This document shows, piece after piece, positions 1 through 64,000 of a stretch of DNA of 64,000 nt (the stretch's first letter is position 1; every line of letters begins with the position of its first letter). The DNA comes from Deltaproteobacteria bacterium Ga0077550 (GTDB lineage Bacteria > Myxococcota_A > Polyangia > Nannocystales > Nannocystaceae). The notes below the pieces were generated by a model. It was not told where the DNA came from, ran no database searches, and saw only the letters and a list, made by a program, of their open reading frames with translations. The DNA is taken from NCBI GenBank assembly GCA_001464385.1, contig LNFB01000242.1, positions 62,001 to 126,000 of the forward strand, written 5' to 3'. The position numbers were made by a program, and so were the translations under genes.

Positions 1-2
1 GT

Positions 3-578
3 TCACGTCTCGCCTCCCAGAACCTCACGCAGGCGCGCGCGCGCCCGCGACAGTCGCGACTTCACGGTCCCGAGGTCGACGTCGAGCGCCTCGGCGATGT
101 CGGCGTAGTCGAAGCCATGCAGCTCGCGCAGCAGGAACGCGGCGCGCAGCGGTGGCGACAGCGACAGCACGGCGGCCTCGATCCCACGGCCGACGAGCGG
201 AGCGTCGTGGTCCGGGTCGCCCATGACGGCCGGCTGCAGATCCATGGTGTCGCCGTCGAACGAGACCCCGGGTCGTCGACGCAGCTCGTTGAGGGCGAGC
301 CGGGTCGCGATCGTGAGCAGCCACGTCGAGAACTTCGCCCGACCATCGGAGGCGTAGCGAGGCAGGGCCCGGAACGCGCGCAGGAAGGTTTCCTGTGCGA
401 GATCCTCGACGAGGGCGGTACGGCCCGAGGCGAGCAACACGCCACGCAGCTGCGAGAACACGGCCCGCTCGTAGCGCCGCACCAGGGCCCGGAACGCCGC
501 GGGCTCGCCCCGGATCGCGGCCGCGAGCACTGCGGGCTCGTCGATCGCTTCGGCGGTGGCTACGCGCACGGTCGGCAT
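3..578 (-). CDS. ECF-type RNA polymerase sigma factor
   Basis: Extracytoplasmic-function sigma factor of about 191 aa, the usual length for the family. Region 2 is clear (YERAVF, then DLAQETFLRAFRALPRY for the -10/core contacts), followed by a linker and region 4 (LRAAFLLRELHGFDYADIAE, DLGTVKSRLSRARARLRE), a helix-turn-helix that reads the -35 element. The start chosen is the ATG at 578 (MPTVRVATAEAI); longer in-frame extensions upstream are Arg/Pro-rich and look non-coding. A GTG overlapping the stop codon (GTGA at 3-6) suggests that a co-translated partner, typically a zinc-finger anti-sigma factor, begins just outside the window; that part is inference. The ECF subgroup cannot be assigned by eye. 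Confidence 0.9.
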   Translation of the reverse strand: MPTVRVATAEAIDEPAVLAAAIRGEPAAFRALVRRYERAVFSQLRGVLLASGRTALVEDLAQETFLRAFRALPRYASDGRAKFSTWLLTIATRLALNELRRRPGVSFDGDTMDLQPAVMGDPDHDAPLVGRGIEAAVLSLSPPLRAAFLLRELHGFDYADIAEALDVDLGTVKSRLSRARARLREVLGGET

Positions 579-588
579 CGGCGGGCCG

Positions 589-618
589 TGACACCCGCGC
601 CCGCGGGACTTTGTTCCC
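589..618 (-). promoter_or_regulatory. Candidate autoregulated ECF promoter
   Basis: Read on the minus strand, GGGAACAA (618-611) is followed after 18 nt by GTGTCA (594-589), just upstream of the sigma-factor ATG at 578. A GGAAC-type -35 is typical of promoters recognised by many ECF sigma factors, which often drive their own gene. The -10 part is not distinctive, so this is a weak call. Confidence 0.3.
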
Positions 619-643
619 AGGGACGCGGGGGGTTTGCGACCTC

Positions 644-1285
644 TCACGTTTCCGCGACGGCGGCGCCGCGCGCGAGCTTCTCGATCGCCTCGGCGGCCCG
701 TCGCGCCCGCGTCGCTGGCCGTTTGGCCTCCCCGACCCACTGGCAGTACTCGCGCCGGTGCGACGGCGGCAGGCCATCGAAGGCCTTGCGCGCCTTGGGG
801 GCCCCGGCCAGGGCCTGGGTCAGCTCGTCCGGGATCGCGGTGCTCCGCGGCTTGGCCACGATCGGCGCATCCGACTTCACGAGCGCCAGGGTGTCGGCGG
901 CGATCATCGCGAGGCCGGGCGGGCGCATCCGCGGGGTGCCGACCAGCCGGCGCAGGCGCTCGAGGTTCGGCGCGGACCACTTCGACGCGTTGACCCGCCG
1001 CGTGAACTTGCGCGCGTAGGTCACGTCGTCGATGCGCCGGACCATGCTGTCGATCCAGCCCCAGCACAGCGCCTCGTCGAGGGCGTCGTCGTAGCTCAGC
1101 ACCTCGGTGGCCGCGCCCTTGGTGAACGCGACCCACACCACGCTCTCGCGGGCGTGGTGGGTCCGCAGCCACGTGCGCCACGCGGCCACGTCGACCTTCA
1201 GCACGGTCACCGGGGTCGGCTTGGGCCGCACGCGGCCCTTCGGACGCGTCGTCGGACGCGCCCGTTTGGTCGCTGCGCCGGACAT
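644..1285 (-). CDS. YdeI/OmpD-associated family protein
   Basis: About 213 aa, resembling the bacteriocin-protection YdeI/OmpD-associated family. The family core is visible: WRTWLRTHHAR near residue 40, VWVAFTKG, then SYDDALDEALCWGWIDSM and the RRVNASKWSAPNLERL segment, ending with the C-terminal helix containing the YCQWVGEAKRPATRARR motif. The biochemical function of the family is not well defined; members are implicated in resistance to cationic peptides and envelope stress. The ATG at 1285 overlaps the stop codon of the upstream M16 peptidase gene by one base (TGATG), so the two are probably translationally coupled; an in-frame GTG one codon earlier is an alternative start. Confidence 0.85.
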   Translation of the reverse strand: MSGAATKRARPTTRPKGRVRPKPTPVTVLKVDVAAWRTWLRTHHARESVVWVAFTKGAATEVLSYDDALDEALCWGWIDSMVRRIDDVTYARKFTRRVNASKWSAPNLERLRRLVGTPRMRPPGLAMIAADTLALVKSDAPIVAKPRSTAIPDELTQALAGAPKARKAFDGLPPSHRREYCQWVGEAKRPATRARRAAEAIEKLARGAAVAET

Positions 1286-4230
1286 CACTCGGTCTTCGAC
1301 CCGGTGGTCTTCGACGCGGTGGTCTTCGGCGTCGCGGAGGCGGTGGGCTTCGCGTCCTTGGGCGCGTCGGTCTTGGGCGCGCCGCCCTCGGGCATCAGCA
1401 CGCCGGTGACCCGCGAGCGGTCGTTGAGGAACTTCTTCGCGGTCTTCTGCACGTTGGCGCCGGTGATGCGCGCCATCATCTCTTCTTGGTCGGTGATCTT
1501 CTTGGGGTCGGTGCCGTAGCGGAAGTGCTCCGCGAGCTGGCCGGCCCAGAATCGGTTCTCGCGCAGCGAGGTCTCGAACTGCCGCCGACGCTTCTCGCGG
1601 ATCTTCTCGAGCACGTCCTCACCGATGCCCTCGCGCTTGACCGACGTGATGATGCCGGAGACCGCGTCCTGCAGCTTCTGGGCGTTCTCGGGGGCGCAGC
1701 CGAAGCCGATCGTGTACGCGTAGGTCTGGCGCGGCCGGCGGGCGATGCCGCCGTTCGAGAAGGCGCCGTAGACCCCCGACATGTCCTCGCGCAGGACCTC
1801 GCGGAGCCGGATCTCGAGCACGTCGGCGAGGATCTCGAGGTCGTCCTCGGCCTGGGGCGTGTACCGCGTGTTGCCGTGGTACGTCATCATCACGAAGCTC
1901 TTGGGATCGACGCCCTTGGCGACGTCGAGCTTCTTGTCGCCGGCCGGCGGCTTGGCGCCGATGTCCTTCCACTTCTCCTTGCGGCCCGTGGTCGGCAGGC
2001 TCGCGAGGTAGGTCTCGACCATCGGCTGCAGGGTGGGCAGATCGACGGCCCCGACCACCACGAAGGTGAAGTCGCCGGCGTCGGCGAAGCGATCCTTGTA
2101 GATGCCGAGGGCCTTGTCGTGGTCGACGCGGTCGAGGGTCTCGACGGTGGTCGGCTGGCGGCGCGGGTGGTTGTTCCAGCGGAACGCGTTGAACTTCTCG
2201 AAGAAGACCTGCTGCGGGTTCAGGTCGCGGTTCTTCACGAACTCCGCGGTGCTGGTCTTCCACGCCGTGAACGCGTCCGGGTCCTTGCGCGGCGCGGTCA
2301 CCTGCAGGTGCACGAGCTGCAGCATGAGCTCGAGATCCTGGGGCGAGCCGTTGCCGCGGATGCCCTCCTCGAGCTCGGCGATGTACGCCGACACGTTGGC
2401 GACCTTGCCCGCCATCATGTTGCGCAGGGTGACGTTGTCGTGGCTGCCCAGGCCCGAGCGACCGACGATGGACGATGCGTTGGCCGCCGAGTCGAAGCTC
2501 TTGGCGTCGACGCGCGAGTGACCGCCGGGGCTGAAGGCCTCGATCATCACCTCGTCCTTCTTGAAGTCGGTCGGCTTGACGATGACCTTGGCGCCGTTGC
2601 TCAGCGTCCACACCGTCACGCCGATCTCGGCGATGGTCTCGGTCTTGGTGACCTTGCCCGGCGTCGGCTTGGCCGCCATCAGCTCGGCTCCGGCGCCGCG
2701 ATCCTCGTAGGCGGCGACCTTGACGCCCTCGACCGCGTTGGCGACGGCGAGCAGGGCCTTGTCGCTCGGCATCTTGTCGCGGGCGGGGCCGCTGGCCAGC
2801 ACCACGCGGTCCTTCTTCTTCGTCCACTCGGAGGCCAGGGCGTTGACCTCCTCGAGGGTGAGGCCCGGCAGGAACTTGGTCGCGAGCGCCAGCTCGAGCT
2901 CGCGGCTCGGCATCGCCTCGCGATCGAGGTGGCGCCGCACGGTGCCGAACGCGTAGGCGCGGCCGTCGACGGTGGCTTGATCGGCGACGTTGCGCTCGTA
3001 GCGGCGCAGGCTGCGGGCGCGCTCGCGCTCGAGCTCGCTGGCGAGGAAGCCGTGCTGCTTCACCCGCTCGACCTCGACGAGCAGGGCCTTCAGGCCGTCC
3101 TCGATGCGCCCGCTCTTCACGCCGGCGCTCAGGTCGAAGATCTCGACCGAGCGGCCCAACGAGCTGGTGCTCGAGAACGCGAAGGTGAACGGCGAGTCGG
3201 GCTGCTGGCGCAGCTCGTCGAGGCGCGCGCGCAGCATCCCGTGGAAGACGTTCTCGATGAGGTCGCGGCGGTAGTCGGCCTCGGTCTTGATCGTCCGGGG
3301 CTTGCCCTTGATCGCGACGCTGACGCTCGTCGTCGACGCCTCGGCGTCGGTGATCACCGCGGCGCGTGTCTGCTCGACCAGCGGCACCGGCACGTCGACG
3401 CGCGGGCGCTCCTTGCCCGGGTTCTTCAGCTTGCCGAAGCGGGCCTGGATCTCCTTCTCCATCGCCGCCGGGTCGACGTCGCCGACGACGACGATCGCCA
3501 TGAGGTCGGGGCGGTACCAGTCCTCGTAGAAGCGGCGCAGCGTGGCGACCGGGGCCTTCTCGAGGATGTCCTTCTCGCCGATCGGCTTGCGGTCGGCGTA
3601 CTTGCTGCCCTGCAGGTAGATCGGCCACTGCTTGTCGAAGATGCGCTGGCCGGCGCCGCGACCGAGCCGCCACTCCTCGACGACGACGCCGCGCTCCTTG
3701 TCGACCTCCTTGGCGTCGAAGCTCAGCGCCGACGACCAGTCCTCGAGGATGTCGAGGCCGCGGGCGACGAGCGCCGGATCGTCGGTCGGGACCTTGAGCT
3801 GATACACGGTCTCGTCGAACGAGGTGTACGCGTTGAGGTCGGCGCCGAAGTCCATGCCCGACTTCTCGAGGAAGTCGATGAGCGTGTTCTTCTCGAAGCG
3901 CTTGGTGCCGTTGAACGCCATGTGCTCGACGAAGTGCGCGAGGCCCTTCTGATCGTCGTCCTCGAGCACGCTGCCCGCGTCGACGGCGAGCCACAGGTAC
4001 ACGCGCTTCTCGGGCTTGCCGTGCTTGCGGATGTAGTAGCTCATCCCGTTCGCGAGCTTGCCGGTGCGCAGCGCCGGATCGATCGGCAGCGCCGGCGAGT
4101 CGTCCTTCGTCGCGGCGTCGGGCGTGGTCGCGGCGGCCGCATCGCCGTCGGGGGCCGTCGTCGTGGGTGAGCCCGTGCGGACGGTGCAGGCGGCGAGGAG
4201 CAACAGCGGGAACAGCGACCGGGGATGCAT
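1285..4230 (-). CDS. M16 (pitrilysin/insulinase) family zinc peptidase, lipoprotein
   Basis: 981-aa two-lobe M16 metallopeptidase. The N-terminus is a lipoprotein signal (MHPRSLFPLLLLAAC, lipobox LAAC, Cys15), followed by a Thr/Ala/Asp-rich linker, so it should sit as a lipoprotein facing the periplasm or cell surface. The inverted zinc motif HxxEH is present as HFVEH (His99, Glu102, His103), with the downstream acidic ligand in the KERGVVVEEW segment near residue 185. The second half (from about 540) is the non-catalytic homologous lobe that closes the chamber. Expected role: degradation of peptides in the envelope. A TACGCT hexamer lies 9 nt upstream of the ATG, suggesting a leaderless transcript. 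The YdeI-like gene overlaps its stop codon. Confidence 0.95.
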   Translation of the reverse strand: MHPRSLFPLLLLAACTVRTGSPTTTAPDGDAAAATTPDAATKDDSPALPIDPALRTGKLANGMSYYIRKHGKPEKRVYLWLAVDAGSVLEDDDQKGLAHFVEHMAFNGTKRFEKNTLIDFLEKSGMDFGADLNAYTSFDETVYQLKVPTDDPALVARGLDILEDWSSALSFDAKEVDKERGVVVEEWRLGRGAGQRIFDKQWPIYLQGSKYADRKPIGEKDILEKAPVATLRRFYEDWYRPDLMAIVVVGDVDPAAMEKEIQARFGKLKNPGKERPRVDVPVPLVEQTRAAVITDAEASTTSVSVAIKGKPRTIKTEADYRRDLIENVFHGMLRARLDELRQQPDSPFTFAFSSTSSLGRSVEIFDLSAGVKSGRIEDGLKALLVEVERVKQHGFLASELERERARSLRRYERNVADQATVDGRAYAFGTVRRHLDREAMPSRELELALATKFLPGLTLEEVNALASEWTKKKDRVVLASGPARDKMPSDKALLAVANAVEGVKVAAYEDRGAGAELMAAKPTPGKVTKTETIAEIGVTVWTLSNGAKVIVKPTDFKKDEVMIEAFSPGGHSRVDAKSFDSAANASSIVGRSGLGSHDNVTLRNMMAGKVANVSAYIAELEEGIRGNGSPQDLELMLQLVHLQVTAPRKDPDAFTAWKTSTAEFVKNRDLNPQQVFFEKFNAFRWNNHPRRQPTTVETLDRVDHDKALGIYKDRFADAGDFTFVVVGAVDLPTLQPMVETYLASLPTTGRKEKWKDIGAKPPAGDKKLDVAKGVDPKSFVMMTYHGNTRYTPQAEDDLEILADVLEIRLREVLREDMSGVYGAFSNGGIARRPRQTYAYTIGFGCAPENAQKLQDAVSGIITSVKREGIGEDVLEKIREKRRRQFETSLRENRFWAGQLAEHFRYGTDPKKITDQEEMMARITGANVQKTAKKFLNDRSRVTGVLMPEGGAPKTDAPKDAKPTASATPKTTASKTTGSKTE

Positions 4231-4375
4231 CGGCGCGGGAGCGTACGACGAAACCCCGCGTCACGATCCACCGCCGACACCATCCTGCGCGTGACGATCC
4301 ACCATCACGCCCTGGCCGTCCCCCTGGGAACACGCCACGCAGGTGGGGTTTGTTGCCGCGATCACGCGCGTTGCC

Positions 4376-4404
4376 TTGCCCGTCGGGCAGGCGCCGACTA
4401 TCCT
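4376..4404 (+). promoter_or_regulatory. Candidate sigma70-type promoter, leaderless
   Basis: TTGCCC (4376-4381), 17-nt spacer, TATCCT (4399-4404). The ATG of the small membrane protein is only 9 nt beyond the -10, so transcription would start at or next to the start codon. No ribosome binding site could fit. Confidence 0.45.
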
Positions 4405-4413
4405 GTATGCCCG

Positions 4414-4713
4414 ATGGCGAAAGACGACGAGGGTCACGGACTGTCGGTGCTCAAGGGCGCCCTGCTCGCCCTCGGTGCCCTCGCGGCCGTGGGCCTCGGC
4501 CTCAGCCTGGTGAAGGCCCTGTTCATCCCGGTGTTCGTGCTGACGCTCATCGGTGGCGCCGGTTACCTGGGGTACCGCGCCTTCGGCAAGTCGAAGGAGC
4601 TGCAGGCGGGCCGCGAGACCAAGGCGCTGTCGTCCTCGGACTTCGACAAGCGCATGCGTGAGCTCGACGCGCTGGATCGCCAGCTCGACGCCGAGATCCG
4701 CAAGCGGTCCTAG
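4414..4713 (+). CDS. Small single-pass or hairpin membrane protein, unknown function
   Basis: 99-aa protein that I do not recognise. Residues 11-30 (LKGALLALGALAAVGLGL) and 33-52 (ALFIPVFVLTLIGGAGYLGY) form one or two hydrophobic helices; the rest is a charged, helix-prone cytoplasmic tail (SSDFDKRMRELDALDRQLDAEI) that could form a short coiled coil. The ATG at 4414 is preferred because a plausible -10 ends 9 nt upstream and the earlier in-frame sequence is not protein-like. It is divergent from the M16 peptidase gene and convergent with the P-type ATPase gene, so there is no operon context. The reality of the gene rests on third-position GC bias and the membrane pattern. Confidence 0.75.
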   Translation: MAKDDEGHGLSVLKGALLALGALAAVGLGLSLVKALFIPVFVLTLIGGAGYLGYRAFGKSKELQAGRETKALSSSDFDKRMRELDALDRQLDAEIRKRS

Positions 4714-4731
4714 GGCGGCCCCCTCGAGGAT

Positions 4732-4759
4732 CGATCGAACGATCGCGATCGTTCGATCG
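4732..4759. repeat. Perfect 28-bp palindrome between convergent genes
   Basis: The 14-mer CGATCGAACGATCG (4732-4745) is followed immediately by its exact reverse complement CGATCGTTCGATCG (4746-4759). It lies 18 nt after the stop of the small membrane protein gene and 10 nt from the stop of the convergent ATPase gene. As RNA either strand could form a hairpin, so a bidirectional terminator is possible, but there is no U-tract on either side. A protein-binding or cruciform element is an alternative. Confidence 0.6.
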
Positions 4760-4768
4760 CGGACTGGA

Positions 4769-7546
4769 TCAGCGTGCCAACCCGGGTGCCTTCGCCCGCG
4801 CGTAGATCCGCCGCCCGAGCTTCACCACCTCCACGATCGCGACCGGTGCCACCGAGCACGCCGCGATGATCGCCCAGTCCGCAGCGCTGGGCGGCACGGT
4901 GTGCAGCACGCGCTGCAGCAGCGGCACGTACACCGCGGCGATCTGCAGGGCGACGCACACCGCCACCGCGGCCCAGAGCCACGCGTTGGTGAACGGTCGG
5001 TCGAACGCCGAGCGACGCTGCGATCGGGCGTTGAAGGTGTGGAAGACCTGCGCGAAGGCGAGGGTCATGAACGCCATCGTGGTGGCCGCGCCGAGGCCGT
5101 CGCCGGCGGATCCGTGCCACCGCAGGCCGACGACGAACGCGACCAGCGTGACGCCGGCGATCATCGCGCCCTGCCACGCGATGAGGCCCACCATCGCGAA
5201 GCTGACCAGCCGTTGCTTGGGATCGCGGGGCGGCAGGCTCATCGTGCCGGTCGCGGACGGCTCGACCGCCAGCGCCAGCGCCGGGAACACGTCGGTGACG
5301 ATGTTGAGCCACAGGATCTGCAGGGGACCGAGCGGCAGCGGCCAGCCGACCATGATCGCCACGAACACCACGAGGATCTCGGCGGCGTTGCACGAGAACA
5401 GGTAGTGCACGAACTTGAGGATGTTCGCGTAGATGATGCGCCCCTGCTCGACGGCGCGGACGATGGTCGAGAAGTCGTCGTCGGTGATCACCATCGCGGA
5501 CGCCTGCTTGGCCACGTCGGTGCCGCGGCGGCCCATCGCGATGCCGATGTCGGCTTGACCGAGGGCGGGGGCGTCGTTGACCCCGTCGCCGGTCATGGCG
5601 ACCACCTGTGCGTCGCGCTGCAGGGCCTCGACGATCCGCAGCTTCTGCTCCGGCGACACCCTCGCGAACACCGACGTCGTCGCCACGGTGCGCTGCCACG
5701 CCGCCGCGTCGAGGTCGACGAGATCCCGTCCGTGGGCCGCCTGCAGCGGACGCTGCTCGAAGTCCCGATCGATGCCGAGCTGCTTGGCGATCTCGGCGGC
5801 GGTCGCCGGCTGATCGCCGGTGATCATCACGGTGCGGATTCCCGCCCCTCGGCACAGGGCGATCGCGGCCTTGGCGGTGTCGCGCAGCGGGTCCTCCATG
5901 CCGACCAAGCCGACGAAGATCCAGTCGCGCCCGAGGGCGTCGTCGGCGTCGTCGGCGTCGTCGGTGTAGCCCGCGTCGAGGTCGCGGTAGGCGAGGCCGA
6001 GCACGCGCATCGCGGTGCCGGCCAGCTCGGTGTTGCGCGCCAGGTGGCGCTCGCGATCGTCGGCCGTGATCGGCGAGCAGCCCGTCGCCGTGCGCTGCGT
6101 CGTGCTCACCTCGAGGACCGCGCCCGGGGAGCCCTTCATGTACGCGACGAGCTGCCCCTTCGGCGTCGTGTGCACCGTGATCATGCGCTTGGTCTCGCTG
6201 TCGAACGCGCGCTCGGCCACGCGAGGCCAGTCGCGATCGAGCGCGGCGTGCTCGATGCCCGCCTTCTCGGCGACGACCGTGAGGGCGGCCTCGGTCGGAT
6301 CGCCCAGGACCTTGTCGCCGTCGTCGGTGCGCTCGAGGGTCGCGTCGTTGCACAGCGCGCCGATGCGCAGGGCGAGGACCAGCGACTCGCGCTCGCCGGG
6401 CACGATCCGTCGGTCGCCCTCGCGGAACTCGCCGACGCGCGCGTAGCCGGTGCCGGTGACGTCGATCCGCAGGTCGTCGACGACGAGCGCGCGGACCGTC
6501 ATCTGGTTCTCGGTGAGCGTGCCCGTCTTGTCGGTGCAGATGACCGTGGTCGATCCCAGGGTCTCGACCGCGGGCAGCCGGCGGATGAGCGCGCCCATCC
6601 TGGCCATGCGCTGCATGCCGAGCGCGAGCGTCATCGTCGACACCGCGAGCAGGCCCTCCGGCATCGCGGCGATCGCCAGCGAGACGCCGACCTCGAGCAT
6701 GTGCAGGAACCCGTGGCCGCGCAGCCACCCCGCGCCCACGACGACCGCCCCGAGCAGGAGCACGACGCCGACCATCCCGTTGCCGAGCCGCGTGAGCTTC
6801 TTCTCCAGCGGGGTGGCGCGCGCGGTCGCGTCGGCGACCATCGTGCCGATCTTGCCCAGCTCGGTGTGGGCGCCGGTGGCCGTCACCAGGACGCGACCGC
6901 GACCCTCGGTGATCGCGGTGCCGAGGTAGGCCATGTCGACGCGATCGCCGAGGGCGGCGGCGGCGTCCGTCACCGCGTCGGTCTGCTTGGGCACCGTGCG
7001 CGACTCGCCGGTGAGCGCGGCCTCCTCGACCTGCAGCTGCGCGCTCTCGATGATGCGACCGTCGGCGGGGACGCGGGCGCCCGCGGCGAGGATGAGCACG
7101 TCGCCGGGCACGATGTCGGCCGCCGCGATCTCGCGCTCGGCCCCGCCGCGCAGCACCTGCGCCATGGGCACGGCGTCGTCGCGCAACGCCGACAAGGTCC
7201 GCTCGGCCTTCCACTCGATGAGGAAGCCGATGGCCGCGTTGAGGACGATGACGACGAGGATCGCGATCGCCTCCGCGAGGTCGCCCAGGGCGAAGGCGAC
7301 GCCGGCCGCCGCGAGCAGCAGCACGACGATGATGCTCTTGAACTGGTGCAGGAGGATCGCGAACGGCGAGCGTCCGCGGGCCGCCGCGAGGACGTTGTGT
7401 CCGTGCTGCTCGAGTCGCGTGACGACCTGCGCGTCGGAGAGCCCGCGCTCGAGATCGGCGTCGAGCTGCGAGCAGGCCGCGTCGATGGCGAGCGTGTGCC
7501 AGGCAGTCGGGCTCGGCGGTGCGGTGGACGGCGTGGCGGCGGTCAT
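4769..7546 (-). CDS. P-type cation-transporting ATPase (P2-type, calcium-pump-like)
   Basis: 925-aa P-type ATPase, full length. It has the N-terminal cation-ATPase domain, the actuator motif TGES (179-182), the M4 ion-site motif PEGL (296-299, as in P2A calcium pumps), the phosphorylation motif DKTGTLTENQ (Asp339), GDGVNDAPALGQAD in the hinge, and the C-terminal transmembrane bundle. Motif PEGL favours Ca2+ or a related cation rather than a heavy metal, and there is no N-terminal CxxC metal-binding domain. One loop carries an Asp/Ala repeat (TDDADDADDALG) encoded by a 9-nt tandem repeat around 5936-5965. Transcribed alone; the exact ion is uncertain. Confidence 0.95.
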   Translation of the reverse strand: MTAATPSTAPPSPTAWHTLAIDAACSQLDADLERGLSDAQVVTRLEQHGHNVLAAARGRSPFAILLHQFKSIIVVLLLAAAGVAFALGDLAEAIAILVVIVLNAAIGFLIEWKAERTLSALRDDAVPMAQVLRGGAEREIAAADIVPGDVLILAAGARVPADGRIIESAQLQVEEAALTGESRTVPKQTDAVTDAAAALGDRVDMAYLGTAITEGRGRVLVTATGAHTELGKIGTMVADATARATPLEKKLTRLGNGMVGVVLLLGAVVVGAGWLRGHGFLHMLEVGVSLAIAAMPEGLLAVSTMTLALGMQRMARMGALIRRLPAVETLGSTTVICTDKTGTLTENQMTVRALVVDDLRIDVTGTGYARVGEFREGDRRIVPGERESLVLALRIGALCNDATLERTDDGDKVLGDPTEAALTVVAEKAGIEHAALDRDWPRVAERAFDSETKRMITVHTTPKGQLVAYMKGSPGAVLEVSTTQRTATGCSPITADDRERHLARNTELAGTAMRVLGLAYRDLDAGYTDDADDADDALGRDWIFVGLVGMEDPLRDTAKAAIALCRGAGIRTVMITGDQPATAAEIAKQLGIDRDFEQRPLQAAHGRDLVDLDAAAWQRTVATTSVFARVSPEQKLRIVEALQRDAQVVAMTGDGVNDAPALGQADIGIAMGRRGTDVAKQASAMVITDDDFSTIVRAVEQGRIIYANILKFVHYLFSCNAAEILVVFVAIMVGWPLPLGPLQILWLNIVTDVFPALALAVEPSATGTMSLPPRDPKQRLVSFAMVGLIAWQGAMIAGVTLVAFVVGLRWHGSAGDGLGAATTMAFMTLAFAQVFHTFNARSQRRSAFDRPFTNAWLWAAVAVCVALQIAAVYVPLLQRVLHTVPPSAADWAIIAACSVAPVAIVEVVKLGRRIYARAKAPGLAR

Positions 7547-7700
7547 GCGGTGGCCTGTCGCCTGTGCAAGCGCGCGACCACGGCGAGGGGCGCGATCCCA
7601 AGCTGCGCGCTGGGATCGGGCGGGCGCGCACGCGTGGGCGCGCCCGGCCGGGCGTCGGCGCTCACACGGCGTCGCGGATGGGGGCGCGACGCCGACCTTG

Positions 7701-7844
7701 CTAGTGCGACTTGAAGATCATCCGGAGCATGCGCAGGTTGATGATCGCGAAGCGGTAGAGCTGGTATGGGACGAACGTGCGCCAGAACAGCGCCCAGCCC
7801 GTCGGTTTCATCGCGTTGCGCATTGCGTTCGTGGGGATGGTCAT
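7701..7844 (-). CDS. Small protein (47 aa) in operon with a SQR-like flavoprotein
   Basis: ATG at 7844, TAG at 7703-7701; the product begins MTIPTNAMRNAMKPTGW and ends RMLRMIFKSH. A good ribosome binding site (AGGAG on the minus strand, 7856-7852) lies 7 nt before the ATG, and the gene starts 14 nt after the flavoprotein stop codon, so the two are almost certainly cotranscribed. The peptide is basic and amphipathic (LYRFAIINLRMLRMIF), suggesting membrane association or a role as a subunit or anchor for the flavoprotein. I do not recognise a family. It is too short for standard gene-finding cut-offs. Confidence 0.7.
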   Translation of the reverse strand: MTIPTNAMRNAMKPTGWALFWRTFVPYQLYRFAIINLRMLRMIFKSH

Positions 7845-7858
7845 GGCGTGCTCCTGGC

Positions 7859-9316
7859 TCACTCGGGGATCAGCCACCAGCCGAGCCGGGCCTTGGCCTT
7901 GTGCAGGAACATGGAATGCAGGATCCGCTTGATCCAGTGCCCGGCCGATCCGATCTCACCGAACGTGAGCGCCGGGTCGCGGCCGAGGCCGGGGTAGCGC
8001 ACGTAGTCGGGGACGATCGGGTACATGGTCATCGCCGCCGCGCTGCCGCGGAAGAGGCCGACACCGGCCGAGGCCACGCAGGCCGCGCCCATCTCGGCCA
8101 TCGACGCGCGATGCAGGGGAGCGTCCGGTCCGTGGCGGATCTGGTCGACGATGCTGAGCGCGACGGTGCGGCCCATGATCCCCGACGGCATGCCGGTCCG
8201 CGGAGGCGCCGGCGCGATCCTCGTGCCGTTCGGGGTCTCGAGCGGCCGCGAGATCGCGTGGGGCGGAGCGAACGCAATCCCGACCGCGAACACGTTGGCG
8301 TACTTCGGGCTCTGGTACGTCGACGGCCAGTCGCGCGCCCGCCACTCGTCGAAGGGCTTGGCCGCGTAGTCCGCGTCGACCCGCATGAAGTGGTTGGGCG
8401 TGAACACCTCGCCCGAGATGTCCACGCCGCCGCGGTCGAATGCCCGGAGGTCGACGCCCGTGAACGGCGGCAGCAGCATCGCGAAGTCGAACGCCAGTTC
8501 GTGTGAGGTGCCGTCGAGGGTCTCGTACGCGACCCGGTTCGGATCGACGCGCTGCACGTGGGCACCGGTGATCCACTCGACGCCGCGCTCGACGAACAGC
8601 GACTCGGCGAAGACCTTGCTCGGAACGATGTAGCCGCTCTGGCGCAGCTGCAGGCCGTCGACGCCGAAGTCGCCGAGCTCGGCCTCGTTGGTCAGCATGA
8701 TGATGCGCGCGCGATCCCGGACGCCGGCGCGACGGATCTCGAACTCGAGGTTGAAGATGTACTCGAACGCAGCACCTTCGCAGGTGCAGAGGCCGTGGCC
8801 CGTGCCGGCGACGAACGTGAGCGTTTCACCGCGTTTCATCCGTTCGATGCACGTGGCGAGCGCCGCTGCGGCCTGGGCTGCGTGGCCCGAGGTGCAGACC
8901 GACAGGCTATTGGCGTCGGGGCCGAGCCCCGGGGTCGCGGCGAAGTTCAGCTTGGGACCCGTCGCGTTGACGAGGTAGTCGTACGTCAGCCGTTCGCGTT
9001 GGCCCGCGGTCGAGGCGTCGGTGGATTCGATGACGACGAATCCCTTGGCCTCGTCGGCGGCGCCCTCGGGGTGGAGCTCCACCGCACGTGCCTGTCGCAG
9101 CGCGATCCCGAGGCGTGCATAGACGGGGGCGAGCTCGAACGTGACGTCATCGGGCCGCATGCGGCCCACGCCGACCCAGATGTTCGAGGGGATCCAGTTC
9201 CATTTTCGGTTGGGCGTCACGACCACGACCTCGTGCTCGCGACCCAGCTTGCGGCGCAGGATCAGGGCTGCGGTGTGGCCAGAGATGCCGGCTCCGAGAA
9301 CGACGATGCGGGCCAT
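7859..9316 (-). CDS. Sulfide:quinone-oxidoreductase-like FAD-dependent oxidoreductase
   Basis: 485-aa two-dinucleotide-binding-domain flavoprotein. The N-terminal FAD motif is GAGISG (8-13), followed by a VVVVTPNRKWNWIPSNIW segment typical of SQR-like enzymes. A Cys pair lies in the GLCTCEGAAFEYIFNLEF segment near residue 185, in the place where SQR enzymes carry a catalytic cysteine and the CxGAP-type motif. The C-terminal part ends with a long amphipathic region (WIKRILHSMFLHKAKARLG) suited to membrane attachment. The probable reaction is electron transfer from sulfide or another reduced sulfur donor to quinone, but the substrate is not proven. The start at 9316 (MARIVVLGAG) fits the flavin fold exactly. 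The 47-aa gene follows. Confidence 0.85.
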   Translation of the reverse strand: MARIVVLGAGISGHTAALILRRKLGREHEVVVVTPNRKWNWIPSNIWVGVGRMRPDDVTFELAPVYARLGIALRQARAVELHPEGAADEAKGFVVIESTDASTAGQRERLTYDYLVNATGPKLNFAATPGLGPDANSLSVCTSGHAAQAAAALATCIERMKRGETLTFVAGTGHGLCTCEGAAFEYIFNLEFEIRRAGVRDRARIIMLTNEAELGDFGVDGLQLRQSGYIVPSKVFAESLFVERGVEWITGAHVQRVDPNRVAYETLDGTSHELAFDFAMLLPPFTGVDLRAFDRGGVDISGEVFTPNHFMRVDADYAAKPFDEWRARDWPSTYQSPKYANVFAVGIAFAPPHAISRPLETPNGTRIAPAPPRTGMPSGIMGRTVALSIVDQIRHGPDAPLHRASMAEMGAACVASAGVGLFRGSAAAMTMYPIVPDYVRYPGLGRDPALTFGEIGSAGHWIKRILHSMFLHKAKARLGWWLIPE

Positions 9317-9344
9317 GGTGTCACCATCCGAACGAGGTCGAGGA

Positions 9345-9369
9345 CGTTTGTCCAGGATCCGTGCAAACG
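9345..9369. promoter_or_regulatory. Inverted repeat upstream of the SQR-like gene
   Basis: CGTTTG (9345-9350) and CAAACG (9364-9369) are perfect 6-bp inverted arms separated by 13 bp, lying 29-53 bp upstream of the flavoprotein start codon in the 188-bp gap before the PLP enzyme gene. Size and position fit a dimeric repressor or activator site. No known regulator motif is recognised. Confidence 0.35.
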
Positions 9370-9504
9370 AGGGACCACGGGGAGGCCTTCGTTCGGCAAC
9401 CACTGCGCGCAGCGGCGGCGGGCGTCGCATTCGTAGCGCGCCGCCGGAGTGACGCACGCGGACCGGCTCGAGCGCTGGCGCGTGTCCGTGCGGACCTGAT
9501 GACG

Positions 9505-10632
9505 TCACGACGTGGCGATCGCGTCGATCACCGCGTCGCACTCGTCCTCGCGGTGCGCCGGGTGGGGCGCGACGCGGATCCCGTGGCCCTCGCGCGCGTC
9601 GACGTCGAACCCCGCGGCCGCGAGCACTGCCACGACGCGCGCGGCGTCGGCGTGTTCGATGCACACGTGTCCCCCGCGCCGCGCGTCGTCGACCGGCGCG
9701 CGCACGCGCAGCCCCGCGGCCTGGGCCCGCTCGATCATCCGCGCCGTGAGGGCGACGCTGCGCGCTCGCAGGGCGTCGACGCCGAACTCGGCGACCAGGG
9801 CGAGGCCTGCTCGCGCGGCGAACACCGGTGCCATCGCCACCGGCGACTGGGCGAAGCGGGCCGCACCGGCCGCGGGGACGAACCGCGGCGCGATCGACTG
9901 CGGATCGACGTGGCCCATCCACCCCGGGAACGCGGGGACCATGCGCTGGGCGAGCTCGGGCCGCACGTACGCGAACGCGAGCCCGAAGTCGCCGCCGCCG
10001 AGCCACTTGTGCGAGCAGCCGACCAGCACGTCGACGCCGCTGTCGACGACGTCGACGGGGACGATGCCCACCGACTGACACGCGTCGGCGACGACGATCG
10101 CCCCGGCTGCGTGGGCATCGCGGACCAGCGCCGCGAGCGGCAGCATCGCGCCGGTGAAGGACGAGACGTGCGCGACCGCGACCGCCGCGGTCTCGCCGGG
10201 TCGCAGCGCGGCCGCGATCCGCTCGGGTTCGACGCCACCGTCGGCGGACGCCTCGAGCACCTCGACCTCGAAGCCGCGCGCCGCCTGGGCGGACCACAGG
10301 TAGCGACTCGAGTGGAAGTCGGTCGCGCAGGTCACGATGTGGCGCCGTCGCCCCGGCTGCATCACCGCTGCGATCGCGGCCTGGGCGACGGTGGCCCCCG
10401 GCAGCAGCGCGACGCTGCCGGTCGGGGCCCGGAGCAGGGCCTCGACGCCGGTGGTGACGGCGTGCAGGCGCTCGAACCACTGTCCGAAGGCGTTGCGCCC
10501 GTGGCGAAGCGAGCGTTGCCACGCGTCGAGATCGGCCAGCGCCGCCTCGGGCAAGGCCCCCAACGAGTGGCTCGCGAAGTAGTGGCGCGTCGACAGCAGG
10601 GGCAGACGCGCGCGGAGCTCTGCGGGTGTCAT
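9505..10632 (-). CDS. Kynureninase-like PLP-dependent enzyme (class V aminotransferase fold)
   Basis: 375-aa fold-type I PLP enzyme. Visible features are a substrate-proximal N-terminus (YFASHSLGALP), the PLP-ring aspartate in VADACQSVG (Asp183), and the Schiff-base lysine in GCSHKWLGGG (Lys209), a pattern closest to kynureninase and cysteine-desulfurase-like members of aminotransferase class V. The ATG at 10632 overlaps the stop codon of the upstream prenyltransferase-oxidase gene by four bases (ATGA), so the two are translationally coupled and very probably act in one pathway. Plausible reactions are beta-elimination or retro-aldol/hydrolytic C-C cleavage of a modified aromatic amino acid; this is inference from the neighbour. 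C-S lyase or epimerase activity is an alternative. Confidence 0.85.
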   Translation of the reverse strand: MTPAELRARLPLLSTRHYFASHSLGALPEAALADLDAWQRSLRHGRNAFGQWFERLHAVTTGVEALLRAPTGSVALLPGATVAQAAIAAVMQPGRRRHIVTCATDFHSSRYLWSAQAARGFEVEVLEASADGGVEPERIAAALRPGETAAVAVAHVSSFTGAMLPLAALVRDAHAAGAIVVADACQSVGIVPVDVVDSGVDVLVGCSHKWLGGGDFGLAFAYVRPELAQRMVPAFPGWMGHVDPQSIAPRFVPAAGAARFAQSPVAMAPVFAARAGLALVAEFGVDALRARSVALTARMIERAQAAGLRVRAPVDDARRGGHVCIEHADAARVVAVLAAAGFDVDAREGHGIRVAPHPAHREDECDAVIDAIATS

Positions 10633-12485
10633 CGGTCGAAGCACACTCGGTCGAAACACAGTGGATACAGCTCGTCGAGGAGCACCCAGAGGGCGATCGC
10701 ACCGACCCGGGCGCCGCGCCACATCGCTGCGTGCACGGCCGGATCGTCGGGCACGTACGCCATGATCGACGCGGAGTCCTGGGCGTGGCTCTGCTCGAGC
10801 TCGTCGTGCAGGAAGGCCCAGCCCAGCGCGCTGTGGGGCACGGATTGCTGGCGACGGAACACCCGCGCGATGACGGCGTCGGTCTGCGACGCGAGGACCT
10901 CGGTGAGCGCGGCCATGCCCACGCCCGCCCAGGGATCGTCGGACAGGAACATCGGCTCGACCGCGGCGGCGAAGCGCCGCGCCGGGGCCAGCGCGTCGAC
11001 GTCGGCGGAGAGCGGCGTGGCCTCGGCCTCGACGGCGGCGAACATGCGCTCGAACATGTGCACGTGGGCCTGCTCGGGATGACCGTGGCCGAGCTCGTCG
11101 TCGAGCTGGTGGGCGAGGATCGAGCGCACCGCGACGTCGGGCACCCGCGCGATGAGCCCGGCGAGCCACTGCGTGAAGCGGTGGGCGATGCCGGCGCGCA
11201 TGTTGAGCGCGAGGCGGTGCATCGCGTTCACCACGTCGTCGGTCTGCTCGAGCCGGCGGAAGAACGGGTGGTTGCGCAGGTCGATCGCGTCGGCGAACGC
11301 GATGATCTCCGCGGCGGGCTGCGGCTCGATCGACGCCGCGCCGCGGCCCTCGGGCGGGCGTGGGCACGCGACACGGCACGCCTCGCTGCCGACGTAGATC
11401 GTGCAGCTCGGCGCCGCGCTCGCCTTGAGCGAGGCGTAGCTCTGCAGGCCGACGCCGGCCCCGAGCGCGCGGTGGGCCACCGCGTCCACCGCCTCGCGGT
11501 AGCGGCCGGTGTCGATGCCACACTCGCCGAGCAGTTCCTCGATCCGATCGCGGGCCTCGACGTCGTCGCGCACGTACGCGCGCACCGGGAAGTGGGCCGT
11601 CACCGAGGTCGGCCGATCGCGGCCGGCCACGAACGAAAGGCAGGTGCTCACCGGCAGGTCGTCGAACGGGCCGTCGCCGCCGCCGATCGTGCGGCACAGC
11701 GTGCGGGCGCGGCCGGGCGCGGTGTCGGTGGCCAGGGCGAAGACCCGCTCGAGCTCGTCGGCGGTCGCGTGCTCGTGGGCGAAGTAGACCTTGACCCGCG
11801 CCGCCGCGCTGCGATCGAGGTCGATCGAGAAGTAGCGGATCTCGTCGACGTCATGGCCGCGGTGGCTCGCCTCGAGCACCGACGCGAACGCCGAGCGCAG
11901 GCCGAGGGCGGCGAACGCCTGCTCGACGACCGCGCTGGCGTGGTAGCGGCCGTGGATCTGCGGGTTGAGGTAGACCTTGAACAGCGGCTTGCCGCCCGCA
12001 GCGGCGGCAGGAGCACCGTCGCCGAAGCCGACGCCGTGCCACAGGCCGAAGGTGCCGTCGCCGTCGCGCGGCAGGAACAGCTCGCGGATCCGCTCGAGCG
12101 CATCGACCTCGGCGCCCCACGGGATCAATCGTGCGGTGAGGTCGAGGCCCGCGGCGACGTTCGACGCCCAGGTGGGCTCGCGGCCCTGTGCCTCGACGAT
12201 GAGTCGCGGCTGCACCGTGCCGCCGGCGTAGGCGACCGAGAGCTCCCATGGGGTGCCGTCGTCGGAGATCTGCGAGCGCCACCGCGGGTCGGCGGCGATC
12301 GGCTGGTCGCCCCAGCCCGCGAACATCGCGTCGACGATCTCGGTGACCGCGAGCGGGCATGCGGAGCGCCGGAGCGCGCGCCAGAACGCCGCGAAGTCGC
12401 GCAGGCCGAGCTCGGCCCAGGTGCGCGCCCCGTGGGCCACATGCGCGGTGTCGAAGCGGGGGAGCGAGGGTGGACGCATCAGCAT
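10629..12485 (-). CDS. Fusion: DMATS-type aromatic prenyltransferase + haem-oxygenase-like diiron oxidase (HDO)
   Basis: 618-aa two-domain enzyme. Residues 1-365 match the ABBA/DMATS prenyltransferase pattern: ISDDGTPWELS with the indole-NH-binding Glu81; FKVYLNP (Lys170, Tyr172) and ARVKVYF (Arg230, Lys232, Tyr234) for the diphosphate and tyrosine shield; SVTAHFPVRAY (Tyr304); and GLQSYASL (Tyr350). Residues 395-618 form an all-helical HDO domain with ligand-like motifs DDELGHGHPEQAHVHMF (464-477) and HDELEQSH (560-567). DMATS enzymes prenylate tryptophan, tyrosine or indoles; HDO enzymes use O2 to oxidise or fragment amino or fatty acids. The fusion suggests sequential action on one substrate. 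It overlaps the PLP-enzyme gene by 4 nt. Alternative start at 12479. I know of no described fusion of these two families. Confidence 0.82.
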   Translation of the reverse strand: MLMRPPSLPRFDTAHVAHGARTWAELGLRDFAAFWRALRRSACPLAVTEIVDAMFAGWGDQPIAADPRWRSQISDDGTPWELSVAYAGGTVQPRLIVEAQGREPTWASNVAAGLDLTARLIPWGAEVDALERIRELFLPRDGDGTFGLWHGVGFGDGAPAAAAGGKPLFKVYLNPQIHGRYHASAVVEQAFAALGLRSAFASVLEASHRGHDVDEIRYFSIDLDRSAAARVKVYFAHEHATADELERVFALATDTAPGRARTLCRTIGGGDGPFDDLPVSTCLSFVAGRDRPTSVTAHFPVRAYVRDDVEARDRIEELLGECGIDTGRYREAVDAVAHRALGAGVGLQSYASLKASAAPSCTIYVGSEACRVACPRPPEGRGAASIEPQPAAEIIAFADAIDLRNHPFFRRLEQTDDVVNAMHRLALNMRAGIAHRFTQWLAGLIARVPDVAVRSILAHQLDDELGHGHPEQAHVHMFERMFAAVEAEATPLSADVDALAPARRFAAAVEPMFLSDDPWAGVGMAALTEVLASQTDAVIARVFRRQQSVPHSALGWAFLHDELEQSHAQDSASIMAYVPDDPAVHAAMWRGARVGAIALWVLLDELYPLCFDRVCFDR

Positions 12486-12550
12486 TGCGAGGGGGCAGAG
12501 CAACCCCCGTGCCGCCGGTCCTGCGCGTCGCGACGGCCGAATTCCCGGCC

Positions 12551-12584
12551 GTGCCTGGCACACGTGCCAGCGCGTGCCAGGCAC
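12551..12584. promoter_or_regulatory. Paired palindromes GTGCC(T/A)GGCAC between divergent genes
   Basis: GTGCCTGGCAC (12551-12561) and GTGCCAGGCAC (12574-12584) are exact reverse complements of each other, each is nearly self-palindromic, and their centres are 23 bp apart (about two helical turns). Further TGCCA half-sites lie between and after them. The pair sits in the 162-bp intergenic region between the prenyltransferase-oxidase gene (minus) and the 352-aa secreted protein gene (plus), the expected place for an operator controlling one or both. A dispersed REP-like repeat is the main alternative. Confidence 0.5.
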
Positions 12585-12647
12585 GTGCCGGCCCCGGTCA
12601 CATCGGCCCGCGGCCGCGACTCGGTCGGCGCGAGGCCGCCGAACTCC

Positions 12648-13706
12648 ATGCCATCCCTGATCTCGAGCTTGTCCCTGCTCTCGACCCTCGTCACCGCGCT
12701 CGGCGTCGCGCCGCCGATCTCGCTCCCGCCCGGCGCCGCCAGCAGCCGCTCGCACCATGGCCCCTCGATCCCGACGCAGAAGCCCGAGGTCCGCGTGCGC
12801 CTGCGGATGGCGCTGAAGATGGTGCTGCCCAACGACGCCGCCGAGGCCGGCGCGTCGATCCCCCCGAGCATCTCCGACCTCGTCGCGCTCGGGAACAGCG
12901 AGGACGAGATCTACTACACCATCGCCGCGCTGCCGAAGGGCACCGGCAACGCGCAGATCAAGACCATCCGCCCGGCAGGATCTCCCGACATCTGGGAGAT
13001 GGGCTACTCGTCGCTCATCAAGCAGCACCGCGTGTTGTTCGAGGGCAAGCTCACCGCCGACGAGAAGGCCTACTTCGCGGTCGCGATCGGCGAGCAGGAC
13101 AACGCGCAGGCCGCCGCGATCTCGCTGATGCTCGGCGACATCGCCGGTTTCATCGGCGGGCTCGAGGCGCCCGCGGGGGGCGAGGTGCCCGCGTCGTTCG
13201 GCCCGGCCGCGAAGGCGACAGTCGAGCGCATCCGCGACAAGGGCGACGACGTCATCGGCATGTTCGTCGTCACCGTCGGCGGCGGGCGCAAGCTGTCGGT
13301 CGATGGGTCGACGAACACCAAGGTGAAGATCCTCGAGTCGAGCAGCACCGAGGTGCTCGCCGAGCTCTCCGGCGGCGGCGCGCGCTACCAGGTGCGCCTG
13401 TGGGTCGAGGACACGGAGCTGCCGCGGCCCAAGAGCCGCAAGGTCGTGGGCAAGACCTCCGACAAGTGCAGCGAGGACGATCTATGGGTGCACGGCAACG
13501 ACGGCCAGGTGCTGCTGCACAAGGGCGACACCAAGGACATCCCGCGGGGCGCCGGCCAGTTCACCTGGTACTGCGACGGCAGCGAGGAGTCCGCGGTGGC
13601 GGACCCGGGCACGGAGGTGATCTCGGCGCGTCGCGCCTCCTCGGGCCGCAACATCGACTGGGTGTTCCTGCGCGAGGACACCGCGACGCCCGACTTCGTC
13701 GAGTGA
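12648..13706 (+). CDS. Secreted protein of unknown function
   Basis: 352 aa that I do not recognise. The first about 25 residues (MPSLISSLSLLSTLVTALGVAPP) look like a signal peptide or N-terminal anchor. The mature part is mixed alpha/beta and fairly polar, with segments such as EVRVRLRMALKMVLPNDAAEAG, KLTADEKAYFAVAIGEQDN and a C-terminal beta-rich portion with two cysteines (KCSEDDLWVHG, FTWYCDGSEES) that could form a disulfide. The start is the ATG at 12648; earlier in-frame sequence is not protein-like. It is divergent from the DMATS-HDO gene and shares its intergenic region and palindromes, so co-regulation is possible. The following gene starts 33 nt downstream. Confidence 0.75.
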   Translation: MPSLISSLSLLSTLVTALGVAPPISLPPGAASSRSHHGPSIPTQKPEVRVRLRMALKMVLPNDAAEAGASIPPSISDLVALGNSEDEIYYTIAALPKGTGNAQIKTIRPAGSPDIWEMGYSSLIKQHRVLFEGKLTADEKAYFAVAIGEQDNAQAAAISLMLGDIAGFIGGLEAPAGGEVPASFGPAAKATVERIRDKGDDVIGMFVVTVGGGRKLSVDGSTNTKVKILESSSTEVLAELSGGGARYQVRLWVEDTELPRPKSRKVVGKTSDKCSEDDLWVHGNDGQVLLHKGDTKDIPRGAGQFTWYCDGSEESAVADPGTEVISARRASSGRNIDWVFLREDTATPDFVE

Positions 13707-13739
13707 CGACCGCGCTGCGCGTGCTACCTTCGCCCCCCG

Positions 13740-14231
13740 ATGTTCTCGACCCCGGCGAGTCGCGCGGTCAGCTTCACGATCTACGTCGTCGGCGCCGACG
13801 GCTCGGCGCGGGCGTTCCTCACCGAGCTGGTCGAGGTGCTGCACCAGCCCGAGGATCTGTTCGAGACGCCCTTCGGGTGCCTCACGACGACGTCGATCGC
13901 GATCGGCGACGAGCAGGTGGACTTCGAGTGCTTCGCCTTCGACGACGACGCCCACGATCCCCACGAGCCCGCGATCGCGCAGTGCGACGCGCTGCTCGTC
14001 CTGCCCGGCGTCGAGGCGAGGAAAGAAGCGATCGCCGCGGTGGCCCACGTCGAGCATCCGCCGCTCGTCGTCTGGTACGGCGCCCCGACGCAGCCCATCG
14101 AGGCGGCGTTCGCCGACCTCGCGCAGCTCGAGCGCAGCGGGACCGCGTACGAGGTGTTCAAGGGCGTGTGCGTCGGGCTGATGACCGCGCGCAAAGAGGG
14201 CCTGCTGCGTGAGCGCAACGCCGACGCGTGA
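13740..14231 (+). CDS. Unknown cytoplasmic protein, possibly a degenerate small-GTPase-like fold
   Basis: 163 aa with no confident family. It opens with a beta-strand and turn (FTIYVVGADGSARAFLTELVEVL) placed like a P-loop but lacking the GKT/S, continues with a strand ending CDALLVLPG and then PPLVVWYGAPTQPIEAAFADL, which together resemble the order of strands in Ras/MglA-like proteins without nucleotide-binding residues. That comparison is only a fold impression. A TACCTT hexamer at 13725-13730 lies 9 nt before the ATG, matching the leaderless promoter pattern seen elsewhere in the window. It is 33 nt downstream of the secreted protein gene and convergent with the crystallin-like gene. Confidence 0.7.
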   Translation: MFSTPASRAVSFTIYVVGADGSARAFLTELVEVLHQPEDLFETPFGCLTTTSIAIGDEQVDFECFAFDDDAHDPHEPAIAQCDALLVLPGVEARKEAIAAVAHVEHPPLVVWYGAPTQPIEAAFADLAQLERSGTAYEVFKGVCVGLMTARKEGLLRERNADA

Positions 14232-14243
14232 GCGCGCGGGCCT

Positions 14244-14516
14244 TCATCCCCGGATCGCCGACAGCGACGACACGCTGTCGTTGGGGATCCCCACGCTCTC
14301 GACCCAATTGTATCGACCCGGCCCGAAACGCGCGGACTTCGTGCCCGAGAAGTTGATGTCGCGCCAGAAGGTCCAGTTTCCCTCGAGGATCACGAACGAC
14401 GAGATCTTGTCGTTGAAGAAGTTGTCATCGGCCGCGGCGAGGTTGGATTCCTCGTAGAAGACGTGCTTGTGCTGGCCGCGGAAGTTGATGTGCTCGAACA
14501 GGATGATGTGCGCCAT
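14244..14516 (-). CDS. Single-domain beta/gamma-crystallin-like calcium-binding protein
   Basis: 90-aa protein formed by one beta/gamma-crystallin domain of two Greek-key motifs: ILFEHINFRGQHKHVF and WTFWRDINFSGTKSARF. Both canonical calcium sites (N/D-N/D-x-x-S/T-S) are present: NDKISS in the first half and NDSVSS near the C-terminus, so two Ca2+ ions per domain are expected, as in spore-coat protein S of Myxococcus. There is no signal peptide, which also holds for protein S. The ATG at 14516 fits the domain exactly. The gene is monocistronic, ending 12 nt from the convergent upstream gene. Likely a Ca2+-stabilised structural or coat protein; localisation is unknown. Confidence 0.88.
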   Translation of the reverse strand: MAHIILFEHINFRGQHKHVFYEESNLAAADDNFFNDKISSFVILEGNWTFWRDINFSGTKSARFGPGRYNWVESVGIPNDSVSSLSAIRG

Positions 14517-14605
14517 GCTCTGTGGGTGACACGAGGGGGGCGTTCGATCCTTCGCATGCTCGGTGACAACTCACTGATCCAAGGGCCCGCACGGCCGCTT
14601 GCGGC

Positions 14606-15190
14606 TCAACGCGGCGCCTCTGCCCAAAGGAACCCGCGCAGCTGCCCCTCCGTGAACCCGACCGCGCGATCCTCCGGGTACGTGCGATGCAGCAGCACCG
14701 CCACATCGGCCGCGATCGCCGTGCTGTCGCCGTGGCACTGCAGGCACCGGGCCTGGGTGAGGATCGGGCGCACGACGCCGACCTTGCCCTCGAGCTCGAC
14801 GACGGTGGTGCCCGTCAGTGGCTCGGTCATCGCGGCGCCGACGAAGGGCTTGAGCCACGGGCGCGGGGCGTTGGCGCCGTTGCGGAGCTTGTGGCTGGTG
14901 CGGCCCACCGCGACGCCGAACTCGCTGGCGACGTCCGAGGCGATCTTCGGGGCGTCGTCGGTGCACACCGTCACCGCGCCGGCGGGTCCACCCTGGGCGA
15001 GCGCCTCGCCGAGGCGCGCCGCGAGTCGCTGCTGCAGGGCGTCCATCGCGACCTCGGCGTTCGCGACCGGCGTCGCGAGCTCGGCGGGGATCGCATCGCG
15101 TGCGTAGCTGCGCTCGCGGCCGCAGGCGAGGGTGGCGGTCAGCGCGAACAGGGTGGCGATCGCGAGCAGGGCGCGGCGGGGCGGTGTCAC
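14606..15190 (-). CDS. DUF3365 (Tll0287-like) lipoprotein with one c-type haem motif
   Basis: 194 aa. The signal sequence ends in a lipobox (LTATLAC, Cys23). The remainder matches the DUF3365/Tll0287-like haem sensor domain: AGAVTVCTDDAPKIA, then GRTSHKLRNGANAPRPW, and the haem c site CLQCH near residue 150 (ILTQARCLQCHGD). Such domains bind haem covalently in the periplasm and are thought to sense or transfer electrons; here there is no attached signalling domain. The start is the GTG at 15190, supported by a TAGATT hexamer 6 nt upstream (leaderless pattern). It is divergent from the CotH-kinase lipoprotein gene. Confidence 0.88.
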   Translation of the reverse strand: MTPPRRALLAIATLFALTATLACGRERSYARDAIPAELATPVANAEVAMDALQQRLAARLGEALAQGGPAGAVTVCTDDAPKIASDVASEFGVAVGRTSHKLRNGANAPRPWLKPFVGAAMTEPLTGTTVVELEGKVGVVRPILTQARCLQCHGDSTAIAADVAVLLHRTYPEDRAVGFTEGQLRGFLWAEAPR

Positions 15191-15231
15191 CGGGGGAATC
15201 TAGCAGGTGATCGCTTCGCTGCTGCGGCGCT

Positions 15232-15260
15232 TTGACAGGCCTTCTCGCGCACTGTTAGCG
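15232..15260 (+). promoter_or_regulatory. Candidate promoter for the CotH-like gene
   Basis: A consensus -35 TTGACA (15232-15237), 17-nt spacer, TTAGCG (15255-15260) as -10. The GTG start codon at 15267 is 6 nt after the -10, so the transcript would be leaderless or nearly so. Confidence 0.5.
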
Positions 15261-15266
15261 TGACGT

Positions 15267-16616
15267 GTGTTGCGATGGCTCCCCTTACTCGCGTTCGGTG
15301 TCGCCGCGTGCGCCTCCCCCAGTACGCAGGACGCCGAGACCACCGGCGGCCCCTCGAGCGAGGGGGGCGGCGCCACCGGTGAACGGGGGGATTCGAGCAC
15401 GGGCACCAGCACGGGCACGGGCACCAGCACCGGCGCGGGCACCAGCACGAGCGGAGACAGCAGCAGCAGCGCCGCCGGGGAGACCAGCACGAGCACGGGC
15501 GGCGAGGCCTCCGCGTGGCCCGAGGCGTGCGCGGACATCTACGACCCCGAGATCCTCCCCACATTCGAGCTGACGTTCAGCGACGCCGCGTGGCAGGGAA
15601 TCGAGGCGGACTGCTCGGAGGGCGCCCAGAACTACCACCCCGTCGAGTTCACCTACGACGGCGAGACCGTCGCCGCGATGGCGCGACTGAAGGGCAACTG
15701 GTCCTACGATTGTCGGAAGTACCAGTTCGTCATCTCCTTCAACGAAGAGGATCCCGAGGCCCGATTCCACGGTCTGCGCAAGATCGTGCTCGACGCCCCC
15801 TGGTACGATCATACCCTGCTCCACGAGCGGCTGGCCTTTCCGCTGTTCGAGTCGCTCGGGTTGCCGTATTCTTGTGCGAACAACGCTCGATTGATGGTGA
15901 ACGGGGAGTACTACGGCCTCTTCGCGAACCTCGAGCGGCTCGACAAGGAGTACCTGCAGCGCCACTTCGAGGAGGCGGACGGCAACCTGTACGAGGCGGG
16001 CTACGAGCTCGAGACCAACGAGGCCGAGAACAACACCGCGAACCTCGAGGCGCTGTGGGCCGCGACGACGATCGAGGAGGTCGAGGCGCTCGTCGACCTC
16101 GACCAGGCCGTCGCCGAGTGGGCCGCCGAGGCGATGCTCCCCGCCATGGACGGCTATTGGGCGGGGGTCGAGATCAACTATTTCATCTACGACCACCCCT
16201 CGCGGGGATTCGTCTACCTTCCGTACGATCTGGATCTCGCCTTCGGCGACGCGGCGTACGACGACGGCTCGCTGATCTGGCCCGACGCCGTCGCGTCGGA
16301 TCCGATCACGTACGAGCATCCGGGGTGGGAAAAGGAGCCGCTGGTGCAGCTGGTCCTCGCCGACCCGACGTGGTGCGGGCGATTCGTCGAAGAGCTCGTG
16401 GCGGCGCGCGCGGCCTACTCGCCGGAGGCGATGGCCGCGGATCTCCTGCTGTGGGACGCACAGATCCGCGACGCGCTCGTCGAGGATCCGAACCGCACCT
16501 TCTCGGCGATGCAGCACGACGCGGCGGTCGCCGGGCTCGAGGAGTTCTTGGTCGCCCGCGCCGCGGTCGTCGACGCGTGGTTGGCCGAGGGCGACCACTG
16601 TCCGGCGCAGTGGTGA
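15267..16616 (+). CDS. CotH-kinase-family lipoprotein
   Basis: 449 aa. The lipoprotein signal MLRWLPLLAFGVAAC is followed by a roughly 60-residue Thr/Ser/Gly linker made of TGTSTGTG-type repeats, and then a CotH kinase domain: FELTFSDAAWQ; the nucleotide/metal region RLKGNWSYDC; NNARLMVNGEYYGLFANLERLDKEYLQRHF; and YLPYDLDLAFGD containing the catalytic-type Asp. CotH phosphorylates spore-coat proteins in Bacillus; extracellular relatives in myxobacteria are uncharacterised. Two Cys pairs (DCSEG, SYDC) could be disulfide-bonded. The start is the GTG at 15267, preceded by a TTGACA promoter. A secreted protein kinase or scaffold on the cell surface is inferred. Confidence 0.88.
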   Translation: MLRWLPLLAFGVAACASPSTQDAETTGGPSSEGGGATGERGDSSTGTSTGTGTSTGAGTSTSGDSSSSAAGETSTSTGGEASAWPEACADIYDPEILPTFELTFSDAAWQGIEADCSEGAQNYHPVEFTYDGETVAAMARLKGNWSYDCRKYQFVISFNEEDPEARFHGLRKIVLDAPWYDHTLLHERLAFPLFESLGLPYSCANNARLMVNGEYYGLFANLERLDKEYLQRHFEEADGNLYEAGYELETNEAENNTANLEALWAATTIEEVEALVDLDQAVAEWAAEAMLPAMDGYWAGVEINYFIYDHPSRGFVYLPYDLDLAFGDAAYDDGSLIWPDAVASDPITYEHPGWEKEPLVQLVLADPTWCGRFVEELVAARAAYSPEAMAADLLLWDAQIRDALVEDPNRTFSAMQHDAAVAGLEEFLVARAAVVDAWLAEGDHCPAQW

Positions 16617-16634
16617 GCTGCCACGCGGACGCGA

Positions 16635-17267
16635 TCACTGGACCGTGATCTGCGTGTCGCCGCGCAGCGGCGGGATCTCCAGCAGCAGCGCGCCACCGTC
16701 GGCCTCGCGGATTCGCCATGGGTGGGTCGCGAAGCTCTGGATCGACCAGTCGTTGCCGCCCGAGATCACCTGATAGCTCTGCTCTGCACAATCGTAGGCG
16801 ACCCAGAACACCTCGACGTCGAAGTTGCAGGTGTTGTCGATCGAGAGCTGCGCCTCGGTCGCGTCGGAGATCGAGCACTCCGCCGGGGCGACCTCGGGGA
16901 GCGGATCGCCGAGGCAACCGCCGAGGGGCTCGCCCGAGCTGCTGCTGCTGTCGTTCGACCCGGTGCTCGAGCTCCCCGCGGAGGGATCGCCGGTGGACTC
17001 GGTCGCGTCGCTCGTGGTCGCGTCGCCGGCGGTCGCGTCGCTGGCGGGATCGGTGCTCGCCGGGTCGGTCGCCTCGCCGCTGGCCGCACCGCTCGGATCG
17101 GAGCCGCCGTCGACGTTGGTGCCCGCCGTCGTGCCCGTCGCCGTCGAGGCGCTGCCGTGGTCCGTGCTCGAGGCTCCGCCCGAGCCGTCGCCGTCGATCG
17201 CCGCGGCCTCGACGGGCGACCCGGCGCACGCGGTCACCAGGAGCAGCAGGGCCGACGCGCGGATCAT
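16635..17267 (-). CDS. Lipoprotein with VHL beta-type domain
   Basis: About 210 aa. Lipoprotein signal MIRASALLLLVTAC, then a 90-residue Ser/Thr/Asp/Gly low-complexity linker, then a compact C-terminal domain (about residues 135-210) that reads like the von Hippel-Lindau beta domain: NTCNFDVEVFWVAYDC, ISGGNDWSIQSFATHPWRIRE. In that family the pattern is an N-x-T strand, a V-x-V-x-W-x-x-[YF] strand, a gly-rich turn and the TF..HPW strand. Bacterial VHL-beta-like domains are found in secreted proteins with unknown roles, probably as recognition modules. The ATG at 17267 is chosen over the GTG at 17273 because TACGCT ends 7 nt upstream, the local leaderless pattern. Convergent with the CotH gene. 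Confidence 0.8.
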   Translation of the reverse strand: MIRASALLLLVTACAGSPVEAAAIDGDGSGGASSTDHGSASTATGTTAGTNVDGGSDPSGAASGEATDPASTDPASDATAGDATTSDATESTGDPSAGSSSTGSNDSSSSSGEPLGGCLGDPLPEVAPAECSISDATEAQLSIDNTCNFDVEVFWVAYDCAEQSYQVISGGNDWSIQSFATHPWRIREADGGALLLEIPPLRGDTQITVQ

Positions 17268-17288
17268 GGTCACCAGCGTAGCAGGACG

Positions 17289-18323
17289 TCACCGCTTCGA
17301 TGTGGGGTCCTCGAGGATCGCGACCATCATCAGGGCGCCGAGCGCCGTGAAGAACGTGATGCTGAGGACGAGCACCACCGCGGACTCCCACGCCTTCGCC
17401 GTCGCGGTCGCGGCATCGAGCGCGCGATCGAGGTGCACGCACCACGGCTCGTGGGCGACGATCAGGCCCGGGGGAGCCGGCGTGGGGGTGGGCGCTCCGA
17501 GGACGGCGCCCGGCGCCGCAGGGATGGCCCCCGCGCCCGCGATCGCGGCCGGCACCTCGGGCCGGAGCTCGCGCACGAGGGCATCGGCGACGTCGCGGTC
17601 GATCCGCGCGAGGCGGCCGCGGACCGCCTGGCGCTCGTGGTCCCACGCGCGCAGGGTCCACGTGTCCGGGGCGCAGGCCCACAGCGGCACCTCGCCGCTC
17701 GGTCGGCGCCGGAACATCGTCTCCTCGTCGCTCACCTCGGTGGCGAGCGTCACCGGGGCGAGGGCGATCGTCGTGGTCGTGGTCGGGCGCACCCCGCCGT
17801 TCGCGTCCCGTCCGCCGCCGCGCACGAAGGTGATCTCCGCCTCGGCCTCGGAGCGCACGCGGGCGTCGGTGATCCGCACCCAGATGTCGTCGTCGCGCTC
17901 CGCGAGCACCTCGGCCAGCGACACGCCGTCGAGGGCCCGACCGGCCCGGAGCAGCAGCGCCTCCTGGTAGTCGTCGGTGCCGAAGCCGTGCATGAGCGAG
18001 ACGACGAGGACCCCGATGCCCGCGCCGACGCCCTGCGAGATGGGCTGGCGCGCGACGACGAGCATCAGGCCGACCCAGCCGCCGAGCAGCACGACCCCGA
18101 GCACCGCGGCGAGGATCTTCGAGTGATCGCCGGCGATCAGCACCTGCGGCCCGACGACGGCCGCGAGCAGCAGCGCCCAGCTGGGCAGCGCGGCCACGGC
18201 GTGGCGCCGCAGCGTGCCCGAGCTCGGGGAGGGGACCGGGCGCGACGGCGGCATGGGCGGTCGAGGCAGCGGCGGGCCGATGTGACACCCCGGGGTGCTC
18301 GGGCCGCCGAGGTGTCCCGTCAT
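17289..18323 (-). CDS. Membrane protein of unknown function
   Basis: 344 aa. After a Pro/Ser-rich N-terminus come three hydrophobic helices (about 45-110: AALPSWALLLAAVVGPQVLIA, ILAAVLGVVLLGGWVGLML, GVGAGIGVLVVSLMHGF), a large polar domain (115-285) with a Pro/Ala-rich stretch, and one C-terminal helix (AVVLVLSITFFTALGALMMVA). No family is recognised. The true start may be MPPSRP about 23 codons further in; the proline-rich leader leaves this open. It lies 22 nt upstream of the VHL-beta lipoprotein in the same direction, so the pair may be an operon, although the lipoprotein also seems to have its own -10 element. Confidence 0.7.
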   Translation of the reverse strand: MTGHLGGPSTPGCHIGPPLPRPPMPPSRPVPSPSSGTLRRHAVAALPSWALLLAAVVGPQVLIAGDHSKILAAVLGVVLLGGWVGLMLVVARQPISQGVGAGIGVLVVSLMHGFGTDDYQEALLLRAGRALDGVSLAEVLAERDDDIWVRITDARVRSEAEAEITFVRGGGRDANGGVRPTTTTTIALAPVTLATEVSDEETMFRRRPSGEVPLWACAPDTWTLRAWDHERQAVRGRLARIDRDVADALVRELRPEVPAAIAGAGAIPAAPGAVLGAPTPTPAPPGLIVAHEPWCVHLDRALDAATATAKAWESAVVLVLSITFFTALGALMMVAILEDPTSKR

Positions 18324-18365
18324 CCTTCGACCGCGGGGCCCGGGCCTCCGCTACGATCCAGGTCG

Positions 18366-18956
18366 GTGTCCGATCCCGACGACGTGACCGGGCGGCCCGC
18401 GGTGCGGGCGGTGCAGACGCGGCTCATGGTCGCCTTCGCCGACGAGCTGCCGGCCGAGGACCGCGCGGCGTTCGTCGGCGCGGTGCGGCCCGCGACGCTC
18501 GACCGGGCCCACCGCGCGTTCGGGCTCGCGTGGTTCCCGCTGGAGGAGCACATGCACCTGTGCGTCGAGCTCGACCGCGTGATCGGGCCCGAGCGCTTCC
18601 GCCTGCTGATGTGCGACACGTTCCGCCGGGCGATGGACACGGCGATGCTCCGCGGGATGTTCGGGATGATGCGCCGGGTCTCCGAGGATCCGGTCGGTAC
18701 GCTCCTGCGCAACGCCGCGCGGTTGTACGGCTACGTGACGCGCGACGTCGGGTCGATGCAGCACGTCCCGATCGGGCCCGGCGAGGGCCGGGTCGATCTC
18801 GAGGGCTGGCCGGTCGCGTTCGACTTCGAGGTGTGGACGATCGGCACCGCCGGCTGCATCGAGGGGGCCATCCTCGGCCTCGGTGCGTCGGGCACGGTCG
18901 AGCGGTCACGGATCGATCCCCGCGCCGGCACTGCGAGCTACGCCGTGCGGTGGTGA
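18366..18956 (+). CDS. Unknown protein, DUF2378-like / haem-NO-binding-like fold
   Basis: 196 aa beginning at GTG 18366 (VSDPDDVTGR). An early helical part (VRAVQTRLMVAFADELP) is followed by FPLEEHMHLCVELDRVIG, a long helical middle with many Met residues (CDTFRRAMDTAMLRGMFGMMRRV) and a beta-hairpin C-terminus with WTIGTAGCIEGAILGLGASG. The general layout resembles the DUF2378 family abundant in myxobacteria and related 4-vinyl-reductase/haem-NO-binding folds, but I see no proof of haem binding. TACGAT at 18352-18357 sits 8 nt before the start codon, the leaderless pattern. Monocistronic, convergent with the next lipoprotein gene. Confidence 0.65.
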   Translation: MSDPDDVTGRPAVRAVQTRLMVAFADELPAEDRAAFVGAVRPATLDRAHRAFGLAWFPLEEHMHLCVELDRVIGPERFRLLMCDTFRRAMDTAMLRGMFGMMRRVSEDPVGTLLRNAARLYGYVTRDVGSMQHVPIGPGEGRVDLEGWPVAFDFEVWTIGTAGCIEGAILGLGASGTVERSRIDPRAGTASYAVRW

Positions 18957-18988
18957 GGCACGCCGGGGCCGAGGGCGAAGCGCCGATC

Positions 18989-20194
18989 TCACGGCGTCGA
19001 GATGGCCACCGCGAGGTGGGCGGCCTCGGCGGTCTCGACCAGCGCGACGGCCTCCGCGTGGGCGAGGTCGGGCGGCGCGACGATCACGATCCCCTCGTCC
19101 CGCGCCGCCGTCACGGAGGCCACGATGCGGTCCCAGACCCCCGCGTCGTCGATGCGCAGGGGTCCCTCGCGGTGGGCGCCCCGCTCGATCGTCGCGCTGC
19201 GGCCCTGGAAGCGCACCGTCGCGGGGCCGGGGACGAGGCCCTCGCAGGCGCCCTCGGTGACGCGGCCGTCGTCGAGGCACGCGCGCGCGACCGGAACGAT
19301 GCGTCCGCCGTCGAGGTCTCGCTGGCGGAGCTCGACGGTGCACCGCCCCGGCGGCGTCGCGAAGTCGTCGCCGCGGAAGGCCGTGCCCGTGATCGCCAGG
19401 CTCTCGCCGGGCCGGTAGTCACGCAGTCCCACGCGCAGCGTCGATCGTGACTGCAGCGGCGTGCCATCACCGACGCAGGCCGCGGCGGCGGTCAGATCGC
19501 CCTGCTCGGCGGCATCGCCCACGGTCACGCGCGCCGCGAAGGACAGGCCCCCGGAGGTCGACGCGTCGCTGGGGTGCCACTCGGCGCGGACCGGGCCAAT
19601 CGCGAGCGGGCCGTCGGGGATCGCCCGCGGTAGCGCGGCCTCGGGGCACGCCGTCGCGGTGATGCCTTCGGGCGTCCAGCAGAAGCGGCCGACGTCGATC
19701 GGGGGGAAGTGCGTCACCTCCGGGAACACGCGGCTCGGCTGCACCCGCAGGGTGACCTCGCAGGCCGTCGGAGGCCCGGCCGCGAACGCGTTGGGGAGGA
19801 ACGACGAGGCCGAGCTGGTCTGGCGGGTATCCGGCGCGTCGACGCGGAGCTCGGCGTTCCCGCCGAAATGCGTCCCCCAGACCACGCCGTCGGCCGTGCA
19901 CGCGCTGCGTGTGCCGAGCATCGCGCCGTCGGGGAGCTCGCGCTGCACCACCACCTCGAGCTCGAACGACACGCTGTTCTGCGCGCTGTCGGAGTCGAGC
20001 GTGACCGGGCCCGCGCCGAGCCCGAGCACGGTCGAACGCCGCGCGGTCACGGAGCGCACGGCGACAGGTGCCGTGGGATCGGCCGGGAGGTCGGCCCGCC
20101 AGGTCTCGGTCCCGCAGGCGACGAGCGGGACGAAGAGCGCGAGGACGCGACGGAGAGACGCGCAGGTCGGGCGGGGGATCGCGGGGTCGGGCAT
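18989..20194 (-). CDS. Secreted lipoprotein of unknown function
   Basis: 401 aa. N-terminal signal with lipobox (RRVLALFVPLVAC). The mature protein is beta-rich with many evenly spaced cysteines, often before short loops (RSACTADG, ACEVTLRV, RFCWTPEG, ATACPEAA, AACVGDG, RCTVELR, RACLDDG, GACEGL), suggesting several disulfides and perhaps tandem beta-sandwich or Ig-like units. No enzymatic motif is visible. The ATG at 20194 is used because the signal peptide follows directly; upstream in-frame sequence is Arg/Pro-rich and not convincing. It ends 32 nt from the convergent unknown gene. Confidence 0.75.
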   Translation of the reverse strand: MPDPAIPRPTCASLRRVLALFVPLVACGTETWRADLPADPTAPVAVRSVTARRSTVLGLGAGPVTLDSDSAQNSVSFELEVVVQRELPDGAMLGTRSACTADGVVWGTHFGGNAELRVDAPDTRQTSSASSFLPNAFAAGPPTACEVTLRVQPSRVFPEVTHFPPIDVGRFCWTPEGITATACPEAALPRAIPDGPLAIGPVRAEWHPSDASTSGGLSFAARVTVGDAAEQGDLTAAAACVGDGTPLQSRSTLRVGLRDYRPGESLAITGTAFRGDDFATPPGRCTVELRQRDLDGGRIVPVARACLDDGRVTEGACEGLVPGPATVRFQGRSATIERGAHREGPLRIDDAGVWDRIVASVTAARDEGIVIVAPPDLAHAEAVALVETAEAAHLAVAISTP

Positions 20195-20255
20195 CGAGGG
20201 GTCCTCGGGGAGCGGCACGGGGTCACCCCGATCGTTCCACGACCGACGCTCCGGT

Positions 20256-20405
20256 TTAAGTCGATCGCCGCGGTCCGCGGGCCTTCGGTCGCGCCCGCGC
20301 GTACTCCGGGATCTCGAAGCGCCGGCGGTAGGCCCCCGGCGTGAGGCCCGTGACGCGCTTGAACAACCGGCGGAAGAACGCCGGCTCCTCGTATCCGACC
20401 GTCCA
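20256..20405 (-). pseudogene. AraC-family regulator, 3' remnant
   Basis: Only the last about 49 codons survive, read on the minus strand: VGYEEPAFFRRLFKRVTGL followed by TPGAYRRRFEIPEYARARP and the stop at 20258-20256. VGYE..FFRRLFKR.TGLTPGAYRR is the second helix-turn-helix of AraC/GlxA-type regulators. Upstream of about 20403 the reading frame continues but no longer resembles any AraC protein, because the sequence turns directly into a methyltransferase remnant on the opposite strand. The sensor domain and first HTH are gone, so the product cannot be functional. Confidence 0.75.
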
Positions 20406-21092
20406 GCGAAGAGCTCGACGCGTTCCGGACCGGCAACGGCGTCGCGTGGGGCGAGCACCACGGGCGGTTGCACTGCGGCGTGGCGTCGTTCTACCGCAAC
20501 GCCTATCGCGCGAGTCTGGTCCCGCAGTGGCTGCCCGAGCTCGACGGCGTCGTCGAGAAGCTGCGCGCCGGGGCACTCGTGGCCGACGTGGGCTGCGGGC
20601 ATGGCCACTCGACGCTGTTGATGGCCGAGGCGTTCCCGGCCTCGCGCTACCACGGGTTCGACACCCACGCGGCGTCGGTGGTCGCGGCACGGGGGCTCGC
20701 GGCCGAGGCCGGTCTCCCGCAGGCGACGTTCGAGACGGCGAGGGCCGACGCGTATCCGGGCACCGGGTACGATCTCATCTGCTTCTTCGATTGCCTGCAT
20801 GACATGGGTGATCCGGTGGCCGTCGCTACTCGCCGAGGACGGGACGGTGTTGCTCGTCGAGCCGTTCGCGGAGGATCACCTGGGTGAGGGCGTGTCCCCG
20901 GTGGCGCGGCTCTACTTCGCGTCGTCGACCACGGTGTGCTGCGCCCACGCGCTCTCCGACGGCGGACGAATGGTGCTCGGCGCACAGGCCGGGGAACGAC
21001 GGTTGGCGGACGTGTTCCGCAAGGCTGGGTTCACGCGGTTCCGTCGGGCCGCGGCCACGCCCTTCAACCTGATCCTCGAGGCGCGACGCTGA
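20405..21092 (+). pseudogene. Class I SAM-dependent methyltransferase, 5'-truncated and frameshifted
   Basis: From 20405 the frame gives SEELDAFRTGNGVAWGEHH, then FYRNAYR, VADVGCGHGHSTLLMAEAFP (SAM motif I), YHGFDTH and YDLICFFDCLHDMGDP, clearly the middle of a methyltransferase of the winged-helix-plus-Rossmann type. The N-terminal about 120 residues with the winged helix are absent. Near 20815-20830 the frame breaks: after DMGDPVAV, homologous sequence resumes one frame over as LLAEDGTVLLVEPFAEDHLG and runs to the natural C-terminus (FRRAAATPFNLILEARR) at 21092. The break looks like a small deletion. Truncation plus frameshift make this a pseudogene. Confidence 0.8.
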
Positions 21093-21138
21093 GGATGCAG
21101 CGGTGGTGATGACGCGCGCCGTTGGTGCGGCGTCGTGG

Positions 21139-21186
21139 GAGCGCCGAGCCTGGCCGCCGCGTACACGCGGCGCCGGCTCGGCGCTC
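21139..21186. repeat. Strong 48-nt hairpin in intergenic DNA
   Basis: GAGCGCCGAGCC (21139-21150) pairs perfectly with GGCTCGGCGCTC (21175-21186), and inside it CGCCGCGT pairs with ACGCGGCG with almost no loop, giving about 20 base pairs interrupted by one small asymmetric bulge. It follows the methyltransferase pseudogene by 46 nt. There is no U-tract, so an ordinary intrinsic terminator is not assured; it could also be a structured RNA or a remnant of a palindromic repeat. Confidence 0.55.
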
Positions 21187-21291
21187 GCCGTCTCGCGATC
21201 GAACGGACAGCGGAGCGCACGGATGCCCCTCGAATGCATGGCCGAAAAGGCCGTAGACGGCGGAATTCGACCGGTTGCGGCGAGAATTCGG

Positions 21292-21319
21292 TTGACGTTC
21301 GTTCGCGCCCGAGTAGGTT
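21292..21319 (+). promoter_or_regulatory. Candidate promoter for the two-lipoprotein operon
   Basis: TTGACG (21292-21297), 16-nt spacer, TAGGTT (21314-21319). Unlike most promoters in this window it is followed by a leader of about 23 nt that holds a good Shine-Dalgarno sequence (AAGGAG, 21337-21342) 6 nt before the ATG at 21349. Confidence 0.45.
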
Positions 21320-21348
21320 GACCACGCGTTGTCACCAAGGAGCACGAG

Positions 21349-21840
21349 ATGAATCGGATCGCAGCATGGATGTCGATCGCCGCCGTCGGCGTGGCCGTGG
21401 GGGTCGCCTGTGGCCCGCGGAGGGAAGACCCCGTCGAGCAGCTCGAGCACCGCCTCGCCGCGTGCACGCAGACGTGCGAGGCGAGGTACGCGTCGACGTG
21501 TGATTTCGAGGCCATGTGCGAGGTGGATTGCGGTCTGTATCCGAAGGGCGAACTCCTCGCGCCGTTCGACTCGACCGAGGACTGCATCGAGTCCTGCGCC
21601 GACCCTGTCGGCGACGCGGCGTACGGCTGGGGTTACGTCGGCGACGGCGAGGACGCGTGCGGCCAGGAGTTCGAGACGCACGCGAGCTGTCTCGCCGCGC
21701 TGAGCTGCGCCGACCGGTTCCGCTATTACACCGATGTGCCGAAGCGCGCCTCTGCGGCCGAGTTTCCGTGCGGCGTCGAGACCTACGCGATGTTGGATTG
21801 CCAGTCTGCCCACCCCTACGACGATCAGCAGGATGAATGA
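21349..21840 (+). CDS. Cys-rich lipoprotein of unknown function
   Basis: 163 aa. Signal peptide with lipobox (AAVGVAVGVACG, Cys21). The mature part contains about a dozen cysteines in pairs (ACTQTCEARY, TCDFEAMCEVDC, DCIESCADP, ACGQEF, SCLAALSCADRF, PCGVETY, LDCQSAH), so it is probably a disulfide-stabilised extracellular domain; the pattern is a common one among small myxobacterial surface lipoproteins but has no named function that I know. It has a clear ribosome binding site and is the first gene of a two-gene operon with the PDZ lipoprotein 12 nt downstream. Confidence 0.85.
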   Translation: MNRIAAWMSIAAVGVAVGVACGPRREDPVEQLEHRLAACTQTCEARYASTCDFEAMCEVDCGLYPKGELLAPFDSTEDCIESCADPVGDAAYGWGYVGDGEDACGQEFETHASCLAALSCADRFRYYTDVPKRASAAEFPCGVETYAMLDCQSAHPYDDQQDE

Positions 21841-21852
21841 GGAGAACAGACG

Positions 21853-22986
21853 ATGAATCAGTCGATTCGAACCCATTGTGTCGTGACAACGGCGATTTTG
21901 TCGGCCTCGTTGGCCACGGCGTGCCTCGAGGACAATCCGAACAATGACGAGTGCATGAAGCACTGCTGGGAATATTCGTACGTGGTGGCCGACCCGAATG
22001 GTGACGGTGACCTCGAGGACTCGTGTACGAACCGAAACGCGGCGGAGGCCATGGTCGTTCCGATTCCTGGGAATGGCGCATTTCGCGGTCGCGCCTGCAT
22101 CGAGTTCCAGGCCGACCACAACCGGGTGAAGCAGGTGATCGCTGCTGCGCAGTCAGGGTCCGTCGCCGGGCTGTCGGCGGCACAGGTGGCCGCTTGGGAC
22201 GAGCTGACGCAGAAGATCGCGGCCGACGCCCTCGATGCGTGCATCTCCTACGCTACCGGGGGTTCGGATCACGACGACATCAACCTCGGCCTACCGGGCG
22301 ACCAGGCGTGCACGGGCAGCACGGCGGAGGCCGTCTGCACGACTGCCGCCTACGACGCCGTCCTCGCCGCGTTCTCCCTCTCCGACCAAGGCGCCGACAT
22401 CGCGATCCCCTCCTACGCCGGGGTCGAGTCCGGCCTCGTCGCCCAGCCGGAGTGTCAGTTCATCCCCGAGACGACCGGCGAGGAGCCGACCGGCGGCGAT
22501 CCGACCGGTGGTCCGCAGAGCGGTGGCGACGGCGGCCAGAGCGGTGGCACGGGCGCCGACGTGACCGGGGCCGACGAGGCCGGCATGTTCGGGGATCTCG
22601 ACGACGGGGTGCATTGCACCGGCACGCGGTGCTCGGTCGACATGGCGGTGTGGTCGAGGATCCTCGACCACTTCTCGACCTTCTACGACGAGGGCGTGAC
22701 GCTGGTGATCGGCCCGACCGGGGCGCCGTGCAACGCGGTCGGGGCCAAGCTCGGCGGGCTCGGCAACGGCGAGGACGCCAACGATCTGGCCGTCGCGTTG
22801 GGCCTGCGCAACGGCGACGTCATCACCAAGGTCGAGGGCGTCTCGCTGGCGAATCTCGCGGCGGCGGCGGCGGTCGTGAACGACCTGCAGTCGAGCGTCG
22901 ATCCGATCACGATGACGGTGCGGCGCAAGGTGACGACGAACTCGTGCGCGACGCTGAGCTACACGATCACGCTGACCGGCGGGTGA
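21853..22986 (+). CDS. Lipoprotein with C-terminal PDZ domain
   Basis: 377 aa. Lipoprotein signal (ILSASLATAC), a Cys-containing N-terminal domain (DECMKHCWEY, DSCTNRN, GRACIEFQADH), a Gly/Thr/Asp-rich linker near 215-245 (GEEPTGGDPTGGPQSGG), and a C-terminal PDZ-like domain (about 290-377) with the classic LGLRNGDVITKVEGVSL carboxylate-loop segment and the closing TMTVRR strand, similar to the PDZ of type II secretion protein C. It probably binds C-termini or unfolded segments at the cell envelope. Translation starts at ATG 21853 behind a GGAG sequence, 12 nt after the preceding lipoprotein, so the two form an operon and likely act together. Confidence 0.85.
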   Translation: MNQSIRTHCVVTTAILSASLATACLEDNPNNDECMKHCWEYSYVVADPNGDGDLEDSCTNRNAAEAMVVPIPGNGAFRGRACIEFQADHNRVKQVIAAAQSGSVAGLSAAQVAAWDELTQKIAADALDACISYATGGSDHDDINLGLPGDQACTGSTAEAVCTTAAYDAVLAAFSLSDQGADIAIPSYAGVESGLVAQPECQFIPETTGEEPTGGDPTGGPQSGGDGGQSGGTGADVTGADEAGMFGDLDDGVHCTGTRCSVDMAVWSRILDHFSTFYDEGVTLVIGPTGAPCNAVGAKLGGLGNGEDANDLAVALGLRNGDVITKVEGVSLANLAAAAAVVNDLQSSVDPITMTVRRKVTTNSCATLSYTITLTGG

Positions 22987-23005
22987 GCAGCCGATGAGCG
23001 CGAGG

Positions 23006-23025
23006 GCGCCGGGAGGATCCCGCGC
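23006..23025. terminator. Possible hairpin between convergent genes
   Basis: GCGCCGGGA and TCCCGCGC can pair around a GGA loop (23006-23025) with one bulged base, 20 nt after the stop of the PDZ lipoprotein gene and before the convergent lipoprotein. No U-run follows on either strand, so the call is weak. Confidence 0.3.
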
Positions 23026-23091
23026 CGGTGGCACGATGGAGGACGGGACAGTGGACGATGCGTGCAGCCCGACCGGGCCGCGGGGTGCTCA

Positions 23092-23553
23092 TCAAGCAAT
23101 TGGTTGGTAGCCGCACACGTCCTCGTAGACCACGCAGCCGGGCGAGGCCATGCACACCGAGAGGTCGGTGATCATCTCGCAGTTGCGGATGCAGCCGCCG
23201 AGCTCGGGGAGCCAGATGCACTGCGACTCGGTCTGGCACGTCGGCTCGTCCGGCAGGTCGGTGCACGTCGGGAGGTCCCCGGTGTCGCTGCCGCTGTCGG
23301 CGGCCGAGCTCGAGCCGTCGTCGGAGGTGACGCCGGTCGGATCGGTGCTCGGCCCCGTACTCGGGTCGGTGGCGCCGGTGCTGGGCTCGGCCGTCGGGTC
23401 CTCGGTCGCGGATGCGCTCGAGTCCGCCGAGGCCGAGCCGCTGGTCGTGCCCGCGCCGGTGTCGTCGGAGTCGTCGCCTGCGGGGCAGCCGGCGATCGAC
23501 GCCACCGCGAGCGCGGCGGGGATGAGCAAGCGAGGTCGAGGCTTCGGGATCAT
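23092..23553 (-). CDS. Small lipoprotein with Asp/Ser/Thr-rich linker
   Basis: About 153 aa. Signal peptide and lipobox (LLIPAALAVASIAGC), a roughly 75-residue Ser/Thr/Asp/Gly/Pro linker, then a short C-terminal Cys-rich domain of about 55 residues with eight cysteines (PTCTDLPDEPTCQTESQCIW, GGCIRNCEM, SVCMASPGCVVYEDVCGY). The domain looks like a small disulfide-knotted module often seen in myxobacterial cell-surface lipoproteins. The start at ATG 23553 (MIPKPRPR) is preferred to the in-frame ATG at 23565 because a GATGCT hexamer lies 7 nt upstream of it. Function unknown. Confidence 0.8.
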   Translation of the reverse strand: MIPKPRPRLLIPAALAVASIAGCPAGDDSDDTGAGTTSGSASADSSASATEDPTAEPSTGATDPSTGPSTDPTGVTSDDGSSSAADSGSDTGDLPTCTDLPDEPTCQTESQCIWLPELGGCIRNCEMITDLSVCMASPGCVVYEDVCGYQPIA

Positions 23554-23623
23554 GGCGAAGAGCATCGCCCGAGTCCGGGGCGGGAGGTGTGGGCCGCGGC
23601 ACGAACGGGGGTCCGCGCCACGT

Positions 23624-25495
23624 TCATCGCAATCCGCGGGGGATCTGTGGCGGGTTCACCACCCGCGTCTCGCCCACCGGCGGTAGGGCGAACGGCTCGA
23701 GCCCGCGGGGCGTGGCGTCGAGGAAGAGCAGGCTCGGATCCTCGAGCGGGACGCGGAATCGAAACAGCACCGACTGCGGGCCTTCGCTGTCGGTGGCGCG
23801 GAGGATCTTCGCCACGAAGATCCCCGCGTCGACGCGATCGCCCGGCTGCAAAGCGTCGCGCGGCGCCCGGAACAGGGCCTCCTGGTAGTCGAGGTGGAAC
23901 GCGGGACCGATCGCGGACAGCTCGATCGTGCGGGCGTCGAGCCGGCGCACGAGGTGGCGGCGCGTGTCCATCACCAGCGCGTGCCACGACTCGGGCACGG
24001 GCCGGCCGACCAGGTCCATCGTCGCGTAGCCGTAGATGCCGGTGACGAGATCGGGCGCGGCGAGGACGAAGACGTGCTTGCCGGTGAGGTCGCGGGCGTG
24101 GACCTCGGGGCTGTCGAAGAAGTCGCGGTGGGCGTCGCGGACCTCGGCCAAGGCGCCGAGCTGCATGCGGGCGAAGATCGCGTCGGACACCAGGTGCTCG
24201 AAGGCCAGCACGAGGGCGACGAGCGTGACCGCGACGGCGCGCCACCGCGGCGCGTGCCGCCGCCACAGGCGAGCTGCGACGACGACGGTCATCGCGAAGA
24301 ACGCCGCGCCCGCGACGCTCGGGATCAGCAGGGCGCGCGTCGCCGGGGGAATCGCGGCCAAGGGCACGAGCCCGACCACGCTGCCCCAGACGAGCACGAT
24401 GATCCCGCGGCGCTCGGTACCCCGCAGGCTGCCGCGGCACAGCAGCCAGGTGATCGCCGACAGGACGACCGTGATGCTCCCCGCCAGCCACGCGTGGCGC
24501 ACCGATCGCACCGGCGGATCGAACTCCACGCCCTCGAACAGCCACGGCGGGATCCCGGTCCAGTCGTAGCGCAGCCACAGGCGCTCGGACTCGCCGCAGA
24601 TCCCGACGAACACCTCGGCGGCCATCCGCGTGACGCGGTTGCCGAGCTCGCCGAAGAACGTGCCCGGATCGCTCATCGGATCGACGTACGTCGTCGCCCC
24701 GTAGACGCCGCAGCCGATCACCACGTAGGCGATCGCGAAGGCGACCGCGGCCGCGACCGCGGGGCCCAGGGCCGCCGCGCGCCGGCCGAGCGATCCGCGG
24801 CCGCAGACCAGCTCCCACGCGGCCACGAGCGGCAACAGGCTGATCGCGTACTCGCCGGCCGCAAACGCCAGCAGCCACAGCCCCGACTCGACCGCGAGCG
24901 CGGCGGCCGGTCGCGGGTCGTCCACGCGACGTCGTCGACGCAGGTGCACCGACAGCGCGAGGAACCCGAACGTCGCCGAGATCATCGCGCAGCGGTTCGC
25001 CAGCCACCCGACCATCCACGACAGCGGCTCGTCGACGGCGAACGCGACCAGGGCGACGAGCGCGAGCGGGCGACCCACGAGCTGCACGAGCACGCGCCCG
25101 ACGACCGCGAGCAGCGCGACCAGCCACAGCAGCGAGTGCACGTGGGGCCACGGCGAGTCCCGCGGCAGGATCGCCATGTCGAACCACACCAGCGCGCTCG
25201 ACAGGGGGCGCAGGTGGGCGAAGCGGAAGTGCGGCACCGTCCACCACGGCAGCGCGCCCTTGTGCGCGAGCGCGGCGGTGGCCTCGGGATCCTCGAGCGC
25301 GAAGAAGTAGAGCCCGAACGGCGACTTGGGCCCGAAGTAGCCGTCGACGTACGCGAGCTGGAAGAGGTCGTCGGCCAGGGGCCCGAGCGACAGCGCCGGC
25401 AGGTAGAAGATCACCGCCGCGATCGCGATCGCGAGCCAGAACCATCGCTCGGCCCGGCGCAGCGCCGTCGGCCGCAGCTGCCGAGCGCCCGTCAC
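23624..25495 (-). CDS. Polytopic membrane protein (glycosyltransferase-like topology), unknown function
   Basis: About 623 aa with 9-11 predicted transmembrane helices across the first about 430 residues (e.g. WFWLAIAIAAVIFYLPALSL, LLWLVALLAVVGRVLVQLVG, AVAAAVAFAIAYVVIGCGVYG, GIIVLVWGSVVGLVPLAAIP, FFAMTVVVAARLW) and a soluble C-terminal domain of about 190 residues. An early loop has the acidic pair in PLADDLFQLAYVDGYFG, where GT-C-fold enzymes keep a catalytic Asp, so a lipid-linked sugar transferase is possible but unproven. The GTG start at 25495 overlaps the stop codon of the UbiA-type gene (GTGA), so the two are coupled. Confidence 0.75.
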   Translation of the reverse strand: MTGARQLRPTALRRAERWFWLAIAIAAVIFYLPALSLGPLADDLFQLAYVDGYFGPKSPFGLYFFALEDPEATAALAHKGALPWWTVPHFRFAHLRPLSSALVWFDMAILPRDSPWPHVHSLLWLVALLAVVGRVLVQLVGRPLALVALVAFAVDEPLSWMVGWLANRCAMISATFGFLALSVHLRRRRRVDDPRPAAALAVESGLWLLAFAAGEYAISLLPLVAAWELVCGRGSLGRRAAALGPAVAAAVAFAIAYVVIGCGVYGATTYVDPMSDPGTFFGELGNRVTRMAAEVFVGICGESERLWLRYDWTGIPPWLFEGVEFDPPVRSVRHAWLAGSITVVLSAITWLLCRGSLRGTERRGIIVLVWGSVVGLVPLAAIPPATRALLIPSVAGAAFFAMTVVVAARLWRRHAPRWRAVAVTLVALVLAFEHLVSDAIFARMQLGALAEVRDAHRDFFDSPEVHARDLTGKHVFVLAAPDLVTGIYGYATMDLVGRPVPESWHALVMDTRRHLVRRLDARTIELSAIGPAFHLDYQEALFRAPRDALQPGDRVDAGIFVAKILRATDSEGPQSVLFRFRVPLEDPSLLFLDATPRGLEPFALPPVGETRVVNPPQIPRGLR

Positions 25496-26322
25496 CCGCC
25501 GCTCCACACCCGGGCGCACGCGAGCACGAAGGTGAGCCCACACAGCGCGCGCATGCGGTTCCACAGCGCGACGGGGCGGTCGACGTCGGCCGGGCGCACC
25601 GCCGCGATCGCGCAGGGCAGCGCGACCCAGATCCCGAAGCACCACCACGCGTGCACGGCCGCGAGCCCGGCGATCCCGCGCACGAGGCCCATGGTCAGCG
25701 TCGGACCCCACACCACCGCGGTCGTGCGGACGCCCCGGGCGCGATCGTCCTCGCGATCGCGCAGCACCTGCACCGACTCGAACACGCCCGAGAACAGCCC
25801 GAGCATCACGAGGAGCGGCAACGCGGCCTCGAGCTGCGCCGGCGGCACGCCGACCATCGGCATGGCCACGCCCCACGCCATCATCGCCAGCACGTCGACG
25901 CCCGGCCGACGCTTCAGCACCACCGAGTAGGCCCAGCACACGCCGCCGCCGAGCCACAGGGGGATCCACAGGCCCGCGCCGTGCCACGCCGCGAGCACCG
26001 CGAGGGCTGCGAGCAGCCCGAGCTGCGCGCGCAGGGCCGCGGGCCGGTGCGCCATCAGGAACGCGGTCTTGTCGTGCTCGCGGCCGGCCGCCGCGAGGTC
26101 GGCGTCGCCATCGACGTAGTCGTTGTTGAGATAGACCAGCAGGTTGAGCAGCAGCCCGAAGACCAGGCGCAGGCCGATCTCGGGCACCGACAGGTGCAGG
26201 GCGATCGCGATCGCGGCCGCGCCGCCGAGGTTCGCCATCTCGAGCCGCCGCAGGCGGTACGAGGCCACGTCGGCGAGGATCTGCAGTTCGGCGCGCAACG
26301 AGACCGGCGGGGATGGTCCCAC
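25492..26322 (-). CDS. UbiA-family prenyltransferase
   Basis: 276 aa integral-membrane prenyltransferase. The first Asp-rich motif is NDYVDGDAD (NDxxDxxxD) and the second is DREDDRARGVRT (DxExDxxxG), the two Mg2+-diphosphate sites of the UbiA superfamily, which transfers polyprenyl chains to aromatic or other acceptors (quinone, haem, chlorophyll and lipid pathways). About seven to eight transmembrane helices follow the expected spacing. The start is uncertain: GTG at 26322 is used because the first ATG would cut off the conserved first helix. It is followed by the coupled polytopic membrane protein and is divergent from the NDH-2-like gene. The acceptor cannot be told from sequence. Confidence 0.85.
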   Translation of the reverse strand: MGPSPPVSLRAELQILADVASYRLRRLEMANLGGAAAIAIALHLSVPEIGLRLVFGLLLNLLVYLNNDYVDGDADLAAAGREHDKTAFLMAHRPAALRAQLGLLAALAVLAAWHGAGLWIPLWLGGGVCWAYSVVLKRRPGVDVLAMMAWGVAMPMVGVPPAQLEAALPLLVMLGLFSGVFESVQVLRDREDDRARGVRTTAVVWGPTLTMGLVRGIAGLAAVHAWWCFGIWVALPCAIAAVRPADVDRPVALWNRMRALCGLTFVLACARVWSGG

Positions 26323-26363
26323 GAAAGGCGGGTCCGCCGCCCGGGAAAAAAGTCCTGCCCGGC

Positions 26364-26390
26364 TGTCACGCGGGACGGGCCCGTCCGGTC
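26364..26390 (+). promoter_or_regulatory. Candidate ECF41-dependent promoter
   Basis: TGTCAC (26364-26369) matches the TGTCACA -35 described for ECF41 sigma factors. Downstream are CGTC at 26382-26385 (spacing shorter than usual) and CGGTC at 26386-26390 (spacing about right but one extra base), so the -10 assignment is uncertain. It precedes the flavoprotein-ECF41 operon, as expected for an autoregulated ECF41 locus. Confidence 0.35.
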
Positions 26391-26412
26391 GGGGGTTCGA
26401 AGGACGAACCCC

Positions 26413-27606
26413 ATGACCCCCCTTCGCGACGTCGTGATCCTCGGAGGTGGCTATGCCGGACTCGGCTGTGCCCTGCGCCTGTCGGCCCTCGCCCCGGACC
26501 TCCACATCACCCTCGTGGACGCCCAGGACGTCCTGTGCGAGCGGATCCGGCTGCACCAGGTGGTGGTGGGCCACGTGCCGCCGCGCCTGCCGTACGCCGA
26601 GCTGGTCGAGGGGACCGGCGTCGCGTTCGTGCAGGCCCGCGTGCTCGCGATCGACGCGCAGGCCCGGCGCGTGGGCACCTCGGTGGGCGAGCTCGCCTAC
26701 GATCGGCTCGTCGTGGCGCTCGGCTCGGACATCGTGCCCGAGCTCCCGGGTGCGGCGCACTACGCAGACACCGTCGGCTCGGCAGGCGCCGCCGCGCGGC
26801 TGCGCGATCGCATCGCGGTGCTCGCGGCCGGATCGCGCGTGGTCGTGGTCGGTGGCGGCCTGACCGGCATCGAGCTCGCCGCCGAGCTCGCCGATGCGCG
26901 CGGTGACCTGCGCGTGCACCTGGTCGATCGCGGCGCGCTCGGGGCGGGGATGCTGCATCCGAGCGCGACCGCCAAGCTGCGGCGGAGCCTGGCGCGCCTC
27001 GGCGTCACGGTGCACGAGCGCTTCGACGCGACCGCGGTGGAGCCGACGCGGCTGGTGGGCGCGACGACGTCGTTGGACCTCGACGTCTGCGTGTGGACGA
27101 CGGGCTTCGCCGCGAGCAGCGTCGCGGCGCGCTCGGGCCTCCCGGTCGGCCGCGCGGGCCGGCTCGCGGTCGATGCCACGCTGCGATCGATCGCCCACCC
27201 GGAGATCTACGGCATCGGGGACGCGGCCGAGCCGGTCGTCGACGTCGGCGCGCCAGCGCTGATGTCGTGCCGATTGGGGCTGCCGGCGGGCTCGCACGCC
27301 GCGGCGTCCCTCGTCGCCGAGGTCGCCGGATCGACGCCGCGACCCTGGCAGGTCCGCGACGTCCTGCGCTGCATCAGCCTCGGGCGCGACGACGGCCTCG
27401 TGCAGTTCCACCGCGCCGATGGTCGTCCGCGGGCGTGGAGCCTGTCGGGCGCGCCCGCGGCGTGGCTGAAGGAACGGATCTGTCGCGCCACGATCTGGGT
27501 GCTGCGTCGCCGCGCCGACGCAGCGCGCCGTCGTCCGCGACGCCTGAGCGCGGGGCCGGCTGTCGGCGTACCCTCGGTCGCGGCGGTGCGGACATGGGAG
27601 CAATAG
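26413..27606 (+). CDS. NDH-2-like FAD/NAD(P)-dependent oxidoreductase
   Basis: 397 aa. FAD-binding motif GGGYAGLG (11-18) at the N-terminus, NAD(P)-binding motif VVVVGGGLTGIELA near 145-158, and the second FAD motif IYGIGDAAEP. It resembles type II NADH:quinone dehydrogenases, with a basic C-terminal helix (WLKERICRATIWVLRRRADAAR) that could bind membrane. The ATG at 26413 starts directly in the Rossmann fold. Its last 13 nt overlap the start of the ECF41 sigma gene. ECF41 factors are typically linked to genes for carboxymuconolactone decarboxylases, oxidoreductases or epimerases, so this oxidoreductase is the expected partner and probable target of the sigma factor. Confidence 0.88.
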   Translation: MTPLRDVVILGGGYAGLGCALRLSALAPDLHITLVDAQDVLCERIRLHQVVVGHVPPRLPYAELVEGTGVAFVQARVLAIDAQARRVGTSVGELAYDRLVVALGSDIVPELPGAAHYADTVGSAGAAARLRDRIAVLAAGSRVVVVGGGLTGIELAAELADARGDLRVHLVDRGALGAGMLHPSATAKLRRSLARLGVTVHERFDATAVEPTRLVGATTSLDLDVCVWTTGFAASSVAARSGLPVGRAGRLAVDATLRSIAHPEIYGIGDAAEPVVDVGAPALMSCRLGLPAGSHAAASLVAEVAGSTPRPWQVRDVLRCISLGRDDGLVQFHRADGRPRAWSLSGAPAAWLKERICRATIWVLRRRADAARRRPRRLSAGPAVGVPSVAAVRTWEQ

Positions 27607-28490
27607 ACGTCGTCACGATCGAGCGCGAGCGACCCCGACTGGTGGCGCTCGCGTATCGCATGCTCGGCAGCGTGGCCGAGGCCGAGGACGTGGTCCAGGA
27701 CGCCCTGGTGCGCTTCGCGGCGCTGGACGCCGCGGAGCTCCGCAACCCTGCGGCGATGCTCACCACCATCGTCACGCGCCTGGCGATCAACGTGCTGGGC
27801 AGCGCGCGGGTGCGGCGGGAAACCTACGAGGGGCCGTGGTTGCCCGAGCCGGTCGCGACGCCGATGGAGCTCGATCCCGGATCGATCTCCATGGCGTTCA
27901 TGGTCCTGCTCGAGTCGCTGAGCCCCAACGAGCGCGCGGCCTTCGTGCTGTCCAAGGTCTTCGACGCCACGCACGAGGAGATCGCGGGGATCCTCGGCAT
28001 CGAGGTGGCCGCCTCGCGACAGCTGGTCCACCGCGCGCGCGCCCACATCGACGCCCGCAAGCCGCGGTTCCGCCCGGCGCCGGAGGTCCACGCGAAGCTG
28101 GTCACCGAGTTCCTCACCGCGTGCAGCCTCGGCGACGTCGGCCGCCTCGGTCGGGTGCTCGCCGCCGACGTCGTCGCGCGGGTCGACCACGGCGGCAAGG
28201 CTCAGGCCGCGCGCCGGCTCCTCGAGGGCGTCGACCACGTCTCGCGCTTCTTGCTGGGGCTGGTCGCGAAGATGGCTGGCGCCGCTGCGAGCATCGAGGT
28301 CGCGGCGATCAACGGTGGGCCCGCGGTGTTGATCGCGGTGGCCGGCGTACTCGTCAGCGTGTTCACCTTCGAGACCGACGGGGATCGGGTCTGCGAGATC
28401 AACATCATCCGCAACCCGGACAAGCTCGCGGGGCTCGCCGCGGCGCGGGGGTTGGCGGTGGAGCCGGGGCGGCAGACTGCGGGGGGGTGA
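27594..28490 (+). CDS. ECF41-family sigma factor with SnoaL-like C-terminal extension
   Basis: 298 aa, about 100 longer than a plain ECF. Region 2 (LVALAYRMLGSVAEAEDVVQDALVRF) and region 4 (LSPNERAAFVLSKVFDATHEEIAGIL) are followed by a SnoaL/NTF2-like domain. The signature ECF41 motifs are visible: WLPEP in the linker, DHGGK for the usual DGGGK, and NPDKL near the end. In this family the C-terminal extension acts as a built-in regulator instead of a separate anti-sigma factor; no anti-sigma gene is present here. The ATG at 27594 lies inside the 3' end of the flavoprotein gene, so translation is coupled. The ligand sensed is unknown. Confidence 0.93.
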   Translation: MGAIDVVTIERERPRLVALAYRMLGSVAEAEDVVQDALVRFAALDAAELRNPAAMLTTIVTRLAINVLGSARVRRETYEGPWLPEPVATPMELDPGSISMAFMVLLESLSPNERAAFVLSKVFDATHEEIAGILGIEVAASRQLVHRARAHIDARKPRFRPAPEVHAKLVTEFLTACSLGDVGRLGRVLAADVVARVDHGGKAQAARRLLEGVDHVSRFLLGLVAKMAGAAASIEVAAINGGPAVLIAVAGVLVSVFTFETDGDRVCEINIIRNPDKLAGLAAARGLAVEPGRQTAGG

Positions 28491-28767
28491 GGATGCGCCA
28501 CCGTTCGGCCGCGGGCGGGCAGTGGCGAAACGCTCGCACCTGTAGCATCGTCGACGGCGACCCGAGATGGCGTGCGTCGTGTATGTGAGGCTCCTCGACG
28601 AGGGCACGACGTGCTGGCGGCCCGTCGATGCCGAACGCCTGACGCCGTGGCGCTGGTTGCAGCCGTGGCGAGGGCGTAGAACGCCGGCGATCGATCCCGC
28701 GGGCAGTCGCGGATCGAGGCCGCAGCCCACACGCGGAGCGCGGTCGGTTGCGACTATGATGCACCGC

Positions 28768-29460
28768 ATGGGTCGCACCGCGTCGCGCTTCGCCGCTCCA
28801 CTGCTCGCCTGTGCGCTCGGCGGATGCGCTCCACCGAGCGCCCCGCCCACCGCCGCGCCGCCGGTCGAGCCCACCGCGCCGGTCGAGCCCACCGCGCCGG
28901 TCGAGCCCACTGCGCCGGCCGAGCCCACCGCGCCGGCGATCGCCGAGGCGCCCGAGCCCGAGGTGCCGCCGCCCGGCTTCACGCCGATCCCCGCGAAGCG
29001 CAAGGCCGGCTTCCCCGGCGTCGCGTTCACGGAGGTGCGCGCGTTCGCCTTCGACCTGCGCGTCGCCGAGCGATCGGTCTGTGGCGTGCCGCTCGACGCC
29101 GACGGCACGCTGTGCGAGACGGTCGAGCGCCCCGGCGTCGCGCTCACCGAGGCGCAGACCAAGCTCCTGCTCGGCATGCTCGCGAAGCAGAGCACGTGGG
29201 GCTCGGGCTCGTCGTGCTTCCTGCCCCACCACGGCTTCGTCTTCTACGACGGGGCCACGCCCGTCGCCCAGCTCTCGATCTGCTTCATGTGCGAGATGAT
29301 GGTCGCGGCGCCGTCGATCCCGAAGGCCAAGCGGCTGGGCGCCGACGACACGTATGGGCTCAACCCGAAGTCCACCGCGCAGCTGCGGGGGCTGTGTCGC
29401 GACCTCGGGCTGCCGATGTGCGACGCGACGAACCCGGCCGAGTTCGCGCCGCCGGAGTGA
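28768..29460 (+). CDS. Lipoprotein with VEPTAP repeats
   Basis: About 230 aa. Signal and lipobox MGRTASRFAAPLLACALGGC (Cys20), then a proline-rich linker of four VEPTAP-type repeats, then a compact C-terminal domain with paired cysteines (SVCGVPLD, TLCETVE, SSCFLPHH, SICFMCEMM, GLCRDLGLPMC). The domain begins with TPIPAKRKAGFPGVAFTEVR; I do not recognise a family. Start choice: ATGs at 28756 and 28759 also exist, but the hexamer TATGAT (28755-28760) spans them and makes a good -10 located 7 nt before the ATG at 28768, so the shorter protein is preferred. It ends 4 nt from the convergent kinase gene. Confidence 0.8.
   Translation: MGRTASRFAAPLLACALGGCAPPSAPPTAAPPVEPTAPVEPTAPVEPTAPAEPTAPAIAEAPEPEVPPPGFTPIPAKRKAGFPGVAFTEVRAFAFDLRVAERSVCGVPLDADGTLCETVERPGVALTEAQTKLLLGMLAKQSTWGSGSSCFLPHHGFVFYDGATPVAQLSICFMCEMMVAAPSIPKAKRLGADDTYGLNPKSTAQLRGLCRDLGLPMCDATNPAEFAPPE
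28864..28935 (+). repeat. Four tandem 18-nt repeats in coding DNA
   Basis: The unit GTCGAGCCCACCGCGCCG occurs four times in a row with two substitutions, encoding VEPTAP x3 and AEPTAP. The copies lie in the linker of the lipoprotein, a site where repeat number can vary without harming folded domains. Confidence 0.85.
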
Positions 29461-29464
29461 TCCG

Positions 29465-32260
29465 CTACTCCTCCGCCGCGAGCGCGACCCGCCGCGCCAC
29501 CTCCGCCAGCACCTCGCGCCCACGCGCCGCACGCTCGTGCTCCTCGCCGAGCGCGGCGGCCTCGATGCGCACGGCATCGACCGCGTAGCGCTCGGCGGGC
29601 TCGAGCTCGCCCAGCTCGAGGTGACATTCGGCGAGGCTGCGGTAGAGCATGCCGACGTCCGGGTGATCGGCGCCCTGCGAGGCGAGACGGATCGGGACGG
29701 CCCGCTCGAAGCGGGCGATCGCGCCGCGCATGTCGTGCACCTGCATGGCGAGGGTGCCGAGGTTGTTCAGCAGGTCGGCGACCAGCGGGTGCTCGCTACC
29801 GTAGACCGCCACGGCGATCGCCAGCGCGCGCTCGTTCGCGGCGCGGGCCCGATCGACCTCGCCGAGCTCCTCGTACACCACCGCGAGCAGGCCGAGCGAG
29901 CTCGCGATGTCGGCGTGATCGGGGCCGAGGATCCGCTCGCGCAGCGCGAGGTTGGCCTCGAGGGTCGCGCGCGCGCCGACGTAGTCGCGGCTCGCCACCT
30001 GCAGGCTGCCGAGGTTGTGCATCGTCCCCGCGACGTTGGCGTGATCGGGGCCGAGCGCGGCGGCGTAGACATCGGCGGCGCTCCGGGTGAGCCGCAGCGC
30101 CGCGTCGGTGTCCCCGCGGCGCTGCGCGACCGTGGCCAGTCCCACCAGCGCGTTGCCGGTCGTCGGGTGGTGCGCGCCGAGCAGCTCGAGCGCGAGCGCG
30201 TGCGATCGCTCGAACTCCGCGCCCGCGACGTCGAGGTCGCCGGTGCGCAGGGCGAGGAAGCCCAGCTCGAGGTGGACCTCGAGCGCGGCGCGATCGTTCC
30301 GTTGCTCCTCGATGATCGCGGCGGCGGCCTCGAGCCGCGCCTTGGTCTCCGGGAGGTCGTTCTGGACCATGTGGGCGTCGGCGAGCGCGAGCTGCAGCGT
30401 GATCTCGCGGTGGGGATCGGTCGCGCGCGTGGCGAGCAGCGCACGGGCGTGCCGCTCCCAGGCCAGGGCGGCCGGGAGGTCGCGGCCGAAGGCACCGCGT
30501 GCCCCGACCAAGGTGGTCGCGGCGTCGATCGCCACCTCGCGGTGCGAGGCCGCGAGCGCGGTGAAGAACGCCCGCTCGAGCGACGCGACCGCGGGGTCCA
30601 TGCTGCCGAGCGCGACGAGGAGGTTCCCCTGCGCGAGCAACACCTCGGCCAGCACCGGCGAGTAGTCGATCGCCTCGGCGCGCGCGACCAGGGCGGCGAG
30701 GTCGTCGGCGCTCCCGTCGAAGTCGCCCGCGGTGCGGCGGGCCTCGATCACGCCGAGCTCGCGACGCACCGTGTCGACGGTGTCGGCGAGCTCGCGGTCG
30801 CCGGGCGGATCGACGTCCGAGCGCAGCGCCGCTGGATCGGCGCACGGCGCCGCAGGGGGCAGCCGCTCGACCGCGTCGATCGACCGGCTGCGGCGCGCGA
30901 GGTCGACGCGCCCGATGGTCTCGATCGTCGCGCCCAGGGCGTCGAGCCGGCGATCCAGGCACCGCTCGGCGCGATCGAGCAGCGCGCCGTCCCAGCGCGT
31001 CCGCGCGGCGCAGACCTCGAGGAAGGCGGCGGCCCAGCCCTGCGACCAGGTGTCGACGCCGCTGGCGATGCGCGCCTCGAGGTCGTCGGCGCCGGCGGCC
31101 TGCGCCCGGGCGAGCGCGTCGTGGATCTGCGCGCGGGCGGCGTCGTTCCACACCCGCGCGATGGCGTCGGCCGGGTCGCACGCGGGCGTCGCGGGGGGCC
31201 GAGCCGCCCACGCCAGGAGGCCGACCGCGCCGAGGCCACCCGCGCCCCAGGCGAGCGTGCGCCGCCGCGATCGCCCCGCGGCGCGCTCGATCGCGGCGAG
31301 CAGCGCGTGCATCGACGCGAACCGGCGCCGTGGATCGACGTCGAGCCCACGCACGAGCGCGCGCAGGACGTCGGCCGGCACGCCGCGCATGTGCTCGGGC
31401 CGGCGCATCCGGCCGAGCTCGAGGTTCGCGACCAGCTCGCCGAGGGTCGTGCCGGCGAAGGGGCGGTGGCCCCACAGCGCCTCGAACAGCGCGACGCAGA
31501 ACGCGAACTGATCGCTGCGCTCGCTGGCCGGGATCCCCGCGAACAGCTCCGGAGCCATGTACGCAGGCGTGCCGCTGATCGAGTCGGTCTGCTGCGCCGC
31601 GACGATCGCGTCGGCGTTCGCCATCGGGCCGACAGGCGTGGTCGGTCCGACGGGTGTGTCGAGGCTGGTCTCGGCGAGTGCGAGGCCGAAGTCCATCACC
31701 GCGACGTGCCCGTCGTCGGTGATCATCGCGTTGTCGGGCTTGAAGTCGCGGTGGACGAGTCCCTCGGCGTGCACCGCCGCCAGCCCGCGCCCCGCGGCGA
31801 GGTAGCGATGCACGATCTCGCGCCACGGAGGATTCCGATGCTCGACCCAGTGCCGCAGCGTGAGGCCGTGGATGAACTGCATCGCGACGTACACCACGGG
31901 GTCGCCAGCGACCGTGTGCTCGTGGACGCCGACCTCGTAGACCGCGACGACGTTGGGGTGGGCGAGCCGGGCCATCGCGCGGGCCTCGGTGACCATGCGG
32001 CGCGCCGCCGCGGGGCCGGTGCGACGACCGTCGAGGAGCTTGATCGCGAGGCGTCGATCGAGCTCGGGATCGTACGCGGCATAGACCGTGCCCATCGAGC
32101 CGGAGCCGACCCGCTCGAGGAGGTGGAACCGCGACACCGTGCGCGTGCTCGGGGCCCCGCCGAAGAGGCGCGCCCGCGCGGTCTCGCGGGCGACGTCGCG
32201 CTCGAGGGACGCGACGAGCTGGAGGTCACCCAGGCCGGCGTCGTCGCCCTCGGTGCCCAT
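29465..32260 (-). CDS. Membrane-anchored Ser/Thr protein kinase with TPR region
   Basis: 931 aa. The kinase domain (about 45-310) has the glycine loop GSGSMG (52-57), Lys74 in AIKLLD, HRDFKPDN (170-177) and DFG (190-192), so it should be active. A single transmembrane helix (LGAVGLLAWAA) near 345 is followed by a large C-terminal region of tetratricopeptide repeats (e.g. DYVGARATLEANLALRERILG, DIASSLGLLAVVYEELGEVDRA) ending in a TPR array. This kinase-TM-TPR layout is very common in Myxococcota, where the TPR part senses or binds partners outside the membrane. It is downstream of the sulfotransferase and a lipoprotein gene in the same direction, with a 32-nt gap. Confidence 0.93.
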   Translation of the reverse strand: MGTEGDDAGLGDLQLVASLERDVARETARARLFGGAPSTRTVSRFHLLERVGSGSMGTVYAAYDPELDRRLAIKLLDGRRTGPAAARRMVTEARAMARLAHPNVVAVYEVGVHEHTVAGDPVVYVAMQFIHGLTLRHWVEHRNPPWREIVHRYLAAGRGLAAVHAEGLVHRDFKPDNAMITDDGHVAVMDFGLALAETSLDTPVGPTTPVGPMANADAIVAAQQTDSISGTPAYMAPELFAGIPASERSDQFAFCVALFEALWGHRPFAGTTLGELVANLELGRMRRPEHMRGVPADVLRALVRGLDVDPRRRFASMHALLAAIERAAGRSRRRTLAWGAGGLGAVGLLAWAARPPATPACDPADAIARVWNDAARAQIHDALARAQAAGADDLEARIASGVDTWSQGWAAAFLEVCAARTRWDGALLDRAERCLDRRLDALGATIETIGRVDLARRSRSIDAVERLPPAAPCADPAALRSDVDPPGDRELADTVDTVRRELGVIEARRTAGDFDGSADDLAALVARAEAIDYSPVLAEVLLAQGNLLVALGSMDPAVASLERAFFTALAASHREVAIDAATTLVGARGAFGRDLPAALAWERHARALLATRATDPHREITLQLALADAHMVQNDLPETKARLEAAAAIIEEQRNDRAALEVHLELGFLALRTGDLDVAGAEFERSHALALELLGAHHPTTGNALVGLATVAQRRGDTDAALRLTRSAADVYAAALGPDHANVAGTMHNLGSLQVASRDYVGARATLEANLALRERILGPDHADIASSLGLLAVVYEELGEVDRARAANERALAIAVAVYGSEHPLVADLLNNLGTLAMQVHDMRGAIARFERAVPIRLASQGADHPDVGMLYRSLAECHLELGELEPAERYAVDAVRIEAAALGEEHERAARGREVLAEVARRVALAAEE

Positions 32261-32292
32261 CGCGCGTGGTCCCCCTCGCCCGCGCGCCTGGG

Positions 32293-33180
32293 TCACCAGG
32301 ACGGCTGCGAGCTCGCGTCGTCGCCCGGCTCGCCCGGCTCCCCGGCGATCGGCGGCGCGCCGCCGTACACCGGCTCGCCGGGCCGGCGGCGCCGCTTGGC
32401 CTCCTCGGCGACCTGCTTCTGCGCGATGGCGACGCGGGGACCGAGGATGCGGTTGGTGTCGTTGAGTTTGCCGATGAGCGCCGGCGTGATCGCCTTGCGC
32501 TCGTCGACGACCGAGTACAGCAGATCGAAGACCTCGGCGATCTCGGGCTCGACCGAGCTGGTCTCGGGGCGCACCTGCGTGCGGTTGCCCGGCTTCACGG
32601 CGGCGAAGCCGGCGGCCGCGTCGCCCCGACCCAGCCACTTGATGGTGTCGTGGATGACGCGCTCGGGATCGCGGAGCATGCCGTCGTACGACTGCACGTG
32701 CACGCGGTGGCGACGGGTGACGATGTCGCGGACCAACGAGAAGTTCTCGTGCCACCACTCGAGCACCGCGGGGATCCGCGGCGGCGCGACGGCGCCCGGG
32801 TGCTCGCGCTGCCGGGCCTCGTCCTCCATCGCGAACAACCGATCGAGCGACGCCTCGTACTCGCGCCAGTGTCGCATCGTCGCGATCACGTGGCCGATGT
32901 ACGCGCGGTCGGTCTTGATCAGCCCCGGGATGAACACCTTGACGATGTGGTTCTCGACCTGCTCGGGGAAGAAGTAGTCGCCCGTGCGCGGGTGGGGGTT
33001 GGTCGCCCAGTAGATGCCGCGACGCAGGATCGACTCGTAGAACCCGTCGGGATTGGCGTCCTTGATCGTCTCGCCCCAGGTCCGGGGGAACGCCTCGCCG
33101 AAGGGTTCGAAGCCGGCCGCGATGAGGATCTGCATCCACATCGAGGTGCCGGAGCGCTTGGTGCCGGTGACGATGATCAT
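32293..33180 (-). CDS. Sulfotransferase-family protein
   Basis: 295 aa. The 5'-phosphosulfate-binding loop is at the very N-terminus (VTGTKRSGTSMWMQIL, residues 4-19), the hallmark of PAPS-dependent sulfotransferases. Further support comes from the FYESILRRGIYWATNP segment and the HRVHVQSYDGMLRDPERVI region that resembles the 3'-phosphate-binding part. No signal peptide. The C-terminus is a basic, Gly/Pro-rich tail. The acceptor is unknown; carbohydrate or protein-tyrosine sulfation are both possible. It starts 16 nt after the lipoprotein gene and precedes the TPR kinase, so the three may be one operon, which would link sulfation and kinase signalling; that is inference. Confidence 0.85.
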   Translation of the reverse strand: MIIVTGTKRSGTSMWMQILIAAGFEPFGEAFPRTWGETIKDANPDGFYESILRRGIYWATNPHPRTGDYFFPEQVENHIVKVFIPGLIKTDRAYIGHVIATMRHWREYEASLDRLFAMEDEARQREHPGAVAPPRIPAVLEWWHENFSLVRDIVTRRHRVHVQSYDGMLRDPERVIHDTIKWLGRGDAAAGFAAVKPGNRTQVRPETSSVEPEIAEVFDLLYSVVDERKAITPALIGKLNDTNRILGPRVAIAQKQVAEEAKRRRRPGEPVYGGAPPIAGEPGEPGDDASSQPSW

Positions 33181-33196
33181 GGGGCGGGCGCGCGGG

Positions 33197-34012
33197 CTAG
33201 AAGGGGCACGCGATCGGGATGAACGGGTTCATGAACGGGAACGAGCCCTGCTGATACGAGTAGTAGGTGTTCGTCGTCAACACCCAGTGCTCGGCGATCG
33301 CGTCGAGCGACTCGCCGTCGAGATCGGTGATTCCCGGCCCGTTGTTCGAGTAGTGCAGGAACATCGCCGCCTCGCCCGCGCCCTCCTCGAGCTTCTTCGC
33401 GAGCTGCTTGCACAGGTTGGTCGTGATCGGACCGTCGAGCACCATCAGCGCGCGGTCGGCATAGGCGCTGTTGACGATGCTCTGCACGCGCACGTTGGGG
33501 CCGGCCGGCGTGTAGCACCACTCGTAGCAGTTGTCGCCGGTGCCGCCGTAGTCCTCGCCGTAGCAGTACTCGTTGCACTGCTCCTCGCCGTTCCACCGGC
33601 CGAGGTCGGAGTACCGGGTCGAGTCGGAGTAGTAGGAGTACGAGAACGCCGCCGACATGCGGAACTTGTTGGTGTCGATCGCACCGATCGTGGCGATCGG
33701 CTCGCTGAAGAACAGCTCGACGGTGAACGCGTCGCGCACGATCGCGTCCACGAGCAGCGGTGGGCCGGGCAGCGGGATCGTGCCGGTGGGATCGATGGTC
33801 GGGTCCGTCGACGGATCCGTCGGGTCCATCGTCGGGTTCGCGGTGGGATCGGTGGGGTTGCCCGACGGGTTCGTCGTGGGATCGCCGGTCCCGGTGGGGT
33901 CGCTGTCGGATCCGTCGGTGTCGAACCCGAGGACCCTGGGACCGCAGCCGAGCGCGAGCGCGCCGGTCGCCACCAACACGGGGACATGGCGCTGTAGACT
34001 CAATCTAACCAT
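33197..34012 (-). CDS. Lipoprotein with DPT-repeat linker
   Basis: 271 aa. Signal with lipobox (HVPVLVATGALALGC), then a linker built of repeated DPT/NPT units (about residues 35-80), then an extracellular domain of about 190 residues rich in aromatic residues and cysteines (FSYSYYSDSTRY, EEQCNEYCYGEDY, DNCYEWCYTP), which may coordinate metal or form disulfides. The VDAIVRDAFTVELFFSEPI start of the domain resembles the Ig-like SbsA/BIg pattern (LFFSEPI), suggesting a beta-sandwich. Function unknown. The start at ATG 34012 could be somewhat shorter. It is the first gene of the minus-strand group ending in the TPR kinase. Confidence 0.8.
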   Translation of the reverse strand: MVRLSLQRHVPVLVATGALALGCGPRVLGFDTDGSDSDPTGTGDPTTNPSGNPTDPTANPTMDPTDPSTDPTIDPTGTIPLPGPPLLVDAIVRDAFTVELFFSEPIATIGAIDTNKFRMSAAFSYSYYSDSTRYSDLGRWNGEEQCNEYCYGEDYGGTGDNCYEWCYTPAGPNVRVQSIVNSAYADRALMVLDGPITTNLCKQLAKKLEEGAGEAAMFLHYSNNGPGITDLDGESLDAIAEHWVLTTNTYYSYQQGSFPFMNPFIPIACPF

Positions 34013-34146
34013 ACGTCCAAGAAGCGTTTCAGATGGGGGCAGGCGGGTCAAGTCGGCTGCCATGGCCGCTGGCAGGCGGCGATCGCGGTGACCGGGGCAA
34101 TCGCGGCGACCGGTGGCGGCCGCACTTCGTGCGACAGTGCTGGGGC

Positions 34147-34776
34147 ATGGGCGCCAGCGTGCGACGGGCAGCGTGGGTCGGGTGGGTCCTCGTGTCGGGA
34201 CCGGCGTGCACGTCCGGCTCGCCCGACGCGGCGTCGCCGGTCGCCGAGGTGTCGCCCGTCGCCGCGACGACGGCGGCCGCGACGGCGCTCGACCTGGCGG
34301 GCAACGCCGTGGATCCCCTCGCAGGCGAAGCAGGCACGCTCGCCGTCCTGACCTTCGTGACGCCCGACTGCCCGGTGTCCAATCGCTACGCCCCGGAGCT
34401 CGGTCGCATCGCCGCGGCGCACCCCGAGCTCGCGTGGTGGCTGGTCTACCCCGATCCCGACGTCGACGCGGCGCAGATCGAGGCCCACCGCCGCGAGTAC
34501 GCGCTGCCGGGCACGCCGCTGCGGGACCCCGGCCACGTCCTGGTCGCGCGCGCCGGCGTCGTCGTGACGCCCGAGGTCGCGGTGTTCCGCCGCGGCGACG
34601 AGGGGCCGCCGCTGTACCGCGGTCGCATCGACGATCGCGTCCCCGAGTACGGCCGTGCGCGGCCCGAGCCGACCCGCCGAGATCTGGTGCTCGCCCTCGA
34701 CGCTGTCGCCCGCGGCGCGGCCGCACCCGAGCCGACGACGGTCGCGGTCGGCTGCCCCATCGACGACCTGCGCTGA
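34147..34776 (+). CDS. Redoxin-like lipoprotein (thioredoxin fold)
   Basis: 209 aa. N-terminal export signal ending at Cys21 (VGWVLVSGPAC), linker, then a thioredoxin-fold domain whose first strand-turn is LTFVTPDCPVSNRYAPELGRI. The motif DCPVSNRY is typical of a redoxin subfamily of myxobacteria and planctomycetes in which only the first cysteine of the CxxC site remains (here C-P-V-S), so one-cysteine chemistry is likely. The C-terminus carries VGCPIDDL. Relatives are often found with copper monooxygenase and cytochrome c proteins; such a protein is encoded at 39370-41529, but not adjacent. Start at ATG 34147 by the signal peptide. Confidence 0.78.
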   Translation: MGASVRRAAWVGWVLVSGPACTSGSPDAASPVAEVSPVAATTAAATALDLAGNAVDPLAGEAGTLAVLTFVTPDCPVSNRYAPELGRIAAAHPELAWWLVYPDPDVDAAQIEAHRREYALPGTPLRDPGHVLVARAGVVVTPEVAVFRRGDEGPPLYRGRIDDRVPEYGRARPEPTRRDLVLALDAVARGAAAPEPTTVAVGCPIDDLR

Positions 34777-34945
34777 GCGAGCGCGGGCTCGCTCGGCGCG
34801 CGAAGCTGCGATCGATGAGCAGCGCGACGCACGTTCGGGATTTCGTGGCTGCGGTCGCGCCGCGATCCGAGGGCTGGTCGATCCTTCAGTTTTCGCGATG
34901 CTCGACCCCGGCCCGATGCGGAGTCGGGCCCGGGGACCACGGACC

Positions 34946-35272
34946 ATGTCGGGACACAATCGAGCGCGGTGGGTGCTTCAAGCGGTCGTCGGGTTTGCGG
35001 TGGGCCTGTCGGGAGCCCTCGCCGTGTCGTGCACCGGCGACTCGCCGCGGGCGGTCTGCGTCAAACTCGAGCGCTCCTGCGATCTGCACGCCGACGACGA
35101 CTGCGAAGAGGCCGACGAGTGCGTCCCCGCCGAGGAGTTCGGCGCCGACGCCGTCACCGACTGCGAGGACGGCCAGTGCGTCTGGGATTGCTCCGGCGGC
35201 GAGGCGTGCCCGTCGGGCTGGCACTGCGAGGAGCAGCGACCCACGTTGGTCGAGCTGATCTCGGGGTGTTGA
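34946..35272 (+). CDS. Small Cys-rich lipoprotein
   Basis: 108 aa. N-terminal signal (WVLQAVVGFAVGLSGALAVSC, Cys29) followed by a 75-residue mature domain with ten cysteines (AVCVKLERSCDLHADDDCEE, DECVPAEEF, TDCEDGQCVWDCSGGEACPSGWHCEE). The spacing looks like a compact disulfide-rich fold such as a small EGF- or knottin-like module; no named family. ATG 34946 follows a non-coding stretch of 169 bp in which I see no gene. No function can be assigned. Confidence 0.8.
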   Translation: MSGHNRARWVLQAVVGFAVGLSGALAVSCTGDSPRAVCVKLERSCDLHADDDCEEADECVPAEEFGADAVTDCEDGQCVWDCSGGEACPSGWHCEEQRPTLVELISGC

Positions 35273-35331
35273 GCTGCGGCCGCGCCGCGGCGGTGGCTCA
35301 AGGCGAGGCCTGCGCGGTCGATGGACGACCC

Positions 35332-35550
35332 ATGCAGTGCCCCCGTTGTGGCCGCAGTCTCCTCGCGTTGGCGCGTCGTCCCGCTTCGTGGTCCAACACC
35401 ACCGAGCGTGGGCAGTGGATCGGTCTGCACCCGGGTGACTCGCACGGCACCTCGGACTGCCGTCTCGCGCACGACGAGGCGATGGCCCTCGGCACGGGCG
35501 CGACGCCGCAGCTGGTCCCGACCACGCCCGCGTGGCCGAAGGCGGCGTGA
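35332..35550 (+). CDS. Small protein with N-terminal zinc-ribbon-like CxxC
   Basis: 72 aa beginning MQCPRCGRSLLALARRP. CPRCG at residues 3-7 is a zinc-ribbon half-site; a single further cysteine (SDCRLAH) gives only three possible ligands, with nearby His residues. Codon third positions are strongly G/C as in the neighbours, which is the main reason to accept it. It lies between a lipoprotein gene and the PknK-like kinase, in the same direction. Function unknown; may be spurious. Confidence 0.45.
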   Translation: MQCPRCGRSLLALARRPASWSNTTERGQWIGLHPGDSHGTSDCRLAHDEAMALGTGATPQLVPTTPAWPKAA

Positions 35551-35586
35551 CGCCGCGATCGCCCGGTGTGCGTCGCGGCGTGCGAT

Positions 35587-35608
35587 GATCCCACGCGATC
35601 GTGGGATC
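35587..35608. promoter_or_regulatory. Hairpin/operator overlapping a kinase start codon
   Basis: GATCCCACG (35587-35595) and CGTGGGATC (35600-35608) are perfect 9-bp inverted arms around the tetraloop CGAT. The right arm contains the GTG used as start codon at 35601. Either the structure controls translation or transcription of the kinase gene, or the true start is the GTG at 35622 and this is an operator just upstream. Confidence 0.45.
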
Positions 35609-38600
35609 GACGTCGTCACACGTGCCCGCTGACGACCCCGCGGGGCGCACGGTCTCGGCGGCGCCTGGCGCCCTGGTCGGCGGCCGCTACCGCATCCTGG
35701 CCAGCCTCGGGCGCGGCGGGATGGGCGAGGTGTTCCGCGCCCACGACGAGCACGTCGGTCGCGACGTCGCGCTGAAGCGGTTCCGGCTCGAGCTCGATCA
35801 CGCCGAGGACCTGCTGCGATTCCGCCGCGAGTTCCACACGCTCGCGCGGCTCCGCCACCCGAGGATCGTCGAGGCCTACGACTTCGGCTTCGACGACGGG
35901 CGGCCGTACTACACGATGGAGCTGCTCGACGGGCAGGACTTCGGCGATCTGGCGCCGCTCGATTGGCGGCGAGCCTGTGCGCTGCTCCGCGACGTCGCGT
36001 CGGCGCTCGCGTTCCTGCACGCGCGCTCGCTCCTGCACCGCGACATCGCCCCGCGCAACGCTCGGTGCACCGCCGACGGTCGGGCCAAGCTCCTCGACTT
36101 CGGGATGCTCGCGACGATGGGCGCGACCAGTGAGATCGTCGGCACGGTCCACTCGATCGCGCCGGAGATGATCCTCGGGTTCCCGATGGACGGCCGCGCC
36201 GATCTGTTCGGGCTCGGCGCGCTCGGGTTCTGGCTGCTCACCGCGCGTCACCCCCGACGTGCGCGCAACCTCAACGATCTGATCCGCGAGGGCCGGACCC
36301 GCGCGCCCCGGCCGTCGACGATCGTGCCCGACGTGCCGCCCGCCCTCGACGATCTCGTGCTCTCGCTGCTGAGCCACGAGCCGTTGGGTCGACCCACGAC
36401 CGCGGCGCACGTGATCGATCGCCTCGTCGCGATCGCGGGGCTGCCGGCGGTCGAGGAGCTGGAGGTCGCGCGCGGCTACATCCGCAGCGCCGATCTCGTC
36501 GGCCGACGGCACGAGCTCGAGGTCGTCCGCAAGCGGCTGGCGCGGGCGATCGCCGGCAGCGGCGGCACCATCGTGCTCGAGGGTCGCTCCGGCATGGGCA
36601 AGACCCGGCTGCTGCACGAGATCGAGCTCGAGGCCAAGCTCGCCGGGGCCCAGGTGTTCCGCGCCCGGGCCCACGCCGCGGGCCAGGGCGGTGGCCCCTA
36701 CGCCCTGCTGCGCGCGCTCGGGTTCGACGGGCGCGGCGCGGCGACGGCCTCGCTGCCGGGGCAGTCGGTCATCGGTCGGATCCTCGGCGATCTGCCCGGC
36801 GACGACGTGATCGTCGGCGACGACACCGCGACGTTCGTCGGCGTCGCGGCGCGGCGCGACGCGGGCGGCAGCGCCGACCTCCGCGAGGAGCGGCTCGCCC
36901 TGCAGTCCGCGCTGGCGCAGCGGGTGGTGCGGCTGGCCGAGCGCGCGCCGCTGGTGGTGCTCATCGACGATCTGCAGCGCGCCGACGAGGGCTCGGTCGC
37001 GACGTTGGCGTCGCTCGCCTTCGGGGCCCGCGACCAGCGGGTGCTGATGATCTGCGCGCTGCGGACCGACGAGGCGCTCAATGCCCGGCGCGCGGTGGCG
37101 AAGCTCCGCGAGCACGCGATCGTGCTCCACCCCGGCGGCCTCGGCACGGCGGAGGTCGAGCAGCTGCTGCGCACGATGTTCGGCGACGCGCCCGACCTCG
37201 CCCGCTTCGCGCGGTGGCTGCGACGCCAGGCCGGCGGCAGCCCGCTGCACTGCAACGAGATCCTCCGCCACATGGTCGAGCAGGAGACGATCCGCGTGCG
37301 CGACGGCGTGTGGTCGTTCCCCGAGCGGCAGGAGGACGGCGGTCTGCCGCGGGGCCTCGCCGAGTCCCTCGACGCCCGCGTGCGCCTGCTCGGCGCCGAC
37401 GCCCGCGCACTGGGCCGCGCGATCGCGGTGCACGGCGGCCGCGTGTCGCTGCCGATGGTGGTCGCGCTCGTGCCGGGCCTGGCCGAGGACGCGGTGTTCG
37501 CCGCGATCGCCGAGCTCGAGCGCGACGACGTCCTGGTCGGCTCGGGCGAGCGGTGGTCGATGCGGCACGAGGGCCTGCGCGAGGCGTTCCTGCGCGACAT
37601 CGATCCGATCGAGCGGGCGCGGATCGAGCTGCACGTCGGCATGACCCGACTCGCCCAGGGCCCGGTGTCGGCCGAGCGCGAGGCGACGATCGGGTGGCAC
37701 CTGCTGCGCGGCGGCGAGCGACGCAACGGCGCCCGCCTGCTCGCCCGCGCGGGCAAGCGGCTGTACGAGGCGACGTCCTACGCCGACGCGATCGCCCCGC
37801 TCTCCGCGGCGCTCGAGGTCTACGACGCGTCGAACGCCAGCCCGGCCACGCGCGTGCGGCTGCTCGAGATGCTGCACGCCGCGGGCTTCTACTCCGATCG
37901 CGACGCGGCGGTGAAGTACCGCGACAAGGCCCTGGACCTGCTCGCGCGTTACGGTGGCCTGCACGTCGCCGCCCGCCTGCGCTTCCTCGGGCTCAACCTC
38001 GCGCTGTACGTCGGCATCGCGTGCGCGTGGCTGCTGCGGAGCCTGCTCCCGCGCGGGCGCCGGGGCCCCGCGCCGGTGGTGGCGCTGCGGATGTGGCTGC
38101 GCGCGGTGGTCTATGCGGCGGGCGTCGCCGGGTTCTCGTTCGAGACCGACCAGCTGCGCCGCGTGGCGCGGCGGCTCGAGCCGCTGTCGAAGCAGAAACG
38201 CCCCGACATCGCCAACGCGCTGCGCTTCGTCCACAACCTCCTGGCGTTCAACCTCGGCCGCATCCACACCGTGCGGACGGCGGGCCACACCGAGCTCGAG
38301 GCGTTCATCGAGGACCCGGGCGACTACAGCCTGTCCGAGCGGCGCCTGGTCATCGGCGGCGCGATCTTCCAGCGCGGGCTCGCGGCGGTGCGCAGCGGCA
38401 GCCCCGACGCGCTCGCCGAGATCGCGGCGCTCGAGCGGCTCGACACCAAGCTGTGGAACATGGGCGCGCTGCAGCTGCGCGCGCACTACCACCTGTGGCG
38501 CGGGGAGGACGACGAGGCGCGCCGGATCTGGACCGAGGCCGAGCTCGAGTTCGTGCGGCTCGGATCGCTGTGGCAGCTCGAGTGCGTGCACCATGCCTCG

Positions 38601-39329
38601 GCGTGTGTGACCGCGGCGATGAGTGGCGACGCGCTGGGGCTCAAGCGCCAGATCGAGGCGCTCGCGCGGCAGGTCGCCGCGGGGCTCAGCTATCGCGCGC
38701 ACCTCGACGTCGGTCGCGCCGAGTACTCGCGGCTGCGCGGCGATCCCGAGGCCGCGCTGCGGGCGGCCGACGCCGGGCTGGCGGCGATCCCCGACGGCGA
38801 GGGGTTGATCCGGCCGTGGGCGATGACGGCCAAGGCCGACGCGCTGCTCGCCTGTGGCGACGTCGACTCGGCGCGCGCGCTGGCCGAGGCCACCATCTTG
38901 CTGTGCGACGACGGCGAGCACGGACAGATCGCGTTCCGCCTGCGGGCGATCCGGATCCTCGCGGCGTGCGAGTCGGCGGCCGGCGAGCACGACATCGCCG
39001 CTGCCCGGCTCGATCGCGCGGTCGAGGACACCGAGGCGCTGCTCAACCCGCTGCTGCTCGGATCGCTGCACGAAGCCCGGGCCCAGATCGCGCTGTCGGT
39101 GGGCAACGAGGTCGTCGCCCAGCACGCCGCCGACCAGGTCGAGTTCTGGTACCGACCCACGCGCAACCCCGTGCTCATCGCCCGCTGGGAGCGGCTCGAG
39201 CGGCTGGTGCGGCCGCTGCCCGACCCGGCGAGCGAGCCGAGCGCGAACGAGGTCGTCACCGAGATGCTCGAGGCCGACACCGGGCGGCACGACACGCTCG
39301 ACGAGGCGCGATCGATCGTCGGCGATTGA
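35601..39329 (+). CDS. PknK-like Ser/Thr kinase fused to AAA-type ATPase
   Basis: 1242 aa. The kinase domain (28-280) has GRGGMG (37-42), Lys59 in VALKRF, HRDIAPRN (146-153) and DFG (166-168). The usual Lys of HRDLKPEN is replaced by Ala150, as in some tyrosine kinases (HRDLAARN). An ATPase domain follows with Walker A GRSGMGKT (328-335) and Walker B-like LVVLIDDLQRADEG, then a long alpha-helical repeat C-terminal region with a hydrophobic segment near 795 (NLALYVGIACAWLL). This matches the PknK/MalT-like family of large regulatory kinases common in myxobacteria. GTG 35622 is an alternative start. It ends 40 nt from the convergent copper monooxygenase gene. Confidence 0.9.
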   Translation: MGSTSSHVPADDPAGRTVSAAPGALVGGRYRILASLGRGGMGEVFRAHDEHVGRDVALKRFRLELDHAEDLLRFRREFHTLARLRHPRIVEAYDFGFDDGRPYYTMELLDGQDFGDLAPLDWRRACALLRDVASALAFLHARSLLHRDIAPRNARCTADGRAKLLDFGMLATMGATSEIVGTVHSIAPEMILGFPMDGRADLFGLGALGFWLLTARHPRRARNLNDLIREGRTRAPRPSTIVPDVPPALDDLVLSLLSHEPLGRPTTAAHVIDRLVAIAGLPAVEELEVARGYIRSADLVGRRHELEVVRKRLARAIAGSGGTIVLEGRSGMGKTRLLHEIELEAKLAGAQVFRARAHAAGQGGGPYALLRALGFDGRGAATASLPGQSVIGRILGDLPGDDVIVGDDTATFVGVAARRDAGGSADLREERLALQSALAQRVVRLAERAPLVVLIDDLQRADEGSVATLASLAFGARDQRVLMICALRTDEALNARRAVAKLREHAIVLHPGGLGTAEVEQLLRTMFGDAPDLARFARWLRRQAGGSPLHCNEILRHMVEQETIRVRDGVWSFPERQEDGGLPRGLAESLDARVRLLGADARALGRAIAVHGGRVSLPMVVALVPGLAEDAVFAAIAELERDDVLVGSGERWSMRHEGLREAFLRDIDPIERARIELHVGMTRLAQGPVSAEREATIGWHLLRGGERRNGARLLARAGKRLYEATSYADAIAPLSAALEVYDASNASPATRVRLLEMLHAAGFYSDRDAAVKYRDKALDLLARYGGLHVAARLRFLGLNLALYVGIACAWLLRSLLPRGRRGPAPVVALRMWLRAVVYAAGVAGFSFETDQLRRVARRLEPLSKQKRPDIANALRFVHNLLAFNLGRIHTVRTAGHTELEAFIEDPGDYSLSERRLVIGGAIFQRGLAAVRSGSPDALAEIAALERLDTKLWNMGALQLRAHYHLWRGEDDEARRIWTEAELEFVRLGSLWQLECVHHASACVTAAMSGDALGLKRQIEALARQVAAGLSYRAHLDVGRAEYSRLRGDPEAALRAADAGLAAIPDGEGLIRPWAMTAKADALLACGDVDSARALAEATILLCDDGEHGQIAFRLRAIRILAACESAAGEHDIAAARLDRAVEDTEALLNPLLLGSLHEARAQIALSVGNEVVAQHAADQVEFWYRPTRNPVLIARWERLERLVRPLPDPASEPSANEVVTEMLEADTGRHDTLDEARSIVGD

Positions 39330-39369
39330 TCGGGACGAGGCATCGAGACGATCGGCGGCGCGCCGAGGC

Positions 39370-41529
39370 TCACCCGCCGTGGGCAGCGAGCTCGTCGAGC
39401 CGCGTCATCAGGCGATCGACGAGCGCCGCGTCGGTGCCCGAGCGCGCGAGCCCGAGGGCCTGCTGTCCCGTGCGCAGGGCCTTGCCCGCGTCGCCGGCCG
39501 CCATGTACGCCAGCATCAGGATCTCGAGCACCGAGGCGTCGCGTCCGCCGGTGGCCTTGGCGGCGCGCTCGGCCGCGTCGACCGCCCGCAGCGCGCTCGC
39601 GGAGCCCTCGTCGGCGGTGCGCAGCAGCACCGCGGCCATGCCCTTCAGCGACGCGACCGCGGTCTGATCGATCTCGAGCACCGCGCGGTAGGCCGCGAGC
39701 GCGTCGGCGTCCTTGCCGGCGGCCGCGAGCACGCGGGCGAGGTTCTCGCGGAACAGCGCGCGCTTGGGCGCCAGCTCGACCGCGCGGCGCAGCGCGGACT
39801 CGGCGTCGGCGAGCTCGCCGGCGAGCTCGTGCGTGATGCCGAGGTTGTTCCAGGCGTCCGACGACGCCGGGTCGAGCTCGGTCGCGCGGCGCAGGTGCCC
39901 CGCCGCCGCGGCCCACTGCTTGCGCTTGCGCAGCAGGTTGCCGAGGGTCAGGTGGGCGCGCGCGTCGTCGGGCAACGCCGCGACGGCCTGCTCGAGCTCG
40001 ACCTCTGCGCGGTCGAACTGCGACGCCGACATGAGCACGATCGCGAGGTCGATGCGGGTGGCGTGGCGATCGGGCGCGCCGGCCAGCCCGCGCCCGTAGT
40101 GGGCGATGGCGGCGTCGGTGCGGCCGCGCCGGGCCTCGAGCGCCGCGATCGCGATGAGGGCGTCGGTGTCGTCCGGCGCCCCCGCGAGCGTGCGCTCGTA
40201 GTGGGCGATCTGGCGATCGAGCCAGCCGTTCATGAAGTGCTGATCGAGCTCGACGAGCTTGGCGGGATCGGCGGGCTCGATCTCGAGGATGAGCTCCGCC
40301 ATCTCGTCGGTCGACTGCGGCCCGAACCGCACGGCGACCGGCGGCGACGCGGGGTTGTGCGGGTTGTCGGCGGAGTTGTCGAAGCTCCAGTCCATCACCA
40401 GCGTGCTCCCGGCCGGCAGCGCCACGGGCTCGGCGAAGCGGTACTGGTCCTGCCAGTCGAAGTTCCAGTCGTCGATGCGCACCAGCCACTTCTTGCCGCC
40501 GTCGGGGAGCAGCGCGTAGCCCTCGACGCGCTTGCCGAGGTAGTGGGCGTGCGGGTAGACGCTGACCACGTAGACGTCGAGGGGCAGCGTGTAGCGATCG
40601 ACGACGTGCACGTCCTTCGCACCCGGCGGCAGATCGATCTCGGTCGACGACAGCTCCATCGCGAGGGCCTTGCGCGTCGCCGGTCGATCGCTCTTGAAGA
40701 GTCCGATGCGCGGGCGGATCGTCTCGGGCTTGCCCGTCGGTCGCACGTGCACCTGCAGCACGACGTCGGTGCCCTCCTGCAGCCGGAACGCGCGCGCGGC
40801 CTGCCCGGGATCGGGGGCCTTGCCGGGGGTCCAGCCGAGGAACCGTCCGTCGGGCATGCCGGCGCCGGCGAAGTCCATCCCCGAGAAGCCCGGCGCGGGA
40901 TCCTCGGCGTCGCGACGCGCCGCGGTGCCCGAGCGATCGACGCGCATCACGGCGTGGTGCGCGACCTTGGGGTTGCCGGGCTGGATCTCGACGGTCTTGA
41001 TCCAACCATCGGCCTCGGGCGGCACGTGGATCACGAAGTTCCGATACACGTCGGTGCCGTCCGCGGGCACGCTGAACGCCTCGGGCGCCTCGAGGATCAC
41101 GTCGGGCGCGCCCACCCGCCAGCTCTTCGGGGCCGCGGGCGCGGCGGGGAGATCGGCGGCCTGGCCCTCGAGCCGACCCGCCTCGACCCACGCCGCCAAC
41201 GTGCTGCGCTCGCCGTCGGTGAGCCCGCGTTCGCCGACGTACCGCGCGACGCCGGGCACGGGGAGCCAGGGCGGCATGGTGCGGCTCTGCGTGATCTCGA
41301 CGATCTGTGTGGCGTGATCGCGGACGTCGTCGTAGTCGAGCAGGGTGAACGGCGCGGGGCCGCCGTCGTAGTGACACGGCGCGCAGTGGCGGAACACGAT
41401 CGGCGCGACGTCGCGGTTGAACGTCGGTGGGCCGACCTCGACCGGTGGTGGCGGCGCCTCGATGGGCGCCGGATCGCCGCACGCGGCGAGCATCGCGGCG
41501 AGGCAGGCGATCGGGCGCGGGCGGATCAC
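39370..41529 (-). CDS. Cytochrome c / copper type II ascorbate-dependent monooxygenase / TPR protein
   Basis: 719 aa. Lipoprotein-type signal (CLAAMLAAC), then a c-type cytochrome domain with CAPCH (49-53), then the two beta-sandwich domains of the copper type II monooxygenase family (peptidylglycine-hydroxylating-monooxygenase-like) with candidate copper ligands His191-His192 (VAHHAVMRV), His261 (QVHVRPTG) and His327/His329 (PHAHYLGK). Residues from about 445 are tetratricopeptide repeats. The cytochrome domain could supply electrons in place of ascorbate. The substrate is unknown. The start is GTG 41529 with a promoter whose -10 (TATCCC) is 7 nt upstream. A dihaem cytochrome gene lies 57 nt upstream in the same direction. 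Confidence 0.9.
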   Translation of the reverse strand: MIRPRPIACLAAMLAACGDPAPIEAPPPPVEVGPPTFNRDVAPIVFRHCAPCHYDGGPAPFTLLDYDDVRDHATQIVEITQSRTMPPWLPVPGVARYVGERGLTDGERSTLAAWVEAGRLEGQAADLPAAPAAPKSWRVGAPDVILEAPEAFSVPADGTDVYRNFVIHVPPEADGWIKTVEIQPGNPKVAHHAVMRVDRSGTAARRDAEDPAPGFSGMDFAGAGMPDGRFLGWTPGKAPDPGQAARAFRLQEGTDVVLQVHVRPTGKPETIRPRIGLFKSDRPATRKALAMELSSTEIDLPPGAKDVHVVDRYTLPLDVYVVSVYPHAHYLGKRVEGYALLPDGGKKWLVRIDDWNFDWQDQYRFAEPVALPAGSTLVMDWSFDNSADNPHNPASPPVAVRFGPQSTDEMAELILEIEPADPAKLVELDQHFMNGWLDRQIAHYERTLAGAPDDTDALIAIAALEARRGRTDAAIAHYGRGLAGAPDRHATRIDLAIVLMSASQFDRAEVELEQAVAALPDDARAHLTLGNLLRKRKQWAAAAGHLRRATELDPASSDAWNNLGITHELAGELADAESALRRAVELAPKRALFRENLARVLAAAGKDADALAAYRAVLEIDQTAVASLKGMAAVLLRTADEGSASALRAVDAAERAAKATGGRDASVLEILMLAYMAAGDAGKALRTGQQALGLARSGTDAALVDRLMTRLDELAAHGG

Positions 41530-41536
41530 GGCGTCA

Positions 41537-41566
41537 GGGATACTGCCGAACGCCGGGGGTTGTCAC
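41537..41566 (-). promoter_or_regulatory. Candidate promoter of the copper monooxygenase gene
   Basis: On the minus strand GTGACA (41566-41561), an 18-nt spacer and TATCCC (41542-41537). The GTG start codon follows after 7 nt, implying a leaderless mRNA. Confidence 0.45.
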
Positions 41567-41585
41567 GCGCACGACCCCGCGCGGG

Positions 41586-42251
41586 TCACAGGCCCTCGAC
41601 GTAGGTCACGATCGCGGCGACGTCGTCGTCCGAGAGCTCGTCCGCGGACCAGCTCGGCATGTAGCCCGTGCGCGCGCCGTAGTCGGTGCCGCCCTCGCCC
41701 TGCCGGACCTTCTCGAGCGCCTCGTGCAGCTCGAAGCGGATGTCCTTCTGCGACTCGCCGCCGGCCGCGTCGACGCCGTGGCACGCGCGGCAGTGGTCGA
41801 GGTACAGGCCTTCGCCGGTGGTCTCGGCGGGGAAGGCGTCGAGGTAGTCGAAGATCCGATCGAGCTCGGCCTCGGAGAGCAGATCCTCGCCGAAGGGCGC
41901 CATCACCGACGGCGCGAGCTCGGCGCCCGCGCGGCCGTTGCGGACGACCCAGCGCGCGTACTCGCGACGGGGGTGCCGCACCTCGTAGCCGAGGATGCTG
42001 CCCTCGCCCGTGGGCCCGTGGCACGACGCGCACAGCTGCGTGTACAGCTGCTCGCCGGTCGCCTCGGCGCCGGTGTCGGTGGTGTCACCGCCGCTCGTGT
42101 CGGCCGGATCCGACGACGCCGAGGTCGTGGGATCCGACGCCGAATCGGCGCCGCCGCTCGAGCTCTCGGCGGTCGTGTCACTGCCGGGCTGGTCGGAGAC
42201 GCAGCCGAGGGACGGGACGAGCAGGGCGAAGGCGAAGAGGCGAAGGCGCAT
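41586..42251 (-). CDS. Dihaem c-type cytochrome lipoprotein
   Basis: 221 aa. Signal with lipobox (FALLVPSLGC, Cys17), a 45-residue Ser/Asp/Thr linker, and two tandem cytochrome c domains with haem sites CASCH (74-78) and CRACH (154-158). Candidate distal methionines are in SVMAPFGEDLL and TGYMPSWSADE, the standard position for each domain. It is an envelope electron carrier. It lies just upstream of the copper monooxygenase/cytochrome gene, on the same strand with a 57-nt gap, so it may pass electrons to that enzyme; this is inference. Confidence 0.92.
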   Translation of the reverse strand: MRLRLFAFALLVPSLGCVSDQPGSDTTAESSSGGADSASDPTTSASSDPADTSGGDTTDTGAEATGEQLYTQLCASCHGPTGEGSILGYEVRHPRREYARWVVRNGRAGAELAPSVMAPFGEDLLSEAELDRIFDYLDAFPAETTGEGLYLDHCRACHGVDAAGGESQKDIRFELHEALEKVRQGEGGTDYGARTGYMPSWSADELSDDDVAAIVTYVEGL

Positions 42252-42308
42252 GTGGGCGCGAAGGGACCCGATCTCGCCGGGGAAGTCCAGCGCAGAAGCG
42301 GCCCCGCG

Positions 42309-42695
42309 TCAGCTGCGGTAGTCGGTGAGGTGCCGTCTCGCGCCGGGTTTGTCGGCCTCACGACCTTCTTGGCAGGCGATGCACAGCCGCACCCAGGGCA
42401 TCAGCTCCAGGCGCCGCGTCGGGATCGGCTCCTCGCACTGCTCGCAGATCCCGAAGTCCTCGGGGTCGTCGGCGATCCGGAGCAGCGCGGCCTCGATCTG
42501 CGCGAGCTCCTCGGCGCGTGCCCGGTTGCGGTTGGACGCGATCACCTTCGCCATCTCGGCCAGCGGTGCGGCGTCGTCGTCGACCTTGCGGGCGGTGTCG
42601 ATCTCCGCCGCGATCTCGAGATCGCCCTCGGCCCGCAGGGCGTCGCGCTGGGCGCGGAGGCGGGCCTCGATCCGCGCGCGGGCTGCCGCATCCAT
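42309..42695 (-). CDS. TraR/DksA-family zinc-finger protein
   Basis: 128 aa. An N-terminal coiled-coil (AAARARIEARLRAQRDALRA, then RARAEELAQIEAALLRI) and a C-terminal zinc finger C-x2-C-x17-C-x2-C (CEQC ... CIAC). DksA-like proteins enter the RNA polymerase secondary channel; DDAAPLAEMAKV at the coiled-coil tip supplies acidic residues comparable to the DksA tip. The ATG at 42695 has TAGGCT 9 nt upstream, so the message may be leaderless. It lies 57 nt upstream of the dihaem cytochrome gene in the same direction. Whether it cooperates with ppGpp cannot be told. Confidence 0.92.
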   Translation of the reverse strand: MDAAARARIEARLRAQRDALRAEGDLEIAAEIDTARKVDDDAAPLAEMAKVIASNRNRARAEELAQIEAALLRIADDPEDFGICEQCEEPIPTRRLELMPWVRLCIACQEGREADKPGARRHLTDYRS

Positions 42696-42733
42696 CGTCG
42701 TGTCAGCCTACCACGGCGGGGGCGCGTCGCGGC

Positions 42734-43231
42734 TCATCCGTCGCGATCGACGATGGTGATCCGCAGGCCGCGTTCGCGGTGGGCTCGGCGAAAGCGCAGG
42801 GTGAAGCCGCCGCGCTCGACGGCGTCGCGCAGCACGTCGAGGTCCTGACCGTCGCGCAGGCGGTGATCGTCGATCGCGAGCAGCACGTCGCCTTCGCGCA
42901 GGCCGAGCCGTGTGGTCAGGCCGCGCGCGCCGTCGAGGCGGAGACCGCCGCGGGCCGGGAGCAATCGCAGGCCGCGGGGGAACGGCATGCGCTCGGCCTC
43001 GAGCGCGTCGAGATCGATGACGCACTCGCGATCGATCGCGGGTGCGTCGGTGTCGACGCAGCGCACCGCGTCGTGTGGGGCCGGGATCGTCGGTGGCGCG
43101 AGCTCGGCGTGTTCGCACCGCTCGTCCTGCGGTTCGAGCCACGCGTGGGCCATCACACCGCCGTGGGCGCCGACGGCGAACAGCGCCACCGTCATCCACG
43201 TCTTGCTGCGGGTCGTCCGTGACTGGATCAT
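42734..43231 (-). CDS. Membrane-anchored PDZ-domain protein (GspC-like)
   Basis: 165 aa. Short basic N-terminus and one transmembrane helix (MTVALFAVGAHGGVMAHAW), a linker region, then a PDZ-like domain with GLTTRLGLREGDVLLAIDDHRLRDGQDLDVL and a closing FTLRFRRAH strand. This layout (TM, HR-like region, PDZ) is that of type II secretion protein C, but no other secretion genes are nearby, so a stand-alone protein is more likely. The PDZ resembles that of the lipoprotein at 21853-22986. Start at ATG 43231. It lies 38 nt upstream of the DksA-like gene on the same strand. Confidence 0.78.
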   Translation of the reverse strand: MIQSRTTRSKTWMTVALFAVGAHGGVMAHAWLEPQDERCEHAELAPPTIPAPHDAVRCVDTDAPAIDRECVIDLDALEAERMPFPRGLRLLPARGGLRLDGARGLTTRLGLREGDVLLAIDDHRLRDGQDLDVLRDAVERGGFTLRFRRAHRERGLRITIVDRDG

Positions 43232-43344
43232 CTCGACGCCCGACACAGCAACGCGTGTGCCAGCGTCGGCGCGCGTGAACGCAGCCGAACTCGGGGCGGG
43301 CGGGCAGGGCGGCGCGACACTCGGGCAGCGCGGCGCCCCGCGTC

Positions 43345-43359
43345 GTGCCACCCTGGCAC
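43345..43359. repeat. Palindrome GTGCCA-CCC-TGGCAC
   Basis: A 6-bp inverted repeat with 3-bp spacer in the 236-bp gap between the PDZ and selenoprotein genes. The arms match those of the paired palindromes at 12551-12584, suggesting either a shared regulator site or a dispersed repeat family. I saw no other intergenic copy. Confidence 0.45.
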
Positions 43360-43467
43360 GCACGGCGAGGGCCCGGAGACGGCGGCTTCGGGGCACCCGT
43401 TGGCCCGCCGCCGACCGCGACACCGCCGCACGGTTGTGCACGGTCGATCACAAGCGGGGCGTCGGCG

Positions 43468-43698
43468 TCACGCGCGGCCGGCCACCACGCCCACGATCTC
43501 GCCGGGGTCGGGGAAGCGGTGCTGCTCGTGCTTGCTGAACACCCGTGTCCCGTCGACGTGGACATCGAACACACCGCGCGAGCCCTTCTCGAGGTCGACC
43601 ACGACCCCGACGCCGAACTGCTCGCGGATCTCGGCCACCACCCGGGTGGCCTGGGGCAGGTAGTTTCAGGCCGCGCAGTAGGTGATTTTCACGTGCAT
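43468..43698 (-). CDS. SelW/SelT/SelH-family selenoprotein (TGA = selenocysteine)
   Basis: 76-aa Rdx-family protein whose 11th codon is TGA (43668-43666). Reading it as selenocysteine gives MHVKITYCAA-U-NYLPQATR, the family's CxxU redox motif at the end of the first beta-strand, and the same frame continues without another stop through VAEIREQFGVGVVVDLEKG, FDVHVDGTRVFSKHEQHRFP and a natural stop at 43470-43468. The segment VDG.RVFSK...RFP is diagnostic of SelW-like proteins. A SECIS-like hairpin follows the TGA. These thioredoxin-fold proteins are small thiol/selenol oxidoreductases of poorly known substrate. A TATACT -10 lies 8 nt upstream of the ATG, so the mRNA is probably leaderless. Confidence 0.85.
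43633..43651 (-). promoter_or_regulatory. Candidate bacterial SECIS element
   Basis: On the minus strand GGCCACC (43651-43645) pairs perfectly with GGTGGCC (43639-43633) around a loop CGGGU. The loop begins 21 nt after the TGA codon, inside the window used by bacterial SECIS elements, and has G residues near its 5' side as required for SelB recognition. It lies within the coding sequence, as is normal in bacteria. Confidence 0.65.
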
Positions 43699-44207
43699 CG
43701 GTAGCGAGTATACGGGAGCGCTGGCGAGGCCCCACACGGTCGCTGCGTTCGGTGGCCGAACGGCCAGTTCGCGGCGCAGCGAGCTGCGCCCAGTGCGTGC
43801 GCGCCCGCCGTCGCCTCCGCCACCGCGCTTTGCGTCGCGCCACAGTGTTCCGTGGCCCGCAAGGACACGTGAGTTAGACCACTGCTGGTCGATCCAGCGC
43901 GTCGCTCGGGCGCCCGTGGCGCGACGTCTGCCGAATCGCAGTCGCGATGGAACGCGAACACCCGTTCGGAAACCACGCACTGCGTCCGACGAGATCGATG
44001 ACGACGCGCATCGTCGATGGACGCGTGTGTGCATCGCGTCGATCGAACGCGCATCTTCGAGGCGAAACGCCGCGATGTCTTGCGAATGTCTTGCGTAGCG
44101 GCGACGCCAGCGCGGTTCCGCCCGATGTCGTGCGCGCACGCCGTAGGCGCTTCGATTGACCAACGCCCCGCATCCAATAAGCTCGGGTTCAGATCGCGAG
44201 ACACACG
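43699..44207. other. 509-bp intergenic region without a supported gene
   Basis: This divergent gap between the selenoprotein and FIST genes is visibly less GC-rich than its surroundings. Open frames exist on both strands, but none has the third-position bias or a recognisable fold. It holds the selenoprotein -10 and, at the other end, TTGACC (44156-44161) with TAAGCT about 16 nt later as a weak promoter for the FIST gene. No RNA gene or clear repeat was recognised. Confidence 0.6.
43707..43712 (-). promoter_or_regulatory. -10 element of the selenoprotein gene
   Basis: TATACT on the minus strand, five of six matches to TATAAT, 8 nt before the ATG. No convincing -35 is seen at 16-18 nt upstream. 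Confidence 0.45.
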
Positions 44208-45368
44208 ATGGAGATCGTCAGCGTTGGACCGACCCACGGTGGACCGGAAGCTCTCGAGCGCGAGCTGGCGCAGGTCGCCGCACGACTCGATGGCCCGAAG
44301 TTGGGGATCGTGTACCTGCCGATCGGCGTCGATCCGTCGGCCTACCTCGCGGCGGCGTCGAACGGGCTCGGCGCGCCCATCGTCGGCGCGACGACGGCCG
44401 GTGCGGCGTTCACCGAGCGCGGCGTATCCCGCACCGAGCCGGTCGCCGCGGTGATCGGTGGCCGCGATTTCGGCTTCTCCCTCAGCATCGCGCACGATCT
44501 GTCGCGAGACCCCGCCGGGCAGATCAAGATCGCGGGGCGTCGCCTCGTCGATGCCGCGCACCGGGTGCCGGCGCGCAGTCAGGTGATGATCGCCCTGGCC
44601 GACGCCTTCGCGTGCGACGGCGAGGTCCTGTGCTCGGCGCTGCAGGCGTCCGTACCGCCCCATTGGCGCATCTTCGGCGCGACCGCTGGCGACGACCTCC
44701 GCTTCGAGGCGACCTACGTCTTCGCCGGCCGCGAGATCCTCCGCGACGCGGCGGTGTTGATCGGTCTGTTCTCCGATGCCAGCCCGTCGCTCGTCGCCCA
44801 CCACGGCTGGGTCGCCGAGCCCGGCGGCAGGGAGATGGCGATCACGGACATCGACGGCAGCGTGCTGAAGACCCTCGACGACCGGCCCGCGGCCGAGACC
44901 TACCGCGACGAGCTCCTGCGGCTCGGGGTCATGCGCGAGGGCGACGACCTCATGCGCGCGATGGGGACCCACGAGCTCGGCGCGCGCACGATCTTCGGGG
45001 ATCAGCTCAAGATCCGCGCAGCGATGCGGGTGCTCGACGACGGCTCCTTGGTGCTCGCCGGCAGCTTGCCGCTCGGCACGATCGTGCAGGTCGCGAGCGC
45101 CAGCCCCGACCAGTTGATCGAGGCGGCGCGCACGCTGTCGAGCCGCGTGCTCGAGCCGTTCGACAACCGGGCGATCCGCGGGGCGCTGGTGTTCGACTGC
45201 GGCGCCCGGATGCAGCTCCTCGGCGAGCGCTACGGCGAGCAGATCACGGCGTTTCTCGGGGGCCGGCACTTCCCGATGATCGGCATGGCCGGCTATGGCG
45301 AGCTCGCGAAGTTCGCCGGCAGCGTCGACGGCTTCCACAACGCGACGTCGGTCATGGCCGCATGGTGA
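44208..45368 (+). CDS. FIST-domain protein
   Basis: 386 aa containing an N-terminal FIST domain (about 25-215: LGIVYLPIGVDPSAYLAA, IVGATTAGAAFTERGV, FGFSLSIAHDLS, WRIFGATAGDDLRF) and a FIST C-terminal domain (about 215-370: ITDIDGSVLKTLDDRPAAETYRDEL, GSLPLGTIVQVASAS, RGALVFDCGARMQLLGERYGEQI, MIGMAGYGELAKF). FIST domains are predicted sensory modules for small ligands, possibly amino acids, and are usually attached to or encoded next to signalling proteins; here no kinase or cyclase is adjacent. No transmembrane segment. Start at ATG 44208 after a leader of about 30 nt. Confidence 0.9.
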   Translation: MEIVSVGPTHGGPEALERELAQVAARLDGPKLGIVYLPIGVDPSAYLAAASNGLGAPIVGATTAGAAFTERGVSRTEPVAAVIGGRDFGFSLSIAHDLSRDPAGQIKIAGRRLVDAAHRVPARSQVMIALADAFACDGEVLCSALQASVPPHWRIFGATAGDDLRFEATYVFAGREILRDAAVLIGLFSDASPSLVAHHGWVAEPGGREMAITDIDGSVLKTLDDRPAAETYRDELLRLGVMREGDDLMRAMGTHELGARTIFGDQLKIRAAMRVLDDGSLVLAGSLPLGTIVQVASASPDQLIEAARTLSSRVLEPFDNRAIRGALVFDCGARMQLLGERYGEQITAFLGGRHFPMIGMAGYGELAKFAGSVDGFHNATSVMAAW

Positions 45369-45378
45369 GCCCGGTGTG

Positions 45379-45418
45379 CCGGCGGGAATGACACTGGTCT
45401 GGTCCCGGCGGGAATGAC
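45379..45418. repeat. 14-bp direct repeat upstream of the DUF2807 gene
   Basis: CCGGCGGGAATGAC occurs at 45379-45392 and again at 45405-45418, 26 bp apart, ending 30 bp before the ATG at 45449. Position and spacing fit a tandem activator or repressor site for that gene. Confidence 0.5.
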
Positions 45419-45448
45419 CGGGCGCGGTGATGCGGTAGGCTGGCCCGC

Positions 45449-46102
45449 ATGCGCGCCCCCCGAACCCTGCGAGCCCTGAGCTCCGCCGTCGTCGTCCTCG
45501 CCCTCGTCCCCGGCTGCCTGATGACGCGGGGCAACGGCGAGCCCGCGTCCGAGGTCCGCGAGGTCGCGCCGTTCACCGCCATCCACGTCGGCGGCGCGTT
45601 CCAGCTGCAGGCCGAGCCCGGCCCCGAGACGCGCGTGACGCTCGAGGGCGACGCGAACCTGCTGCCGATGGTCGAGGTCGACTCCACGGGCGGCACGCTG
45701 CGCGTCGCGCTGCGGGCCAACGTGCTGCCGGATCTCCCGCTGAAGGTGGTGGTCCGCGCGCCCGAGCTGCGCGCGGTCGATCTCTCCGGGGCCGCGCGCG
45801 GCGACGTGACCGGGCTCTCCGGGGCGTCGTTCGAGGCCGAGGTCTCGGGGGCGAGCACGCTCCACGTCGCGGGCAAGGTCGATCGCCTGGTCGCCGATCT
45901 CTCCGGGGCCTCCGAGCTCGCGGCCGAGGAGCTCGTCGCCGACGCGGTCGAGGTCGAGAGCAGCGGCGCGAGCTCGGCGTCGGTCACCGCCAACGCCTCG
46001 CTCACCGCGGACGCCAGCGGGGCGAGCTCGGTGACCTGGCGCGGCAACGCGACCAAGGTCGAGCGCGAGGCGACCGGCGCGTCGTCGATCGAGCAGCGCT
46101 AG
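45449..46102 (+). CDS. DUF2807 (head GIN domain) lipoprotein
   Basis: 217 aa. Lipoprotein signal (SSAVVVLALVPGC, Cys24), then a right-handed beta-helix-like domain of DUF2807: EVAPFTAIHVGGAFQLQAEPG, repeated SGAS/SGAA turns (DLSGAARGDVTGLSGASFEA, VSGASTLHVAGKVDRL, DLSGASELAAEEL, SSGASSASVTANASL, ASGASSVTWRGNA) that form the rungs. Such proteins are exported and thought to be adhesin- or polymer-related. TAGGCT (45436-45441) stands 7 nt before the ATG, the leaderless pattern. Monocistronic, followed by the tRNA terminator of the opposite strand. Confidence 0.9.
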   Translation: MRAPRTLRALSSAVVVLALVPGCLMTRGNGEPASEVREVAPFTAIHVGGAFQLQAEPGPETRVTLEGDANLLPMVEVDSTGGTLRVALRANVLPDLPLKVVVRAPELRAVDLSGAARGDVTGLSGASFEAEVSGASTLHVAGKVDRLVADLSGASELAAEELVADAVEVESSGASSASVTANASLTADASGASSVTWRGNATKVEREATGASSIEQR

Positions 46103-46110
46103 CCAGGCCC

Positions 46111-46149
46111 AGAAAAAAAGCAAACCCCCGAGGTCAGTGACCTCGGGGG
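46111..46149 (-). terminator. Intrinsic terminator of tRNA-Asp
   Basis: On the minus strand a perfect 12-bp stem (CCCCCGAGGTCA and its complement, 46149-46125) with a one-base centre (effectively a 10-bp stem and 5-nt loop) is followed by TTTGCTTTTTTT (46124-46113). It begins 7 nt after the tRNA 3' end. This is the clearest rho-independent terminator in the window. Confidence 0.92.
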
Positions 46150-46156
46150 CTCCCAG

Positions 46157-46230
<74 letters not shown>

Positions 46231-46248
46231 GTGTGTTGGGGCCGGGAG

Positions 46249-46276
46249 AATCGTTCAACCGCGGCCGGGATGTCAA
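46249..46276 (-). promoter_or_regulatory. Promoter of tRNA-Asp
   Basis: TTGACA (46276-46271), 16-nt spacer, ACGATT (46254-46249) on the minus strand; transcription would begin about 12 nt before the mature tRNA 5' end. Confidence 0.6.
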
Positions 46277-46329
46277 GGCCCGCGATGCAGTTGGCGAAAA
46301 AAGCCACCCAGGCCCGCGTCTGCTGCATG

Positions 46330-47298
46330 TCAGGGCGCTGCGCGGCGCACGATCGCCACGAGGTTCGCACCGGCGCGGCTCGTCGGCGCGGTGACGCGGT
46401 CGAGCCAGGGGTCGAGTGTGTCGAGCGCGCGGAGCACCCGCGAGCGCAGGCCGCCCGGGGCACGCTCGCCGAGATCGCCGCGCGCAGACATCGCGCCCTC
46501 GGTCGTGCGGCGCGACCACGGCGCGAGCGCGCGGGCGTGGTCGAGGGCCGTGAGCAGCGAGGGCATCACCAGGGTCGCGCCCTGGGGTCGGCTCCAGAGG
46601 GCCTCCACGGCGAGGCCGCCGCGGACCAGGACGTCCGTGAGGCTGTCTCGGTCGAAGAAGCAGACGTGGTCCCCGAGCTCGAGGGGGCGGTAGCGCCGGC
46701 CCCACAGCCCGCGCGCCACGTCGTCCCAGTTGGGGACCTCGACGACGCCGAGCCCGTCGTCGGCGAGGTGGCGCGCGACGAAGCCGGCGACGGTCACCGG
46801 CTGGGTCATGTGCTCGAGGACGTGGGTGATCGTCACCAGCGAATAGCGCCGGCCCGTGGTCGCGCGCGGGTCCTCGAGGTCGAGGTCGTGGATCCGGTGG
46901 TGACGCTCGGCGAACGCGCGGGCGCCCGCCGAGCGCTCGACGCCCTCGGTGACGTAGCCGGCCTCGGCGAGCACGTCGAGCAGCAGGCCAGTGTTGCACC
47001 CGAGGTCGAGCGCGGCGGCCCCGGGTCGCGGCCGGCCGAGGCGACCGTCGGCGAGCGTGTCGTAGAGGTCGAGCGCGCGGCGCTTGCGATCACGATCGAC
47101 CGCGTCGTGGGTCTGCGCGCGGTGGGCATAGCCCTCGTCGAGCACCACGGCGCGCTGGCGGCCGAGCGCGCTGACCAGGCCGCAGCGATCGCACCGCGCC
47201 AGGTCGAGCGCGCCGCGGCCGTCGCCGAGCACGGCGGTCCGGGTCGACGCGCCGCAGGTCGGACACACCGGCACGGCTTCGAGGGTCGTGGCGCTCAT
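46330..47298 (-). CDS. SAM-dependent methyltransferase with zinc-ribbon N-terminus
   Basis: 322 aa. An N-terminal zinc ribbon (CPTC at 12-15 and CDRC at 36-39) precedes a class I methyltransferase with motif I LDLGCNTGLLLDVL and the acidic end of strand 2 (TEGVERSAGA), HVLEHMTQP and a C-terminal helical part. This ribbon-plus-methyltransferase form is common in polysaccharide and nucleotide-sugar loci, where members methylate sugars. The ATG at 47298 overlaps the stop codon of the glycosyltransferase gene (ATGA), so both belong to one operon. Its acceptor is probably a surface glycan. Confidence 0.88.
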   Translation of the reverse strand: MSATTLEAVPVCPTCGASTRTAVLGDGRGALDLARCDRCGLVSALGRQRAVVLDEGYAHRAQTHDAVDRDRKRRALDLYDTLADGRLGRPRPGAAALDLGCNTGLLLDVLAEAGYVTEGVERSAGARAFAERHHRIHDLDLEDPRATTGRRYSLVTITHVLEHMTQPVTVAGFVARHLADDGLGVVEVPNWDDVARGLWGRRYRPLELGDHVCFFDRDSLTDVLVRGGLAVEALWSRPQGATLVMPSLLTALDHARALAPWSRRTTEGAMSARGDLGERAPGGLRSRVLRALDTLDPWLDRVTAPTSRAGANLVAIVRRAAP

Positions 47299-48191
47299 CG
47301 TTCGTGCTCCTCGCGATCGAGCTTGGCCTGCCAGCGGGCCTCGTAGATGAACAGGTCGATCATGAGCGGGTACCACAGCGACTGCATGCCCGCGTACATC
47401 AGCCCGGGCAGGCCGTCGCGCCAGGCGCTCTGCGCCACGACGGTCCGACCAAAGTGGACGAACGGGCGCAGGAACAGCGGCATCTTGTTGTAGGCCCAGC
47501 GCACGCCGATCATGCGCCCGGCCTTGGTCCGCAGCGAGAACCCCGCGAGGCCGCGTCGCGCGTCGTCGCCCTCGACGTAGTGCCGGGCCTCGCGCTGGGC
47601 GTAGCGCACGTGCTTGCGGAACCACTCGGCCAGCGGCTTGTGGTCGTCGTGGCGGAGCTTGTGCGCGAGCCGAGTGACGCGCATCTGGCTGTCGTCGACG
47701 CGCTCGTTGGTGCCGCGGGCGAAGCGGGCGACCGCGGGGCGCATGAGCCGGAGGATCGATGCGCCGCCGAAGCCACCGTGCTTCAGCTCGCGGCCCATGA
47801 CGAAGAACGTCAGCCCGACGTACGCGCCGTCGAGGTCGTCGCGCGCGCACGCGGCCTCGATGTCGCGCCACAGCTCGTCGGTGACCTCCTCGTCGGCGTC
47901 GAGGAAGAACACCCAGCGCGCGCGCGGCTGCAGCAGCTCGAGCGCCCAGTTGCGCTGGCTGGCGTAGTCGACGAAGGCGTGCTCGCGGACCTCGGCGCCG
48001 GCCGCCGCCGCGATCTCGCGGGTGCGGTCGCGCGAGCCGGAGTCGACCACGACGACGGGCGCACGGCCGCCGACCGACGCGATCGCCTTGCCGATGTTGA
48101 TCTCCTCGTCGAGCGTCAGGATGACCACCGCGACGGGTGCGGGGCTGGCGAGGTGCGGGGCGTCCATCGGAGGATCCATCGGGGGTGACAT
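47295..48191 (-). CDS. Family 2 glycosyltransferase
   Basis: 298 aa GT2 of the GT-A fold: nucleotide-sugar site VAVVILTLDEEINIGKAI, VVVVDSGSRDRTREIA and the metal-binding DAD of WVFFLDADEEV; the later EWFRKHVRYAQREARHYVEG region resembles the WaaE/KdtX-type beta-1,4-glucosyltransferase branch. The C-terminus is hydrophobic (YPLMIDLFIYEA). Start MSPPMD at 48191 overlaps the O-antigen ligase stop by one base (TGATG). The three minus-strand genes are tightly coupled and form a surface-polysaccharide unit. Confidence 0.9.
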   Translation of the reverse strand: MSPPMDPPMDAPHLASPAPVAVVILTLDEEINIGKAIASVGGRAPVVVVDSGSRDRTREIAAAAGAEVREHAFVDYASQRNWALELLQPRARWVFFLDADEEVTDELWRDIEAACARDDLDGAYVGLTFFVMGRELKHGGFGGASILRLMRPAVARFARGTNERVDDSQMRVTRLAHKLRHDDHKPLAEWFRKHVRYAQREARHYVEGDDARRGLAGFSLRTKAGRMIGVRWAYNKMPLFLRPFVHFGRTVVAQSAWRDGLPGLMYAGMQSLWYPLMIDLFIYEARWQAKLDREEHER

Positions 48192-49432
48192 CACGGCTGC
48201 GACGGGCCGAGTGTCGCACGCACCGCCGTGGTCGCGGCGGGCCGCGGGGTCGCGGGCGCGGGGCGCTGCATCGCCCGCCACTGGGCGAAGTGGGTGAGGC
48301 TCGCGCCGATGATGGCGCCGTAGATCCACACCAGGTAGTAGGTCTTGTACGCGGCGCACGTGACGAGGTAGCCGCCGATGCCGACGGCCGCGCCCAGCGC
48401 GTAGCCCCGCAGGGCGCGTCGGTGACCCCGGAGCTCGCGGGCGATCACCACGAGCGGGGCGAGCAGCAGGCCCGAGCCGACGAGCCCGAACTTCCACAGG
48501 TGGTAGGCCGCCATGTTGTGCACGAAGGCCTTCTTGAAGCCGTCGACGTCGGCCAGCGCGCCCAGGCCCTGGCCGAACATCGGCGCGTCGACGAAGCCCT
48601 CCCACGCGATCTCGACCTCGCGGAAGCGGCCGGCGATCGTGCCCTCCTGACCGAGCCGCAGGTACTCGACGCCGAACTCGGCGAACGCCGACGACCACAC
48701 CAGCAGCAGCACCAGCGCCACCGCGACCAGCATCAGCGCCTGCGAGGGGCGGCGCACGTAGCCCGAGATCGCGACCATGAGCAGCGCGCCGAGCAACATG
48801 CCGCGGGTGATGCTGAACACGATGCCGAGCACCAGGATCAGCACGAACGCCAGGTGCCACATCCACGACCACGACTGCCAGCGGCTGCGCGAACCGGCCG
48901 GCTTGCCCGCGTCGGGCATCGGCGTGTGGCGCAGGACCCCGGTGAGGTAGAGGCCGACGAGCGGCAGGCCCGCGGTGATCTTGTGGTAGTTGAACGTCGA
49001 GCGCACGCCGGGCGCGAACGAGTCCATCAACGACAGCGAGATCACGCTGTCGATCACGCACACCCACAGCCCGAGCTGCAGGATGCGTCGCGGGGCCCCG
49101 GCGCCGCGACCGGCCACCAGGCCCATCACGAACAGGAAGTACGGCAGCGCGTCCTCGATGGCCTGCTGCGACTCGCCGTGGTGCAGGCTGCCGATGAGCA
49201 CGCCGAGCAGCAGCGCGAGCGCCCACGGGGCCATCACCGCGAGCTCGCGGCGGGCGCTGCGATCGGCGAGGCCGAACACCGCCGCGAGGGCGGCCATCGC
49301 CATGAACCCGAGGATCGTCGGATCGATCCCGTCGGGATAGATCGGCAGGATCAACGTCGAGCCCAGCGCGGCCAACGTCGCGAGCGAGGTGATGATGCGG
49401 GCCATCCGCGTACGACCCGGGAATCGTAGCAT
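48191..49432 (-). CDS. O-antigen ligase/polymerase-like membrane protein (Wzy-C family)
   Basis: 413 aa with about ten to twelve transmembrane helices and a large periplasmic loop (about residues 250-305), as in O-antigen ligases and Wzy polymerases. The loop contains the GRFREVEIAWEGFVDAPMFGQGLG region matching the Wzy_C signature R..... W .... P ..G.G. Function: polymerisation or transfer of lipid-linked glycan. The start at 49432 (MLRFPGRT) or at 49405 (MARIITSL) cannot be settled; no Shine-Dalgarno precedes either. First gene of the minus-strand polysaccharide operon, divergent from the CapK-like gene. Confidence 0.88.
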   Translation of the reverse strand: MLRFPGRTRMARIITSLATLAALGSTLILPIYPDGIDPTILGFMAMAALAAVFGLADRSARRELAVMAPWALALLLGVLIGSLHHGESQQAIEDALPYFLFVMGLVAGRGAGAPRRILQLGLWVCVIDSVISLSLMDSFAPGVRSTFNYHKITAGLPLVGLYLTGVLRHTPMPDAGKPAGSRSRWQSWSWMWHLAFVLILVLGIVFSITRGMLLGALLMVAISGYVRRPSQALMLVAVALVLLLVWSSAFAEFGVEYLRLGQEGTIAGRFREVEIAWEGFVDAPMFGQGLGALADVDGFKKAFVHNMAAYHLWKFGLVGSGLLLAPLVVIARELRGHRRALRGYALGAAVGIGGYLVTCAAYKTYYLVWIYGAIIGASLTHFAQWRAMQRPAPATPRPAATTAVRATLGPSQP

Positions 49433-49528
49433 GCGCTGCCGATCGTGGCAGGTGGTCGTGGGCGCCGTGCGGCGCTCGCATCGTCGGCGTGGATCTTTTC
49501 GGGCCCGGGCACTACGCTAGCGCCGCCC

Positions 49529-50920
49529 GTGTCCCGCGACATCACTGCGTTGTATGGACGTGCGCCGGGATGGGCGCAGAACCTGTTGTGCTCGGTCGAG
49601 GGCCTACGCCTACGTAGACTCCGTTTCTCGGGCGAATTCGACGATCGCCTGGCGGCGTCACGGATCCGCGAGCAATGGACCATGGCGCAGATCCAGGCCC
49701 ACCGCCTGGTGCGCCTGCGCGCGCTGCTCGTCCACGCCGAGCGGCACGTGCCGCACTGGCGCGACGTGTTCCGCACGCACGACTTCGTGCCCGCGCGGAT
49801 GAGCCACGCCGACGAGCTGCAGCGGCTGCCGACGAGCGACAAGGACACCGTCGTGCGCGAGGGCGATCGCATGCATGCGGACGGCGTGCCCCACGGCGAG
49901 GACCCGAGCCCCGTCGCGATGCAGACCAGCGGCACCACCGGCGCCGGCATGCGGCTGCTGATGTCGAAGGGCGCGCACCGAGAGCAGTGGGCGGTGTGCT
50001 GGCGCTACCGCCTGTGGCACGGCCTCGCGCCCGGCACCTGGTGCGCGCAGCTCGGCGGCCGCCTCATCGTGCCGATCGAGACCCGCCTGCCGCCGTACTG
50101 GCGCGTGAACTGGCCGGGGCGGCAGCTCCTGCTGTCGAGCTACCACCTCGGGCCGGCGACGGCCGAGCACTACCTCGAGATCCTCGCGCGTCGGCGCGTC
50201 CCGTGGATCCACGGCTACCCGTCGATGGTCACCGCGCTGGCCGACTTCGCCGCTTCGGCCGGCGTGCGCCTCCCTGCGCTCCGCTGGGTGACGCTGGCGT
50301 CCGAGTCGACCAGCGTCGAGCAGCGCGCGCGCATCCTCGCGGGGCTCGGCGTGGTGCCGCGCGAGCACTACGCCCAGACCGAGTCGGTCGCGAACTTCAG
50401 CGAGTGCCCGCACGGTCGCCTCCACGTCGACGAGGACCACGCGCTGGTCGAGTTCGTGCCGCACGGCACCGGGCCGGGGGGACGGACCACGCACCGCGTC
50501 GTCGGCACCTCGCTCGACAACTGGCATCAACCGTTCGTCCGCTACGACACCGGCGATCTGGTGGTGCTCGACGACGCGCCGTGCCCGTGCGGTCGCGAAG
50601 GCCGGATCGTCGCCGAGATCGACGGCCGCCGCGAGGACGTGCTCGTGCTCGCCGACGGGACGCTCGTCGGCCGCGCCGACCACATCTTCAAGGGCCTCGA
50701 GTTCATCCGCGAGGCCCAGATCCGCCAGGGGGCGGCGGGCGCGGTCTCGATGCACGTGGTGCCGCGCGGCGCGTGGACCTCCGAGCACGCGGCGCTGCTG
50801 CGCGCGGCCGCGGAGGCGCGGCTCGGGTCCGACACGGCGATCGAGATCCGCGTGGTCGAGCGGATCGAACGCACGTCCTCGGGCAAGCTGCGGCTGGTCG
50901 TCCGCGAAGGGGGCAGCTGA
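49529..50920 (+). CDS. CapK/PaaK-like adenylate-forming enzyme
   Basis: 463 aa, member of the phenylacetate-CoA-ligase-like branch of the ANL superfamily found in capsule loci. Motifs: the AMP-binding P-loop SGTTGAGMRLLM, EHYAQTESVANFSECPHGR as the adenine pocket, YDTGDLVVLDDAPCPCGREG (with a CxCGR segment) and the C-terminal SSGKLRLV lysine motif. It probably activates a carboxylic acid for attachment to a glycan or lipid. The start is GTG 49529 with TACGCT 10 nt upstream. Its stop overlaps the AsnB start (TGATG), so translation is coupled. Confidence 0.88.
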   Translation: MSRDITALYGRAPGWAQNLLCSVEGLRLRRLRFSGEFDDRLAASRIREQWTMAQIQAHRLVRLRALLVHAERHVPHWRDVFRTHDFVPARMSHADELQRLPTSDKDTVVREGDRMHADGVPHGEDPSPVAMQTSGTTGAGMRLLMSKGAHREQWAVCWRYRLWHGLAPGTWCAQLGGRLIVPIETRLPPYWRVNWPGRQLLLSSYHLGPATAEHYLEILARRRVPWIHGYPSMVTALADFAASAGVRLPALRWVTLASESTSVEQRARILAGLGVVPREHYAQTESVANFSECPHGRLHVDEDHALVEFVPHGTGPGGRTTHRVVGTSLDNWHQPFVRYDTGDLVVLDDAPCPCGREGRIVAEIDGRREDVLVLADGTLVGRADHIFKGLEFIREAQIRQGAAGAVSMHVVPRGAWTSEHAALLRAAAEARLGSDTAIEIRVVERIERTSSGKLRLVVREGGS

Positions 50921-52788
50921 TGTGCGGCATCGCCGGATTGGTGGGTGAGGTCGATCTCGACGTGCTGGCGCGCATGACCGACGCGCTGGCGCACCGCGGC
51001 CCCGACGGCCGGGGCGTCGAGTCGGGCGATGGCTGGGGCTTCGGCCACCGCCGCCTCGCGGTCATCGATCTGCAGCTCGGCGCCCAGCCGATGCACAGCG
51101 CCGACGGCACCCTCACCGTGACGTTCAACGGCGAGATCTACAACTACCTCGAGCTGCGCGCCCAGCTCGGCAAGCGTGGCCACCGCTTCCGCACGCCGGG
51201 TGACACCGAGGTGCTCCTGGCCGCGTACCGCGAGTGGGGCGACGACATGATGTCGCACCTGAACGGGATGTTCGCGTTCGGGCTGTGGGATCATCGCGAG
51301 CGACGCCTGCTGCTCGCCCGCGATCACGTCGGGGTCAAGCCGCTGTACTGGTCGCAAAACGGCGGCTCGCTCGCGTTCGGCTCCGAGCCCAAGGCGGTGC
51401 TGGCGTGCCCGTGGGTATCGCGCGAGCTCGACGCGGGCGCGCTCGATGCCTACCTCGACCTCTACTACGTGCCGCAGCCCCGCTCGATCTTCCGCGACGT
51501 GCAGCAGCTCCCGCCCGCCTCGGCGTTGGTGTGGAAGGACGGCGAGATCCGATCGTGGCGGTGGTGGGACGCGCAGCCCAACACCGAGGAGCGCCACGAC
51601 CTCGAGACCTGGGCGGAGATCGTCGAGCCGGTGCTGCGCGACGCGATCGTCCTGCAGACCCGCAGCGACGTGCCCCTGGGCGCGTTCCTCTCGGGCGGGC
51701 TCGACTCGTCGACGATCGTGGCGGTGCTCGCCGAGCAGGGCGGCGCGCCGGTCGAGACCTTCTGCGTCGGGTACGGCGCCGAGGGCAAGAGCTACGACGA
51801 GCGATCGATGGCGAACGTGGTCGCGCGCCACTTCGGCACCAACCACCACGAGGTCGTGCTCGACATCGACGTGCTGTCGGGGCTCGAGGCGATGGTCCGG
51901 GGCTTCGACGAGCCGTTCGGATCGCCCACCGCGCTGCTGTCGTCGGCGCTGTCGAAGTTCACGCGGAACAGCGTGACGGTGGCGCTGGCCGGCGACGGCG
52001 GCGACGAGCTGTTCGGCGGGTACCCGCGCTACCGCGGCATGCTGCTGGCCGAGCGCAGCTCGGGGTTACCCGCCGGCGTGTACGCGCTGGGCGATCGGCT
52101 GACCCAGGGCCGCGAGGCCGCGGTCGCGCGGAGCTATCGCCGGTGGGCGCGGCAGTTCCTCGCGGCGGCGCGCCTTCCCGCCGCCGACAGGTACGCGCGC
52201 TGGGTCGGGTACACACCCGCGGCCGAGCGCGACGCCCTGTACACCGCCGAGTTCGCCGGTCGCGTGGCGGCGGCCGGTCGGGTGGACCCCGTCGCCGAGG
52301 CCTTCGCGAGGCCGCTGCGCGGCGACGCGGTCGAGCGCGCCGCCTATGCCGACCTCCACGGCTTCCTGCCCGAGAACGTCCTGCGCGGCTCCGATCGCAT
52401 GAGCATGGCGTGGGCCCTCGAGCTGCGCGTGCCGCTGTGCGACCCGCGGCTCGTCGAGCTCACCATGCAGATCCCCTCGCGCCACAAGGTCGGCGTGCTC
52501 GCGAGCAAGCGGGTGCTGCGGAGGATCGCCAAGACCTTGCTGCCGGCGCCCATCGTCGGCCGCGGCAAGCTCGGCTTCAACGCCCCGCTCGGCGTGTGGA
52601 TGCGGCGGGACCTCGATCGCCTGGTCTCGGAGTGGCTCGCGCCCGACGTGGTGCGACGCCGCGGGTGGTTCGAGCCGGCGGTGATCGAGCGGTTCGTGGC
52701 CGAGCACCGCGGCGGCGTGCGGGATCACGGGCTCCGCCTGTGGTCGTGGATCGTGCTCGAGCAGTGGGCGCGGCTGTGGGTGGGCTGA
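50920..52788 (+). CDS. asnB: Glutamine-dependent asparagine synthetase-type amidotransferase
   Basis: 622 aa. N-terminal class II glutaminase with the catalytic Cys2 (MCGIAGLVG), NGEIYNYLELR and the ammonia-tunnel region, followed by the synthetase domain with the PP-loop SGGLDSSTIVA, LAGDGGDELFGGYPRYRG and LPENVLRGSDRMSMAWALELRVPLCD. It could make asparagine, but the immediate coupling to a CapK-like enzyme and a polysaccharide operon suggests amidation of a sugar carboxylate, as with WbpS-type proteins. asnB is used for the family only. Start: ATG 50920 within TGATG. Confidence 0.93.
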   Translation: MCGIAGLVGEVDLDVLARMTDALAHRGPDGRGVESGDGWGFGHRRLAVIDLQLGAQPMHSADGTLTVTFNGEIYNYLELRAQLGKRGHRFRTPGDTEVLLAAYREWGDDMMSHLNGMFAFGLWDHRERRLLLARDHVGVKPLYWSQNGGSLAFGSEPKAVLACPWVSRELDAGALDAYLDLYYVPQPRSIFRDVQQLPPASALVWKDGEIRSWRWWDAQPNTEERHDLETWAEIVEPVLRDAIVLQTRSDVPLGAFLSGGLDSSTIVAVLAEQGGAPVETFCVGYGAEGKSYDERSMANVVARHFGTNHHEVVLDIDVLSGLEAMVRGFDEPFGSPTALLSSALSKFTRNSVTVALAGDGGDELFGGYPRYRGMLLAERSSGLPAGVYALGDRLTQGREAAVARSYRRWARQFLAAARLPAADRYARWVGYTPAAERDALYTAEFAGRVAAAGRVDPVAEAFARPLRGDAVERAAYADLHGFLPENVLRGSDRMSMAWALELRVPLCDPRLVELTMQIPSRHKVGVLASKRVLRRIAKTLLPAPIVGRGKLGFNAPLGVWMRRDLDRLVSEWLAPDVVRRRGWFEPAVIERFVAEHRGGVRDHGLRLWSWIVLEQWARLWVG

Positions 52789-52908
52789 GTTGCGGATGAA
52801 CGCGAAGCGTTCACCCGCGACGATGCTCGATAGGGCGTCCCACGCGCGCGCCCCGGCCGCACCGATTCCGCTACAGGTGCCGTCGCGCGTGCCGAAACAG
52901 CCCCCTGC

Positions 52909-53403
52909 ATGGCTCGCCGTTCCAACCTGGCCCCCCTCGCTCTCCTCGCGGTCCTCTTCGGTTGTGCCCACGTCGCCGAGTCGACCCCCGTCGCGGCCGT
53001 CGAGGCGTGCGGCCCGGGCGATGCGGTGCTCGGTGTCGACGCGTCGTGCCCCGCCGACTGCGACCGCTGCGAGGCCGGGGTCTGCCAGATCACGTGTGGC
53101 CCGGGGGCGGCGTGCGAGCGCGAGACGGTCGAGTGCGCGCCGGGGATGGACTGCGAGGTGTCGTGCGTCGGCGATGCGGCGTGTCAGTCGGCGACCATCG
53201 TCGGGCCCGCAGGGTTCGGGCTCGAGCTCGAGTGCCACGGCAGCGCGTCGTGCGGCGGCGTCACGGTCGACGGCGGCCTGGACGTCGAGCTCACCTGCGA
53301 CGGCGCGAAGGCCTGCGGCAGCGCGACCCTGCGCTGCGGCAGCGGCGACTGCGACTGGGCCTGCGCGACCGCGGGCTCCTGCGACGGGATCGCCGTGCAG
53401 TAG
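52909..53403 (+). CDS. Cys-rich lipoprotein
   Basis: 164 aa. Signal with lipobox (LAPLALLAVLFGC, Cys19), then an array of short cysteine-rich units: EACGPGDAV, SCPADCDRCEAGVCQITCG, ACERETVECAPGMDCEVSCVGDAACQ, ECHGSASCGG, TCDGAKACGSATLRCGSGDCDWACATAGSCDG. The regular VELTCDGA/LELECHGS strands suggest a right-handed beta-helix stitched by disulfides, of the kind common on myxobacterial surfaces. It lies 120 bp after AsnB; no function known. Convergent with the phytochrome gene (9 nt between). Confidence 0.83.
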   Translation: MARRSNLAPLALLAVLFGCAHVAESTPVAAVEACGPGDAVLGVDASCPADCDRCEAGVCQITCGPGAACERETVECAPGMDCEVSCVGDAACQSATIVGPAGFGLELECHGSASCGGVTVDGGLDVELTCDGAKACGSATLRCGSGDCDWACATAGSCDGIAVQ

Positions 53404-53412
53404 CCCTGGTGG

Positions 53413-55593
53413 TCAGGGCCGCTGGACGCCGGCCGAGTGGAGCAGCAGCAGCTGCAGCAGCTGGGCCGATCGTTCCACCGAGTTGTTCACGCTGTCGACG
53501 AGCTCGGGCATGCGCGCGACCTCGACGCCATCGGTGATCTCGAGCGCCGCGAGCTGGGCGTTCTCGACGACCGAGGCGAGGAGGTTCTGGTAGAGCAGAT
53601 CGGCCCTCGACTCGATGCGCTGCTGCGAGAAGCGGTTGCTCTCGACGATGCGCTCCTGGAAGCGGCGGCGCGCCGCGTCGGCGGCCTTGCGCGCGCTGAG
53701 ATCGGCGATCACGACCACGAACCCGAGCACGCGTCGCGGGGCCGAGAACACCGGGTCGGCGCGCACCAGCACCGGCCGCGTGCCGCCGCCGTCGGCGAGG
53801 AGCTCCGCCTCGCCGCGCCACGTTTGGCCGCGCTGCACGAGCTCGTGGAGGCGCCGCAGCACCTTCATGGGGCTGGCGAACAGGCGCGGGAGATCCTCGA
53901 GCCGCTCGAGCTTCGAGTGCTTCTGCGGGAGCAGGGCCTCGAATGCGTCGCTGGCCATGAGCAGCCGCGCCTCGGCGTCGGCGACGATGACCGCCTGCTC
54001 CGAGCGCTGCACCTGTCGCCGGACCAGATCGAGCTGGTGCTGGGCGATCAGCATGCGGACCGATCGGAATTGGACCACCACGTCGGTGACCGTGTCGCCG
54101 ATGAGCCGCGCGGTGGTCAGCGACGCGGCCGTCCATGGCTCGGACGTGCCCTCGACCACCTGGTGCCACTGCGCGAACGAGCGCCGCGGTGACAGGTCCG
54201 AGGGGTGGTTCCCGATGATCACCGGCTTGAACGGGTTGCCGCCCCACGTCACCGTGCGCACCTGCTCGGGTCGGAACCACACCAGGTAGTCGCCGGGTTG
54301 GTTCGACACCGGCGTGGCGACGAGCCCGCTGGCGACCCCGACCAGCGGCGCGAAGGCGGGCTCCTCGAGGGCCAGCGCGGCGGTGGAGAACATCACCTGG
54401 CCGGCGCCGTGGAGGTCCTTGCGGTCGAGCCAGCGGCCGATCTCCCGCAGGTGCTCGGTGCTCGGCACCTCGCCCGTCGTCATCACCTGGTCCTCGAGCA
54501 GCAGCGCCGCCCCGGTGGCGCCCACGGGCGCGAGGATGGTCTGGGTGTTGTCGAACAAGGCGCTGCGCCAGTCGCCGTCGCGCGAGATGGCCTCGATCAT
54601 GCGGTGCTCGAGCCGGCGCACGGCGAGCTCGGCCTGCGACTGCGCGAAGCTCTCGAGCGCGGCGATGCGCGTGCCGATGACCTCGGCCAGCAGCTCGCAC
54701 ATCGCCCGCAGCTCGTAGCCGATGAACCGCGGCTCGTAGTGGTGGCACGCGACCAGGCCCCACAGCCGCCCGCCGACCAGCAGCGACACCACGAGCGTCG
54801 CGCACACGCCCATGTTCTTCAGGTACTGGATGTGGATCGGGGACATGCTGCGGGTGAAGCACAGCGACATGTCCAGATCGGCGCCCGACAGCGGAGAGTG
54901 GCGCGGCACGATCGGCACCGGCTCGTACTCGACGTCGACGAGCACGCGCACGCGGTTGCGCTCGTACAGGCGCCGGGCGATCTGTGGGATGTCGGACGCC
55001 GGGTAGCGGTTGCCCAGCAGGGGATCGAGCTTGGGCTCCTTCTGCTCCGACAGGACCTCGCCGTGGCCGTCGTCGTCGAAGCGATAGACCATCACGCGGT
55101 CGTAGCCGACCATCCCGCGGAAGATGCGGGCGGTCTCGTCGCACAGGGCGCGGATCGACGCCGATACGACGATGCGCTGCAGGGCGCGCTCGGCCTCGTC
55201 GACGAGGTCGAGCGGCGCGCTCGCGCGCTCGAGCTCGAGCACGAGGCCCCCCGTCGCAGGGCGGTGCAGCAGCCCGTCGAACTCCGCGCCCGGATCGCCG
55301 ACGCGACAGCGCACGGCGACGGGCAGGACGTCGAGGGGCTTGTCGAGGTGCACGCGGAGGCGCGCGTCGAGCTCCGCACACACCGCGCGCAGGGGAACGC
55401 CCTGCGGCGCGCGATCCAACCCGAGGAACGCGGCCGCGTTGGCGCTCGCCTGCACGATCTCGAGTTCGGGCTCGCGCAGCACGAGGAGGGCGCCGTGGGG
55501 CTGGATGGAGCCCGCGAGGTGGATTTGCTCGCGCTCGCAGTTGGACAGGTCGGCTTGGCCGAACGCCGGCGAGTCGTGCGGCACGTCAGTCAT
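53413..55593 (-). CDS. bphP: Bacteriophytochrome (PAS-GAF-PHY-PAS) without histidine kinase
   Basis: 726 aa. The N-terminal biliverdin-binding Cys19 (DLSNCEREQIHLAGSIQPHGALLV) is in the position used by bacteriophytochromes. PAS (about 20-115), GAF (135-305; PASDIPQIARRLY, HIQYLKNMGVCATLVVSL, GLVACHHYEPRFI) and PHY (325-500; the tongue PRRSF) are intact. The C-terminus has a PAS (about 515-625) and a helical region, but no H-box or ATPase, so output is not by autophosphorylation. That resembles Bradyrhizobium and Rhodopseudomonas BphP1, which acts by binding PpsR. Its ATG at 55593 overlaps the PpsR stop codon by 8 nt. A red/near-infrared light sensor. Confidence 0.92.
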   Translation of the reverse strand: MTDVPHDSPAFGQADLSNCEREQIHLAGSIQPHGALLVLREPELEIVQASANAAAFLGLDRAPQGVPLRAVCAELDARLRVHLDKPLDVLPVAVRCRVGDPGAEFDGLLHRPATGGLVLELERASAPLDLVDEAERALQRIVVSASIRALCDETARIFRGMVGYDRVMVYRFDDDGHGEVLSEQKEPKLDPLLGNRYPASDIPQIARRLYERNRVRVLVDVEYEPVPIVPRHSPLSGADLDMSLCFTRSMSPIHIQYLKNMGVCATLVVSLLVGGRLWGLVACHHYEPRFIGYELRAMCELLAEVIGTRIAALESFAQSQAELAVRRLEHRMIEAISRDGDWRSALFDNTQTILAPVGATGAALLLEDQVMTTGEVPSTEHLREIGRWLDRKDLHGAGQVMFSTAALALEEPAFAPLVGVASGLVATPVSNQPGDYLVWFRPEQVRTVTWGGNPFKPVIIGNHPSDLSPRRSFAQWHQVVEGTSEPWTAASLTTARLIGDTVTDVVVQFRSVRMLIAQHQLDLVRRQVQRSEQAVIVADAEARLLMASDAFEALLPQKHSKLERLEDLPRLFASPMKVLRRLHELVQRGQTWRGEAELLADGGGTRPVLVRADPVFSAPRRVLGFVVVIADLSARKAADAARRRFQERIVESNRFSQQRIESRADLLYQNLLASVVENAQLAALEITDGVEVARMPELVDSVNNSVERSAQLLQLLLLHSAGVQRP

Positions 55594-56923
55594 CCTGCGG
55601 GGAGCGATCGGGGTCGTCTCCGCGCTCGGGGCCTCCGCCACCGAGGTCCGCGGCCTGGCGGTCCAGCGTGGTCCGGAGCTCCTCGCGGCGCCGCGCGACG
55701 AGGTTGTCCGCGGCGGTGCGATTGCCCCGGGTGATCTCGCGGGCGGCCTCGATCGAGCTGCGCTCCACCGCCGCGACGGTCTCCTGGACGATGTCGCGGA
55801 GCAAGGCCTTGCCCAGGCGCTTCGCGTCGGCGGCCGCGGACGGCTGCCGACGCACGAGCACGCCGATGAACGGGGGCTGCTCGCCCGAGCTGCCGGTCGC
55901 CGACAGCTCGATCTCGACGACCGCGCCGCGCTCGTCGGTCAGCGTGGTGGTGAAGCCGGCCAACGGACCCGAGCGGCGCACGCGATCGAGGACGACGTCC
56001 GCGTCGGTCCCGGCGCGTGACAACCAACGGCCGAGCCGCTGGCCGAGGACGGCGTCCGCGTACGGTTGCCCGACCAGGGTGAGGAAGGCCTTGTTCGCCA
56101 GGCGGACGAGCCCCTCGCGGTCGACGATCACGAAGCCCTCGGGCAGGCGCTCGATGACGTCCTCGAGGCGCATCGTCGCCGGCGGCTCGGCGCCACGCTC
56201 GAGACGCGTCGCGCTGGGCGACAGCTGCAGGACGAACACCGGCGCCGGCTCGACCTCGAGCAGCGACGCGCGGACCAACCAGCCCCGGCGCTCGGGCCCG
56301 AGGTGCAGGACGATGCCGGGCGCCTTGCCCTGCGTGCGCACCCTCGCGAGCATCCCGAGGAACGCTTCGCGCTGGGTCTCGAGGACGTCCATCACGAGCT
56401 GCCGCTCGCGGGTGACGCCCAGCGCCTCGATCGCGGCGGGGTTGGCCTCGAGGATGGTCGCCTCCTCGACGTCGACCAGCAGCACCGGCTGCGTCGCGGT
56501 CTCGAAGAGCAGGCGATACCGCGTCTCGACCTCGCGGAGCTTCCAGGTGTCGCGCTCCATCGAGGCTTGATCGGCGATGACGCGGGCCCGCAGATCGGCG
56601 ACCGCCTCGAGGCTGCGGCCGATCGCGATGAGCCCCGCGTCTTCGCCCAGCCGCACCGTCGTGTACTCGACGGCGAGCTCGAGGCCGCTGGGGAACACCT
56701 GACGCACCTGGTGGAACGACGACACGCCGCTGGTGCGGGCGTCCTCGAGCATGCGGTGGACCTCGGCGTTGCCCCCCTCGCCGACCGTGTCGGCCCAGGC
56801 GCGACCGACCCAATCCTCGATCTCCTCGTCGGCAATGGCGCTCGAGAGGGCGGCGTGACGGATGACCCCGGCGAGGTCGAGCCTCAGGGTGACGTCCGGC
56901 TGCGCGAAGTTGAGGCTGGTCAT
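55586..56923 (-). CDS. PpsR/CrtJ homologue with degenerate helix-turn-helix
   Basis: 445 aa, close to the usual length (about 464). The family pattern is clear: PDVTLRLDLAGVIR, the EDWVGRAWADTV segment, IGRSLEAVADLRARVI, then QASMERDTWKLREVETRYR, LLF and EANPAAIEALG of the PAS1 region, and a second PAS (ERLPEGFVIVDREGLVRLAN). At the C-terminus the Fis-type HTH should read IEAALELTGDNR...LGLSRQSLYVKL; here it is IEAAREITRGNRTAADNLVARRREELRTTL, so the recognition helix is lost. It has no cysteine. PpsR represses photosynthesis genes in purple bacteria and is antagonised by BphP1. Here it probably is a light-sensing partner without DNA binding. Confidence 0.88.
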   Translation of the reverse strand: MTSLNFAQPDVTLRLDLAGVIRHAALSSAIADEEIEDWVGRAWADTVGEGGNAEVHRMLEDARTSGVSSFHQVRQVFPSGLELAVEYTTVRLGEDAGLIAIGRSLEAVADLRARVIADQASMERDTWKLREVETRYRLLFETATQPVLLVDVEEATILEANPAAIEALGVTRERQLVMDVLETQREAFLGMLARVRTQGKAPGIVLHLGPERRGWLVRASLLEVEPAPVFVLQLSPSATRLERGAEPPATMRLEDVIERLPEGFVIVDREGLVRLANKAFLTLVGQPYADAVLGQRLGRWLSRAGTDADVVLDRVRRSGPLAGFTTTLTDERGAVVEIELSATGSSGEQPPFIGVLVRRQPSAAADAKRLGKALLRDIVQETVAAVERSSIEAAREITRGNRTAADNLVARRREELRTTLDRQAADLGGGGPERGDDPDRSPQDD

Positions 56924-57065
56924 CCAGGCGTCTCGGATCTCGCGGGCCGCCGCGGTCCCAGATCCGGAGTGGATCCGTACGCTTCGAGATGTAGAGGTTT
57001 TTTCCCGAACCGGCCATGTTTTTCGATGCTGGCGTGTGTGAGCATCGCCCCTGCGAGGGGCTTCG

Positions 57066-57707
57066 ATGGCGTCGACGCATTCTTTCGCGGACCTCCTGCG
57101 CACGCGCACCGCGGCGCTGCACGACCAGGCCGAGCGCTCCGGCGTGGTCCACGACATCCTCGTCGGGCGGGTGAATCGCGGGTCCTACGCCCTGTTCCTG
57201 CACAATCTGCTGCCGGCCTACCGCGCGCTGGAGGCCGGCCTGCAGCAGCATCACGCCCGCGCTGGGGCCCTGGGCGTGGGCGCGTTGCACCACGCCGGCC
57301 TGCTCCGCGCCGCGGCGATCGAGCGCGACCTCGCCGCGCTGTCGTGCGACGGGCCGCGTGACTTGCCGGTGCTCCCCGAGGGCGAGCGCTACGCGCGGCG
57401 GGTCGAGGCGGCGGCCGCGGGCGACGGCGTCGGCCTGATTGCCCACGCCTACACGCGCTACCTCGGGGACCTGGCGGGTGGCCGGGTCCTCGGCCGCCGC
57501 GTCGGGGCGGCGCTCGGGCTCCCGCCCGCGGCGCTGTCGTTCTACACCTTCCCGGGGATCGACGACGTGCCGGCGTTCGCCCGCGCCTACCGGTCGACGA
57601 TCGACGCGCTCGGTGACCGACTCGGCGCGCCCGAGTCGGTGATCGAGGAGGCCGCGGTCGCGTTCGCCCTCAACATCGCGCTGTCGGAGGCGGTCGCAGC
57701 CGGTTAG
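57066..57707 (+). CDS. bphO: Biliverdin-producing haem oxygenase
   Basis: 213 aa. The proximal haem ligand is His19 (RTRTAALHDQAERS), and the distal helix shows the conserved HAYTRYLGDLAGGRVLGRR with Gly-rich kink near 128-145; YTFPGIDD also fits the haem oxygenase fold. It opens haem to biliverdin, the chromophore of the phytochrome encoded on the opposite strand. A GAGGGG ribosome binding site (57055-57060) precedes ATG 57066. It is divergent from the ppsR-like and bphP genes, with 142 bp between, and its stop overlaps the stop of the antiporter gene on the other strand by 4 nt. Confidence 0.93.
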   Translation: MASTHSFADLLRTRTAALHDQAERSGVVHDILVGRVNRGSYALFLHNLLPAYRALEAGLQQHHARAGALGVGALHHAGLLRAAAIERDLAALSCDGPRDLPVLPEGERYARRVEAAAAGDGVGLIAHAYTRYLGDLAGGRVLGRRVGAALGLPPAALSFYTFPGIDDVPAFARAYRSTIDALGDRLGAPESVIEEAAVAFALNIALSEAVAAG

Positions 57708-59560
57708 TCCAACACCTCGACGCGCGTGCGGTCCTCGCCGAGCTCCACCCGCCGCGAGCCCAGGAAGTCCCGCAGATCGCCGTTGAGCGCGGCGTAGATC
57801 GCCGGCACCACGCCCATGGCGGTCTCGGTGCGCCACGAGAAGACGTAGTCGGCGCCGGCCTCGTACATCGGCGCGATGTCGGCGAGGCGGATCGCGTTGA
57901 CCACGATCTTCGCGCGCGGGGCGATCCGTCGCAGCTGCCGGGCCAGCTCGAGGTTCGTGATGCCCTTCAGGATGTCGTCTGGGATCGTGCACACCACCAC
58001 CTCGGCCTCGTCGACGCCGGTGTGCGCGAGCGTTGCGGGGTTGGCGATGTCACCGTAGACGACCCGCGCGCCGCGCTCGCGGATCCTGTCGTGCAGCGCG
58101 ACGTTGAAATCGACGATGAGCACCTCGGGCAGCAGCTCGGTGTGGCGCCGCTCGAGCTCGAAGAGCAGCGACGACGCGAGGCGGTGGAAGCCGAGCAGGA
58201 CCAGCCGCGGCGGCGTCTCCTGCTGTGGCGCCGCCGCCTTGCGGTCGCCCTCGTGGATGCCGAACCGCGCGAGCAGGGGGCCCAGGCGGTGGTGCAGGGG
58301 ATCGGCGAGCGTGAACAGCCCCGGCGTCACGATCGCGGTGAGCACGAAGGCGAAGATCACCACGCTCACCAGCTCTCCGTCGATGTGCCCGAGCGACAAC
58401 CCGAGGTAGGCGATGACCAGGGCGAACTCGGAGACCTGCGCCAGCTTCGTCGACGTGGTCACCGCGTGGCGACGATCGAGCCCGGTGGCGAACAACAGCG
58501 GGAAGAAAACGACGTAGCGCAGGGCCGTCATCACGCTCGCGAGCACCAGGGCGACCAGCAGCACCGCGCCGCCATCGGGGATCGGGATGCTCATGCCGAG
58601 CGCGACGAAGAAGAGCGTGATGAAGAAGTCGCGGAGGTTGCCGACCTTCGCCATCACCTCGTGGGCGTAGGGGAACGACGCGATGCTGGCCCCGGCGACG
58701 AGCGCACCGAGCTCCATCGACACCGAGGCCTCGACGGGTAGGCCCAGCGCGTGGGCCCACGGGCCGAGCTGGCCGGCGAAGGTCCCGAGGCCGAAGCACC
58801 AGCCGAGCGCGAGCGTGACGACGAGCTCCGGCGACTTCGCCACGGTGCGGAACGCCCACGGGAGCACGAAGCGCGTGGCCGCCCAGGCGAGCGAGATCAC
58901 CAGCACGACGCCCAGCAGCGTGCCGAGCAGCGGCGCGATGTCGGGCTGCTCGAGGTTGGGCTGCAGCGCCAGCAGCACGATCGCCCAGATGTCCTGGAAG
59001 ATGAGCAGGCCCACGCAGAGCCGGCCGTCGACCGTGTCCATCTGCAGGCGTTCTTGCAGGACCTTGACCACGAGCAGCGTCGACGAGAACGCGCTGGCCA
59101 GCGCGAGGTACAGCGGCTCGAAGCCGCTGCCGCCGACGCCGAGGTCGAACATCGCGACGAGGCTGAACGCCCCGAACGCGACCAGCACCGACAGCGGCAC
59201 CTGCAGCAGGCCGGTCAGCATGAGCGTGCGGCCGCTGGCGAGCAGCGCCCGCAGGTCGAGCTCGAGGCCGATGAGGAAGAGCAGCAGCACGAGGCCGAGC
59301 CCCGCGATGGTCTCGATCGCCTCGCGATCGTTGACCAGCCCGAGGCCGACGGGGCCGACGAGCAGGCCGGCGAGGATGAAGCCGGCGATGCTCGGCAGGC
59401 GCAGCACGCCGCTGACCAGGGCGAGCACGGCGGCGGCGAGGAAGCAGACCGCGATGCCGGCGACCAGCGGCGCGGGGCCGCCTCCGGCGGCGAGGAGCGA
59501 GGTGACGATGTCCGACGAGACGATGTCCGACGAATCGATGCGAACCAGGGCATGGATCAT
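57704..59560 (-). CDS. KefB/YbaL-type monovalent cation:proton antiporter
   Basis: 618 aa CPA2-family antiporter: about twelve to thirteen transmembrane helices (LVAGIAVCFLAAAVLALVSG, PSIAGFILAGLLVGPVGLG, LVLLLFLIGLELDLRALL, etc.) followed by a cytoplasmic TrkA-N/RCK domain (about 450-600: RLVLLGFHRLASSLLFELE, IVDFNVALHDRIRERGARVVYGDI). The RCK Rossmann motif (GFHRLAS) departs from GxGxxG, so NAD(H) control may differ. Expected role: K+ or Na+/H+ exchange. Single gene; its stop codon overlaps the bphO stop. A small secreted-protein gene lies 27 nt upstream. Confidence 0.92.
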   Translation of the reverse strand: MIHALVRIDSSDIVSSDIVTSLLAAGGGPAPLVAGIAVCFLAAAVLALVSGVLRLPSIAGFILAGLLVGPVGLGLVNDREAIETIAGLGLVLLLFLIGLELDLRALLASGRTLMLTGLLQVPLSVLVAFGAFSLVAMFDLGVGGSGFEPLYLALASAFSSTLLVVKVLQERLQMDTVDGRLCVGLLIFQDIWAIVLLALQPNLEQPDIAPLLGTLLGVVLVISLAWAATRFVLPWAFRTVAKSPELVVTLALGWCFGLGTFAGQLGPWAHALGLPVEASVSMELGALVAGASIASFPYAHEVMAKVGNLRDFFITLFFVALGMSIPIPDGGAVLLVALVLASVMTALRYVVFFPLLFATGLDRRHAVTTSTKLAQVSEFALVIAYLGLSLGHIDGELVSVVIFAFVLTAIVTPGLFTLADPLHHRLGPLLARFGIHEGDRKAAAPQQETPPRLVLLGFHRLASSLLFELERRHTELLPEVLIVDFNVALHDRIRERGARVVYGDIANPATLAHTGVDEAEVVVCTIPDDILKGITNLELARQLRRIAPRAKIVVNAIRLADIAPMYEAGADYVFSWRTETAMGVVPAIYAALNGDLRDFLGSRRVELGEDRTRVEVLD

Positions 59561-59587
59561 GCGAGAGACTCCCGAGGTGGCGGTGGA

Positions 59588-59959
59588 TCAGGCGCTGCGA
59601 GCAGGGGCTCGGCAGGGCGGTCCACGGCACGACGGGGCCTCGCACGGGCGGTGCGATGGCGCGAACGAGGGGGCGCGCGGCGCTTCGACCACGCCGGACG
59701 CCGAGATCGGCAGGGGAGGGTCGCGCCGCGGCGGCGCGCTGCTCGGGGCGCGGATCGCCTCGTGGCCGTCGGGCCCGAGCTCGGCCTCGAGGCACGGCCG
59801 TCGCAGCTGCGAGCTGCGGTCGTCGTGCGCGGCGTCGTCGGGCAGGCCGAGCGGCTCGACGCGGCCGTGGACCGGCGTGGCGGCGCTCCACCACATCAGC
59901 AGCGCCGCTACCAATCGCAGCAGCACCACCAAGCGCAACCATCTCACGCGCGCGGGCAT
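59588..59959 (-). CDS. Small exported protein of unknown function
   Basis: 123 aa. Basic N-terminus with a hydrophobic segment (RLVVLLRLVAALLMWW) that looks like a signal peptide or anchor, then a Pro/Ala/Arg-rich unstructured region with four cysteines near RRPCLEAE and at the end (HRPCEAPSCRGPPCRAP). Third codon positions are strongly G/C. It lies between the amidohydrolase and antiporter genes on the same strand. No family is recognised; low complexity leaves some doubt that it is translated. Confidence 0.5.
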   Translation of the reverse strand: MPARVRWLRLVVLLRLVAALLMWWSAATPVHGRVEPLGLPDDAAHDDRSSQLRRPCLEAELGPDGHEAIRAPSSAPPRRDPPLPISASGVVEAPRAPSFAPSHRPCEAPSCRGPPCRAPARSA

Positions 59960-60025
59960 GCGAGGACATCACTGTCGCACGGCGACGCGCGGAGCGGAAT
60001 CCATCCGGAAAAGCGATCGGACGCG

Positions 60026-61717
60026 CTATGCCCCGTGCACCACGGCGCCGCCGACGACGGTCGCGATCACCTCGGCCGCGCGCAGCGCCGCGGAATCGCG
60101 GGGGTCGAGCACGCGATCGAAGGCGGTGAGGTCGGCGGCCATGCCCACGCGCAGCATGCCGAGCTCGTGCTCGCGATGCACCGCGAACGCGGCGGCCCGC
60201 GTGAACCCGGCCAGCGCCTGATCCAGATCGAGCCGCTGATCCGGCAGCCAACCACCCGCCGGCGCGCCGTGCTCGTCCTGGCGCGTGATCGCGGCGTGGA
60301 TGCCGAAGATCGGATCGACGCGCTCGACCGGGAAATCGCTGCCGAAGGCCAGGGGCACCCCGGCGTCGAGGAATCGCCGCCATGCATAGGCGCCCGGGAG
60401 CCGGGATCCGCCCACGCGATCGGGCACCCACGGCATGTCGCTGGTCGCGTGGGTCGGCTGCATGCTCGCGATGACGCCGAGCTCGGCGAAGGTCGCGATG
60501 TCCTCGGGCGCGACGATCTGGCAGTGCTCGATGCGGGGGCGGACGTCGGCGCGCTGGGTCTCGGCGAGCGCGACGCGATACGCCGCGAGCACGGCCCGGT
60601 TCGCGGCGTCGCCGATCGCGTGGGTCGCCGGCTGCCAGCCGCCGGCGAGGCAACGGCGGGCGAGCGCGACGAGCTGGTCCGCGTCGTGCTGCAGCAATCC
60701 GCGGTGGCCGGGACGATCGTCGTAGTCGGCGAGCATCGCCGCGCCGCGGCTGCCGAGCGCACCATCGGCGTAGAGCTTCACCCCGCGCAGCAGGTACGTC
60801 GCGCCCGGGGCGGCGGCGTCGGGTCCACCGCGCGCCTCGCCGAGATCGGCGGCGAGCCACGCCTCGTCGGCGTAGGCGTGCACGCGCAGGGGCAGCGCGC
60901 CCTCCGACGCGAGCGCGCGGTAGATCGCGTCGGCGTCGGGGCCGATCCCCATCTCGTGCACGCCGGTCAGGCCGCGGGCCGTCGCATGGGCGGCGCCGGC
61001 GAGGATCCACCGCCTTGCGTCGTCGGCGGTGCCGGCCGGGGGCGACACGAGCTCCATGGCGGCGTCGACGAGCACGCCGGTGGGATCGCCCGCGGCGTCG
61101 CGGAGGATCTCGCCGCCCGGTGGGGCCGCGCGGTCGCGATCGATCCCCGCGGCGCGCAGCAGCGCGGCGCTGGCCCAGCCGGCGTGCCCATCGACCCGGC
61201 GCAGCCACACCGGCCGATCGCCGAACGCCGCGTCGAGGGTCGCGTGGTCCGGCATCGTCGCGGGTGTCCACAGGTTCTGATCCCAGCCGCGTCCGAGGAG
61301 CCACCCATGCTTCGGGCCGTGGGTGCGCAGCCGATCGATCACTTCGGCGATCGATCGGGCCCCGCGGAGGTCGACGACCTCGAGCGATTGTCCGAGGCCG
61401 ACGAGGTGCGCGTGCGCGTCGACGAGGCCCGCGGTCGCCATGCCGCCGTGCAGCTCGACGACGCGGGCGCCGGTACCCACCGCGCGCGCGACCGCGTCGG
61501 CGCGGCCGACCGCGACGATCGTCCCGCCGCGGCACGCCACGGCCTCGGCGCGGGGGTTCTGCGGATCGCCGGTCCAGATGGTGCCGCCGCGGACGACGAG
61601 CTCGCCGGCCGGGGGCGCGCTCGGGCTCGTGGCGGGGGGCGCAGTTGGTCCGCGGCGCGTGCACGCGCCCATCGCCGCGGCCAGGGTGCAGAGGAATCGA
61701 CGACGCGGCACTCGCAT
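60026..61717 (-). CDS. YtcJ-like amidohydrolase, exported
   Basis: 563 aa. Twin-arginine-like/lipoprotein leader (MRVPRRRFLCTLAAAMGAC), then the amidohydrolase beta-sandwich and TIM barrel. Metal-site motifs: HAHL (DAHAHLVG), the GVKLYADGALGSRGAAML signature of YtcJ-type enzymes, HAIGDAAN, IEHCQIV, and the terminal FGSDFPV with the catalytic Asp. The family hydrolyses amides, esters or N-formyl groups; the substrate here is unknown. ATG 61717 has TAGCCT 8 nt upstream (leaderless). Cys19 suggests it may be lipidated after export. Confidence 0.92.
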   Translation of the reverse strand: MRVPRRRFLCTLAAAMGACTRRGPTAPPATSPSAPPAGELVVRGGTIWTGDPQNPRAEAVACRGGTIVAVGRADAVARAVGTGARVVELHGGMATAGLVDAHAHLVGLGQSLEVVDLRGARSIAEVIDRLRTHGPKHGWLLGRGWDQNLWTPATMPDHATLDAAFGDRPVWLRRVDGHAGWASAALLRAAGIDRDRAAPPGGEILRDAAGDPTGVLVDAAMELVSPPAGTADDARRWILAGAAHATARGLTGVHEMGIGPDADAIYRALASEGALPLRVHAYADEAWLAADLGEARGGPDAAAPGATYLLRGVKLYADGALGSRGAAMLADYDDRPGHRGLLQHDADQLVALARRCLAGGWQPATHAIGDAANRAVLAAYRVALAETQRADVRPRIEHCQIVAPEDIATFAELGVIASMQPTHATSDMPWVPDRVGGSRLPGAYAWRRFLDAGVPLAFGSDFPVERVDPIFGIHAAITRQDEHGAPAGGWLPDQRLDLDQALAGFTRAAAFAVHREHELGMLRVGMAADLTAFDRVLDPRDSAALRAAEVIATVVGGAVVHGA

Positions 61718-61745
61718 GCCGCGTCAGGCTATCGCAATCCCGTGG

Positions 61746-64000
61746 TCACTCGCACGGCGCGTCGACGAGGAACGACACGCGCGACAGGGCGAGGACCTCC
61801 TCCGTGTCGCCCAGCACGAGCGGCATGCCGCAGGCGTCGTGGAACGCCGCCGCGTAGGCGTCCGCGTCGGCCATCGCCGCGATGTCGGGCAGGCCCGGGA
61901 GCACGAGATCGTAGCGCTCGCCGGGCTGCAGCACCGGGCCGTGGACGTCCTGGTCGATCGACACCGCCAGCCCCGCGGTGAACTCTTCGGTCACGTCGAC
62001 GGTGAGGCAGGGGATCGCACCCGAGACGATCTCCTCCGGCGTCGCGTCGGGATCGCAGTCGAGGCCGCCGGCGACCCGCAGTCCCGCCGCATCGCGCAGC
62101 TCGAGCTTGCGGAGGTTCGTCGGCGAGAGGTCGAACTTGTTCGAGAAGCGGACGGTCAAGTCGCTGCACGCGTCGATGTCGAGGTCGTCCGTGGGGAACG
62201 CCGAGCCCGGGATCACGCGGAACTGCGCGGTCTCGAAGACGTGCGTGGCGCGGCCCTCGAGGGTGCCACCGGCGGCGGAGCGGATGTGCTGCGGCGCGCT
62301 CGCGTCGGTGAACTCGAGGCGATACGTCGAGCCGGAGCAGAGCGCCACGTCGTAGTCGGCGTCGAGCTCGGGCAGGAACTGGGGGCGCACGTCCTCGGTC
62401 GGCGTCGGGCTGGGCACGCGCCCGCGCCCCTCGGCGCAGCTCTCGGCGTAGGCGTGCGCCTGGCCCCCGAGATCGGCGAGGCGGATCTCGACCTGGGCGA
62501 GCTCGGGGTCCCACCGCAGACCGCCGCGCCGTCGAACGCCCTGGGTCGCCCAGCTCCCCGCGGGGGACGGCGAGAGCGTCGCGTCGGGATCGCCCAACGG
62601 TGTGGCGCACCAGGTCTGCACCACGGCCGCGCACTCGGGCAGCGCCGCGCTCTGCTCGTCGCAGGTGCACTGCCAGGTGGCGTCCAGGCTCGGCTCGCGA
62701 TCGAAGCGCGGCAGCGCCGTGACGCCGGGCTGCATCAGTGGATCGCAGACGGCGTCGCCGCCCAGCGCGGGGTCGCAGCACTCGGACGCCTCGGCGCCGT
62801 CGCCATCGGCGTCACAGCCGACCAGGCGATCCCCGGCAGCGCCGTGCTCGTAGTCCGACGCGGCGACGTAGCACGCGGTGGCGGCCACGTCGTCGAAGCG
62901 GGCGTCCACGCAGTACCCGGTCGATCCGGTGGTGTCGACGTCGGCGATGCAGGTGACCGTCCACGGCGCGCGGCACACCCCGCCGTCGCAGTCGGCTCCC
63001 GCGGCGCAGGCCCGGCCCTGGTCGTCGCTGCCGATGCAGCGCCAGCCTTCGTCGCACGTGTCGTCGTTCGTGCACGCCGCACCGCGCGTCTCGAGGTTGC
63101 TGGGGCGGAGATCCGGGTGGGTCTCGCGGAGCTTGTCGAACAGCGGCATCGGCCAGCTCTCGACGCCGCCGTCCCAGGCGTAGCGGTGCAGCGCCGAGTC
63201 GAGCGAGCGATCCACCGACGGGACGAAGTCGAGGCACTGGACGTAGCGATCACCGTCCGGATCGCAGGTGATCGCGGTACCAGCCGCCGGATCGCGCCGC
63301 TCCCCCTGCGCGGTCACGCCGTACTTCGCGATCGCGGTCGAGAGCTGGTGGTCGCATGTGTTGCAGCACGTGTCGTCGCCCTGCGCCGGGGTCGAGCAGC
63401 TGCCTTCCAGCGCAGACGTCAGGCCGGGCGTCGGGACGAACGTCGCGTCGGTCGCGAGCCGCAGCGGTCGTGGCGTGCCACCGTCGTCCCACGTGGCGCT
63501 GCACAGCGCGTCGAGCGTCGCGGGCGTCCACGCCACGCCCTGGTCCTCGAGCTGCTCGATGCAGGTGAGGTTCCGGGCCGCGACCGAGATGTCGGCGGCG
63601 AGCGGGCTCTGCGATCCGGACAAGGTCACGCGATACCGCGTGCCCGGCCCGTGCAGCGTCACCGCGCCGGTGGCCCACCAGTAGGGCTCTTCGCCGCCGC
63701 CGCCGGGTGCCGCGCGCACGCGCTCGAACGAGGGCCGATCGACGTCGGTCGCGAAGCCGACCTCGATGTCGAACACCGCCACGTTCGCCGCCGGGCGGCA
63801 GTACTCCTCGGGTCCCAGCGGCGAGGCCTGGGCCTCGGGCGTGTCGGCGCAGGCGCCCACGACCTCGCTGCCGTACCTGACGGTCGGCAGCTCGTCCGGG
63901 CAGCGATCGCCTTCGCACGTGCCGGCGTCGGTGCCGAGCAGGTGGACGCGCGTCGCGTACACGTTCGGCATCGACAGCCGCGTGATCGCGAAGTCGGGAT
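61746..64000 (-). CDS. Large Cys-rich secreted protein, partial at the right edge
   Basis: At least 750 residues with the frame open to the end of the window; codons before the internal Met at 63971 (reading FAITRLS) belong to the same frame, so the 5' end lies outside. The product is Cys-rich, with repeated motifs such as CTNDDTCDEGWRCIG, ACAAGADCDGGVCRAP, CDADGDGAEASECCDP and CNTCDHQL, typical of the DGD/CxxD extracellular repeats of myxobacterial surface proteins. The C-terminal domain (about the last 230 residues) is beta-rich (YRLEFTDASAPQHIRSAAGG) and may bind ligand. Function unknown. Compositionally a normal gene of this genome. Confidence 0.8.
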   Translation of the reverse strand, partial: PDFAITRLSMPNVYATRVHLLGTDAGTCEGDRCPDELPTVRYGSEVVGACADTPEAQASPLGPEEYCRPAANVAVFDIEVGFATDVDRPSFERVRAAPGGGGEEPYWWATGAVTLHGPGTRYRVTLSGSQSPLAADISVAARNLTCIEQLEDQGVAWTPATLDALCSATWDDGGTPRPLRLATDATFVPTPGLTSALEGSCSTPAQGDDTCCNTCDHQLSTAIAKYGVTAQGERRDPAAGTAITCDPDGDRYVQCLDFVPSVDRSLDSALHRYAWDGGVESWPMPLFDKLRETHPDLRPSNLETRGAACTNDDTCDEGWRCIGSDDQGRACAAGADCDGGVCRAPWTVTCIADVDTTGSTGYCVDARFDDVAATACYVAASDYEHGAAGDRLVGCDADGDGAEASECCDPALGGDAVCDPLMQPGVTALPRFDREPSLDATWQCTCDEQSAALPECAAVVQTWCATPLGDPDATLSPSPAGSWATQGVRRRGGLRWDPELAQVEIRLADLGGQAHAYAESCAEGRGRVPSPTPTEDVRPQFLPELDADYDVALCSGSTYRLEFTDASAPQHIRSAAGGTLEGRATHVFETAQFRVIPGSAFPTDDLDIDACSDLTVRFSNKFDLSPTNLRKLELRDAAGLRVAGGLDCDPDATPEEIVSGAIPCLTVDVTEEFTAGLAVSIDQDVHGPVLQPGERYDLVLPGLPDIAAMADADAYAAAFHDACGMPLVLGDTEEVLALSRVSFLVDAPCE

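Follow-up and report, generated by a model that had tools for sequence, protein, structure and literature searches.

A single gene in the window, the 64,000-nt stretch of DNA analysed here as a whole, encodes a DMATS prenyltransferase fused to a haem-oxygenase-like dimetal oxidase (HDO), and its stop codon overlaps the start of a gene for a kynureninase-like PLP enzyme. Our best explanation, which we put forward tentatively, is a three-activity cassette that would make prenylated, degraded tryptophan. The general scheme, in which prenyl-Trp is oxidised by the HDO half and then processed by the PLP enzyme, seems fairly likely, and a ring-opening version of it, with prenyl-kynurenine as the intermediate and release of alanine, is a somewhat more tentative proposal. 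An earlier note on this DNA had proposed a three-activity cassette acting on an aromatic amino acid, and this idea holds. The "oxidatively cleaved product" that the note assumed would be, judged from sequence, one among several possible outcomes of the HDO reaction. The features of the cassette are listed in the table.

Table. Features of the prenyltransferase–oxidase cassette and their positions in the window.
Feature	Position	Strand	Basis
Fusion gene, 618 aa, DMATS prenyltransferase and HDO	10629..12485	-	open frame, Pfam, AlphaFold2, VIA
DMATS (ABBA-fold) half, residues 19-376	11358..12431	-	PF11991, phmmer, VIA, residues
Linker, residues 371-390, pLDDT < 50	11316..11375	-	AlphaFold2 model
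HDO half, residues 388-612, seven-helix haem-oxygenase-like bundle	10650..11324	-	PF14518, domain model, VIA
E464, predicted iron ligand	11094..11096	-	invariance
H474, predicted iron ligand	11064..11066	-	invariance
E529, predicted iron ligand	10899..10901	-	invariance
H560, predicted iron ligand of HxxxExxH	10806..10808	-	invariance
E564, predicted iron ligand	10794..10796	-	invariance
H567, predicted iron ligand	10785..10787	-	invariance
ATGA, overlap of fusion stop and PLP start	10629..10632	-	window sequence
Kynureninase-like PLP enzyme (aminotransferase class V), 375 aa; D183, PLP lysine K209, W238, R353	9505..10632	-	Pfam, NCBIfam, alignment

All parts of the cassette sit on the minus strand, which the earlier note had left unstated. 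Translation of the window gave 618 codons without an internal stop for the fusion gene, and both halves scored above their Pfam cut-offs, in agreement with the single DMATS–HDO frame that had been claimed. The AlphaFold2 model of the full fusion, built with an 8-row alignment of fusions, had a mean pLDDT of 81 and showed two confident domains separated by the low-confidence linker. The stop codon of the fusion gene (TGA, 10631-10629) and the start codon of the PLP gene (ATG, 10632-10630) share four nucleotides, as described in the earlier note. Most other fusion loci have RTGA or a comparably tight junction between the fusion and PLP genes, mostly with overlaps of 1-4 nt. Fusion and overlap together would hold the enzymes in a fixed ratio and allow a hydrophobic intermediate to be handed over. 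An assembly or sequencing error joining two genes and a chance juxtaposition were both ruled out, because independent assemblies show the same fusion and the same neighbour.

The DMATS half matched Trp_DMAT (PF11991) at residues 60-326 (E 7.8e-13; 48.9 bits, above the gathering score of 25), and phmmer aligned it with the 6-DMATS structure 6zrx at E 3e-48. The ABBA fold is present, with a VIA Z of 44.2 to this 6-dimethylallyltryptophan synthase over 353 residues at 2.6 Å. The top PDB matches by sequence and by fold were all Trp/indole prenyltransferases (6zrx, IptA, the Streptomyces coelicolor 5-DMATS, PriB, and TleC). The indole-binding E81 and the residues of the diphosphate/tyrosine shield (R94, K170, Y172, R230, K232, Y234) are all present, including the E81, K170/Y172 and R230/K232/Y234 motifs reported earlier, and the same seven residues were invariant in an alignment of eight distant fusions with 32-36% identity to the window protein. 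The NCBIfam model TIGR03429 gave 91.3 bits (E 8e-26), under its curated cut-off of 163.85. Since three other myxobacterial DMATS that we scanned also fell below this cut-off, it marks the limit of a subfamily and not that of the fold or chemistry. Prenylation of Trp by the DMATS half is a well-supported prediction.

The HDO half matched Haem_oxygenas_2 (PF14518) at residues 427-595 (E 1.8e-18; 67.4 bits, with the cut-off at 28.9) and, folded alone, had a pLDDT of 91.5. Its nearest fold was HrmI (VIA Z 24.0, 219 residues, 2.4 Å), followed by CADD (22.5), FlcD (19.5), BesC (19.1), PolF (18.8), and AetD (16.6). Most of these HDOs use amino acids or amino-acid derivatives. The E/H ligand motifs that had been noticed proved to comprise six predicted ligands (E464, H474, E529, H560, E564, and H567), invariant in 10/10 aligned type-A fusions, whose HDO halves are 29-37% identical to that of the window. 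Three His and three carboxylates are the common HDO ligand set (PMC13108848). The first-helix motif of the window HDO (E-x9-H), DELGHGHPEQAH, matches DEMGNGKPAEVH of HrmI, whereas the first helix of AetD has a compact D-x2-H (PMC11611611). A profile of window-type HDOs matched BesC, 4-aminobenzoate synthase, CADD, and HrmI; AetD was absent among its matches. By its E-x9-H helix and the lack of an AetD profile match, the window HDO is placed outside the AetD/SktA subfamily. A search of 290 genomes with the HDO half alone as query recovered only itself at 1e-5, which indicates that the single sequence is too isolated. Self-sacrificing pABA synthesis of the CADD kind was dropped as a candidate function, with fold similarity and nothing else in its favour.

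The PLP enzyme matched Aminotran_5 (Pfam; E 7.9e-33) and the kynureninase C-terminal domain PF22580 (E 6.6e-15; 55.3 bits against a gathering score of 27), and the best PDB match of its profile was kynureninase 1qz9 (E 8e-56). R353 aligns with the Arg of IMRFGF in 1qz9, the carboxylate-binding Arg of kynureninase. The earlier name "kynureninase-like" stands on these matches, but the protein is not a textbook kynureninase: it scored 106.4 bits with the NCBIfam kynureninase model TIGR01814, far under the cut-off of 246.4. The Tyr that precedes the PLP lysine in 1qz9 is replaced (S-H-K-W in the window; His or Val in cassette PLP enzymes), and the D-x-x-H of 1qz9 is D-A-C-Q in the window, with Gln for His. 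The absence of these two elements counts against a kynureninase-type step; in a family search of 360 genomes, both replacements spanned the wider myxobacterial family, including members next to tryptophan-2,3-dioxygenase (TDO)-like genes, which lack the two elements also. Seven family members outside DMATS loci adjoin such a TDO-like gene (PF03301, E 4e-28), in one locus (L113) with start-stop contact between the two genes. This adjacency makes a kynurenine-type substrate more likely. The ten cassette PLP enzymes group in a single clade (SH-aLRT 99) within the kynureninase-like family, and TDO-adjacent relatives flank the clade on both sides of the tree. The family thus probably consists of kynureninases that have diverged, and within the cassette the place that TDO has elsewhere is taken by the fused HDO.

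The cassette is not unique. Three DMATS loci lie in the genome from which the window comes (10.2 Mb). Besides that of the window, there is another fusion, encoded on a different contig, and a DMATS gene that stands alone, with genes for a separate HDO and an FAD oxidase after it. Searching 379 Myxococcota genomes with PF11991 gave a match in 13, and a fusion-profile search added one more fusion, in genome G106. An alignment-based scan of named genomes found the fusion in Polyangium sp. 6x1, in Polyangium sp. 15x6, in one Polyangiaceae, in one Myxococcales, and in one MAG each of Polyangia, Deltaproteobacteria, and the cyanobacterium Chamaesiphon, as well as a contig-edge piece of it in a Sandaracinaceae MAG; the named-genome scan with the single window protein as query gave no match. 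All DMATS loci were assigned to classes by HMM annotation, and some near-identical records (L034/L049 and L043/L050) were counted once. The genome-neighbourhood search for the same fusion, which the earlier note had named as a check, returned 12 intact fusions of the window type (type A, DMATS with intact window-kind HDO), from Myxococcota and one cyanobacterial MAG. The PLP gene directly follows the fusion gene in 11 of these 12, the exception being the Chamaesiphon fusion, around which a PLP gene is absent for 6 kb, and it occupies this place in none of the 14 other DMATS loci (Fisher p 1.6e-6, in which independence is overstated, the loci being related by descent). In five type-A loci (L040, L047, L048, L049, and L052) an O-methyltransferase gene follows the PLP gene. 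The DMATS tree has a weak backbone with most deep forks open and does not fix the number of HDO-A-type fusion events. A second, separate DMATS fusion, with an AetD-family HDO (L035 and L042, support 94/92), is the only one reasonably distinct in this tree.

The remaining DMATS loci fall into three types. In type B, DMATS, an AetD-family HDO, and an FAD oxidase are encoded by separate genes (L013, L015, L016, L019, and L020), or DMATS is joined to the AetD-family HDO (L035 and L042). In type C (L037, L039, and L052a), DMATS carries a ligand-less tail derived from the type-A HDO, and an intact HDO of the AetD family is encoded separately, together with an FAD oxidase. Type D (L038 and L018) has DMATS, tryptophanase, and an FAD oxidase, and in L038 a dead HDO tail on DMATS, too. 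The profile of type B/C HDOs matched AetD at E 9e-36, and a Calothrix plasmid encodes DMATS, an AetD-type HDO (E 7e-48), and an FMO. Because tryptophanase stands in where an intact HDO is absent (two loci), the Trp side chain is probably removed or converted in the second step of types B-D.

One type of sister locus could be connected with a known product. Genome G390 belongs to Sandaracinus, as its second contig shares an identical 8-kb stretch with the Sandaracinus plasmid NZ_CP070226.1 (209,732 bp), and genome G226 is of the same genus. Each has exactly one DMATS, accompanied by an intact AetD-type HDO, and tryptophanase is absent from both genomes. Indiacens are produced by S. defensii and S. 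amylolyticus (PMC9306752), and indiacen B, the total synthesis of which started from 4-iodoindole, is a 4-substituted indole with a bare C3 (PMC4660955). Because the two genomes each have a single DMATS and no tryptophanase, and indiacen B has no C3 substituent, the Sandaracinus type C locus is likely to be the indiacen locus. We noticed no halogenase at this locus and found no account of indiacen biosynthesis in the open literature searched.

In the proposed pathway of the window cassette, the DMATS half, known by family and fold, would move the dimethylallyl group of DMAPP onto L-Trp, at its indole ring. The HDO half tethered to it, by fold and ligand set a dimetal oxidase of the 3-His/3-carboxylate kind, would then oxidise prenyl-Trp with O2; we have moderate confidence in HDO oxidation of a prenylated amino acid. 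For this step we favour opening of the indole C2-C3 bond to give prenyl-(formyl)kynurenine, because members of the PLP enzyme's family elsewhere sit beside TDO. The PLP enzyme, by its family and coupling, would free alanine and leave a product of the prenylated anthranilate type; in the five related loci, an O-methyltransferase may modify this product further. More doubtfully, the HDO half may be a non-haem dimetal indole-ring opener that replaces haem-dependent TDO, with the same polypeptide making prenyl-Trp and the kynureninase-type enzyme yielding prenylated anthranilates. Against ring opening, we know of no HDO that cleaves the indole ring, and the HDOs known to act on Trp, AetD and SktA, attack the side chain (PMC13108848). 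Our best explanation is also weakened by three observations: no formamidase was seen in the cassette, the Chamaesiphon fusion lacks a nearby PLP gene, and the window's own genome has a separate TDO. Owing to this TDO, an ordinary kynurenine route may run in parallel in that genome.

The HDO half might instead excise the side chain in the manner of AetD and SktA, converting prenyl-Trp to a prenyl-indole nitrile, skatole or indole and leaving the PLP enzyme to a side product or another substrate. The sister loci point in this direction. Their partner HDO, stand-alone or fused, is of the AetD-matching profile, tryptophanase partners DMATS where the intact HDO is missing (L038 and L018), the Calothrix plasmid has an AetD-type HDO beside DMATS and FMO, and the two Sandaracinus genomes, in each of which a lone DMATS is accompanied by an intact AetD-type HDO and tryptophanase is absent, belong to a genus that makes indiacens, of which indiacen B is without a group at C3 (PMC4660955, PMC9306752). 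However, the window HDO is of the other subfamily, with E-x9-H as in HrmI, a Z of only 16.6 to AetD and no profile match to it, and the PLP gene accompanies this subfamily only; we regard side-chain excision as unlikely in the window. N-oxygenation, in which the HDO would take the place of the Streptomyces FMO SCO7468 and hydroxylate prenyl-Trp at its alpha-amine, giving an oxime or a nitro compound, appears less likely again. A DMATS paired with an N-oxygenase has direct precedent (PMC3617294). The nearest fold and the matching first-helix motif are likewise those of an N-oxygenase, the lysine enzyme HrmI, but fold likeness does not settle the reaction, as the self-sacrificing pABA synthase CADD scores nearly as high (Z 22.5), and the coupled PLP enzyme could not make its usual aldimine with an N-oxygenated amino acid.

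DMATS enzymes have a broad acceptor range, and gene order is no proof of reaction order. The DMATS half could thus use tyrosine, an indole, kynurenine or anthranilate itself, or the PLP enzyme could act first and the fusion on its product. We consider this improbable, given that the nearest characterised relatives all use Trp or Trp-derived indoles and that the conserved DMATS residues, E81 among them, are retained. A fortuitous fusion, or a structural HDO half, with the prenyltransferase alone mattering, is very improbable. A ligand-less HDO-like tail is retained in L037, L039, L038, and L052a (type C/D), where a structural role is possible, but type C/D loci have a separate intact HDO or tryptophanase, and the ten type-A tails examined keep every ligand. 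Prenylation of Trp followed by HDO oxidation and a PLP-dependent step is the reading that we prefer.

Both halves of the fusion come from known families, and the combination of DMATS with a second Trp-modifying enzyme is already known in Streptomyces (PMC3617294). In the open literature searched, we found no description of a DMATS–HDO fusion or cassette, nor of a prenylated anthranilate with a kynureninase. The cassette seems to represent a route to prenylated aromatic compounds that has not yet been described. More broadly, bacteria recurrently pair tryptophan prenyltransferases with dimetal oxidases, apparently fused at least twice. With the fusion, functionalisation of Trp in two steps can be tested on one polypeptide chain, and ring opening of prenyl-Trp may prove to be a reaction new to the HDOs, of which about a dozen activities are known. 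The sister loci provide predicted genes for the indiacens, which are myxobacterial antibiotics.

Among known systems, the SCO7467/SCO7468 and IptA/tryptophanase clusters of actinomycetes resemble the cassette in that DMATS acts first on L-Trp and a second enzyme alters the side chain, SCO7468 yielding 5-dimethylallylindole-3-acetaldoxime; they differ in having separate genes and an FMO or tryptophanase as partner, with no HDO, fusion or kynureninase-type PLP enzyme (PMC3617294). The bromotryptophan HDOs AetD and SktA share the HDO fold, the 3H/3C dimetal site, and the expected Trp-type substrate (PMC11611611, PMC13108848), and the AetD family provides the HDO partner in sister DMATS loci. Unlike them, the window HDO is of the E-x9-H subfamily and fused, and its substrate would be prenylated, not brominated. 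The HDO N-oxygenases HrmI and SznF are similar in other respects: HrmI is nearest in fold and first-helix motif, and SznF, whose HDO domain is fused to another catalytic domain (cupin), is a precedent for fusion. In contrast to the window protein, these enzymes use lysine or arginine and have no prenyltransferase, and SznF has a 3H/4C site. The window PLP enzyme has kynureninase (Pseudomonas 1qz9, human 3e9k) as its nearest PDB relative, with the PLP lysine, the Trp of GW(F/M)GH, and the C-terminal Arg all in alignment; it differs in lying under the NCBIfam cut-off and in having replaced both the Asp-x-x-His and the Tyr beside the PLP lysine.

The DMATS loci of Sandaracinus genomes G226 and G390 (L037 and L039, respectively) are likely the indiacen biosynthetic locus of this genus. 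Each genome has a single DMATS, located in this locus and carrying an HDO tail without ligands; an AetD-family HDO is encoded as a separate gene, together with a cytokinin-dehydrogenase-like FAD oxidase with a TAT signal, a P450, an MFS transporter and two-component genes. Tryptophanase is absent from both genomes.

FAD-oxidase type DMATS loci repeatedly contain a family of small proteins (134-176 aa; tested members have no Pfam match), within which the L019 and L038 members form a looser subgroup. Near stand-alone DMATS genes of the window's family lies a conserved protein of ~176 aa (MEFVSPDP...), whose L015 copy has no match in Pfam.

Response regulators or hybrid histidine kinases are encoded near many DMATS loci (L046, L048, L049, L051, L052, L037, L039), and this proximity suggests that expression of DMATS loci is under signal control. 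The start of the DMATS-HDO fusion gene is preceded, at a distance of ~70-105 bp, by nested palindromes (GGCACGTGCC and CTGGCACGTGTGCCAG) that are a possible operator.

Features in the window and in compared loci (L-numbers)
Feature	Locus	Coordinates
Nested palindromes	window	12555-12589
Candidate indiacen locus, G226	L037	4913-11406
Candidate indiacen locus, G390	L039	6904-13456
134-176 aa family	L037	7235-7711
134-176 aa family	L039	10592-11068
134-176 aa family	L035	6711-7238
134-176 aa family, two entries	L042	264-752 and 4401-4925
134-176 aa family	L052	4400-4879
134-176 aa family	L019	8396-8869
134-176 aa family	L038	8684-9085
~176 aa protein	L013	11692-12222
~176 aa protein	L015	521-1111
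~176 aa protein	L020	4012-4548
Kynureninase-like PLP and TDO-like genes	L113	5864-7749
DMATS/HDO/FMO locus, Calothrix sp. NIES-4101 plasmid4 (AP018277.1)	L115	5893-9705

In L113, a divergent kynureninase-like PLP gene adjoins a short tryptophan 2,3-dioxygenase (TDO)-like gene (242 aa), and PLP and TDO-like genes of these kinds are also neighbours in L086, L088, L090, L099, L101, L108 and L110. These PLP enzymes fall under the NCBIfam kynureninase cut-off, and the loci probably represent an unusual kynurenine operon of myxobacteria. The Calothrix locus, in which genes for a DMATS (BAZ36825.1), an AetD-type HDO (BAZ36824.1, unannotated) and an FMO adjoin, followed by an SDR gene, is a prenyl-Trp locus of a cyanobacterium.
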